From Clostridiales bacterium (GTDB lineage: Bacteria > Bacillota > Clostridia > TANB77 > CAG-508): a DNA stretch of 38,764 bases. The notes beneath the pieces were generated by a model, which was not told where the DNA came from, did not search any database, and saw only the letters and a list, made by a program, of their open reading frames with translations. A program made the position numbers and the translations under genes. Positions within the stretch are counted from its first letter, which is position 1, and the number at the start of each line of letters is the position of its first letter. The stretch covers positions 83,799-122,562 of the forward strand of contig SVGD01000005.1 of the NCBI GenBank assembly GCA_015056485.1, written 5' to 3'. This document shows, one piece after another, positions 1-38,764 of this stretch.

Positions 1-860
1 GTGGATATGGAATGACAATAGGAAATTCTTTAAGAAGAATTTTACTATCATCATTACCAGGAGCTGCAATTACAAGTGTAAAAATTGATGGAGTAGTACA
101 TGAATTTTCTACAATACCAAATGTAGTTGAAGATGTTCCTGAAATAATTGTTAATTTAAAAAGTGTAAGATTAAAAATGCACGATAATGAACAAAAAACA
201 ATTAGAATTGACGTTAAAAAAGAAGGCGAAGTTACTGCAGGAGATATTATTACAGATTCAACAATAGAAATATTAAATCCAGAATTACATATTGCAACTG
301 TTGCTGAAGGTGGACATTTAACAATTGAAATGACAGTTGATAAAGGAAGAGGATATAACGTTGCTGAAAAAAATAAAGAATTAAATCAAGCAGTAGACGT
401 TCTTCCAATTGACTCTATATTTACTCCTGTTAAAAAAGTAAACTATTCAGTTGAAAATACAAGAGTAGGTCAAACTGTTGATTATGATAAATTAACAATA
501 GAAGTTTGGACAGATGGAAGCTTAAAAGCATATGAAGCAATTAGCTTAGCAGCTAAAGTTATGACTGGACATTTAGATTTATTTATCGACTTATCTGAAA
601 CAGCAAGAAATACACAAGTAATGGTTGAAAAAGAAGAATCTAAAAAAGAAAAAGTATTAGAAATGCAAATAGAAGATTTAGAATTATCTGTAAGATCATA
701 TAATTGCTTAAAGAGAGCTGGAATTGCTACAGTTGAAGACTTAGCAAACAGAACAGAAGCTGATATGATGAAAGTAAGAAATTTAGGTAAAAAATCTTTA
801 GATGAAGTAATTAATAAATTACATTCATTAGGATTGGATTTCATAAAAGAAGAAGAATAA
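1..860 (+). CDS. rpoA: RNA polymerase alpha subunit, 5' end outside the window
   Basis: The alpha subunit nucleates assembly of RNA polymerase and contacts upstream promoter DNA and activators. The frame is open from base 3 and reads [17 protein letters not shown], the conserved segment that normally follows about 20-30 N-terminal residues, so the true start lies left of the window. The assembly domain occupies the first ~210 visible residues. A charged linker ([10 protein letters not shown]) and the C-terminal domain with helix-hairpin-helix signature ([16 protein letters not shown]...LGKKSLDEV) follow. rplQ begins a few bases after the stop, the usual order at the end of the alpha ribosomal operon. 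The identification is very secure; only the missing start is uncertain. Confidence 0.98.
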
Positions 861-875
861 AGGAAGGTGAAAGAA

Positions 876-1400
876 TTGGCTGGACATAGAAAACTTGGAA
901 AACCAACTGATCAAAGATTAGCAATGTTAAAAAATCAAACAACTGATTTATTAGTACATGGAAAAATAGAAACTACAGAAGCAAGAGCTAAAGAAGTTAG
1001 TTCTATAGCAGAATCTTTAATAGCTTTAGCAATTAAAGAAAAAGATAATTTTGAAACTGTAGAAGTTAAAATAAAAAAAGCTAAATTAGACAGCAAAGGG
1101 AATAAAGAAACAGAAAAAGTAACAAGTAAAAATGGTAAAGAATATTTAAGAGTTGTTAAAGAAGAAGTAACTGAAAGCAGAAAAAAAGATATGCCTTCAA
1201 GATTAAGTGCTAGAAGAAAAATAATGTCTAAAACAAACAAAGTTAAAGATTCTGAAGGAAATAATATTGACTTACCAGCAAAATTATTTGGAGAAATAGC
1301 TGAAAAATATGCTACAAGACAAGGTGGATATACAAGAATATTAAAAATGGGACCTAGAAAAGGTGACAATGCTGAAAAAGTAATATTACAATTAGTTTAA
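876..1400 (+). CDS. rplQ: 50S ribosomal protein L17 with an internal insertion
   Basis: L17 is a large-subunit protein near the exit tunnel. The N-terminal part ([23 protein letters not shown]...[10 protein letters not shown]) and C-terminal part ([38 protein letters not shown]) are canonical. Between them lie about 50 extra, mainly charged residues (roughly residues 55-107), so the protein is ~174 residues instead of the usual ~115-130. I chose the TTG at 876 because AGGAAGGTG at 861-869 sits at normal Shine-Dalgarno distance and the protein then starts MAGHRKLG. The GTG at 867 lies inside that site. It is cotranscribed with rpoA and ends at a terminator. Confidence 0.95.
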
Positions 1401-1419
1401 TAAAAATATAATAAAAAGG

Positions 1420-1447
1420 GCAATGCAAACTAAGCGTTGCTTTTTTT
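1420..1447 (+). terminator. Intrinsic terminator after rplQ
   Basis: GCAATGC at 1420-1426 pairs with GCGTTGC at 1434-1440 (one G-U pair) around a 7-base loop. Seven T follow. It lies 20 bases after the rplQ stop and closes the ribosomal operon. Confidence 0.88.
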
Positions 1448-1471
1448 ATTGTAATAATTTAAATATTATGT

Positions 1472-1541
1472 TGTAGGGGCGACCATTGGTCGTCCGTAAT
1501 AAATAATTGCATTTTTCGGACGTGCAATGCACGCCCCTACA
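1472..1541. repeat. GC-rich palindromic repeat, two inverted arms
   Basis: Left arm GTAGGGGCG-ACC-ATT-GGT-CGTCCG and right arm CGGACGTGC-AAT-GCACGCCCCTAC are inverted copies of each other apart from the centre. Each centre is itself a small palindrome (GACC/GGTC and GTGC/GCAC). The base composition is far richer in GC than the flanks. Related copies lie near 5037, 5081, 5201, 6263, 6316, 11880, 17360, 26754 and 34506-34671. Confidence 0.9.
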
Positions 1542-1568
1542 AATGTAATAAAAATATAAAGGAGCAAA

Positions 1569-2222
1569 ATGATGTTAAATTTCATTCTAAATCTAATTTA
1601 TCCAAATGTATGTGGTTTTTGTAATACAATAAATAATAATCATTTATGCAAAAAATGTGAGTTAAAACTAGAAAAATATAAAAATACAAATATTATTGAT
1701 TGTTCAGAAATCAATAATAAAAAATTTGATTATCAGATAAATATTTTTAGATATGAAAGTATAATAAGAGAAAAACTTATACAGTATAAATTCAATGAAA
1801 AAGCATATTTGTTTAAAACTTTTTCAAAAATAATATTAAATGATAAAAAAATATGTGGCTTTTTTGAAAAATATGATATAATAATTCCGGTTCCAATACA
1901 CAAAAAAAGAAATTTACAAAGAGGATATAATCAAACAGAGTTAATTGCTAGAGAAATAGCTAAAAATACTAATTTGATTTTAGAAAACAAAGTGTTAATA
2001 AAACAAAAAAATATTAAACCTCAAAGTGGATTGACCAAATTTCAAAGAGAAAATAACATAAAAAATGCATTTACAGCAAAAAATGTTAATAGTATTAAAA
2101 ATAAAAATATAATTTTATTGGATGATATATATACAACAGGAAGTACAGTTAACGAATGCTGCAAAGTTTTGAAAAAATTAAAGGTAAATAAAATTGCTGT
2201 ACTTACAATTGCAAAAGATTAG
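1569..2222 (+). CDS. comFC: ComF-family amidophosphoribosyltransferase-like protein
   Basis: ComF proteins combine a zinc-ribbon-like N-terminus with a type I phosphoribosyltransferase fold and are needed for DNA uptake or recombination during natural transformation in several bacteria. Four cysteines form CxxC pairs at about residues 15/18 and 27/30. The region VPIHKKRNLQRGYNQTELIAREIA is typical of the family. The PRPP-binding loop IILLDDIYTTGSTVNE is near residues 180-195. Length (217) is normal. Two adjacent ATGs (1569, 1572) follow AAAGGAG; the second is equally possible. No other competence gene is visible nearby except a pilin fragment at 37.4 kb. Confidence 0.9.
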   Translation: MMLNFILNLIYPNVCGFCNTINNNHLCKKCELKLEKYKNTNIIDCSEINNKKFDYQINIFRYESIIREKLIQYKFNEKAYLFKTFSKIILNDKKICGFFEKYDIIIPVPIHKKRNLQRGYNQTELIAREIAKNTNLILENKVLIKQKNIKPQSGLTKFQRENNIKNAFTAKNVNSIKNKNIILLDDIYTTGSTVNECCKVLKKLKVNKIAVLTIAKD

Positions 2223-2236
2223 TTGGAGGTTGAAAA

Positions 2237-4231
2237 ATGGAAGATTTAGTTGAAAGCATATTAGATTATATTAGGTCAGATTATACAGATTATGCGATAA
2301 TGATTAATGGAGAGTGGGGAAGTGGAAAGACTTATTTTTGGAACAATAAAGTAAGGAAAAAAATCGACTCATTAAATCTTAACGGAAAATCTTATACAAC
2401 AATATATATGTCTTTATATGGTATTTCTAATTTAGAAGATATAAGTAAAAAAATATTTATTGAAACTACTCAACTAATGGATAAAGGATTAAGAAAATAT
2501 ATGAATGCAACAGGACAAGAATCAATTCCAGAGTATGCAAAAACAGGATTAGATATGGCTAATCTTTTTGGTGTGTCACAATCAGGTGAAAAAATGGATT
2601 ATGCAAAATTCTTTTCAACAGATGATAAAGTTTTATGTTTTGACGACTTAGAGAGAGCAAATGTGGATGTTATAGACATACTTGGATATATTAATAACTT
2701 TGTTGAACATGACCACATAAAAACTATAATAATATGCAATGAAAAAGAACTTGCAACAAAATTAAAAAATACAAATTTAGAAATGAAAACATTTATAGCA
2801 ACTTACCTTTTGGATAAAGAAGGTGATTTAGCTGCAAAAACAGAAAAACCTATGGTAGAAAAAATAAGGGATAAAATAGAGTATGTTTTTGATAAGGCAA
2901 ATGACTATGAAAGAATTAAAGAAAAATTAATTGGTGAAACTTTTGAATATGCACCAGAATTTAATTATATAATTAATGGTATTTTAATGAGATATGCAAA
3001 TAATCCGGATTTACTTAAATTTTTAAAACAAAATACTAATTATATAATTTCAACATTTAATAAAAGTGGTACTAGAAATTTAAGAATTTTAAAACATGCA
3101 TTAAATGATTTTAAAAAAGTATATGAAATGGTAAATAAGAATTATCCTAATATGAGTTATAGAGTATTACAAACTATGCTTATATTTACTATAGCTATTT
3201 CATTTGAAATTAAAGCAGGAAAAATAACAAAAGATAAATTCATAAACATTGAAAACAATGAGGAATATAAATCAGTTTTAGTTTCTTCAAGAGTTTTAAT
3301 GGATAACAGACAATTTTATATCAAAGAATTTGATAACAACTATTATTATAATTTTAAAGTTGAATACAGATTTTTTAAATTCATAGAATCATATGTTAGA
3401 ACAAGAATTTTTGACATGAAATACTTTAAAAGTGATATGGAAGCCATTATAAATACTGTAGATACAGACAAATTACCTTCATATAAAAGATTATTAAATG
3501 AAGAATATTGGAAAATTCCTGATGATGAATTTGACAAAGTAATTGAAAGTGTTATGGAGGATGTTAAACAAGGAAAAGTTAATTTAGTTGAAACAGTTAA
3601 GTTGTTTATTTATTTTTCATATTTTGTAAGAAAAGGTTTAATAAATTATGATGTAAAAACTATAAAAACTTTATTTTATGATGGAATGAATGTTGCATCT
3701 TTAACATCAAAATACTGTGAAAATGCTAGAGAAGAAATTTCTAAAATTGCAGTAGGGGAAAATACTGCAGAAACTGAAGAAATACTTAAACACTTTGATA
3801 TTATAAATGAAAACTTAAAAGAGAAAATGTATAATGAAAAAGCATCTGAAATATTTAAAAATATTCCTATTAAAATGGATTTATTTTACGAAACATTTGA
3901 AAGAGAAGCTATGCGAATTCCAATTTTTAAATATTATGATGAATATCAAATATTCCAAAGAATATCTTGTGCAAGTAATGAAGATATAGTAACAATTAAA
4001 GAACTTTTAGCTAAGAGAGCGATAAGCCATAAAAAAGAAATAAGAGATGAGAAAGAAAACTTGATTAAATTGAAATTATTAATGGATGATTATATTAAAG
4101 ATAAAAATACAGGAATAAAAGTTGTTATGCTAAAAGATTTCTCTAAAGAATTAGAAAATATAATAGAAGAATATTCTAAAGAAGATGATGATTCAGATAC
4201 AAAAGTTGAGAAAAAGAAATTTAAAAAATAG
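2237..4231 (+). CDS. KAP-type P-loop NTPase, function unknown
   Basis: A 664-residue soluble-looking protein with Walker A motif GEWGSGKT at residues 25-32, a hydrophobic strand ending in Walker B VLCFDDLER at 132-140, and a following strand TIIICNEKEL at about 163-172. This arrangement fits KAP-family or related STAND-like NTPases. The C-terminal ~450 residues are helical and charged, and I recognise no domain there. There is no transmembrane pair inside the NTPase domain as found in many KAP proteins. It starts 14 bases after comFC behind TTGGAGG and is followed at 9 bases by the acyltransferase, so the three are probably cotranscribed. KAP-like NTPases occur both in housekeeping and in anti-phage contexts; nothing here decides between them. 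Confidence 0.75.
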   Translation: MEDLVESILDYIRSDYTDYAIMINGEWGSGKTYFWNNKVRKKIDSLNLNGKSYTTIYMSLYGISNLEDISKKIFIETTQLMDKGLRKYMNATGQESIPEYAKTGLDMANLFGVSQSGEKMDYAKFFSTDDKVLCFDDLERANVDVIDILGYINNFVEHDHIKTIIICNEKELATKLKNTNLEMKTFIATYLLDKEGDLAAKTEKPMVEKIRDKIEYVFDKANDYERIKEKLIGETFEYAPEFNYIINGILMRYANNPDLLKFLKQNTNYIISTFNKSGTRNLRILKHALNDFKKVYEMVNKNYPNMSYRVLQTMLIFTIAISFEIKAGKITKDKFINIENNEEYKSVLVSSRVLMDNRQFYIKEFDNNYYYNFKVEYRFFKFIESYVRTRIFDMKYFKSDMEAIINTVDTDKLPSYKRLLNEEYWKIPDDEFDKVIESVMEDVKQGKVNLVETVKLFIYFSYFVRKGLINYDVKTIKTLFYDGMNVASLTSKYCENAREEISKIAVGENTAETEEILKHFDIINENLKEKMYNEKASEIFKNIPIKMDLFYETFEREAMRIPIFKYYDEYQIFQRISCASNEDIVTIKELLAKRAISHKKEIRDEKENLIKLKLLMDDYIKDKNTGIKVVMLKDFSKELENIIEEYSKEDDDSDTKVEKKKFKK

Positions 4232-4240
4232 GAGGATTTT

Positions 4241-4954
4241 ATGGAAGAACTAAAATTAGAATATTACTTTAAAAACATGAATGAATTTGCTTTTAAAGAG
4301 ATTTTTGAAGGTAAAGAGACTCCTTGGGAAGTATTAAATAGTGTAAAAGAATTCTTAAATGAAAAGATTGTAAAACCAGATATTAAAGTAAATAAGGCTA
4401 AAGAAGTTGGAGAATTTTGTTCGATAAAAGGAAACTATTTTATTGATGAAGGTACAGTAATACATGCAAATGTATGTATAGAAGGACCTGTAATGATTGG
4501 TAAGAATGTTGAAATACAATCAGGTGCATTAATAAGACCAGGTTCAATAATAGGAGACAATTGTGTTGTAGGACATTGTTCAGAAATAAAAAACACTATA
4601 TTACAAAACAAAGCAAAAGTTGCAAGTTTAGCTTTTGTTGGTGATTCAATGCTAGGAAAATCAACAAGAATTGGAAGCGGAATAATAGTTGCAAATAGAA
4701 GATTTGACCAAGGCAATATAGATGTAAAAGTAAATGGACAAAAATTTAGCACAGGAAGAGATTTTTTTGGAGCTATAATAGGAGATAATACAAGATTAGG
4801 AGCAAATGCAACAACAATACCAGGAACATTAATAGGGCCATACACATGGATTTTACCAACAGTACAAGTAAGAGGATTTGTACCAGCAGAAAAAAGAGTA
4901 TTCCCAGTACAAGAATATAGAATAACAGATAATGAGAAAGTAGAATTAAAATAA
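4241..4954 (+). CDS. Hexapeptide-repeat acyltransferase / GlmU-C-like protein
   Basis: The protein (237 residues) has a short alpha-helical N-terminus followed by imperfect hexapeptide repeats, the signature of a left-handed beta-helix: VIHANVCIEGPVMIGKNVEIQSGALIRPGSIIGDNCVVGHCSEIKN and, later, IIGDNTRLGANATTIPGTLIGPYTWILP. This layout matches the C-terminal acyltransferase part of GlmU-like nucleotidyltransferases without the nucleotidyltransferase domain. It may modify or bind a sugar nucleotide. Substrate cannot be read from the sequence. The start overlaps a strong AGGAGG right after the KAP NTPase stop. Confidence 0.8.
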   Translation: MEELKLEYYFKNMNEFAFKEIFEGKETPWEVLNSVKEFLNEKIVKPDIKVNKAKEVGEFCSIKGNYFIDEGTVIHANVCIEGPVMIGKNVEIQSGALIRPGSIIGDNCVVGHCSEIKNTILQNKAKVASLAFVGDSMLGKSTRIGSGIIVANRRFDQGNIDVKVNGQKFSTGRDFFGAIIGDNTRLGANATTIPGTLIGPYTWILPTVQVRGFVPAEKRVFPVQEYRITDNEKVELK

Positions 4955-5036
4955 AATACGGGCGAAATACGCTGCGCTTAGTGAAGAGTGAATAATGAAT
5001 AGTGAATAATACAAAATTTGCTATGCAAATTTTGGT

Positions 5037-5226
5037 GTAGGGGCGACCATTGGTCGTCCGTTAATTTAATATAAATATATGTAGGGGTCGCCGCCCTTAC
5101 CCCAAGGGCATGTGATATCTGTAACCTCATTGCATTCGGACGGCTATCCGACGGCGACCCGAAAGAAAAAATACAAAATTATTGAATATAAATTTTTGAT
5201 GTAGGGGTCGGTCTTGACCGACCCGG
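5037..5226. repeat. Cluster of GC-rich palindromic repeats
   Basis: The gene-free stretch 4955-5253 holds three members of the GTAGGGG family: a single arm at 5037-5060 (centre GACC-ATT-GGTC), a longer one at 5081-5161 that opens GTAGGGGTCGCCG and closes CGGCGACCCG with an internal CGGACGGCTATCCG hairpin, and a compact hairpin at 5201-5226 (GGGTCGGTC-TT-GACCGACCC). Before them, 4980-5010 carries the AT-rich GTGAATAATGAATAGTGAAT repeat, and 5012-5034 a palindrome CAAAATTTGC/GCAAATTTTG. I see no gene in this stretch. Confidence 0.85.
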
Positions 5227-5253
5227 AAAACAACCAAAAGAATGGAGAAAAAT

Positions 5254-6216
5254 ATGGAAGAAATAAAGAAGAAAAATAAGAAATTGAAGATAATAAATAA
5301 AATAGTATTAATACTGTGTTTAATAATTATTTTATTAGGTATTTTTAATGTGATTTTATTTAATAAAATAATGATTTTAATTTTCATAATAATATGTCTT
5401 GCGTTAATTACCATGAGTATTAGTATTCTAAAAAAGAATATCAAAAAAAAGACGAAAGGAAAAAATATAGAAGAAATAAAAGAGAAGAAATTGAAGAAAA
5501 TAGCAATAATATTGTTTATAGTAATTATTTTATTAGGTGGGCTAGATATTTTTTTATATAATGAAATGATGCCTATAATTGATTATGCAATGGTTCAATC
5601 GGAGAATATAGAGAAACAGATGTTTAATTCTAAATTTACGGAGTATACAGGAGTTCAAAAAGGTACAGCTATAAAACCTCTATTAAGAGTAGTTATGGCA
5701 GTTAATAGTAGTAATTATAATAATCATATTGTTACTATTGAAGTTAAGGATGAAAGTTTAGCTGATAACAATTCTATAGCAAATTTTATATCTAAAATTG
5801 AAATAAAAAATAAATATGAAGTAAATATGTATGATATCGATAATGACGAGTTTATAGATAAAATTTTTATAAGGACAGAAGGGGAAGAAGCAACAGAAGA
5901 AGAATTAAAATTAGAACAAATACAACAGGAAAAAGATGAAACAGAGTATGACAGATGGTTAAAGGAACAAGAGGAATATTATAAAGAAATAGAGCAAGAA
6001 GAAAAAAATAAAAAAATAGCTATAATAGTAATTTCAATATTAGCCATAATAGGTCTTATATTAACTATAAAAGGATTAATTATTCTAAAAAAAGGTGATG
6101 AGAATAAAAAACGTAAAGTACTAATTGCTTTTATTACAGCTGAAAGTATAATAACATGTGGATTATTACTAATTTTGTTAGGCATTATAACAGGAAAAAT
6201 ATATTATATGTTTTAA
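5254..6216 (+). CDS. Membrane protein of unknown function, larger of two paralogues
   Basis: About 320 residues. Predicted membrane segments lie at about 13-36, 38-57, 82-101, 254-276 and 289-313. A soluble domain (about 115-215) contains FNSKFTEYTGVQKGTAIKPLL and DNDEFIDKIFIRTEGEEATEEE. A charged coiled-coil-like stretch rich in Q, E and K follows (215-250). I do not recognise the family. The start at 5254 is favoured over 5242 because GGAG at 5244-5247 lies inside the earlier ATG. The sequence around residues 70-100 repeats the N-terminal 1-36 in weaker form, indicating internal duplication. The neighbour at 6365 is a shortened copy. Confidence 0.8.
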   Translation: MEEIKKKNKKLKIINKIVLILCLIIILLGIFNVILFNKIMILIFIIICLALITMSISILKKNIKKKTKGKNIEEIKEKKLKKIAIILFIVIILLGGLDIFLYNEMMPIIDYAMVQSENIEKQMFNSKFTEYTGVQKGTAIKPLLRVVMAVNSSNYNNHIVTIEVKDESLADNNSIANFISKIEIKNKYEVNMYDIDNDEFIDKIFIRTEGEEATEEELKLEQIQQEKDETEYDRWLKEQEEYYKEIEQEEKNKKIAIIVISILAIIGLILTIKGLIILKKGDENKKRKVLIAFITAESIITCGLLLILLGIITGKIYYMF

Positions 6217-6262
6217 GAGTTTGATATAATTAACACAGATACAAAATTAATGTAAAATACCT

Positions 6263-6341
6263 GTAGGGGTCGCCGCCCTCGGCGACCCGCATTTGTAGAA
6301 ATAACAATATATGATGTAGGGGCAGACACCCACGGCTGCCC
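6263..6341. repeat. Two GC-rich hairpin repeats between the paralogues
   Basis: The hairpin at 6263-6289 reads GGGTCGCCG-CCCT-CGGCGACCC and the one at 6316-6341 GGGGCAG-...-CTGCCC. Both open with GTAGGGG. They sit just before the second paralogue, as the cluster at 5037-5226 sits before the first. Confidence 0.85.
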
Positions 6342-6364
6342 TTAACAAAAGAATGGAGAAAAAT

Positions 6365-6829
6365 ATGGAAGAAATAAAGAAGAAAAATAAGAAATTGAAG
6401 AAAGTGGCAATAATATTGTTTATAGTAATTATTTTATTAGGAGTAGTAGCTGTTTTTTTATGTAATAATATAAAAAATACAGACGACTCAGATATTTCTA
6501 TTGAGCCAAGTGTATCTGATTTTGCACAAATATTTAATTCGAAATTTAATATGTATATAGGTAAACAAAGAGGTACAGCTGTTAAAGCACTATTATCATC
6601 TGTTATGCAATCTAATAATTCTAATGTGCATATTGTTACTATCGTAGTTAAAGATGGTCATTTAGAGAATAATGAATCTATAACTAATTTAATGTCTAAA
6701 ATTGAGCCCAAAAATATATATGAAATAAGCATATATGATAGTGATGATGATTATTACATAGATAAAATATTTATAAAGACAGAAGGCGAAGATGCAACGG
6801 AAGAGGAAATGAAATTAAAACAAAAATAA
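6365..6829 (+). CDS. Short paralogue of the 5254 membrane protein
   Basis: About 154 residues with one membrane anchor (about 12-33) and the same outside domain: FNSKFNMYIGKQRGTAVKALL and DDDYYIDKIFIKTEGEDATEEE. The first 56 bases, including the ribosome binding site (6346-6401), are identical to 5235-5290. It lacks the first two membrane segments and the C-terminal coiled coil and membrane pair of its neighbour, ending right after the soluble domain. The start at 6365 is chosen for the same reason as in the neighbour: GGAG sits inside the earlier ATG at 6353. Function is unknown. The likely topology is a short cytoplasmic tail, one helix, and an extracellular domain. Confidence 0.78.
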   Translation: MEEIKKKNKKLKKVAIILFIVIILLGVVAVFLCNNIKNTDDSDISIEPSVSDFAQIFNSKFNMYIGKQRGTAVKALLSSVMQSNNSNVHIVTIVVKDGHLENNESITNLMSKIEPKNIYEISIYDSDDDYYIDKIFIKTEGEDATEEEMKLKQK

Positions 6830-6913
6830 ATAATTCATTGTAATAATATTGTTTGCTTCATACATTTAAATCAGAACAGGGATTGTCACGAATCAATGTT
6901 ACAATAATTTTGA

Positions 6914-6938
6914 TGTAGGTGAACCTTGTGTTTGCCCG
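6914..6938. repeat. Decayed copy of the GTAGGGG repeat
   Basis: GTAGGTGAACCTTGTGTTTGCCCG resembles a family member with several point changes: one G of the GGGG run lost and the centre no longer perfectly paired. Confidence 0.45.
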
Positions 6939-6966
6939 ATTTTATTGAAATTGTTCACGAAACCCC

Positions 6967-6994
6967 TTGCAAATTATGGAAAATATGATATAAT
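6967..6994 (+). promoter_or_regulatory. Promoter of the tig-clpPX region
   Basis: A -35 box TTGCAA and a perfect -10 box TATAAT are separated by 16 bases, with an extended TG one base before the -10. It lies about 40 bases before the trigger factor start. Confidence 0.8.
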
Positions 6995-7032
6995 ATTACA
7001 GTTCAATCTAATAACGAAAAGGAGAATAAAAA

Positions 7033-8316
7033 ATGAGTGTTAAAGTAGAAAAGACAGAAAACAATAATGAAGTAAAATTAGAATTTACAGTAGAAGCAGC
7101 AAAATTTGATGAGGCTATAAAAACTGTATATAACAAAAATGCTAAGTATTTCAATATACCAGGATTTAGAAAGGGAAAAGCACCATATCAAATGGTTGAA
7201 AAAACATATGGAGTAGAAATATTCTACGAAGATGCTTTCAATGAAATTGCTGGAGAAATTTATGAAAACGGAATTAAAGAAAACAATATAGATGTTGTTA
7301 GCAATCCAAAAATTGATATAGTTCAAATAGGAAAAGGACAAGACCTTATTTTTACAGCTGTTGTTGAAACAAAACCAGAGGTGAAATTAGGAAAATATAA
7401 AGGTATAGAAATTGAAAAAGTAGAGTATAATGTATCTGATGAAGATATTGAACATGAATTAGGTCATATGGCAGAAAAAAATGCAAGATTAGTTTCAATA
7501 GAAGATAGACCAGTTGAAAGTGGAGATATCACAGTTATAGACTTCGAAGGATTTGTTGGAGACAAAGCTTTTGAAGGTGGAAAAGCTGAAAACCATGAAT
7601 TAACAATTGGAAGTAACACATTTATACCAGGATTTGAAGACCAAATAATTGGAATGAAAATTGATGAAGAAAGAGAAATAAATGTAAAATTCCCTGAACA
7701 ATATTTCTCAGAAGAATTAGCTGGTAAAGATGCTATGTTCAAAGTAAAATTACATGAAATAAAAAGAAAAGAAATGCCAGAAATAAATGATGAATTAGCA
7801 AAAGATATTAGCGAATTTGATACACTTGCTGAATTAAAAAATAGCATTAAAGAAAAACAAGAAAAATCAAATGAAATGAAAGCTAAATATGAAATAGAAG
7901 AAAATGCAATAAAAGCAGTTTGTGAAGCTGCTAAAGTTGAAATTCCAGCAGGAATGGTAGAACTTGAAATTGACAATATGCAAAAAGATATTGAACAAAG
8001 ATTGAGCTATCAAGGAATGAGATTTGATGATTACTTAAAAATGATTAACAAAACAACAGAAGAATTTAGAAGCGAATATAAAGAACAAGCTGAAAGACAA
8101 ATCAAATCTAGATTAGTATTAGAAGCTATAGCTATAGATGCAAAATTAGAAGCTACAGACGAAGAAATTTCAAGCAAAATCAAAGAAATGGCTGAAAGCT
8201 ATGGAAAAAATGTAGATGAAGTTAAAGATAATCCACATTTAGTTGAATATGTAAAAAATAACTTAAAAACAGAAAAAACAATTCAATTTATAGTAGATAA
8301 TGCAAAAATGAAATAG
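7033..8316 (+). CDS. tig: Trigger factor, ribosome-associated chaperone and prolyl isomerase
   Basis: Trigger factor binds the ribosome exit tunnel and receives nascent chains. The ribosome-binding signature GFRKGKAP is present near residues 44-51 in the N-terminal domain. An FKBP-type isomerase domain follows (about 150-245: GDITVIDFEGFVGDKAFEGG...FIPGFEDQIIGM). The long helical C-terminal arm domain completes a normal length of 427. A good ribosome binding site (AAAAGGAG) precedes the ATG. clpP and clpX follow, the common clostridial and bacillar order, linking folding of new chains with their degradation. Confidence 0.97.
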   Translation: MSVKVEKTENNNEVKLEFTVEAAKFDEAIKTVYNKNAKYFNIPGFRKGKAPYQMVEKTYGVEIFYEDAFNEIAGEIYENGIKENNIDVVSNPKIDIVQIGKGQDLIFTAVVETKPEVKLGKYKGIEIEKVEYNVSDEDIEHELGHMAEKNARLVSIEDRPVESGDITVIDFEGFVGDKAFEGGKAENHELTIGSNTFIPGFEDQIIGMKIDEEREINVKFPEQYFSEELAGKDAMFKVKLHEIKRKEMPEINDELAKDISEFDTLAELKNSIKEKQEKSNEMKAKYEIEENAIKAVCEAAKVEIPAGMVELEIDNMQKDIEQRLSYQGMRFDDYLKMINKTTEEFRSEYKEQAERQIKSRLVLEAIAIDAKLEATDEEISSKIKEMAESYGKNVDEVKDNPHLVEYVKNNLKTEKTIQFIVDNAKMK

Positions 8317-8325
8317 AAAAAAAGG

Positions 8326-8376
8326 GGGCAAGTTTTGATGTATTAAATTAATAAACAACAAAATTTGCTCTTGTTT
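8326..8376 (+). terminator. Probable terminator after tig
   Basis: GGGCAAGTTTTG at 8326-8337 pairs with CAAAATTTGCTC at 8359-8370 (with G-U pairs). The loop is long and AT-rich and itself nearly palindromic. A T-rich tail (TTGTTTTA) follows. The long loop makes it weaker than the other terminators here. Confidence 0.6.
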
Positions 8377-8461
8377 TATATTATGTATATCGTAAGTGCG
8401 GACCCTGTGTTCTCACGCAGAAAAAATAATTTCACGAATTTTGAAGGAGGAAACCAGAATT

Positions 8462-9070
8462 ATGGATAATTTAAAAAATAGTTTAGTACCTTATGTTATT
8501 GAACAAACAAATAAAGGAGAAAGATCTTATGATATTTTTTCAAGACTTTTAAAAGATAGAATAATATTTTTAAGTGAAGATGTAAATCATGTAACAGCAA
8601 GTTTAGTAGTAGCTCAATTATTATTCTTAGAATCAGAAGATCCAGATAAAGAAATATCATTTTATATAAATAGTCCAGGTGGTTCTATATCAGATGGAAT
8701 GGCTATATTTGATACAATAAATTATATAAAATGCCCTGTATCTACAATATGTATAGGTATGGCAGCAAGTATGGGGGCATTTTTACTAGCAGCAGGAACA
8801 AAAGGAAGAAGATTTGCAACTCCTAATTCTGAAATAATGATACATCAACCATTAATTGCTGGTGGAGGAATTTCTGGTCAAACAACAGAAATAAAAATTC
8901 ATGCAGACCATATGGTTAGAACAAGAGAAAAATTAAATAAAATATTATCAGAAAAAACAGGAAAACCATTAGAGCAAATTGAAAAAGATACAGAAAGAGA
9001 TAATTATATGACAGCTGAGCAAGCATTAGAATATGGATTAATAGATGGAATATTAGATTATAGAAAGTAA
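8462..9070 (+). CDS. clpP: ATP-dependent Clp protease proteolytic subunit
   Basis: ClpP forms the tetradecameric serine protease chamber used with ClpX. The 202-residue protein has the catalytic serine in GMAASMGAF (Ser103), histidine in EIMIHQP (His128) and aspartate in the DTERD motif (about 176). Start at 8462 is preceded by GAAGGAGG; the frame is open 66 bases further upstream, but that extension lacks a ribosome binding site and any similarity to the family. clpX follows after 35 bases and is probably cotranscribed. Confidence 0.97.
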
Positions 9071-9105
9071 GAAACACAAAAGAAAACTATTTGAGGAGGA
9101 AATAA

Positions 9106-10419
9106 ATGGCCAATAAAGATAACATGAAAAATATAAGATGTTCTTTTTGTGGAAAAGCGCAAGAAGTTGTTAAAAGAATTGTTGCAGGACCAAGTAATGT
9201 ATATATATGTGACGAATGTATAGAGGTATGCAATAATATCTTAGAAAACGAAGACTATTATGATGATAATGGATATGAAGATGTTAAATCTACAGAAATT
9301 CCAACTCCTGCAGAAATAAAAAAAGTTCTTGATGAATATGTAATAGGTCAAGATGAAGCTAAAAAAACTCTAGCCGTTGCAGTGTATAATCATTATAAAA
9401 GAATAAATTGTAAAGAAATTATTGAAGATGTTGAAATCCAAAAAAGTAATGTTTTACTACTAGGACCTACAGGTTCAGGAAAGACTTTACTAGCTCAAAC
9501 ACTTGCTAGAATTCTAAATGTTCCATTTGCAATAGCTGATGCAACAACACTTACAGAAGCAGGTTATGTTGGTGAAGATGTTGAAAATATTTTATTAAAG
9601 TTAATTCAAGCTGCTGAATATGATATTGATAAAGCACAAAAAGGAATTATTTATATAGATGAAATAGATAAAATTTCAAGAAAATCAGAAAATCCTTCTA
9701 TAACAAGAGACGTAAGTGGTGAAGGTGTACAACAAGCACTTTTAAAAATAGTAGAAGGTACAGTAGCATCAGTTCCACCTCAAGGAGGAAGAAAACATCC
9801 TCAACAAGAATTTATACAAATAGATACATCTAATATATTATTTATTTGTGGTGGAGCATTTGAAGGATTAGAAAAAATAATAAAAAATAGAATAGGTAAA
9901 AAAGCAATTGGATTCGGAGCTCAAATTGAAAGTAAAAAAGATATAGACAAATATAAAATATTTGAAGAATTATTACCACAAGATTTATTAAAATTTGGAC
10001 TTATACCAGAATTTGTTGGAAGATTACCAATTATAGCAACATTAAAAGAATTAGATAAAGAAGCTTTAATTGAAATTGTAACAAAACCTAAAAATGCACT
10101 AGTAAAACAATATAAAAAATTATTAGAATTAGATGATGTTCAATTAGAATTTAAAGATGAAGCATTAGGATTAATTGTTGAAAAAGCAATTGAAAGAAAT
10201 ACAGGTGCAAGAGGACTTAGATCTATTATTGAAGAAGTAATGAGAGATATAATGTTCGATGTACCTACAAATCCTAAAATAGAGAAATGTATAATAACTA
10301 AAGAAACAGTAGAAAAGAAAGCTGGACCAGAATTAGTTATAAATGAAAATAAGGAGAAAAAAGATATTTCAAGCAAAGTAAAAAAAGAAAAAGTTAATAC
10401 TGAAAATAAAACAGCGTAA
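9106..10419 (+). CDS. clpX: ATP-dependent Clp protease ATP-binding subunit ClpX
   Basis: ClpX is the AAA+ unfoldase that feeds substrates to ClpP. The N-terminal zinc-binding domain has CSFCGKAQ and CDECIEVC. The AAA+ domain shows Walker A GPTGSGKT, pore loop GYVGEDVE, Walker [11 protein letters not shown], the RKH loop GGRKHPQQ, and sensor 2 region [11 protein letters not shown]. Length is 437, slightly long because of a charged C-terminal tail rich in lysine and glutamate. GAGGAGG precedes the ATG. A terminator follows, closing the tig-clpP-clpX unit. Confidence 0.97.
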
Positions 10420-10429
10420 AACTTAAATT

Positions 10430-10480
10430 AATGGACTTAAAAGATTGCATGAAAATTTAATCTTTTAAAGTCCATTTTAA
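10430..10480 (+). terminator. Strong hairpin terminator after clpX
   Basis: AATGGACTTAAAAGATT at 10430-10446 pairs with the segment 10459-10476 with only one bulged A. The loop is 12 bases and T-rich sequence follows. Confidence 0.82.
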
Positions 10481-10534
10481 TTATAAATAAAAAGTACAAT
10501 ATACAAAAATAAATATTTTATCTATAAAATTGAT

Positions 10535-10618
10535 AGAGGTGAGAAGTGTGAGGTGTGAAGTGCGATTTAATGAGAACTATAGCTCACATCCCACTTCCCA
10601 CTTCCCACTTCTCACTTC
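10535..10618. repeat. Inverted repeat of GAAGTG-type units
   Basis: The left part (10535-10563) is built from GAGGTG, GAAGTG and similar units. The right part (10587-10618) contains CCCACTTCCCACTTCCCACTT, the complement. Together they can form a long imperfect hairpin before the metallopeptidase-like gene. No gene is seen here. Confidence 0.7.
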
Positions 10619-10645
10619 ATAAATGTGCTAAGGAGAAAAATAAAT

Positions 10646-11326
10646 ATGAAATACTTAATTTTGCTAATAATAACAATTATATTATTTAAATTTATATTTA
10701 GAATTAATATTAAAAAAATAAAAAAACAAACAGAAAACCAAGAGTTATCTGAAATAACAAAAAGATTTCCTGAAGATATAGAAATTGCAAAGGAAATGTT
10801 AAAGAAATTAAATAATGAAAATGTAAAAATTGAACAAGCAAAAGATACAGGAACAAGTTTGTATATTGCTGTAACAAATAAAATAATTATTGCAGATATG
10901 AAAAACAATTACTCAAGAATACAAACAATAGCACATGAATGTTTACATTCAAAACAAGATAAAAGATTGCAAATATTTAATTTTGTTATATCAAATATAA
11001 ATTTATTATATTTTGTTATCATAACAATTTTAACAGTATTTAAGATTATAAATAATATAGAATTACCATTATTTATTTTTATGATTTTAGGAATTATTCA
11101 ATTTTCAGTAAGAAGTTTCTTAGAAATAGATGCTATGACTAAATCTAAATATTTAGCAAAAGATTACATAGAAAACAAAAAACTTTGTTCAAAAGAAGAA
11201 GAGAATAAATTATTAGAAGAATATGATAAAATAAATAAAATAGGAATTCCTTTTGTAATTGATAACTTGTTGAATAGTATTTTAATAAAGAGTGTAATAT
11301 ACATATTAATTAGCATAATTATATAA
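10646..11326 (+). CDS. Predicted membrane zinc metallopeptidase
   Basis: A 226-residue membrane protein with the zinc motif HECLH at residues 97-101 (HExxH) and a possible third ligand in FLEIDAM around residue 160. Membrane segments are predicted at about 3-18, 113-133, 138-155 and 205-225. The arrangement of HExxH followed by two hydrophobic helices and an E-x-D-A motif recalls the YugP-type (neutral zinc metallopeptidase) family, but overall similarity is weak. ATG 10646 is chosen because AAGGAG lies 9 bases upstream; an earlier GTG at 10625 lacks such a site. Natural substrate is unknown. Confidence 0.65.
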   Translation: MKYLILLIITIILFKFIFRINIKKIKKQTENQELSEITKRFPEDIEIAKEMLKKLNNENVKIEQAKDTGTSLYIAVTNKIIIADMKNNYSRIQTIAHECLHSKQDKRLQIFNFVISNINLLYFVIITILTVFKIINNIELPLFIFMILGIIQFSVRSFLEIDAMTKSKYLAKDYIENKKLCSKEEENKLLEEYDKINKIGIPFVIDNLLNSILIKSVIYILISIII

Positions 11327-11346
11327 ATATTTTTGGAGAAAGATTT

Positions 11347-11835
11347 ATGATTAAATATAGAAGAATAGAAAAAGAAGAAAAAGAAAAAGTAAAAACATTA
11401 ATCAATGAAGTTTTAGGGAAAATAGAAAGAAAAGAATTTTTTATGCCTTATAAAGAAAAAGACTATGAAGATATGTTTAATAAGAGTAAATACATAATTT
11501 ATGGAGCATATGATGAAGAAAAATTAGTAGGGACAGGAAGTTTAAAATTAGATATAAAAGAAGAAGTAAAGAATTATATTGATATAGAAAGCAAAAAGAT
11601 ATTAAAATTTTCAAAATATTTAGTGCTAGAAGAGTATAGAAATCAAGGTATAATGAAAACATTGGAACATGAACTTATGAAGGAAGCGAAAGCATTAAAA
11701 TATGAGTATGGAGTTATTACAGTTCATCCTGAAAATGAGGCTTCGAAGAAGGTGATTAAGCATTTAGGAGCAGAATTAGTAAAAACAACATATATTGATG
11801 AATATTTAAGAGAGATATATTTAGTAAAATTATAG
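11347..11835 (+). CDS. GNAT-family N-acetyltransferase
   Basis: The 162-residue protein has the GNAT layout: an N-terminal strand-helix region, the acetyl-CoA binding segment KYLVLEEYRNQGIMKTLEHELMKEAKA (motif A, with RNQG as the pyrophosphate loop) and the terminal strand pair YGVITVHPENEASKKVIKHLGAELVKT. The acceptor cannot be inferred. GGAGAAAG lies before the ATG, and the spacing of 20 bases to the metallopeptidase-like gene suggests cotranscription. Confidence 0.85.
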   Translation: MIKYRRIEKEEKEKVKTLINEVLGKIERKEFFMPYKEKDYEDMFNKSKYIIYGAYDEEKLVGTGSLKLDIKEEVKNYIDIESKKILKFSKYLVLEEYRNQGIMKTLEHELMKEAKALKYEYGVITVHPENEASKKVIKHLGAELVKTTYIDEYLREIYLVKL

Positions 11836-11879
11836 ATAATTTGTTTTTTGGGTAATTGGAATTTGATGTTTGGATATTT

Positions 11880-11928
11880 GCAGGGGTCGGTCTTGACCGA
11901 CCCTGGGCAGGTCAAGACCTGCCCTTAC
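11880..11928. repeat. Double GC-rich hairpin repeat
   Basis: Two adjacent hairpins, GGGTCGGTC-TT-GACCGACCC and GGGCAGGTC-AA-GACCTGCCC. The same pair occurs at 26754-26802 in opposite orientation, indicating one mobile or dispersed unit. Confidence 0.88.
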
Positions 11929-11997
11929 AATGTTTATATTTAATTCATCTACACAAATTACAATTTATATATAAATATATTCAAATTAGGAGGAACA

Positions 11998-12534
11998 ATG
12001 CTTAAAAAAATATGGCTACATTTTAAATTAATAACAAAACATAGATGGCTCGTTTTTAAATTGTGTACAAAGGTAGGATTGCCATGGAGAGGTTTTGTGC
12101 ATGATTTATCAAAGTATTCTTATACAGAATTTTGGGAGAGTGCTAAATACTATGTAGGAAATAGAAGTCCGATACAAGTTGCAAGAGAAAAAAGACAATA
12201 TTCAGCAGCATGGCTACATCATAAAGGTAGAAATAAGCATCATGAAGAATATTGGTATGATTTTAATGCATCTATAAAGGCTCCAGTTATTCCGTATAAA
12301 TATGCAATTGAAATGTTATGTGATATGCTTTCAGCAGGTATAGTATATAAGAAAAACGAATGGACAAAGGAATATCCGTTATGGTATTGGAATAATAAAA
12401 AAAATAAAACGATAATTAATCCAAAAACAGTTGATTTTTTTCAAAATATTTTTGAAGAAATAAGCGAAAAAGGAATAGAAAAAATCTTAAAGAAAGAAAA
12501 ATTAAAAGAGAAATATAATAAGTATTGTAAATGA
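11998..12534 (+). CDS. DUF5662 family protein
   Basis: This 178-residue protein matches the conserved pattern of DUF5662: HRWLVFKLCTKVGLPWRGFVHDLSKYS near the start, then SPIQVAREKRQYSAAWLHHKGRNKHHEEYW. The many conserved histidines and acidic residues (HDLSKYS, WLHH, NKHHEEYW) suggest a metal-binding helical protein, but no reaction is established to my knowledge. A strong AGGAGG precedes the ATG. It is separated from lepA by a hairpin-forming AT-rich repeat, so it is probably a separate transcript. Confidence 0.82.
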   Translation: MLKKIWLHFKLITKHRWLVFKLCTKVGLPWRGFVHDLSKYSYTEFWESAKYYVGNRSPIQVAREKRQYSAAWLHHKGRNKHHEEYWYDFNASIKAPVIPYKYAIEMLCDMLSAGIVYKKNEWTKEYPLWYWNNKKNKTIINPKTVDFFQNIFEEISEKGIEKILKKEKLKEKYNKYCK

Positions 12535-12604
12535 AAAATGAATAATTAATGAAAGATTTTGTTGTATAGCAACAAAATCTAACCAAAACTATTCACTATT
12601 CATT
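12532..12604. repeat. AT-rich GTGAAT-type inverted repeat with hairpin core
   Basis: The core AGATTTTGTTG/CAACAAAATCT (12554-12580) forms an 11-bp stem with a 5-base loop. Its flanks, AATGAATAATTAATG on the left and TATTCACTATTCATT on the right, are also partly complementary. The flanks belong to the AT-rich repeat family also found near 4980, 16560 and 28447-28513. Confidence 0.75.
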
Positions 12605-12624
12605 AAAATTTATTGGAGGAAAAC

Positions 12625-14436
12625 ATGCAAGAAAAAAAAGAAAACATTAGAAATTTTAGTATAATTGCACATATAGACCATGGAAAATCAACTTTAGCTG
12701 ATAGAATAATAGAAAAAACAGGTCTTTTATCAGAACGTGAAATGGAAAGTCAAGTTTTAGATAATATGGATTTGGAAAAAGAACGTGGTATAACAATAAA
12801 AGCACAAGCAGTAAGAATGTTATATAAAGCAAAAGATGGAAAAGAGTATGTATTTAATTTAATAGATACACCAGGACATGTTGACTTTAATTATGAAGTA
12901 TCAAAAAGTTTAGCAGCATGTGAAGGAGCTATATTAGTTGTTGATAGTAGTCAAGGTGTAGAAGCGCAAACTTTAGCAAATGTATATTTAGCTTTAGATA
13001 ACAACTTAGAAATATTACCAGTTATAAATAAAGTAGATTTACCTAATGCTAGACCAGATGAAGTAAAACAAGAAATAGAAGATGTAATTGGGATTCCTGC
13101 AATGGATGCTCCTTGTATATCTGCAAAATCAGGACTAAATATAAAAGAAGTTTTGGAAAGAATTGTAACTGATTTCCCAGCTCCAAAAGGTGATGAAGAC
13201 AAGCCTTTAAAATGTTTGATTTTTGATTCTATTTATGATAATTACAAAGGTGCTGTAAGTTATGTAAGAGTTATGGAAGGAAAAGTTAAAGTTGGTGATG
13301 AAATATTATTTATGGCTACTAATAAAAAGTTTGTAGTTTCAGAAATAGGATATTTAGAACCAGGAAGATATTATCCATCAGAAGAGTTAACAGCAGGAGA
13401 GGTTGGATATATTGTAGCAAGTATTAAAAATGTAGCAGATATAAATGTAGGAGATACAATAACAAAAGTAGACAATCCAGCTAAAGAACCATTGCCAGGC
13501 TATAAAAAAGCAAATTCAATGGTTTATTGTGGTTTGTATCCTTTAGATGGAGGAGATTATGAGAATTTAAAAGTTGCATTAGAAAAATTGAAACTAAATG
13601 ATGCAGCATTGAATTATGAAGCAGAAACATCAATAGCTTTAGGTTTTGGTTTTAGATGTGGATTTTTAGGATTATTACATTTAGAAATCGTACAAGAAAG
13701 ATTAGAAAGAGAATTTGGTTTAAATTTAATTACTACAGCACCATCAGTTATTTATAAAGTATATAAAGCTGATGGAGAAGTTATAGAGTTATATAATCCA
13801 ACAGATTTACCACCACTTCAAGAAATCAGTTATTTAGAAGAACCAATAGTAAAAGCAGAAATAATGCTACCAAAAGAATATGTTGGAAATGTTATGGAAA
13901 TGTGCCAAGATAGAAGAGGTACATATTTAGATATGAAATATTTAGATAGTACAAGAGTGATACTAGAATATGAGTTGCCATTAAATGAAATAATATACGA
14001 TTTCTTTGATACATTAAAATCAAGAACAAAAGGTTATGCTTCATTTGATTATGAATTTAGAGAATACAGAAAGTCAGATTTAGTAAAATTAGATATACAT
14101 ATTAATAATGAAGCGGTAGATGCTTTATCATTTATAGTTCATAAAGATACAGCATATGCAAGAGGAAGAAAAATGGCTGAGAAATTAAAAACAGTTATTC
14201 CGAGACAATTATTTGAAATTCCAATTCAAGCAGTAGTTGGAGGAAAAATAATAGCAAGAGAAACAATTTCAGCAATGAGAAAAGACGTTCTTGCAAAATG
14301 CTATGGTGGAGATATTACTAGAAAGAAAAAATTACTAGAAAAACAGAAAAAAGGTAAAAAGAAAATGAGACAAATAGGAAATGTTGAAATACCACAAGAG
14401 GCGTTCTTAAGTGTTTTGAAACTCGACGAAGAATAA
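12625..14436 (+). CDS. lepA: Elongation factor 4 (LepA), back-translocating GTPase
   Basis: LepA is a ribosome-associated GTPase implicated in translation quality and subunit assembly. The G domain shows AHIDHGKST (G1), the switch I region ERGITI, DTPGH (G3) and NKVD (G4). The LepA-specific C-terminal part is present ([40 protein letters not shown]). Length (603) is normal. ATG 12625 is used: TTGGAGGA at 12613-12620 is the ribosome binding site and not the start. Confidence 0.97.
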
Positions 14437-14442
14437 AAACTG

Positions 14443-14563
14443 GCTAAAATGAAAAACTTTGTATTACGTCGTTAACATTAAAACAAAAATCCTCAACGTG
14501 CCCGCGCACGCCTCCGGTGTTTTGTTTTAATGTTGCTTAGTACTACTAGTTTTTGATTTTAGC
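14443..14563. repeat. Nested inverted repeat between lepA and the kinase-like gene
   Basis: Outer arms GCTAAAATGAAAAACT (14443-14458) and AGTTTTTGATTTTAGC (14548-14563) pair with one mismatch. Inner arms AACATTAAAACAAAA (14474-14488) and TTTTGTTTTAATGTT (14520-14534) pair perfectly. The centre is GC-rich and contains GTGC-CCGC-GCAC. It may act as the lepA terminator despite the lack of a clear T-run, or be a small non-autonomous element. No target-site duplication is evident. Confidence 0.75.
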
Positions 14564-14601
14564 GTGTAGATAAGATAATATTTAGATTTGGAGAAATGCA
14601 T

Positions 14602-15819
14602 GTGAATGAGAAAGAGTTTTTAAAGGTAATAAATAGTGAATCCAATAAAAGAGGAAGATATACATATAAAACAGTATGTGAATTATTATCTACAGAGTTA
14701 ACTACAAATAGAATCAATTTTATAGGTAGATTATTTAATTATTTTAAAAAAGTACCAAAATCAGCAGAAGAAATTATAGATAATAACTTTGAACTTATTT
14801 TTGAAAAAGTAAATGATGATGATATAATTCTTTTGATAAAATTACTTTTAGCTAATAAAACTACAGCAGAAATAATAAAAGCTAATTCACGAATTGTTCT
14901 ACAAAGAATTATTAATAGTAGTATGGATGATAAAGATGAAATATATAAACTGTTACATAAGCATTATTTATTAGAAGAAAATCTTGAATATATATTGCAG
15001 AGCAATATACCAATGGAAGATTTTTTTAGTATTTCAGATTTATTAAAAGGAAAAAATGAAGAAATTGATAAAAATATAGAACTTTTTATGATTAAAAATA
15101 AAGAGAAAATAGCGAAATATTTCTTAATGAAAAAAATTTATTATAATAAAGAAGCATTTTTTGAAAATTATGCTACAACTTTAAGTATTAGAATTGATGA
15201 ATTGTTAGAAAGTGAAAAATGTAAATATACAGATATAAAAGAAATAGGATATGGAACTTATAGTAATACTTATCAAATAGGTACAAAAGTTCTTAAGATA
15301 GGAGAAAACAGGCAAGTATATGATATTCCTAATCATAGAAGGCTAATACAACCTTTAATAAGAACTCAGCTTATAGATAAGGATAATGGTTTAAGTGTAG
15401 GATGCATAGAGGTTGAAGATAGAGTTAGAAAACTTAAAATGAGGGAACGAGATAAAGAAAAATTATATGCCATTTATAAGGAATTAAGAGATAGTGGAAT
15501 TATTTGGACTGATGTAAAATTTGCAAATGTAGGAGTTTTACTTCAAGATAATAAACCTAGTTTAAATGGGCAAACAATAAATGTAACACCGAATTTAGTT
15601 GGGTTTGATAGGGCATTAGATGAAGAAGAGATTTTAAAAGAGGGAGAATGGGTTATTATAGATTTGGATTGCATATATCTTGAAAGTGATAATCATGATA
15701 TCGAGTATGAAATAGATGGACTAGGTTTAGAATTTGATATTAGATATAAAAATGAGAAGGAAGGAAATGTAGGGAAAACTATAACAGATATAGAATTTGA
15801 TGAAGAGAGGGATAAATAG
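14602..15819 (+). CDS. Helical-repeat protein with kinase-like C-terminal domain
   Basis: About 405 residues. The first ~210 are predicted helical, with repeated short helix pairs, and match nothing I recognise. The rest resembles a protein kinase fold: glycine-rich loop IGYGTYSNTYQIG (about 217-229 counted from the upstream ATG), a lysine in KVLKIG (231/234), a catalytic-loop-like WTDVKFANVG (Asp306, Lys308, Asn311) and a metal-site-like VIIDLD (Asp356/358). The HRD and DFG motifs are thus altered to WTD and DLD. The GTG at 14602 has GGAG at 8 bases; ATG at 14596 is too close to it. The stop overlaps the VOC gene start by one base, so the two are translationally coupled. Confidence 0.65.
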   Translation: MNEKEFLKVINSESNKRGRYTYKTVCELLSTELTTNRINFIGRLFNYFKKVPKSAEEIIDNNFELIFEKVNDDDIILLIKLLLANKTTAEIIKANSRIVLQRIINSSMDDKDEIYKLLHKHYLLEENLEYILQSNIPMEDFFSISDLLKGKNEEIDKNIELFMIKNKEKIAKYFLMKKIYYNKEAFFENYATTLSIRIDELLESEKCKYTDIKEIGYGTYSNTYQIGTKVLKIGENRQVYDIPNHRRLIQPLIRTQLIDKDNGLSVGCIEVEDRVRKLKMRERDKEKLYAIYKELRDSGIIWTDVKFANVGVLLQDNKPSLNGQTINVTPNLVGFDRALDEEEILKEGEWVIIDLDCIYLESDNHDIEYEIDGLGLEFDIRYKNEKEGNVGKTITDIEFDEERDK

Positions 15820-16199
15820 TGAAAGGTATAATTAATGAATTTGTAGTAAACAGTGTTAAAAGTTCAATAGAATTTTATTGTAAATATTTCGGTTTTGAAG
15901 TTTATGCTACTGATGGTGAGAATGAAATAACATGGGCTGAAATAAAAAATGGTGATATATCTATGATGTTTCATGATTATGATTTAATTTGCAAAGAATA
16001 TAAGAATTATCCAAAGAAAAGTGAATCTTCAAATATTGTTATGTTTAAATATGAAAACAAAGATGAAGCAAAGAAAATATATGATTTGTTAAAAGCAGAA
16101 AACATAGAAATATTTAGTAATTGGATGGAAACAGATTATGGCTCAGTTGAATTTATTATAAATGACCTAGATGGAAATAAAATATTGATTTCAGTATAG
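15819..16199 (+). CDS. VOC-superfamily (glyoxalase/bleomycin-resistance-like) protein
   Basis: The 126-residue protein has two beta-alpha-beta modules typical of the vicinal oxygen chelate fold: FVVNSVKSSIEFYCKYFGFEV in the first half and DYGSVEFIINDLDGNKILI at the end. Substrate is unknown. It starts with GTG overlapping the stop of the kinase-like gene (TAGTG), which suggests the two products are made together. Confidence 0.8.
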   Translation: MKGIINEFVVNSVKSSIEFYCKYFGFEVYATDGENEITWAEIKNGDISMMFHDYDLICKEYKNYPKKSESSNIVMFKYENKDEAKKIYDLLKAENIEIFSNWMETDYGSVEFIINDLDGNKILISV

Positions 16200-16213
16200 A
16201 TTACATAATCTGG

Positions 16214-16242
16214 TTGAAATTTAATGATATATGTGGTATAAT
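16214..16242 (+). promoter_or_regulatory. Promoter of the 64-residue protein gene
   Basis: TTGAAA and TATAAT are separated by 17 bases. The -10 lies 34 bases before the ATG. Confidence 0.8.
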
Positions 16243-16276
16243 TTTACAGAAATAATCCCGAAGAGAGGAAGTTTGA

Positions 16277-16471
16277 ATGAGTTTTGATGCTAAGGTTGCA
16301 ATGACAGGAGACTATCATAATGCAGACCTTTCGGACCCGAGAAATTGGCCTCGACCCCGTAAGCAACAGAACCCGCAGCAGGAAGTCAAAGAAGTTATGA
16401 AGGAAGAAAAAAATCCTGAAGTAACAGAAGACGGCGTTGCTGCTATTGCTGATGATGAAGATGCAGAGTAA
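16277..16471 (+). CDS. Small hydrophilic acidic-tailed protein, unrecognised
   Basis: This 64-residue protein has its own promoter, ribosome binding site (AGAGGA) and terminator, so it is almost certainly a real gene. The N-terminal half carries DLSDPRNWPRPRKQQNPQQ; the C-terminal half is very acidic (EDGVAAIADDEDAE). There is no membrane segment or cysteine. By my count 87 of 195 bases are G or C (about 45 percent), far above its neighbours. It uses codons rare nearby (CGA, CGT, CCG, TCG, GGC). This suggests either transfer or unusual expression demands. I recognise no family. Confidence 0.75.
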   Translation: MSFDAKVAMTGDYHNADLSDPRNWPRPRKQQNPQQEVKEVMKEEKNPEVTEDGVAAIADDEDAE

Positions 16472-16490
16472 ATCAGAATCAGCATGTTTT

Positions 16491-16520
16491 ACCGTTCTGC
16501 TTAGGCAGAACGGTATTGTT
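16491..16520 (+). terminator. Intrinsic terminator after the 64-residue protein
   Basis: ACCGTTCTGC and GCAGAACGGT form a perfect 10-bp stem with a TTAG loop, followed by ATTGTTT. Confidence 0.92.
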
Positions 16521-16568
16521 TAATAAAGTTAAAAAATTAATATATATAAATAAGGTGGTTAGTGAATA

Positions 16569-17345
16569 GTGAATAGTGAAAAGTTAAAAGTTAAGAGTAC
16601 AGATAATCAAAGCTTATCTGACCAAGTTGAAGGTAGAAATAGTGTTTTAGAACTTTTAGAAAGTAATCGTGATATAAATAAAATATTTGTAGCAAAAGGC
16701 GAAAAACATGGTTCTATAAATAAAATATTATCAATAGCAAAAGAAAAAAGAATTGTTATTGTTGAAGCAGATAGACAGAAATTGAACCAAATGTCTGAAA
16801 GTAATAATCATCAAGGAGTAATCGCTATAGTTCCACCTTATGATTATTGTGAAGTAGAAGATATTTTAGATTATGCAAATAGTAAAAATGAACATCCATT
16901 TATTTTAATATTAGATGGAATTGAAGATCCTCATAATTTAGGTTCAATAATAAGAACAGCAGAAACAGCAGGTGTACATGGAATAATAATTCCAAAACGA
17001 AGAGCATGTGGAGTTAATAGCACAGTAACTAAAGTTGCTGCAGGTGCAGTTGAACACATGAAAATAGCAAGAGTTAACAATATCAATGATACTATTAAAT
17101 ATTTAAAGGAAAATGACATCTGGATTTGTGGAACAGATATGGATGCTAAAAGATATTATTATGAAGAAGATTTTAAAGGTGCAATTGCGATTATAATTGG
17201 AAGTGAAGGATTTGGAATGAGCAGACTTGTAAAAGAAAATTGTGATTTTCTAGTTAAAATTCCGATGAAGGGTAAAATAACATCATTAAATGCATCAGTT
17301 TCTGCAGGAATTGTAATGTATGAGGTAGTAGAACAGAGAGGATAA
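16569..17345 (+). CDS. rlmB: 23S rRNA 2'-O-ribose methyltransferase, TrmH/RlmB family
   Basis: SpoU-type enzymes methylate ribose in rRNA or tRNA using S-adenosylmethionine and form a trefoil knot. All three motifs are present: DPHNLGSIIRTAE (motif 1), IIIGSEGFGMSRL (motif 2) and SLNASVSAGIVMYEV (motif 3). An N-terminal substrate-binding domain starts at VEGRNSVLELLES. The ~20 residues before it are unusual: the GTG start lies in a GTGAATAGTGAATAGTGAAAAGTT repeat that belongs to the dispersed AT-rich family, so the N-terminus is repeat-derived. AAGGTGG lies 10 bases upstream. RlmB is preferred over other TrmH members but not proven. Confidence 0.88.
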   Translation: MNSEKLKVKSTDNQSLSDQVEGRNSVLELLESNRDINKIFVAKGEKHGSINKILSIAKEKRIVIVEADRQKLNQMSESNNHQGVIAIVPPYDYCEVEDILDYANSKNEHPFILILDGIEDPHNLGSIIRTAETAGVHGIIIPKRRACGVNSTVTKVAAGAVEHMKIARVNNINDTIKYLKENDIWICGTDMDAKRYYYEEDFKGAIAIIIGSEGFGMSRLVKENCDFLVKIPMKGKITSLNASVSAGIVMYEVVEQRG

Positions 17346-17359
17346 TTAAATATAATAAT

Positions 17360-17432
17360 GTAGGGGCAACCAGTGGTCGTCCGTAATTATGAAAGGTGTA
17401 TATTAAACGGACGTGAAATGCACGCCCATACA
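17360..17432. repeat. GC-rich palindromic repeat with two arms
   Basis: The left arm, GTAGGGGCAACCAGTGGTCGTCCG, faces a right arm, CGGACGTGAAATGCACGCCCATAC. This is the arrangement seen at 1472-1541, with a few substitutions. Confidence 0.85.
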
Positions 17433-17468
17433 TCATAAAATTAAATTCCAAATACCAATAAAAAATAC

Positions 17469-17496
17469 TTGTAAATACAAAAATTATTGATATAAT
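17469..17496 (+). promoter_or_regulatory. Promoter of pfkA
   Basis: TTGTAA and TATAAT are separated by 16 bases with an extended TG before the -10. It lies about 40 bases upstream of the start codon. Confidence 0.75.
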
Positions 17497-17536
17497 ATTA
17501 ATATACAAATGAGAAACATTTAGGAGGTTTATTAAT

Positions 17537-18673
17537 ATGGTAAAGAAAGTTGCTATAATAACAAATGGTGGAGATTGTCCAGGCTTAAATGCAGTAATTA
17601 GAGCAATTGTAAAAACAGCAGAAACACACGGTGTTGAATGCTATGGTTATATAGAAGGATATAAAGGATTATTAGAAAACAATTATATAAAATTAGAATC
17701 AAATGGTAGTGCTTCAGGATTACTTCATAGAGGTGGAACAATAATAGGAGCATCAAATAGTACAAATTTATTTAATTATCCTGTAGAACAAGATGGAAAA
17801 ATTGAATATATGGATATGTCATATCAAGCAGTTGAAAATGCAAGAAGTGCAGGATTTGATTGTATATTTACATTAGGTGGAGATGGAACTCAAAAATCAG
17901 CAAGAGATTTTTCAGTAAGAGGATTAAACGTAATAGGTGTACCAAAAACAATAGATAATGATGTTGCTCATTCAGAAATAACATTTGGTTATAATACAGC
18001 CGTTTCTGTAGCAGCAGAAGCTTTAGATAGATTGCATTCAACAGCAGAATCTCATCATAGAATAATGACATTAGAAGTAATGGGAAGATATGCAGGATGG
18101 ATAGCACTAGAAGCGGCTATAGCAGGAGGAGCAGACGCAGCTATAATACCTGAAATTCCTTATGATATAGATAAAATTGTCGAAAAAATAAATAAAAGAA
18201 AAGAAGAAGGGAAGAAATTTAGCATAATAGTTGTATCAGAAGGTGCAAAACCTAAAGATGGTAATATGGTTATAAAGAAAACTTTAAATGATGGGAAAGG
18301 ATTAGACAATATAAGATTAGGTGGTATAGGAGAAAAACTTGCCCATGATTTAGAAGAAAAAACAGGAATGGTTGCAAGAAATACAACATTAGGTTATGTT
18401 CAAAGAGGTGGAACACCAACTGCATTTGATAGAGTACTATCTACTAAATATGGTACAAAAGCAATGGAGCTTGCTATTCAAGGTACATTTAATGTGTTAG
18501 TAACATTGAAGAATGGAAAATTAGATTATGTATCATTAGAGGATGTTGTTGGAAATAATAAAGAACTTGGAGCACGTTCTGGAGGAACAGAAAGTACAAA
18601 TATAAAAAGAGTTACAATGGATGATGACTTAGTAAAAGTTGCAAGAAATTTAGATATATGTTTAGGTGATTAA
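17537..18673 (+). CDS. pfkA: 6-phosphofructokinase, long-chain type
   Basis: Phosphorylates fructose 6-phosphate, the committing step of glycolysis. The 378-residue length and motifs (GGDCPGLNA, GGDGTQ, PKTIDND, MGRYAGWIA) place it in the mixed-substrate group rather than the ~320-residue classical bacterial type. The phosphoryl-donor site has glycine in GGDGT, as in ATP enzymes, but lysine in PKTIDND, as in pyrophosphate enzymes. Proteins with this combination, such as actinobacterial ones, are reported as ATP-dependent, so ATP is the better guess. AGGAGG precedes the ATG. upp follows after 51 bases. Confidence 0.95.
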   Translation: MVKKVAIITNGGDCPGLNAVIRAIVKTAETHGVECYGYIEGYKGLLENNYIKLESNGSASGLLHRGGTIIGASNSTNLFNYPVEQDGKIEYMDMSYQAVENARSAGFDCIFTLGGDGTQKSARDFSVRGLNVIGVPKTIDNDVAHSEITFGYNTAVSVAAEALDRLHSTAESHHRIMTLEVMGRYAGWIALEAAIAGGADAAIIPEIPYDIDKIVEKINKRKEEGKKFSIIVVSEGAKPKDGNMVIKKTLNDGKGLDNIRLGGIGEKLAHDLEEKTGMVARNTTLGYVQRGGTPTAFDRVLSTKYGTKAMELAIQGTFNVLVTLKNGKLDYVSLEDVVGNNKELGARSGGTESTNIKRVTMDDDLVKVARNLDICLGD

Positions 18674-18724
18674 AAATACTTAATAGTCAAAAAATTATTT
18701 CATAAATTTTGAAGGAGGTATTAT

Positions 18725-19354
18725 ATGAATGTAGTTGAACTAAAAAATCATCCATTAGTAGAACACAAATTAGCAATATTAAGAGATAAAAATACAGGTA
18801 CAAAAGAATTTAGAGAAATTGTTTCAGAACTTGCAACATTACTTTGCTATGAAGCAATGAAAGATGCGAAATTACAAGAAGTTGAAATAGAAACACCAAT
18901 TCAAAAAATGAAAACAAAAAAGATTAATGAAAATAATTATGCATTTGTTCCAATTTTAAGAGCAGGAACAGGAATGTTAGATGGAATAATTCGTGTAGTA
19001 CCAAATGCAAAAATAGGACATATTGGAATGTATAGAGATGAAGAAACTTTTAAACCAACAGTTTACTTTTTTAAAGTTCCAAAGGATATAGATAAAAGAG
19101 AAGTTTTAGTTTTAGATCCAATGCTTGCGACTGGAGGTTCAGGTATTGATGCAATTGAATTATTAAAACAAAAAGGAGTAAAAAGAATTAAGTTTTTATG
19201 TATAATTTCAGCCCCAGAAGGAATCAAAGCAATGCAAGAAAAACATCCAGATGTAGAAATATATACAGCTGCAATAGATGAAAAACTAAATGAAAAAGCA
19301 TACATAGTTCCAGGACTAGGAGATGCAGGAGATAGAATTTTTGGAACAAAATAA
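18725..19354 (+). CDS. upp: Uracil phosphoribosyltransferase
   Basis: Converts uracil and PRPP to UMP in pyrimidine salvage. The PRPP loop is [21 protein letters not shown] and the uracil-binding C-terminus is [17 protein letters not shown], both diagnostic. The length of 209 is standard. GAAGGAGG stands before the ATG. It is probably cotranscribed with pfkA and ends at a terminator shared with the convergent gene. Confidence 0.97.
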
Positions 19355-19357
19355 ATA

Positions 19358-19388
19358 AAAAATACAGGTTCGTACCTGTATTTTTTAT
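19358..19388. terminator. Bidirectional terminator between upp and the convergent sulfatase gene
   Basis: AAAAAATACAGGT and ACCTGTATTTTTT form a 13-bp perfect stem with a TCGT loop. A-run on one side and T-run on the other allow function in both directions. Confidence 0.92.
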
Positions 19389-19393
19389 TACTA

Positions 19394-21286
19394 TTATTTA
19401 TTATTTTTTACAGAGAAGAAGTCTTCCAATGTATTTTTTGTATCAAACAAGTGATTATATTGGAACATTTTATATTGTTCTAACATTTCTGAGTATTCAT
19501 TTTGTTCATCTAATGAATGATATGTTCCAGTATTATCCATGTATCCATGACCGGTTATAACTGGAAGGCTTTCTTTTATATCATCTAAGAAATGCATATA
19601 AGGCGTTTTATCTAATTCAGCTACATCTAGAAGAAGTGAAGATAAATAATTTAAACTTATATCATCTGTTTGATGTTCTTTTTTATCAATATCATAATTG
19701 GCCCAAATAAAGTATGGTGTTAAATATCCTTTCTCATCATCTTCTAAAGAATCAGTCTTAAATTCATTTAAATAATCCCAATATTCTTGTTCAAGATAAG
19801 GAGGTTGATGGTCTCCAAAGAAAAGAATAATAGTAGGTTCCTCGACTTTTTTGAAATAATCTATTAAATATTTTAAAGCATTATCAGATTCTTTTATTAT
19901 AGATAAATATTGTTCTGCTTTAGGACAATTAGGGACATCTGTTAATGTAATTGTTGATTCATAAGGCTCGAATTCATAACCACTGTGATTCTGCATAGTT
20001 ACAGTAAAATTGAAAAATAATTCATCATCTTTTTTTGCTTCAAATAATTTTATTAATTCTTTATAGGTACTTAAATCAGAAGCATATTCTCTAATAATTT
20101 CTAAATCATCTTCCATATCTTCCAAAAAATAGAAATGATCAAATCCTAATAAAGGATATACATTTGTTCTTCTGTATCCAGAACCATAATAAGGATGAAT
20201 AGCATATGATGTATAACCTTGAGATTCTAAAGTAGATACTAAAGATGTAGTAGGTTTTGATAAGTATTGTTGATAAGGAATATTTCCATAAGCTAAAAAT
20301 GCCATGGAGTTATTAGTTAAAAATTCCCATTCTGCATTTGGGGTTTTACCACCATAAACAGAAGAATGAACATGTCCGCTAATAGTTGTTTTTATTAATG
20401 AATTGAAATAAGGTAAATATTCTTCATTTGTTTTTATTTTTCTATGAACACTCATATCAGAAAAACTTTCATTCATAATAATTATTATATTTGGCTTTTT
20501 TTCTACTATATTATTTTCATCAGTAGCATTAGTAGAAGTTTGTGTTGTTTCTACATCTTCATTTTTTTCTTTTTTGGTATATTTTTTTGCAGTTTTTGAA
20601 AGATTATCTAATGAATAATTTTCAGGTTCTTCTTGTGTAGAATATACACTTTGTTTCAAGAAACTAGCAAGAAAACCATTTTTAGTATATTCAGTTTTTG
20701 GTTTCCATAAGTGTGTAGATAAATCGAAAATATTCATAAAATTTGTGTTAAAACAAACAAATATAAAGCAAATACTTATAATTGCAAATGATATTCTAGA
20801 TATTATAGTATATTTGTTTCTTTCTGGACGATATTTAATCATACAACAAATAAAAATAATTAGTGCGTAAGTTATAAATGCAAAAATAAAAAATGAATTT
20901 ACTGTTAATTTGTAAGTTGATGCTACAGAAAAACCAGTTTCAATAGATAAAATATCTAATGGGTCTAAAGGTGTCCCTCTGAAACAATAAATTATATAAT
21001 TAGATATGCTCAATATAAAAATAACAGTACTACTTAATAAAGAAGAAATACGAATACTATTTATTATTGAATAAAAAAAGATATTCATAATAAATATTAT
21101 AATCATATTAAAAAGTATTCTTAAGAAATTCATAGATAATATGTTATTTGTATTAAATAATTCAGCCATAACAAAAGAAAGAAACATTGATATTACCCAT
21201 AATACCAATGAAAAATATTTGCTTTTATAAAATTTTTTTAAAATTTCTTTTAATTTTTTTAAAATTTCTTTTAATTTAAATTTCAT
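19394..21286 (-). CDS. LTA-synthase-like membrane sulfatase
   Basis: A 630-residue membrane enzyme of the LtaS/alkaline-phosphatase superfamily, which transfers glycerol phosphate from phosphatidylglycerol to a surface polymer. Five membrane helices lie at about 24-42, 53-75, 82-101, 130-150 and 160-181. The extracellular sulfatase domain begins near 264: metal ligand Glu273 in NESFSD, catalytic Thr315 in GGKTPNAEWEF, His434 in MQNHSGY, and Asp492-His493 in FFGDHQPP. The N-terminus repeats KLKEILK twice, from a 21-base tandem duplication at 21240-21278. Whether it makes lipoteichoic acid or another glycerol-phosphate polymer is not decided by sequence. AGGAG precedes the ATG. Confidence 0.9.
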   Translation of the reverse strand: MKFKLKEILKKLKEILKKFYKSKYFSLVLWVISMFLSFVMAELFNTNNILSMNFLRILFNMIIIFIMNIFFYSIINSIRISSLLSSTVIFILSISNYIIYCFRGTPLDPLDILSIETGFSVASTYKLTVNSFFIFAFITYALIIFICCMIKYRPERNKYTIISRISFAIISICFIFVCFNTNFMNIFDLSTHLWKPKTEYTKNGFLASFLKQSVYSTQEEPENYSLDNLSKTAKKYTKKEKNEDVETTQTSTNATDENNIVEKKPNIIIIMNESFSDMSVHRKIKTNEEYLPYFNSLIKTTISGHVHSSVYGGKTPNAEWEFLTNNSMAFLAYGNIPYQQYLSKPTTSLVSTLESQGYTSYAIHPYYGSGYRRTNVYPLLGFDHFYFLEDMEDDLEIIREYASDLSTYKELIKLFEAKKDDELFFNFTVTMQNHSGYEFEPYESTITLTDVPNCPKAEQYLSIIKESDNALKYLIDYFKKVEEPTIILFFGDHQPPYLEQEYWDYLNEFKTDSLEDDEKGYLTPYFIWANYDIDKKEHQTDDISLNYLSSLLLDVAELDKTPYMHFLDDIKESLPVITGHGYMDNTGTYHSLDEQNEYSEMLEQYKMFQYNHLFDTKNTLEDFFSVKNNK

Positions 21287-21426
21287 GATATAAACTCCTA
21301 AAAAATGTTTTTATATGACATTATTTTACAAGACTTTTTAGCTATTTGTCAAGAAAAAAATGGTGGTTATATTTGTTATTTTTTTAAATAAAATCTTAAA
21401 ATTAAGGTTCAAATTTAAAAAATATA

Positions 21427-21456
21427 TTGCTTTTTATATATTAAAATGTGTATAAT
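21427..21456 (+). promoter_or_regulatory. Probable promoter of glmM
   Basis: TTGCTT and a perfect TATAAT are separated by 18 bases, 32 bases before the start codon. The -35 box is imperfect. Confidence 0.6.
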
Positions 21457-21487
21457 AATAAAAGTGATTAAATCTAAGGAGGAAACA

Positions 21488-22852
21488 ATGAAAAAATATT
21501 TTGGAACAGATGGGATTAGAAGAATCGCTAATACAGAACTCACACCAACATTAGTGTATAGAGTTGCAAAAGCTGGAGCATATGTTCTTTCAAAGCACTT
21601 AGACCATACCCCTACTATTTTAATAGGAAGAGATACTAGACTTTCAGGAACTTTAATAGAAAGTGCAATGACTGCAGGATTTTTAAGCTATGGTGCAAAT
21701 GTTAAATTATTGGGTGTTATTCCAACACCAGCGGTAGCATATTTAACAAAAAAATTAAAAGCTGATGCAAGTGTTGTTATTTCAGCTTCTCATAACACAT
21801 ATGAATTTAATGGAGTAAAATACTTTAGTAACAAAGGAATGAAAATATCAGATGAAATAGAACAAGAAATTGAAGAAGTAATGGATTCTGGTAAAATAGA
21901 TGAATTGACAGCAATTGGAGATAAAATAGGAGTTTCTGAAAATAGAGAAGATTTAATAAATGAATATATATATTTTTTCAGAAAGATTTTCGAAGAGTCA
22001 ATAGAAGAAAATAATAGAATTGATTTTGTAGTGGGACTTGATGTTGCAAATGGTGCAACTTATAAAGTGGCAGAGGATGTTTTTGAGAAACTAGGAATAC
22101 AATATAAAATTATAAATAATGAACCAAGTGGAATAAATATAAATCATGATTGTGGTTCTACACATTTAGAAAATTTAAAGAAATTTGTTTTAGAAAACAA
22201 GTTAAGTCTGGGAATTGCCTATGACGGAGATGGTGATAGATGTTTAGCAATAGATGAAAAAGGGAATGAAATTGATGGAGATATGATTCTTTCAATCTTT
22301 TCTAAATATCTAAAGGAAAAAGGAAAGTTAAACAAAGATACTTTGGTTGCAACTGTTATGAGTAATCTAGGATTGAAAAAGTATGCAAAAAATAATAATG
22401 TGAATTTTGTAGAAACAAAAGTTGGAGATAGATATGTTTTAGAAGAATTATTAAAAGAAGGATATAACTTAGGTGGTGAACAATCTGGGCACATTATAAT
22501 GTTAGATTATAATCCAACAGGAGATGGAATATTAACATCATTAATGCTTATAAAAATATTATTAGAAAAAAATGTTTCAGCGTCTAAACTTTGTGATATA
22601 ATAAATTTATATCCGCAGGCATTAGTAAATGCAAAAGTTAAAAATGAAAATAAGAAAGAATATGAAACTGATGAAGAAATACAAAATGAAATAAAAAAAT
22701 TAGAAGAAGAATTTAAAGATAATGGAAGAGTTTTAATAAGACCTTCAGGAACTGAACCACTAATAAGAGTGATGATAGAAGGGGAAAATCAGGAGTATAT
22801 AGAAAAAAAGGCAAAAGAGTTAGCAGAACATATAGAAAAAAAATTAGGTTAA
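21488..22852 (+). CDS. glmM: Phosphoglucosamine mutase
   Basis: Interconverts glucosamine 6-phosphate and 1-phosphate for UDP-GlcNAc and wall synthesis. The four expected sites are visible: active-site serine in ISASHNTYEFNG, metal loop DGDGDR, sugar loop GGEQSGH and phosphate loop RPSGTEPLIRVM. The N-terminal KKYFGTDGIRR is typical. Length is 454 from ATG 21488, which has AAGGAGGA in front. The frame is open 42 bases upstream, but that part overlaps the promoter. An apparently cotranscribed small membrane protein follows. Confidence 0.96.
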   Translation: MKKYFGTDGIRRIANTELTPTLVYRVAKAGAYVLSKHLDHTPTILIGRDTRLSGTLIESAMTAGFLSYGANVKLLGVIPTPAVAYLTKKLKADASVVISASHNTYEFNGVKYFSNKGMKISDEIEQEIEEVMDSGKIDELTAIGDKIGVSENREDLINEYIYFFRKIFEESIEENNRIDFVVGLDVANGATYKVAEDVFEKLGIQYKIINNEPSGININHDCGSTHLENLKKFVLENKLSLGIAYDGDGDRCLAIDEKGNEIDGDMILSIFSKYLKEKGKLNKDTLVATVMSNLGLKKYAKNNNVNFVETKVGDRYVLEELLKEGYNLGGEQSGHIIMLDYNPTGDGILTSLMLIKILLEKNVSASKLCDIINLYPQALVNAKVKNENKKEYETDEEIQNEIKKLEEEFKDNGRVLIRPSGTEPLIRVMIEGENQEYIEKKAKELAEHIEKKLG

Positions 22853-22901
22853 TTAGTGGGAAACCACTTTTTACATAAGAAAAAATAAAGGAGGAAAAAA
22901 A

Positions 22902-23234
22902 ATGATTATTAATGTTTCACAACCATTAACAATTATACTATTAGTAGCTTTAGCAGTATTATTAGTTTTTTTAGGAAAGGAAGTAAAAAAACCACAAATA
23001 CCAGTAGTAATGCTATTTGTATTTTTAGCACTTGTATTAATGCATAGTATACAACTAAATATAGTAGATGTTAATTCAATAGAATATAATGTAATATTAA
23101 AATGTATTCCAATTGATTTAATATTTGTTGTAATATACTTCTTTGCATATTTATGGTTAGATCAAATACAAGCAGAAGCACTAAATAAGAAAAATTTAGA
23201 TAATAGTTTAGATTGGTTTTGGAAAAAAGTTTAA
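22902..23234 (+). CDS. Small membrane protein, three predicted helices
   Basis: This 110-residue protein has hydrophobic segments at about 10-24, 33-49 and 70-86, then a short soluble tail ending DNSLDWFWKKV. AAAGGAGG at good distance before the ATG supports translation. It sits between glmM and metG with short gaps (49 and 14 bases), consistent with one transcript. I recognise no family and infer no function. Confidence 0.75.
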   Translation: MIINVSQPLTIILLVALAVLLVFLGKEVKKPQIPVVMLFVFLALVLMHSIQLNIVDVNSIEYNVILKCIPIDLIFVVIYFFAYLWLDQIQAEALNKKNLDNSLDWFWKKV

Positions 23235-23248
23235 TACAGGAGGCAATA

Positions 23249-24838
23249 ATGAGTAAAAACGTATTAATAGGAGGAGCGTGGCCTTATGCAAATAATTCTT
23301 TGCATTTAGGCCATTTGGCAGGATTAATTTCAGGTGATGTTTTAGCACGTTACCATAGATTAATAGGTGATAACGTACTATATGTATCTGGAACAGATTG
23401 TCATGGCACACCAATAACTGAAAGGGCAAAAAGAGAAGGAAAAACTGCAGAAGAAATAGCAAATTTTTATCACGAAGAATTTGTTAAAACCTTCAATGCA
23501 ATTAGTTTTTCTTATGACTTATATTCAAAAACACACACAGACTATCATTTTGAAAAAGTAAAAGAAATATTTAAAAGATTATATGACAATGGGTATATCT
23601 ATGAAAAAATAGAACCACAAGCATATTGTGAAAAATGTAATAAATTTTTACAAGATAGAGAAATACAAATTGTATGTCCTAAATGTGGGGAAACAACAAA
23701 AGCGGACCAATGTGATGCTTGTACTTATACTCCAACTATGGAAGAAGTAAAAGATGGAGTTTGTTTAGCTTGTGGCGAAAAAACAGTGCAAAAGGATAAT
23801 AAAAATTTATATATTGCATTATCTAAATTTCAAAAGGAAATTGAAGCTAATACAAATAAATGCAAAAATTTCTGGAGAGTAAATGCAAGAAATGAAACTG
23901 AAAAATATATTAAACAAGGATTATTAGATAGAGCAGTTACAAGAGATTTAGATTGGGGTGTAGATATTCCTATAAATGGTTATGAAGATAAAAAAATGTA
24001 TGTTTGGATAGAAGCTGTTTTAGGATATTTAACGGACACTATGAAAATCTGTGAAGAAAATGGCACTAACTGGGAAGAATTTTGGAAAGAAGGACATAAT
24101 AATAAAATTTATATGTGTCATGGAAAAGATAATATAGTATTCCATAGTATAATTTTTAATGCGCTTTTAGAAGGATTAAAAGATAATTTTCATTTAGTAG
24201 ATGTTATAGTTTCTACAGAATATTTAAATATAAATGATGAAAAAATTTCAAAGAGTAAAGGAAATGGAATTACAACATTAGAAATGTTAGAAAAATATAA
24301 TCCTGACTCATTAAGATTCCATATAATAAACAATGGACCAGAAAAGAAAGACACTAACTTTACATTAGATGACTTTGAAAGAACTCACAACAATGAAATA
24401 TTGAATAAATTCGGAAATCTTGTAAATAGAACTTTAAGATTTAAAGGTTTAGAAGAACTTCCAACCGGAAAGCTAGACAAAAAAATGGAACAAGAAATAA
24501 AAGATGCATATAAAGATGTTGCAATAGCTATAGAAAATTTAGAATTTAAAAATGCAACAGATAGAGTAATGCAATTAGTTGAAAATGCAAATAAATATTA
24601 CGATGAAAGACAACCATGGATACAAAAAAAGGAATCTATTGATGATTTTAATGATACTATTTATACTTGTGCAGTTATTATTGCAAACTTGTCTAATTTA
24701 TTTGAACCATTTATGCCTAATTCATCAAAGAAAATTAGAGAATATTTAAATTTAAATGAAAAAGGTTCATGGGAAATAATAAAGGTAGATGGTGGTATAA
24801 AATTAAATAATATAGAACCATTATTTAATAGAATTTAA
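23249..24838 (+). CDS. metG: Methionyl-tRNA synthetase
   Basis: Class I synthetase charging tRNA-Met. HIGH-type motif HLGH near residue 19 in GAWPYANNSLHLGHLAG, and KMSKS-type motif KISKS in NDEKISKSKGNG. Four CxxC pairs in the connective insertion (CEKC, CPKC, CDAC, CLAC) indicate a two-knuckle zinc domain, the E. coli-like type. The 529-residue length shows no C-terminal EMAP/Arc1p-like dimer domain. Start 23249 has CAGGAGG in front; the upstream open frame overlaps the previous gene. Confidence 0.96.
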   Translation: MSKNVLIGGAWPYANNSLHLGHLAGLISGDVLARYHRLIGDNVLYVSGTDCHGTPITERAKREGKTAEEIANFYHEEFVKTFNAISFSYDLYSKTHTDYHFEKVKEIFKRLYDNGYIYEKIEPQAYCEKCNKFLQDREIQIVCPKCGETTKADQCDACTYTPTMEEVKDGVCLACGEKTVQKDNKNLYIALSKFQKEIEANTNKCKNFWRVNARNETEKYIKQGLLDRAVTRDLDWGVDIPINGYEDKKMYVWIEAVLGYLTDTMKICEENGTNWEEFWKEGHNNKIYMCHGKDNIVFHSIIFNALLEGLKDNFHLVDVIVSTEYLNINDEKISKSKGNGITTLEMLEKYNPDSLRFHIINNGPEKKDTNFTLDDFERTHNNEILNKFGNLVNRTLRFKGLEELPTGKLDKKMEQEIKDAYKDVAIAIENLEFKNATDRVMQLVENANKYYDERQPWIQKKESIDDFNDTIYTCAVIIANLSNLFEPFMPNSSKKIREYLNLNEKGSWEIIKVDGGIKLNNIEPLFNRI

Positions 24839-24841
24839 TTT

Positions 24842-24877
24842 AAAAATGGGTAAGCAATAAAATGTTTACCTATTTTT
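24842..24877 (+). terminator. Intrinsic terminator after metG
   Basis: AAAAATGGGTAAGCA and TGTTTACCTATTTTT pair over 15 positions with few mismatches around a short loop and end in a T-run. Confidence 0.85.
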
Positions 24878-24898
24878 GATATAAGAAGGGAAACAAAA

Positions 24899-25474
24899 AT
24901 GAGAGATAAAATAATAATAGTAGAAGGACCACAAGGAGTTGGAAAAACAACATTTACAAATTACTTAAGAGAAAAAATGGGAGCTACAGATTTATATAGA
25001 TTGACAGGTATAAAAGATAAAACAATTACAGGTCTTAAAAAAATAGAAAAAAAATATGATAGCTTATTGAAGTATATTGAAAATTGTGAAGATGTAAATT
25101 TACTATTTGATAGAACTTTTTTTACTGAAGAAATCTATGCTAGATTAGGATTCAAACCATATTCTTTTAAAGAAGTTTATGAAAAATCATTAAATAAATT
25201 AGATTCTTTAGATTTTGATATATATTTAATTGTTTTATACTTAAAAGATACATCTGAATATGAAAGAAGAATAAAGAGAGATAAGCACCAATATCAAAAA
25301 TTTGAAGTTGAAAGTAGTATAAAACAACAAGAAGAATATTTGAAAATGGCAGATGAAGTTGAAGAAAAAGTGAAAAATATTAAGGTTGTAAGATTTAATT
25401 ATAATGGAGCACATGAAGATAATAAAGATAGAATCAATGAAGAATTAAGCTTTTTGTTTGAGGAGAAAAAATAA
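24899..25474 (+). CDS. Thymidylate-kinase-like P-loop nucleotide kinase
   Basis: A 191-residue P-loop protein with Walker A GPQGVGKTT near residues 10-18, DR-type motif LLFDRTFFTEEIY around 70-85 and a lid-like stretch RRIKRDKHQYQKF. This fits the thymidylate/deoxynucleoside kinase group, but the canonical DRYxxS motif of Tmk is altered to DRTFFT, so the substrate is uncertain. GAAGGGAAA precedes the ATG. The next gene follows 2 bases after the stop. Confidence 0.7.
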   Translation: MRDKIIIVEGPQGVGKTTFTNYLREKMGATDLYRLTGIKDKTITGLKKIEKKYDSLLKYIENCEDVNLLFDRTFFTEEIYARLGFKPYSFKEVYEKSLNKLDSLDFDIYLIVLYLKDTSEYERRIKRDKHQYQKFEVESSIKQQEEYLKMADEVEEKVKNIKVVRFNYNGAHEDNKDRINEELSFLFEEKK

Positions 25475-25476
25475 AG

Positions 25477-26737
25477 ATGGATGTTGAAAAAATAAAGAAA
25501 ATGGCATCAGAATGTTTAAATTGCAAAAATCCATTATGTAGAAAAGGATGCCCAATAAGTACAAACATTCCTGGTTTCATACAAAAAATCAAAGATGGAA
25601 ATCTTGAAGAGGCTTATTACATATTACAACAGAATAATATAATGAGTGAAATGTGCAGTAATGTATGTTTTTTTGAAGAATGTTGTGAAGGTAAATGTGT
25701 AAAAGGAATAAAAGGAGAATCTGTTAAAGTTTCTACATTAGAAAAACAAGTAAATTTATGGGCAAATAAAAATAATATAGAATATAAAGAGGTTTTACCC
25801 GAAAGTAACAATATAAAAGTTGCGATTATTGGCTCAGGACCAGCTGGAATTAGTTGCCGGAGTTGAATTAGCTAAAAAAGGATATTTAGTTACAATATAT
25901 GAAAAAGAAGAAAAAATTGGTGGGTTGTTAACTTATGGTATACCAGGTTTTAGATTACCTAGAGATTTGTCAAATAAAATAAATGAAAAATTAAAGAAAT
26001 TAAATATTAATATTGAAACAAATAAAGAACTAGGAAAAGATTTTACTATTGAGGAATTAAAAGAAAACAATTTTAAAGCTATTTTTTTAGGTCTTGGAAT
26101 GGCTGTTCCATCCACATATAAACTAAATGATGAAAATAATGACGATATATGTGATTCGACATATTTCTTGAGAGAATATAATGCAAAAAGGATAGTAAAA
26201 AATTTAGATAAAGTTGTTATAATAGGTGGAGGGAATGTTGCTTGTGACTCTGCTAGAGCTGCTATAAGAATGGGAGCAAAAGATGTTAGAATTCTTTATA
26301 GACGAAACGAAGAAAAAATGCCTGCAAGAAAAATAGAAGTAAATCATGCAATAGAAGAGGGAGCAAAGTTTGAATTTAATACAAAAGTTTTATCAGCTGA
26401 AATAGAAGAAGGGAAAATAAAATTTTTAAATTGTATAAAAACAGTTTGTGAAAATAATGAAATAAAGGATGTTTCTGATAGTGAGTTTATTACAGAGGCT
26501 ACTAAGGTGATTTTTGCAATAGGATATAAAACAGACAAAGCTCTTATAGAAAAGTTAGGAATAAAAGTAAATGAAAAAGGTATGTTAATTGTTGATGAAA
26601 ACAATATGACTAATATAGAAGGCATATTTGCAGGAGGGGATGTAACTCAAACAAAAGCGACAGTTTGTAATGCTATATTAGAAGGAAAAAAAGCAGCACA
26701 AGGAATTGATAAATATATCAAAAAAGAAGATTCTTAG
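25477..26737 (+). pseudogene. Frameshifted NADPH-dependent glutamate synthase small-subunit-like oxidoreductase
   Basis: The first part (25477-25857) encodes the N-terminal iron-sulfur domain with many cysteines (CLNCKNPLCRKGCP, CSNVCFFEECCEGKC), followed by the FAD-binding IIGSGPAGI. The frame then ends in CRS-stop. The other frame continues from 25859 with GVELAKKGYLVTIYEKEEKIGG, NAD(P)-binding VIIGGGNVACDSARAA and FAD-closing IFAGGDVTQTKATV, up to 26737. Removing one C of the CC at 25857-25858 restores a single protein of about 419 residues, only slightly short for the family. Either the gene is newly inactivated or the extra base is a sequencing or assembly error; the rest of the gene is undamaged, which favours error or a very recent event. 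Family members move electrons from NADPH, in glutamate synthesis or other reductases. Confidence 0.85.
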
Positions 26738-26750
26738 AATCTTCTTTTTT
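26721..26750. terminator. Terminator overlapping the end of the gltD-like gene
   Basis: AAAAAGAAGATT and AATCTTCTTTTT form a 12-bp stem; the TAG stop codon is in the loop. Flanking A and T runs allow termination in both directions between the convergent genes. Confidence 0.9.
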
Positions 26751-26753
26751 TAT

Positions 26754-26802
26754 GTAGGGGCAGGTCTTGAACTGCCCTGGGTCGGTCTTGACCGACCCCT
26801 AC
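26754..26802. repeat. Double GC-rich hairpin repeat, inverted copy of 11880-11928
   Basis: GTAGGGGCAGGTC and GGGTCGGTC-TT-GACCGACCC form two neighbouring hairpins between GTAGGGG and CCCCTAC ends. Read on the minus strand the order and sequence match 11880-11928 closely. Confidence 0.9.
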
Positions 26803-26810
26803 ATATTAAT

Positions 26811-27893
26811 TTATTCATTAACATTATTGGTTGTTTCAGTTTCTTCCTCAACAACTTCAAGTGCAGCTTTACAATATTCTTCATACGCTTTTTTTAAATC
26901 AGAATCATAAATATTGAAACCATTTTCTTTTCTTAAATCTATTAAAAGTTGAGAGTATAGAGTTGAATCAATTTTTTCACTAGATGCATATTCTTCAGCT
27001 AAAATTTTAACAATATCATCTTTGATTTCAGTTAATGCTGGTTTTTCAGATTGATTTTTACGATAAATTACATGATATCCATAAGAAGTCTCAACTGGAG
27101 TAGTTGTGAATGTATTATTTTCTATAGCTAATAAACCATCAACAAAAGTAGATTCTAAATCGGAATATAAAATTGAATCAGTATCAGAATTGTCAGAAGA
27201 CATACTTTTACATGTAAATGATTCAGTTACTATAAAATCAGAATATTTTTCAGAATTTTTATATTCTGCTATAACTTCTTCAAAAGATTTTCCTGAATTT
27301 AATTTTTTTATAATTTCATTTGCAACAGTTAATGATTGTTCTTTTGTTAAATTTTCATCATCTGGTTTTACTAATATATGTTCACATTCTATATCAGCTA
27401 TATAATCATTTTCATAATACTTGTTTATATCTTCATCAGATATATATTGACTTAAGTAATCTAAATAGTAAGATTCTCTTAATTTTGCTATAGTTAAATA
27501 TTGTTTTGCGTATTCTTCAGACAATCCATAATAAGCAGTATAGTACATAATATAGCTTTCAAGCTCTTCTTTATCTTTATCTGTTAAAGGATATTTTTCA
27601 TTTAAAATTTCATAATCAACATTATCTAATAAAAGAGATATTTTCATATTCATATCATCTCCAAGATAAGATGATAATAATTTATTAACATCATTAGAAC
27701 TATAATTTTTTCCATTAACTCTTGCTACAAACTCACTTGGAGCAAAGATTCCTGTAATTGATAATAAAAACATTATCAATGCACCAACTAATAAAGATAT
27801 AACAGAAAGGGTAATTAAAGTTGATAATTTAAAAGTTTTTTTACCTTTAGAAATAGTTTCTTTTTTTTCATTAATATTTTTTTGCTCTTCCAT
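26811..27893 (-). CDS. Membrane-anchored parvulin-type peptidyl-prolyl isomerase, PrsA-like
   Basis: The 360-residue protein has a cytoplasmic Lys-rich tail and a membrane helix at about 29-51, with no lipobox cysteine after it, so it is likely anchored by the helix rather than by lipid as in classical PrsA. A SurA-like N-terminal chaperone region (FVARVNGKNYSSNDV...) is followed by a parvulin domain starting IECEHILVKPDDE and ending TSYGYHVIYRKNQ. An acidic C-terminal tail follows. Probable role: folding of exported proteins outside the membrane. GAAAGGAG precedes the ATG, and a promoter is visible upstream at 27978-28006. Confidence 0.88.
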   Translation of the reverse strand: MEEQKNINEKKETISKGKKTFKLSTLITLSVISLLVGALIMFLLSITGIFAPSEFVARVNGKNYSSNDVNKLLSSYLGDDMNMKISLLLDNVDYEILNEKYPLTDKDKEELESYIMYYTAYYGLSEEYAKQYLTIAKLRESYYLDYLSQYISDEDINKYYENDYIADIECEHILVKPDDENLTKEQSLTVANEIIKKLNSGKSFEEVIAEYKNSEKYSDFIVTESFTCKSMSSDNSDTDSILYSDLESTFVDGLLAIENNTFTTTPVETSYGYHVIYRKNQSEKPALTEIKDDIVKILAEEYASSEKIDSTLYSQLLIDLRKENGFNIYDSDLKKAYEEYCKAALEVVEEETETTNNVNE

Positions 27894-27977
27894 AAAAAGC
27901 TCCTTTCAAAAATAAAATCTTAAAAATAAGGATATATAAATATATCCCTCCCAAAAATATATTTTTAATATGAAAAA

Positions 27978-28006
27978 AGTATAGCATATCTTTTTTTTCA
28001 GTGCAA
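27978..28006 (-). promoter_or_regulatory. Promoter of the PrsA-like gene
   Basis: Read on the minus strand, TTGCAC (28006-28001) and TATACT (27983-27978) are separated by 17 bases with a TG one base before the -10. The 85-base leader contains a small hairpin, GGATATA/TATATCC. Confidence 0.75.
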
Positions 28007-28143
28007 GAGATTTGAAAATTTTATATAATGGCATTTGGAGTTTGGAATTTAGCATTTGGCTTTACGTGTTGGTTAAATATCTTGAATAATATGAAAAAAT
28101 AATAAATAATCGGGCAATAAGTAAAAATAACAAAAATAATATA

Positions 28144-28247
28144 TTGATTTACTGAAAATTTAACAAATTTTCAGTAAAAGTTTAAAAGCTAAAATAATTA
28201 ATTTTTGATAAATGAGTATTCATTTTCGAAAATTAATATTTTAGCTT
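28144..28247. other. Two adjacent AT-rich hairpins upstream of tRNA-Thr
   Basis: In the gene-free stretch 27894-28329, TTACTGAAAATTT/AAATTTTCAGTAA forms a 13-bp stem with a 3-base loop (about 28149-28177). Immediately after, AAGCTAAAATAATTAATTTT at 28186-28205 pairs with 28229-28247 with one bulge, enclosing AAATGA/TCATTT. The rest of the stretch holds the PrsA promoter, a TTTGGAGTTTGGAATTT-type repeat at 28028-28055 and the tRNA promoter. No gene is seen. Confidence 0.7.
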
Positions 28248-28292
28248 AATTTATATATTTTTTAAATTTTCATATTAACAAATTATTCAATA

Positions 28293-28319
28293 TTGACATT
28301 TTAATATAAAATATATAAA
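28293..28319 (+). promoter_or_regulatory. Promoter of tRNA-Thr
   Basis: A perfect TTGACA at 28293-28298 is followed by an AT-rich -10 region (TATAAA at 28314-28319, spacing 15, or an overlapping hexamer with longer spacing). Confidence 0.65.
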
Positions 28320-28329
28320 ATTAACGTGT

Positions 28330-28405
28330 GCTTCCATAGCTCAGTTGGTAGAGCAACAGATTCGTAACCTGTAGGTCGGGAGTTCGATTCTCCCTGGAAG
28401 CTCCA
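28330..28405 (+). tRNA. tRNA-Thr, anticodon CGT
   Basis: Cloverleaf: acceptor GCTTCCA/TGGAAGC, D arm GCTC-AGTTGGTA-GAGC, anticodon loop TTCGTAA with anticodon CGT (reads ACG), T arm GGGAG-TTCGATT-CTCCC, discriminator T and an encoded CCA. The anticodon stem ACAGA/CCTGT has an A-C mismatch at the pair closing the loop (31-39). The remaining pairs are regular. It stands alone with its own promoter. Confidence 0.96.
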
Positions 28406-28446
28406 AAAGTGCGAATTTAACAATTTGCAGTGAAAAGTGAATAGTT

Positions 28447-28513
28447 AAAAATGAATAGTGAATAATTCTAATATACAATAAGAGCACTTATGGTTTATTC
28501 ACTATTCATTTTT
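28447..28513. repeat. AT-rich GTGAAT-family inverted repeat, possible bidirectional terminator
   Basis: AAAAATGAATAGTGAATAA at 28447-28465 and its exact reverse complement at 28495-28513 flank a 29-base loop. Additional GTGAATAGTT and TTAATTATTCATT units lie outside. It separates the tRNA from the convergent hemolysin III gene and could terminate both. Confidence 0.85.
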
Positions 28514-28543
28514 CATTATTAATTATTCATTAAATATATTGTC

Positions 28544-29218
28544 CTACATCACATACAACAAAATACATAAAAATTGTAATATGCTTCCTATTATACAAGT
28601 TATATGGAAGATAGAATGCATCCATTTATATTTTTTTCCAAGACCATATATGATAGCTCCTATTGTATATGCAATTCCACCTAATAATAAAAGCAAAAAT
28701 CCTGTTAATCCTAAACAATTATAAACCACATTAATTCTAAGTATTATGCACCAACCCATTACAAGGTAGCATATCATTGAAAAAACTTTGTATTTACTTA
28801 AATCTATACTGTTAAAAACTATTCCTAAAATTGCAAGGGCCCAAACAATACCAAACATTGACCATCCAAGAGCTGTGTTATATTCTCTTAAAGTGCATAA
28901 TGTAAAAGGAGTATAAGTTCCAGCAATCAATAAAAATATAGAACAGTGGTCTATTACTTGAAAAACTTTTTTTGCTTTACATTTTGGATTTAAGCCATGA
29001 TAAATACTAGATATTGTATAAAGTATAACCAAAGTTGCTCCAAATATAGTTCCAGATATTATTCCATAAACGTTATTATTGATTGCTCCAAATATTGCAC
29101 AAAGTGTTATTGCTACTATGCCTAATGCACCACCAACAATATGAGAAACCATATTAAAAATTTCTTCACCTTTTGAATAAGTAGGCAGTATTCTATCATT
29201 TAATTTTATTCTTTTCAT
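28544..29218 (-). CDS. Hemolysin III / PAQR family membrane protein
   Basis: Seven-helix membrane protein of 224 residues. Family signatures are present: EEIFNMVSHIVGGALG at the start, SSIYHGL, the DHCSIFLLIAGTYTPF segment, and the C-terminal HSIFHITCIIGSILQF. The conserved histidines (SH, YH, DH, HxxxH) form the metal site in PAQR proteins. Bacterial relatives are called hemolysin III, but the physiological role is not settled, and a haemolytic activity should not be assumed. AGAGGAG precedes the ATG. Confidence 0.9.
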   Translation of the reverse strand: MKRIKLNDRILPTYSKGEEIFNMVSHIVGGALGIVAITLCAIFGAINNNVYGIISGTIFGATLVILYTISSIYHGLNPKCKAKKVFQVIDHCSIFLLIAGTYTPFTLCTLREYNTALGWSMFGIVWALAILGIVFNSIDLSKYKVFSMICYLVMGWCIILRINVVYNCLGLTGFLLLLLGGIAYTIGAIIYGLGKKYKWMHSIFHITCIIGSILQFLCILLYVM

Positions 29219-29336
29219 AAAAACTCCTCTTTTCCTAAATTAAAAAACTAATTTCGTATAATTATATTATTATATGTGAAAAAATTCTATACTTTATTTC
29301 AAAAAATATAGATAGGGTTTATAGGTATTATAAAAT

Positions 29337-29365
29337 TTGCAAAATTATGTAAAATATGATATAAT
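29337..29365 (+). promoter_or_regulatory. Promoter of the structured leader and 58-residue protein
   Basis: TTGCAA and a perfect TATAAT are separated by 17 bases, with TG one base before the -10. Transcription should start at about 29371-29373 (GGAAAT). Confidence 0.8.
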
Positions 29366-29371
29366 AAAAAG

Positions 29372-29436
29372 GAAATATCGTGGTTGCCCCACGAAAAAAA
29401 TCGGGGGGCACACGCCTCCTAAAAATTTGGAGGTGA
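29372..29436 (+). promoter_or_regulatory. Structured 5' leader with alternative pairings around the ribosome binding site
   Basis: The leader begins at the expected transcription start. CGTGG (29379-29383) pairs with CCACG (29389-29393) with loop TTGCC. GGGGGC (29404-29409) can pair with GCCTCC (29414-29419) across ACAC. Alternatively TGCC or TGCCCC of the first loop pairs with GGCA or GGGGCA after an A-rich linker, making an H-type pseudoknot or a competing stem, while CCTCC (29415-29419) pairs with GGAGG (29429-29433), the Shine-Dalgarno of the next gene. The two states are mutually exclusive and predict on/off control of translation. I cannot assign it to a known riboswitch class. Confidence 0.55.
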
Positions 29437-29439
29437 AAT

Positions 29440-29616
29440 ATGATGTCGAAAAAAGCATTCCTGGCTATATGCATCATTTCAATTGCATTTGCAATGTTTT
29501 TTTTCTTGACTACAAAGGCTGTATATGAAGCAGATTATACATATGCAGTATTTGCTGCTTTGGCTTTTGTGCAACTTGTATTAATACTTGTATCAAATCA
29601 TAAAAACAAGTATTAA
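29440..29616 (+). CDS. Small two-helix membrane protein (58 residues)
   Basis: The reading frame starts with ATGATG after a strong GGAGG and encodes a short basic N-terminus (MSKKAF), a hydrophobic segment at about 6-24, a short polar loop (TTKAVYEADYTY), a second hydrophobic segment at about 35-52, and a basic tail (NHKNKY). Promoter, leader, ribosome binding site and terminator all flank it, so it is very likely expressed. It resembles no family I know; small membrane proteins of this shape include transport regulators, holin-like and toxin-like peptides, and none can be chosen from sequence. The second ATG (29443) is an equally good start. Confidence 0.8.
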   Translation: MMSKKAFLAICIISIAFAMFFFLTTKAVYEADYTYAVFAALAFVQLVLILVSNHKNKY

Positions 29617-29632
29617 ATTGTAAAAACAAGTA

Positions 29633-29672
29633 AAGTGATTTCCCTGATGGTTTACCACCAGGGAAATCACTT
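29633..29672 (+). terminator. Strong intrinsic terminator after the 58-residue protein
   Basis: AAGTGATTTCCCTG pairs perfectly with CAGGGAAATCACTT (14 bp). The 12-base loop itself contains GGT/ACC. AT-rich sequence with a partial T-tract follows. Confidence 0.93.
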
Positions 29673-29797
29673 ATTATTTAGATAATTATTCACATTTGAT
29701 TTTTTATATAAAATATTATAAAATAATAAGCGTTCTTTAGAATATCTGCATATTATTAAAAATAGAAAAATATATTTTATATAAAATCTTTAATAAT

Positions 29798-29825
29798 TTG
29801 ACATAATAGAAAATATTGATATAAT
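29798..29825 (+). promoter_or_regulatory. Promoter of the LOG-family gene
   Basis: Perfect TTGACA and TATAAT are separated by 16 bases with an extended TG. The rest of the 29673-29872 gap is plain AT-rich sequence in which I see nothing else. Confidence 0.88.
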
Positions 29826-29872
29826 ATATAGGATATTTAATAAAAACAAAAGAAAATGAGAGGAGTTTTTTT

Positions 29873-30454
29873 ATGAACATTTGTGTATATGGAGCAGCTA
29901 GTAGTTTAATAGATAAAAGCTATATTGAGGCTGGAAAAGAATTAGGAAGAAGAATGGTAGAAAGAGGTCATGGATTAGTTTTTGGTGGTGGTGCTCATGG
30001 AATGATGGGAGCTGTTGCTGAAGGTGTATATGAAAAAGACGGATATATTTTAGGTATAATTCCTGCTTTTTTTGAAGAAGGAGGAGCAGAAGTTTCTTTT
30101 AAAAGATGTTCAGAATTTATTTTTACAGAAACTATGAGAGAAAGAAAACAACTTTTAATGGATAAAGCAAGTGCAATTATAATGACACCAGGTGGAATAG
30201 GAACATATGATGAATTCTTTGAAGTATTAACTTTAAAACAATTAGGAAGACATAATAAGGCTATAGTAATTTATGATATAAACAATTATTTTAAAGAAAT
30301 GGATTACATGATGGATAAGTCAATAGAAAAAGAATTTATAACACAAGACTGTAAAGATTTATATATGATGTCAAATAATATAGATGAAGTTTTAGATTAT
30401 ATCGAAAATTACGATGAAAAAGATATAGATTTAAGTAAAGTGAAAATAAGATAA
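29873..30454 (+). CDS. LOG-family (TIGR00730) Rossmann-fold nucleotide hydrolase
   Basis: The 193-residue protein has the family motifs LVFGGGAHGMMGAVAEGV, ETMRERKQLLMDKA and TPGGIGTYDEFFEVLT (PGGxGTxxE), plus LGRHNKAIVIYD. Members hydrolyse nucleoside monophosphates to base and ribose 5-phosphate; plant and some bacterial ones activate cytokinins. The biological role in Clostridia is uncertain. AGAGGAG before the ATG. ftsY follows after 17 bases and is probably cotranscribed. Confidence 0.9.
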   Translation: MNICVYGAASSLIDKSYIEAGKELGRRMVERGHGLVFGGGAHGMMGAVAEGVYEKDGYILGIIPAFFEEGGAEVSFKRCSEFIFTETMRERKQLLMDKASAIIMTPGGIGTYDEFFEVLTLKQLGRHNKAIVIYDINNYFKEMDYMMDKSIEKEFITQDCKDLYMMSNNIDEVLDYIENYDEKDIDLSKVKIR

Positions 30455-30471
30455 TTTGAAAAGAGGTACTT

Positions 30472-31365
30472 ATGGGATTCTTTGATAAATTAAAAACAGG
30501 ACTTGGAAAAACTAGAAATAACTTTAATAATATTTTTAGTAATTTCAGAAAAGTAGATGAGGAATTTTTAGAAGAATTAGAAGAAAATTTAATAATGTCT
30601 GATATTGGAGTAGATACATCAGTAAAAATTATAAGTGAATTAAGAACAAGAATCAAAAAAGAAAATATACAAGATGAAGAAAATGTAAAAAAAGCATTAA
30701 GAGAAGAAATGGCAAAAGTTTTAGAAATTCCTAATAAGGAATTAAAACTAGAGACAAAACCTTCTGTTATTCTTGTAGTAGGAGTTAATGGTGTAGGAAA
30801 AACTACTTCAATTGGAAAAATAGCAAATAGAATCAAAAAAGATGGTAAAAAAGTTGTTGTTGCGGCAGCAGATACTTTTAGAGCTGCTGCTGTAGAACAA
30901 TTAGATATATGGGCAAACAGAGCAGGAGTTGGAATTGTAAAAAGAGCAGAAGGAGCAGATCCAGCATCTGTAGTATTTGATGCTATAAAAGAAGTAAAAG
31001 AACAAAATGCAGATGTATTAATATGTGATACAGCTGGAAGATTGCATAATAAAAAATATTTAATGGACGAGCTATTAAAAATCGAAAAGGTAATTGATAA
31101 AGAATTACCAAATTCATCAAAAGAGGTATTATTAGTTTTAGATGCAACAACAGGACAAAATGCAATAATGCAAGTAAAAGCCTTTAAAGAAACCGTAGAT
31201 ATTTCTGGAATAGTATTAACAAAATTAGATGGAACAGCCAAAGGTGGAGTAGTTTTAGGAATTGTTTCTGAAAATCAAATACCAATTAAATTTATAGGTG
31301 TTGGTGAACAAATAGATGATATGGAAATTTTTGATAGTAAAGACTTTGTTGAAGCTATAATTTAG
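30472..31365 (+). CDS. ftsY: Signal recognition particle receptor FtsY
   Basis: FtsY docks the SRP-ribosome complex at the membrane. The 297-residue protein has the N domain (DEEFLEELEENLIMSDIGVDTS) and G domain with GVNGVGKTTSIGKIA (G1), the insertion box DTFRAAAVEQL, DTAGR (G3), TKLDGTAKGG (G4-like) and FIGVGEQIDDM at the end. The acidic A domain is nearly absent; a short amphipathic N-terminus (MGFFDKLKTGL) is expected to bind lipid. GAGGTAC precedes the start. Confidence 0.97.
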   Translation: MGFFDKLKTGLGKTRNNFNNIFSNFRKVDEEFLEELEENLIMSDIGVDTSVKIISELRTRIKKENIQDEENVKKALREEMAKVLEIPNKELKLETKPSVILVVGVNGVGKTTSIGKIANRIKKDGKKVVVAAADTFRAAAVEQLDIWANRAGVGIVKRAEGADPASVVFDAIKEVKEQNADVLICDTAGRLHNKKYLMDELLKIEKVIDKELPNSSKEVLLVLDATTGQNAIMQVKAFKETVDISGIVLTKLDGTAKGGVVLGIVSENQIPIKFIGVGEQIDDMEIFDSKDFVEAII

Positions 31366-31387
31366 ACAAAGAAAAGGATGGTTGAAC

Positions 31388-34147
31388 ATGAAAAATAAAA
31401 GAAGATTATTTGTAGTTTTATTTTTAATTATTTATATTTTATATTTATGCATTTCACTACGTGGACAATATTTACAAGTATTACAAGTAGGCTCAGAATA
31501 TACAGAGATATTTATGCAAAATATAAAATACAAGGCAATAGTGATAATTAGTAATTTCATAATAGTTTTTCTTTCTACATATATAACAACTTTATTTATA
31601 AAAAAAGGTTTAAAGAAATTTTTTGTAGAAGAAAAAAAAGAAATGCCTAAATTACCAAATAAATCTATTTCATTAGTTTTTGGAGTAATAATAAGTATGG
31701 TTACATCTAATCTACTTATTGAAAAAGTAGCTTTATTTTTTAATAGTACTTTATTTGGATTCGGAGACCCAGTTTTTGGGGCAGATATTGGATATTATAT
31801 TTTTCAACAACCATTTTTAGCAATGATATTATATTATTTAATAGGATTAGTAATATTCCTTTCTGTATACATTGCAGCTTATTATATAATATCATTTAAT
31901 AAATATTTTAAAGAAGGTATCAATGTTGAAACATTGAAGAAAAATACATTTATAAAACAACTTTTAGTAAATGTAGTTTTATTAGTTCTTTTGATTTCAG
32001 GATTAACTTTTGTTAATATTCAAAACGTTGTATTAGAAGAGTTTATAGAAATAAATAATGGAACTAATCTTGTTGGTGCAGGACTTAGTGAAATTACTGT
32101 TAAAACATGGGGAAATAGAATTTTTGCAATTATTATAATTATAAGTGCTATTTTGACTATAGTACAAATCAAAAAACAAAAATTTAAAAAAGTTCCCTAT
32201 ATAATTGGTATTATACCTGCTTATTTAGTTCTTCAATTTATAATAATGGTAGGATTTAATTTAATATATGTTAACAATAATAAATTAGACAAAGAAAAAA
32301 CTTATATTGATTATAATATAGAATATACGAAAAAAGCTTATGCTCTTGAAATAGATGAATTAGAACTTAAAGAAGATGAAGAATTTACTTCTGCTATTTC
32401 AAACAATAAAGATGTAACACAAAATATAAATTTATTAAATGAAGATACAATTCTAGCATCATTGAAAGAATATCAGACGAATTCAGGATATTATAAATTT
32501 ACATCAGCCAAAGAAAATTTATATAAAATTGGCGAAGAGGAAAAATTACTATATCTTTCACCAAGAGAAATTATAAGTAATGATACAAGAACATATAAAA
32601 ATAGAACATATGAATATACACATGGATATGGATTCGTATTAACTTCTGCAACAAATACTGATGAAAATGGAAAAGTGGAATATATACAAAGTGGATTTGA
32701 AGAACAAGATGATGTAATAAATGTAGAGGAAAAAAGAATATATTTTGGATTAGAAACTAATGATGCGATTATAGTTGAAACTAATAGAGAAGAAGAATAT
32801 GATTATCCTGAATCAAATTCAACAAACAAAAAAAACAGTTATAAAGGAACGGCTGGATTAAATTTAAATTTTGTTGATAGATTAATTTTAGCGATAAATG
32901 AAAAAAATATGGGTATAGCATTTTCTGGTAAAAATACAGAAAACAGTAAGATAATAACGAAAAGAAATATTATTGACAGAGCAAAAACAATAATGCCATA
33001 TTTAATTTATGATGAAGAACCATACTTACTTGTAACTGATGATGGCGATTTAGTATGGGTGATAGATGCATATACTATAACAAATAATTATCCATATTCT
33101 CAAAGAACAACAATTGAAGTAGATGGAGAAAAACAAGATATAAATTATATAAGAAATTCTGTAAAAGTATTAGTAGATGCTTATGATGGAACAATTGATT
33201 TTTATATAACTGATGAAACTGACCCTATTATAATTGCATATAGAAATTTATATAAAAATTTATTTAAAAGTATAGAAGATATTCCAAAAGGTATACAGGA
33301 TAAATTTGTGTATTCAGAATATTTATATAATATACAAGCTGAAATGTTAAAAACATATCATAACACACAATCTGATATATTATATAGAGCAGATGATATT
33401 TGGGATATAGCAAAGGAAAGTACTTCAGCAGTAACTACAATTTCTGGAACGTATATCAAACCTTATTATACAATGTTAAAAACAATAAATAATGAAAATG
33501 CTCAAATGGGATTAGTAGTTCCATATACTATATCTGGAAAGCAAAATATAATTTCTTATTTAGTTGGAACTAACGATGGAAAGTTAAAGATATATAAATT
33601 TTCATCAGATTCAGCAATTTTAGGAACTTTACAGCTAGATAATTTAATTAAAGAAGATGAAAAAATATCATCAGAAATAGAAAAATTAAATGTAGTAGGA
33701 AGTAAAACTGTAAAAAATACAATAATAGTACCTATTGATAATACTTTAATATATGTTGTACCAATTTATCAAGTTATGCTAAATGAATCAAATCAAGTAC
33801 CAACATTAAAAAAAGTAGTTGTAGCGTGTGAAAATAAAATTGCTATAGGAGAGAATCTGGAAACCGCATTTAGCAATTTACTATCTCAAGAAGCGGTCAG
33901 CTTTGAAGTGCAAACTACAGATAGCAAAGATGGTATTATAGAAGAGATTATAAAAGCTAATACTAACTTAAAAACTTCTTTGAAAACTAATAATTGGGAA
34001 ATGTTTGGAAGGGATTTAGCAACACTAGAAGAATTAATTGATAAATTAGAAAAAATGCATCAAGAAGAGAAAACAGAACAATTAACAGAAGAGCAAATGA
34101 AAAATGAAATAGAAGAGAACTTTGAAAATAATGTTCTAACTCAATAA
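31388..34147 (+). CDS. UPF0182 family large membrane protein
   Basis: A 919-residue protein whose N-terminal ~300 residues carry seven hydrophobic segments and whose remainder is a large extracytoplasmic domain. Family hallmarks: GDPVFGADIGYYIFQQPF in the membrane part, DDGDLVWVIDAYTITNNYPYSQ and VLVDAYDGTIDFYITDETDPIIIAY in the outer domain, then GIQDKFVYSEYLYNIQAEML. The acidic C-terminus is typical. Function is unknown for the family. I prefer ATG 31388 over TTG 31382 because AAGG lies 10 bases before it. It follows ftsY by 22 bases, so the two are likely cotranscribed. Confidence 0.92.
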   Translation: MKNKRRLFVVLFLIIYILYLCISLRGQYLQVLQVGSEYTEIFMQNIKYKAIVIISNFIIVFLSTYITTLFIKKGLKKFFVEEKKEMPKLPNKSISLVFGVIISMVTSNLLIEKVALFFNSTLFGFGDPVFGADIGYYIFQQPFLAMILYYLIGLVIFLSVYIAAYYIISFNKYFKEGINVETLKKNTFIKQLLVNVVLLVLLISGLTFVNIQNVVLEEFIEINNGTNLVGAGLSEITVKTWGNRIFAIIIIISAILTIVQIKKQKFKKVPYIIGIIPAYLVLQFIIMVGFNLIYVNNNKLDKEKTYIDYNIEYTKKAYALEIDELELKEDEEFTSAISNNKDVTQNINLLNEDTILASLKEYQTNSGYYKFTSAKENLYKIGEEEKLLYLSPREIISNDTRTYKNRTYEYTHGYGFVLTSATNTDENGKVEYIQSGFEEQDDVINVEEKRIYFGLETNDAIIVETNREEEYDYPESNSTNKKNSYKGTAGLNLNFVDRLILAINEKNMGIAFSGKNTENSKIITKRNIIDRAKTIMPYLIYDEEPYLLVTDDGDLVWVIDAYTITNNYPYSQRTTIEVDGEKQDINYIRNSVKVLVDAYDGTIDFYITDETDPIIIAYRNLYKNLFKSIEDIPKGIQDKFVYSEYLYNIQAEMLKTYHNTQSDILYRADDIWDIAKESTSAVTTISGTYIKPYYTMLKTINNENAQMGLVVPYTISGKQNIISYLVGTNDGKLKIYKFSSDSAILGTLQLDNLIKEDEKISSEIEKLNVVGSKTVKNTIIVPIDNTLIYVVPIYQVMLNESNQVPTLKKVVVACENKIAIGENLETAFSNLLSQEAVSFEVQTTDSKDGIIEEIIKANTNLKTSLKTNNWEMFGRDLATLEELIDKLEKMHQEEKTEQLTEEQMKNEIEENFENNVLTQ

Positions 34148-34162
34148 TGAATAATATTTATA

Positions 34163-34192
34163 AAAACACCTAAAATATAAATAGGTGTTTTT
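34163..34192 (+). terminator. Terminator-like hairpin directly before the DUF5665 start
   Basis: AAAACACCT and AGGTGTTTT form a 9-bp stem with an 11-base AT-rich loop and a T-run. The ATG of the next gene follows immediately at 34193. The only Shine-Dalgarno-like sequence for that gene, AGGTG, is in the 3' arm of this stem. Confidence 0.78.
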
Positions 34193-34471
34193 ATGTTTAA
34201 GAAAATTAATAAAAAAATAGATTGTATAAATGATAAATTACAAACGTCAAATATATATGAACTTGGCTATATTTTAGGAAGTAAAAAAGAAATAATAAAA
34301 AGAAATTTATTAGCAGGTATATTTAGAGGAGTAGGAATAGGTATAGGAGTTACGCTAATAACAGCAATAATAATAGCTTTTTTACAAAGAATAGTAAAAT
34401 TAAACATCCCAGTTATAAGTGAGTATATTGTTGATATAGTAGAAATTGTGGAGAATAATAAGAGGTATTGA
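34193..34471 (+). CDS. DUF5665 family small membrane protein
   Basis: The 92-residue protein matches DUF5665: a helical N-terminus (DKLQTSNIYELGYILGSKKEIIKRNLLAGIFRGVGIGIGVTLI) with one membrane helix at about 44-65, then LQRIVKLNIPVISEYIVDIVEIVE. Its role is unknown. Its ribosome binding site, AGGTG, lies five bases before the ATG inside the preceding hairpin, so translation may depend on that hairpin opening, or the hairpin may attenuate read-through from UPF0182. Confidence 0.85.
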   Translation: MFKKINKKIDCINDKLQTSNIYELGYILGSKKEIIKRNLLAGIFRGVGIGIGVTLITAIIIAFLQRIVKLNIPVISEYIVDIVEIVENNKRY

Positions 34472-34505
34472 GTTTAAGTACGTGATTTGAATTTGTAGAG
34501 AAAAC

Positions 34506-34671
34506 GTAGGGGCGACCATTGGTCGTCCGTACTTTATAGGAATACCCAATATTACAATTTTGTCATAGGGTATTTTTTTCTAGAAGTTTTTTTATTTATG
34601 AATTTTTGTTTTTATAATTTAGTAATTTTAGAAAATTCTTCGAAGTGCGGACGACCAATGGTCGCCCCTAC
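34506..34671. repeat. Inverted GC-rich repeat pair enclosing a terminator
   Basis: The stretch 34472-34778 has no gene. GTAGGGGCGACC-ATT-GGTCGTCCG at 34506-34529 and its exact reverse complement at 34648-34671 flank 118 bases. Within, AATACCC (34541-34547) pairs with GGGTATT (34568-34574) followed by a long T-run, a likely terminator for the DUF5665 gene. The promoter of the next gene lies at 34720-34749. Confidence 0.88.
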
Positions 34672-34719
34672 AATGTTTTAAATGAAATTATTATTTCAAC
34701 AAAATTTTTCATTTAATAA

Positions 34720-34749
34720 TTGTACAAAAATAATTTAATATGATATACT
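34720..34749 (+). promoter_or_regulatory. Promoter of the large coiled-coil protein gene
   Basis: TTGTAC and TATACT are separated by 18 bases with TG one base before the -10. Because this -10 overlaps the most upstream ATG of the frame (34740), that ATG cannot be the start. Confidence 0.7.
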
Positions 34750-34778
34750 TTTTAAAGAAAAACACACGAGAGGAGAAA

Positions 34779-37007
34779 ATGTTGAATACAGAAGAAAATA
34801 TAATAGGAAAACTAAATTACATAGGATTAGATTTAAATAATATACCAACAGAAATTATGGAATTTAAAAATTTGGAGTTTAGACCCAAAAATAGTGAGGA
34901 AATTAAATATTATAAAGTATATAAATATGTTAATGTTAAGGATATAAAAATATTAATTAGTCCAACAAATAGACTTGATGCTATTGAAACGAGATATGCA
35001 AAAGCAAGTCCTATATATGAATATTTGGATTCAGAAAATGAAGAAAACACTGAAAAACACACAATGTTTTTAAAAATGTTGAATGATATTAATATAAATG
35101 ATATTGAATATCTTGAAGAAAAACAAAAAAATTTAAAGAATCATATTCCTTTTGAAATAAAGTTCAGCAAAGATTATTTATGGCAAGTGTATTATTCTGA
35201 AAATACAAATCAATATTTTATGCTTGCACCAATAAATGACTCAGAACATGAAGCTCTATTCTATGTATTGAAAAAACAATTAGAAAATAGCAATGAAAAA
35301 ATATTTATTCCAATTTGTTATGAAAATTATTCACAGGAATACTTAAAACAAAAAGAAATTGAGGAAATAGAAAGAGAATTGTGGCTTTTTGCAAAAGAAT
35401 GGCCAATAACATATGAAGTTTATAATATTGATAATCAAAAGACTATAAGTGTAGTTGGAAAAGCTAATATCTATGAAAATATAAAAAGTTTATATAAAGT
35501 AGAATTAACAAATAAGGAAGAAGCTTTTGAATTTTATAAATTATTAAAAGCACTATTTATATTACAAACAGAGCTTCCTCATTATTACAAATTCACAATA
35601 AAAATAAATGACAAGGGTGGAATTGAATTCTTTCATCAAAATAAAGAAAAAATTCAATATGAAAATTTAGCTAGTTTTATAAAGCATGAATACATAAAAG
35701 CTATAGAAAAAAGTGTAAAAACAAGAGAGAACAAAATAAATCTAGAAAAAAATATAAAAACTTTAAAAGAACAATCAAAACAATTAGAAGAAGAATATCT
35801 TTTTAGAGAAAAACAGATTTCTACATTTTTAGATTGTAAAAAAACTTTTTTTGGTAAAGTTAGATATTTCTTTAAATACAAAAAAATTGTAGAAGAAAAA
35901 CAAGAAAATAAAGCTAAAGAACAGATAGAAGTAAACAAACAAAAAATTCATTATTGCGAAAGGCAAGAAATTAAGGAAAATTACACATTAGAAGAGATAA
36001 TAACATTATATAAACAATTAGATAGTGAAACCAGCCAAGTAAAAAATTTAGAATTAGATATAGAAGCATTAAAAATTAAAAATCAAAAAATGGAAGTTAA
36101 AATAAAAAACTCTATAAAATACATAAAAGAAATTGATAATCACAAAAAAAGTATTTTTGATTTCTGGAGGTTTACAAACCAAGATAGCTTAATGATGTTA
36201 AGCGAAGGAGAATCAGTAGAAGAAAATAAAAAACATTTGAAAAAAGTATTTAACTATGATATGGACATTGAAAATCTAGCGAAAAAGATTGATGTAGCAA
36301 ATAGAAATAACTTATCAAAAGAAGAATTAGAAAGCGTTTTTATAGCATCTACAGATATAATAAAGGATATTAATAAAATACTCCAAGTTAAAGTTTTAAA
36401 TCAAGAAAGCTTAGACAATTTAAAACAACAAGCTTTAAGTGAAGAAAAATTAGTATCAAAGGAAGAATTTGATATTTTTGGAGGTTTTACAAATAGTACA
36501 GAAATAAAAAATATTTCTTCAAAACAGCATAGAGAAAAGAAAAGAGATAAATATACTATATTAGGGATAACACAAGATACTACATTAGAAGAGTATGGTG
36601 AAAAATTAAAAAGTATAACAAAGAATATTGAAGAAGCATTAAATAAATCAAAAAATGAATATGAAATGCCAATATATAAGATTGGAAGGGAAATGGATAA
36701 TAAAATAAATATTTTTGATATTAATGCAGAATGTATAATTGAAGATTTGAAAAAGGTAGAAACAAAAGAAATCAATTTATACAAAGTAATTTTGAAAGAA
36801 GATTCTAAGGTTATAGGATTGTCTAATATTATTTATTATGACAACACTAATAAAACGCTTCCATTAGGAATGGATGAAACAGAAAAGGTATTAATCGATA
36901 AAGAAGAATTGGATTTAAAATTATTTAATGAAGATTATAATAATATTGTATATGAAAAAAATGGGAAAATATTAATTAAGAAGATTTGTATTTTCGAATA
37001 TAAATAG
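34779..37007 (+). CDS. Large unrecognised protein with central coiled coil
   Basis: About 742 residues with no signal peptide or membrane helix. The N-terminal ~300 residues look globular with mixed strands (KYYKVYKYVNVKDIKILISPTNRLDAIETRYAKASPIYEYL). Residues ~310-460 are strongly coiled-coil (EKNIKTLKEQSKQLEEEYLFREKQIS...KQENKAKEQIEVNKQKI), with an aromatic basic patch FFGKVRYFFKYKK. A last globular part (about 640-742) ends in short strands. AGAGGAG precedes the ATG at only 3 bases; the TTG two codons on is possible. It has its own promoter and lies between the inverted repeats and the pilin locus. I do not recognise it. Confidence 0.8.
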   Translation: MLNTEENIIGKLNYIGLDLNNIPTEIMEFKNLEFRPKNSEEIKYYKVYKYVNVKDIKILISPTNRLDAIETRYAKASPIYEYLDSENEENTEKHTMFLKMLNDININDIEYLEEKQKNLKNHIPFEIKFSKDYLWQVYYSENTNQYFMLAPINDSEHEALFYVLKKQLENSNEKIFIPICYENYSQEYLKQKEIEEIERELWLFAKEWPITYEVYNIDNQKTISVVGKANIYENIKSLYKVELTNKEEAFEFYKLLKALFILQTELPHYYKFTIKINDKGGIEFFHQNKEKIQYENLASFIKHEYIKAIEKSVKTRENKINLEKNIKTLKEQSKQLEEEYLFREKQISTFLDCKKTFFGKVRYFFKYKKIVEEKQENKAKEQIEVNKQKIHYCERQEIKENYTLEEIITLYKQLDSETSQVKNLELDIEALKIKNQKMEVKIKNSIKYIKEIDNHKKSIFDFWRFTNQDSLMMLSEGESVEENKKHLKKVFNYDMDIENLAKKIDVANRNNLSKEELESVFIASTDIIKDINKILQVKVLNQESLDNLKQQALSEEKLVSKEEFDIFGGFTNSTEIKNISSKQHREKKRDKYTILGITQDTTLEEYGEKLKSITKNIEEALNKSKNEYEMPIYKIGREMDNKINIFDINAECIIEDLKKVETKEINLYKVILKEDSKVIGLSNIIYYDNTNKTLPLGMDETEKVLIDKEELDLKLFNEDYNNIVYEKNGKILIKKICIFEYK

Positions 37008-37016
37008 TATATATGT

Positions 37017-37118
37017 ATTTGGAATTTAGAGTTTGGAATTTGGGAATAATAGGGCAAAGCCTTCGTAGACTTTACTTTAAACATCCAAAATCCAAATACT
37101 AAACTCCAAATTCAAAAT
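37017..37118. repeat. AT-rich TTTGGAATTT-type inverted repeat
   Basis: TTTGGAATTTAGAGTTTGG on the left and CCAAATACTAAACTCCAAAT on the right are roughly complementary arms around a GC-richer centre (GGGCAAAGCCTTCGTAGAC). Related short pieces occur at 28028-28055, 11858-11875 and 17445-17460. The gene-free stretch 37008-37388 also contains a promoter, leader peptide and hairpin, listed separately. Confidence 0.65.
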
Positions 37119-37141
37119 TTATTACAGTTTTGTTACAACGA

Positions 37142-37170
37142 TTGACAACTAAAATTAAATCTTGTAAAAT
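37142..37170 (+). promoter_or_regulatory. Promoter of the pilin leader
   Basis: Perfect TTGACA and TAAAAT are separated by 17 bases. Transcription would begin near 37177. Confidence 0.75.
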
Positions 37171-37219
37171 ATTTATATAAATTGAATTTTGACACGAAAG
37201 AAAAGGAGTTGTTAAAACG

Positions 37220-37285
37220 ATGAGACCTGTAAGCCTTGGAGCTGTACACATACACACACGGTATAATTTTAATAGGAAAAAATAA
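37220..37285 (+). CDS. Putative 21-residue leader peptide
   Basis: AAAAGGAG stands 11 bases before ATG, and the short frame reads MRPVSLGAVHIHTRYNF plus a basic end before TAA. It lies between a good promoter and a terminator-like hairpin that starts 7 bases after its stop, the layout of an attenuator peptide. The DNA GTACACATACACACACGG is unusual for this genome. Translation is plausible, not shown. Confidence 0.5.
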   Translation: MRPVSLGAVHIHTRYNFNRKK

Positions 37286-37292
37286 ACATAAA

Positions 37293-37355
37293 GGCATGAT
37301 GTATTTATGTAATTTTGTTGTATGCAAAATTATATAAATATGGCATGTCTTTTTT
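37293..37355 (+). terminator. Attenuator-like hairpin upstream of the pilin gene
   Basis: The arm 37293-37317 (GGCATGATG...AATTTTG) pairs with 37325-37349 (CAAAATTAT...GGCATGTC) over most of 25 positions with one 3-base internal loop, followed by TTTTTT. A competing small hairpin, TGGCAT (37341-37346) with ATGTGCCA (37355-37362), would use the 3' arm and break the terminator. Confidence 0.65.
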
Positions 37356-37388
37356 ATGTGCCAAAAACAAATGAAAAGGAGAGAGAAA

Positions 37389-37538
37389 ATGTCAAAAGAA
37401 AAAATAAAACAAAAAAATTACACATCACATTCCAATAAAGGAATCACATTAATAGCTCTAATAATAACGATAATGTTCTCTTATGATAAACTAATAAAAT
37501 GTAGTAATAGCAATAGTTTTCTCCTTTTAGGTATATAA
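37389..37538 (+). pseudogene. Type IV pilin-like gene cut off after its N-terminal helix
   Basis: A strong AAAAGGAG precedes the ATG. The 5' part encodes a basic leader and the prepilin cleavage motif SNKG-ITLIALIITI, with alanine instead of the usual Glu5, as in many clostridial pilin-like proteins. From about base 37473 the sequence no longer continues a hydrophobic pilin helix; it becomes MFSYDKLIKCSNSNSFLLLGI and stops. The rest of the pilin is missing, and phage-like genes begin right afterwards. The likely cause is insertion of a mobile element within the pilin gene; the 3' half would lie beyond the window. Confidence 0.7.
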
Positions 37539-37564
37539 TTAAAAAATAAAAATGATAGATTTTA

Positions 37565-37604
37565 AGTAAGTTTTAACAATAAAATGTTAAGACTTATTTT
37601 TTTT
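37565..37604 (+). terminator. Terminator near the left end of the mobile element
   Basis: AGTAAGTTTTAAC pairs with GTTAAGACTTATT (two G-U pairs) around an 8-base loop and is followed by eight T. It would stop transcripts coming from the broken pilin gene. Confidence 0.8.
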
Positions 37605-37639
37605 ATTCCTAAAAGGAAGAAACAAGAAAGGAGTATTTT

Positions 37640-38050
37640 GTGAAAAGTAATGTATATAAAAAAATAGAATATTATTTATATAATTATAAAAATATAGATG
37701 ACATTATAGAAGAAATTAGAGAGAGTATTATAGAAAAAGCAAATGTAAGCATACGATCTCATTTAACTGGTCAAAATTCAGTTGAAGAACAAGCTATAAA
37801 ACTTGCAGATAATAAAAAGATATATAATTTAAAAAAGGCAAAGAAAGTAATAGGTTATTATTTGAAAATATTTAAAAGCAGAAATATAAAAAGATATGAA
37901 TTTATAAAAATGAAATATTTTGATAAAGCAAGTCCATTAGAAATAAAAAGAACTTTGGGCTATAACGAAAAACAACAAACAGACATTACCAATATGGTAG
38001 TGTCTTTTTTTTATAGGAAATTAAAAAAAGCAGGAATAGGAGGTATGTAA
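37640..38050 (+). CDS. Phage-type sigma-like / ArpU-like transcription regulator
   Basis: The 136-residue protein has an N-terminal helical part (KIEYYLYNYKNIDDIIEEIRESIIEKANVSIRSHLTGQNSVEEQAIKLAD) and a C-terminal helix-turn-helix-like part (RYEFIKMKYFDKASPLEIKRTLGYNEKQQTDITNMVVSFFYRKLKKAGI) resembling sigma region 4. This matches the small phage regulators annotated as ArpU, DUF1492 or RinA-like, which control late or packaging genes. The GTG start has AAAGGAG 6 bases upstream. It is the first gene of the element. Confidence 0.7.
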   Translation: MKSNVYKKIEYYLYNYKNIDDIIEEIRESIIEKANVSIRSHLTGQNSVEEQAIKLADNKKIYNLKKAKKVIGYYLKIFKSRNIKRYEFIKMKYFDKASPLEIKRTLGYNEKQQTDITNMVVSFFYRKLKKAGIGGM

Positions 38051-38051
38051 A

Positions 38052-38159
38052 ATGTTTTGGTTAGGAATGTTAATAGGTGGAATTATAGGAGGAACACTAA
38101 CATTATTGCTCCATTGTATGCTAATAGTAGCAAAGGAGAGTGAGCAAAATGGAAGATAA
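38052..38159 (+). CDS. DUF3789-like small membrane peptide
   Basis: Thirty-five residues beginning MFWLGMLIGGIIGG with one hydrophobic helix and a short polar tail (AKESEQNGR). The MFWLG start is typical of the DUF3789 peptides found in phage and conjugative elements, usually next to replication genes. It starts 1 base after the regulator stop and overlaps the next gene by 11 bases. Its function is unknown. GGAGGTATG lies before the ATG. Confidence 0.7.
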   Translation: MFWLGMLIGGIIGGTLTLLLHCMLIVAKESEQNGR

Positions 38160-38764
38160 TGAGAACAATATAGGTTGTTATTCTGTAATACCTACAAGAA
38201 TATTGTTTAATGAAAATTTAAAACCTAATGTTAAGCTTTTATATGGTGCAATCACATCACTTTGCAATAAGGAGGGCTATTGTTTTGCAAGTAATAATTA
38301 TTTAGGGGCAAAATTTAAAGTTGATCCTAAAACAATTTCAAGCTGGATTAAAGAATTAAGGGAACTTAATTATGTGATAGTTGAAATTATTAGAAATGAT
38401 AAAAAGGAAATAATACAAAGAAGAATATATGTAAATGATACCCCCTATACATTAAATAATAGATACCCCTATACATTAAATAATGTAGAGCCTATACATC
38501 AAAAAATAGAAGAGAATAATATAATAACTAATAATATAAACACTCACACAGAGCATAAAAAAACATATAACAAAAATGTTTATTTATATGAATATGAGTA
38601 TGATAGTTTAGTAGAAGAATATGGAATAGATAAAGCAAATAAATGTATTGAAGAACTTTCTTTATATAAAAATTCAAAAGGTGTTCAATATGTTAGTGAT
38701 TATGACACAATTAAGAGATGGGTTATATTAAGAGTGAATGAACTTGAAAAGAGAAATCAGAAAG
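38149..38764 (+). CDS. Helix-turn-helix replication initiator, 3' end outside the window
   Basis: At least 205 residues. The N-terminus (GCYSVIPTRILFNENLKPNVKLLYGAITSLCNKEGYCFASNNYLGAKFKVDPKTISSWIKELRELNYV) is a winged helix-turn-helix as in phage and plasmid replication initiators of the DnaD/HTH_36 kind. A variable linker with a 24-base tandem duplication follows (YTLNN-RYP-YTLNN). The later part (YDSLVEEYGIDKANKCIEELSLYKNSKGVQYVSDYDTIKRWVI) fits a DnaD-like C-terminal motif. AAAGGAG in the preceding gene serves as ribosome binding site. It continues beyond the window. Confidence 0.78.
   Translation, partial: MEDNENNIGCYSVIPTRILFNENLKPNVKLLYGAITSLCNKEGYCFASNNYLGAKFKVDPKTISSWIKELRELNYVIVEIIRNDKKEIIQRRIYVNDTPYTLNNRYPYTLNNVEPIHQKIEENNIITNNINTHTEHKKTYNKNVYLYEYEYDSLVEEYGIDKANKCIEELSLYKNSKGVQYVSDYDTIKRWVILRVNELEKRNQK

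Follow-up and report, generated by a model that had tools for sequence, protein, structure and literature searches.

This locus raises the question of why a gene for a tiny predicted membrane protein should stand behind a leader that can fold in two ways around its own Shine-Dalgarno (SD) sequence. The gene lies in the window, by which we mean the whole stretch of 38,764 nucleotides analysed here, in a compact unit made up of promoter, leader, gene and inverted repeat. Our best reading, based on comparison with relatives and on predicted folding, is that the leader would be a portable promoter-plus-leader module acting as a translation switch or timer.

All features of the unit are on the forward strand. 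The promoter, TTGCAA-AATTATGTAAAATATGA-TATAAT (29337-29365), has its -35 element TTGCAA at 29337-29342, a 17-nt spacer and its -10 element TATAAT at 29360-29365; it agrees with the consensus at 10 of 12 positions and has TG ahead of the -10 element. The leader RNA (29372-29439, predicted +1 at about 29372) carries a ladder of segments that can pair with one another, and we write the helix between segments 2 and 3 as 2:3, and so on. A first hairpin, CGTGG-TTGCC-CCACG (29379-29393; CGTGG 29379-29383, TTGCC 29384-29388, CCACG 29389-29393), is present in the predicted SD-open optimum, where it would shield segment 2, TTGCCCC (29384-29390), which is the partner of segment 3 in the SD-hidden fold and covaries with it across leaders. 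After an A-rich linker comes segment 3, GGGGGGCA (29403-29410), a mimic of the SD that reads GGAGG in most relatives and can pair with segment 2 or segment 4. Segment 4, GCCTCC (29414-29419), is an anti-SD whose partner is either segment 3 or the SD itself, which is segment 5, GGAGGTGA (29429-29436, with GGAGG at 29429-29433). The open reading frame (29440-29616) begins with ATG at 29440 and encodes 58 amino acids, or 57 if the start is at 29443 (MSKK), with two predicted membrane helices. Behind it lies a terminator-like 19-nt inverted repeat (29633-29672; arms 29633-29651 and 29654-29672, 95% complementary). Its T run is interrupted on the forward strand, and the terminator scan flagged it on the reverse strand only. 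The neighbours of the unit are a divergent HlyIII gene on one side and, on the other, a LOG-family gene, behind which comes a gene for an SRP54-type GTPase, here termed ftsY.

The protein itself says little about the function of the unit. Among 5.8 billion sequences it has one relative besides itself, 71% identical, and family searches yielded no useful family; we attribute an SMR match in Pfam (E 0.005, below the cut-off) and other weak matches to hydrophobic composition. AlphaFold2 predicted helices at residues 4-30 and 33-57 (mean pLDDT 87.7, from an alignment of 2 sequences). A near-identical unit occurs in another genome of the genus (G006) and in the goat-rectum Clostridia MAG RGIG2998, presumably the same record as G006. 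The aligned stretches of the window and the G006 locus (L044) are about 94% identical overall, and the 805 bp of 29187-29991 differ by just 7 changes, all inside 29341-29448, located in the promoter, near +1, in the loop of the SD hairpin, in the start codon and in codon 3. To judge by the sequence, 29187-29991 has the look of a recombined segment that includes an odd patch. We rejected selection on the start region as a reading of this cluster, since 7 changes in 108 bases amount to the background of about 6%, so that an unconverted patch between recombined tracts explains it equally well. Separately, about 35 bases of the window (29332-29366) match the region of the ftsY promoter in two congeners (L055, L056) at 86%, a likeness that may reflect a common promoter style; the idea that the unit had taken over an ftsY promoter was weakened when the window promoter proved to fit the leader-module promoter described below. 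A GTG frame of 18 codons (29380-29436), with AAGGA upstream, ends in a TGA inside the SD, and in G006 an additional A and a deletion close by let this frame read on into the gene (78 aa). On the minus strand, 29624-29597 and 29394-29378 form a weak antisense promoter-like and terminator-like pair over gene and leader. Promoter-like sites as such were not clearly above shuffles (11 vs 6.7, sd 2.3).

The window leader has two exclusive sets of helices, one exposing the GGAGG SD and the other hiding it, just as the original prediction held. The stretch 29376-29445 folds at -27.9 kcal/mol (z -4.05, reached by none of 200 shuffles) and ranks 20th among 7740 stretches of 70 nt taken from the window's two strands. 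When the region ahead of the SD was subjected to 2000 dinucleotide shuffles, 0.1% of them reached the minimum free energy (MFE) and 0.7% the SD-open energy, but 8.9% the energy gap between the two folds. The predicted contrast of a GC-rich leader in an AT-rich genome is also real, with a G+C content of 0.54 for 29379-29430 against 0.26 for the window. The two-state picture stood in that both pairing sets are real, but the states are not equally stable: in the complete leader, the SD-hidden fold is favoured by 7.4 kcal/mol from the predicted +1, or by 8.8 kcal/mol with a longer 3' end. The RNA that ends before the SD is predicted to be in the SD-compatible state in 26-29% of cases if begun at 29371 and in 70% if begun at 29372, so the balance of the two folds is sensitive to the start site. 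The predicted cost of opening the SD was 10.4, 8.8, 8.0 and 6.7 kcal/mol at 25, 37, 42 and 50 °C. Because 6.7 of 8.8 kcal/mol is left at 50 °C, the window leader, the only one examined over this range, does not look like an RNA thermometer.

Known RNA families did not account for the leader. No Rfam family reached its gathering score over it: in Rfam 15 the window gave only a tRNA, and 17 relative loci gave tRNAs only. A relaxed search of 29220-29870 had rli28 as its best match over the leader, at 24.2 bits against a threshold of 45. The suggested kinship with preQ1-I or pistol folds was not borne out, there being no such match at gathering score or, in 29220-29870, at E<=5. DNA searches stayed close to the window as well: the unit was not found in phages and plasmids, the leader DNA was found across the genus only in G000 and G006 apart from short chance-level matches, and the exact leader pattern occurred among 385 genomes of the order in G000 only.

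Covariance models reached further. The two near-identical sequences of the window and G006 cannot show covariation, and a model built from them (R1) gave nine further matches at E<=0.05 in 243 genomes of the family. Six of these (in G151, G165, G404, G255, G249 and G277; E 8e-6 to 0.044) lie directly upstream of the SD and start codon of other genes, although the frame behind the G277 copy stops after 10 codons. Eight of the 11 R1 matches entered an alignment (A4), while L070, L072 and L073, which by eye have no 3:4 hairpin, were left out as spurious. A second model (R2), from the six relatives, the window and G006, with the 3:4 hairpin as its sole structure, found 48 places at E<=1e-3, on E-values that are rough for such models, in 39 of 390 genomes of the window's bacterial family, spread over 15 genera, with as many as five places in a single genome at E<=0.1. 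Leaders of a similar kind, with compensatory changes that preserve the pairings, thus exist, which is the check suggested in the original prediction. Of the 17 genomes of the window's genus, 6 have a match at E<=0.1, and G000 has one. A further model (R3), run on 291 genomes of the class, gave one match at E<=1e-3, and this too lay in the window's family; because R3 scores the window itself poorly (E 0.005), it could have missed divergent members elsewhere.

The pattern GGAGG-N5-8-CCTCC-N9-13-GGAGG, searched for without any model, occurred at 39 places in 29 of 145 genomes of the family, while the reversed control occurred at 1. One of the 39 places (G249:C18) has the look of a low-complexity repeat. 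The same search brought up a further subclass, GGAGGUUUCnnACCUCC (G139:C24:15205, G140:C2:127792, G389:C25:81665 and others). The leader L083, the one searched in phage and plasmid records, had no convincing match there (best E 0.09). Of two pattern scans of viral contigs, one gave nothing and the other two matches, which we rejected by eye as unrelated inverted repeats with no start codon right after them. We found no description of such a leader family in those parts of the open-licence literature that were available to us. Judged from these comparisons, the leader is a member of an RNA family that has no Rfam entry and occurs in 15 genera of one bacterial family. The window leader is an outlier in it: the strict GGAGG pattern does not match it, and with R3 it scores only E 0.005. 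Its segment 3 has GGGGG, and its own hairpin CGUGG-CCACG replaces pairing with the 5' end.

For the anatomy of the family, we examined 51 leaders, namely the 48 at E<=1e-3, the next two (0.00115 and 0.00144) and G151:C36:1650-1733 (0.0128). All 51 parse as segments 2 to 5. A 17-nt promoter spacer was best in 45, from which comes the consensus TTGCAA-TTTTATGTAAAATATGn-TATAAT that the window promoter fits; the promoter is doubtful in a few leaders, such as L117 and L102. Of 33 leader promoters, 30 have an ATGTAA-like motif in the spacer (29343-29359 in the window), compared with 13 of the 85 other TTG-N17-TATAAT sites in the window, L044 and L108-L147; the motif is a possible regulator site. At least 22 of the 51 leaders have GUAA at the predicted +1 or within a base of it. 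Separately, an operator-like inverted repeat resembling AATATGTTATAATT..AATTGTAACATATT lies across the -10 element and the start site in L086, L088, L083 and L090. Segment 2 takes the forms GUUGCC, GUUACC, GUUGCACC, GAAACC and others; segment 3 is GGAGG, at times GGGGG or GAAGG, followed by CAA, GUAA, UGCAA, UUUU and others; segment 4 is CCUCC or a near form and stands 9-11 nt from the SD in 46 of 51 leaders. In the loop between segments 3 and 4, the commonest base reaches 41-55% at five of six positions and 86% at one, and the loop varies with segment 2, with no conserved aptamer-like core to be seen. An unpaired AAU between segment 4 and the SD is fairly conserved (A80, A80, T86%), which could mean a site for a factor or a ligand.

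Helix 2:3 was absent from the structure of R2 and so was not imposed by the search. Beyond CC-GG, segment 2 and the 3-4 loop formed in fixed register a mean of 2.77 consecutive pairs against 1.23 (sd 0.25) after shuffling, a value reached by none of 20000 shuffles (31 distinct pairs). With one leader per loop class (10 classes), which limits the effect of relatedness, the mean was 3.41 consecutive pairs against 1.46 (median p 0/500 over 200 draws); a looser count with one leader per class, of standard pairs in the first 4, was weaker (2.78 vs 1.92, median p 0.004). In an alignment of 45 distinct rows (A9), the SD-hidden structure (2:3 plus 4:5) scored 0.321 against 0.157 (sd 0.011) for shuffled and at most 0.123 for slid controls, with 81.8% of cells paired against 72.7% and 117 two-sided cells against 51.5 (sd 5.3). 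Its pairs with two-sided changes (12 vs 11.0, reached by 110 of 500 shuffles) and its further pair types (39 vs 36.3, 59 of 500) were not above shuffles. Helix 4:5 is paired in 99.1% of cells and has no two-sided change.

Helix 3:4, scored in the same alignment, reached 0.174 against 0.124 (sd 0.010) for shuffled and at most 0.082 for slid controls, with 22 two-sided cells against 10.9, counts that lean towards 3:4 because it was part of the R2 structure. Its paired cells were barely above shuffles (80.4 vs 79.1%, 30 of 500), and neither pairs with two-sided changes (5 vs 4.1, 154 of 500) nor pair types (15 vs 12.8, 51 of 500) exceeded them. Two-sided changes of 3:4 occur in outer pairs (columns 21-38 in 12 rows, 19-40 in 3), and pairs 25-34 and 26-33 are invariant, as a copy of the SD would require. 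For 1:2 pairing, a leader's own segments gave -3.53 and permuted ones -2.91 (sd 0.18) (p 0.0002, with relatedness not controlled). The measures that are above shuffles can be inflated by relatedness, against which the slid controls and the one-per-class test argue in the case of 2:3. Some A9 rows, L107, L109 and L093 among them, are anchored out of register and depress the counts. The CC anchor used complementarity of the inner pairs, so that columns 9-14 with 19-24 lean to pairing, whereas columns 1-6 with 27-32 were not used for it. A side helix AACAA-UUGUU was dropped by eye as inconsistent. On this sequence evidence, we regard 2:3 as well supported, 3:4 as moderately supported, 4:5 as conserved without variation and 1:2 as weakly supported.

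Energy predictions across the 51 leaders, which took the 7th base after the -10 element as +1, suggest an order for these helices. In the complete leader, segment 4 pairs with the SD in all 51 MFE folds, with at least 4 of the 5 GGAGG bases paired, and segment 3 is paired to the 5' side in 50; the median cost of opening the SD is 5.3 kcal/mol (1.1-11.9). In an earlier run, since superseded, on RNAs begun about 48 nt before segment 3, the SD was hidden in 49 of 51. The best SD-open fold includes 3:4 in 45 of 51 leaders. Just before the SD is made, the probability of 3:4 has a median of 0.97 and exceeds 0.5 in 44 of 51 leaders (0.70 in the window), and it is below 0.1 in five (L119, L120, L090, L095 and L104). 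The barrier from the fold before the SD to the final fold has a median of 12.7 kcal/mol (2.8-15.1; window 12.0) and is at least 8 in 45 leaders and lower in 6, values that come from a direct-path search, and hence are upper bounds, and from equilibrium thermodynamics rather than simulated kinetics. Since 3:4 is favoured early, the SD is hidden in the complete leader and a barrier lies between, these predictions suggest a model in which the leader would be open first and closed later.

The genes behind the leaders are diverse, which speaks against the idea that the leader is tied to the 58-residue membrane protein. An ORF of more than 30 aa is in place behind 48 of the 51 leaders; of the other three, L110 lies at a contig end, and the frames behind L082 (the G277 copy) and L097 end prematurely. 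These 48 genes fall into 25 BLASTP groups with a median length of 97 aa, and 36 encode 130 aa or fewer. They include small zinc-ribbon-like proteins, CoaD-like cytidylyltransferases, short two-helix membrane proteins, lipoprotein-like proteins, a DUF2784 protein and orphans. The short two-helix proteins, which were aligned without the window's protein, resemble it in size and shape, a likeness that need not mean homology. Two of 10 proteins tested have a Pfam family above the cut-off, and PADLOC gave only weak matches for 10 proteins (best E 0.0037), none of them for the window's protein. Eleven of 20 neighbouring ORFs have a Pfam family at E<=1e-5; these are mostly housekeeping families (cation efflux, alpha/beta hydrolase, RsmD-like methyltransferase, ABC transporter, rpiA, YmdB, two purine genes, DivIVA and SpoIIP, besides one replication-relaxation protein at L144), with no phage structural protein. 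For 14 class III leaders (85 between-genus pairs, some with homologous genes), the median identity is 0.78 for promoter plus leader and 0.52 for the downstream 150 nt. Eight zinc-ribbon-like proteins (L079, L081, L093, L102, L108, L121, L122 and L126) form one BLASTP group; seven of these genes stand behind GGGGG-type leaders, a sign that gene and leader class tend to be associated. Just after the leader, genes of different groups (L078, L085, L096, L098, L099, L103 and L119) have ATGAAACGGTT or nearly so, and the shared module may therefore reach into codons 2-4.

Several other explanations have to be weighed against a portable switch or timer. It is possible, if rather doubtful, that the family is a true riboswitch or protein-sensing leader, in which a metabolite, an ion or an RNA-binding protein stabilises 1:2 or 3:4 and so turns translation on. 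Conserved alternative structures that differ in SD access were indeed found, with weaker support for 3:4; these covarying exclusive helices and the partly conserved unpaired AAU would suit such a sensor, and one signal could serve a regulon with a common promoter motif. However, the 3-4 loop changes with segment 2 instead of forming a conserved aptamer-like core, the 25 gene groups have no evident metabolic theme, Rfam has no match, and for the ligand gating put forward in the original prediction we saw no sign of a ligand. A leader of fixed low translation is improbable. It would keep the SD always hidden, as is predicted for all 51 complete leaders, with 3:4 as a by-product of the SD copy, which would agree with the stricter 3:4 covariation measures not exceeding shuffles. 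A permanent brake needs 4:5 alone, however, so segments 2 and 3, their covariation and the two-sided changes in the outer pairs of 3:4 would not be kept.

Still more improbable is a similarity mainly at the DNA level, whether from a promoter module that moves or recombines or from an operator at the start site, to which RNA structure would be secondary. The higher between-genus identity of class III promoters and leaders than of the downstream DNA, and the sharing of ATGAAACGGTT by several non-homologous genes, would be expected from it, but the compensatory changes in 2:3 in a fixed register indicate selection on the folded strand; this reading and our main one may also both be true. An erm-type translation attenuator with a leader peptide would use the same kind of pairing ladder and could draw on the 18-codon GTG frame of the window with its upstream AAGGA. 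We consider it very improbable, as only 1 of 51 leaders, that of the window, has a start codon accompanied by an SD-like 4-mer ahead of segment 3, and the frame runs into the gene in G006. Hardly to be expected, too, is a type I toxin-antitoxin system, with a small membrane toxin whose message is blocked and controlled by antisense RNA. The two-helix protein, the hidden SD of the complete leader and the weak minus-strand signals resemble such a system. Similar leaders nevertheless precede zinc-ribbon-like proteins, cytidylyltransferases and others, promoter-like sites show no clear excess over shuffles, and PADLOC had nothing for the window's protein.

Parallels to a portable translation switch can be found in several known systems. 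T4-type phages reportedly carry mobile regulatory cassettes, a promoter and stem-loop module repeated beside different orphan genes, which Arbiol et al. are said to have described in 2010. The leader family has the same layout as these cassettes, but it occurs in bacterial genomes, often beside housekeeping genes, and its stem-loops are a predicted SD switch. We rejected a T4-type phage cassette proper, given that L083 had no convincing phage match and the Pfam-matched neighbours include no phage structural protein. Regulatory regions in E. coli are likewise exchanged independently of genes, although there one gene has alternative regions, whereas here one structured leader serves many genes (PMC5890482). 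A transient structure in the MS2 5' UTR permits translation before a cloverleaf-like structure forms (PMC6733600), so that, as predicted for our leaders, a translatable early fold yields to a stable fold hiding the start region; MS2 is a viral RNA, in contrast to a chromosomal module found before many genes, with a copy of the SD and predicted kinetics. The same paper describes metastable SD-masking hairpins in the aapA3/IsoA3 type I toxin mRNA of Helicobacter pylori (PMC6733600). That system shares with the leader family a small protein, anti-SD elements, successive exclusive structures and covariation, but its early hairpins hide the SD and its final block is a long-distance 5'-3' interaction (PMC6733600), while our leaders have an early fold predicted to be open, a local block and many different genes behind them. 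In ermC-type attenuation, changed pairing also exposes the SD (PMC6685928), but in 50 of our 51 leaders the stretch ahead of segment 3 contains no start codon with an SD-like 4-mer.

We therefore return to the portable promoter-plus-leader module. That the family consists of such modules, with a covarying helix that hides the SD and, less strongly, a hairpin that frees it, the SD being open early and likely closed once the leader is complete, is a proposal that, on sequence and modelling, we hold to be about evenly balanced between right and wrong. Segment 3, which is GGAGG-like, would copy the SD, and segment 4 (CCUCC) would be complementary to both. In the nascent RNA, the 3:4 hairpin is predicted to form while segment 1, or a hairpin of its own, keeps segment 2 occupied, so that the SD would emerge free; the complete leader is predicted to be more stable as 2:3 plus 4:5, with the SD hidden. 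A predicted barrier of about 12 kcal/mol would delay this refolding and give each message a limited window for translation, whose length, or the choice of fold, may depend on polymerase speed, a bound protein, a small RNA or a metabolite. A caveat on the open-first order is that 2:3 could already pair before segment 4 has been transcribed. The conservation of the promoter spacer suggests regulation of transcription as well, and in front of unrelated genes the module would act as a portable unit of conditional expression. The boldest form of this proposal, a ligand-free bacterial translation timer, would be a portable cassette in a family of Clostridia that gives dozens of unrelated orphan genes a brief burst of translation per message by copying the SD and then folding it away; we offer it tentatively, as unlikely though worth stating.

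A leader family with nothing in Rfam would bring together, as one apparent regulon, many small orphan genes from a bacterial family that has been little studied, and would provide a handle on what these genes are for. The predicted order of folds, open and then closed, would moreover be a testable case for timed translation in bacteria.
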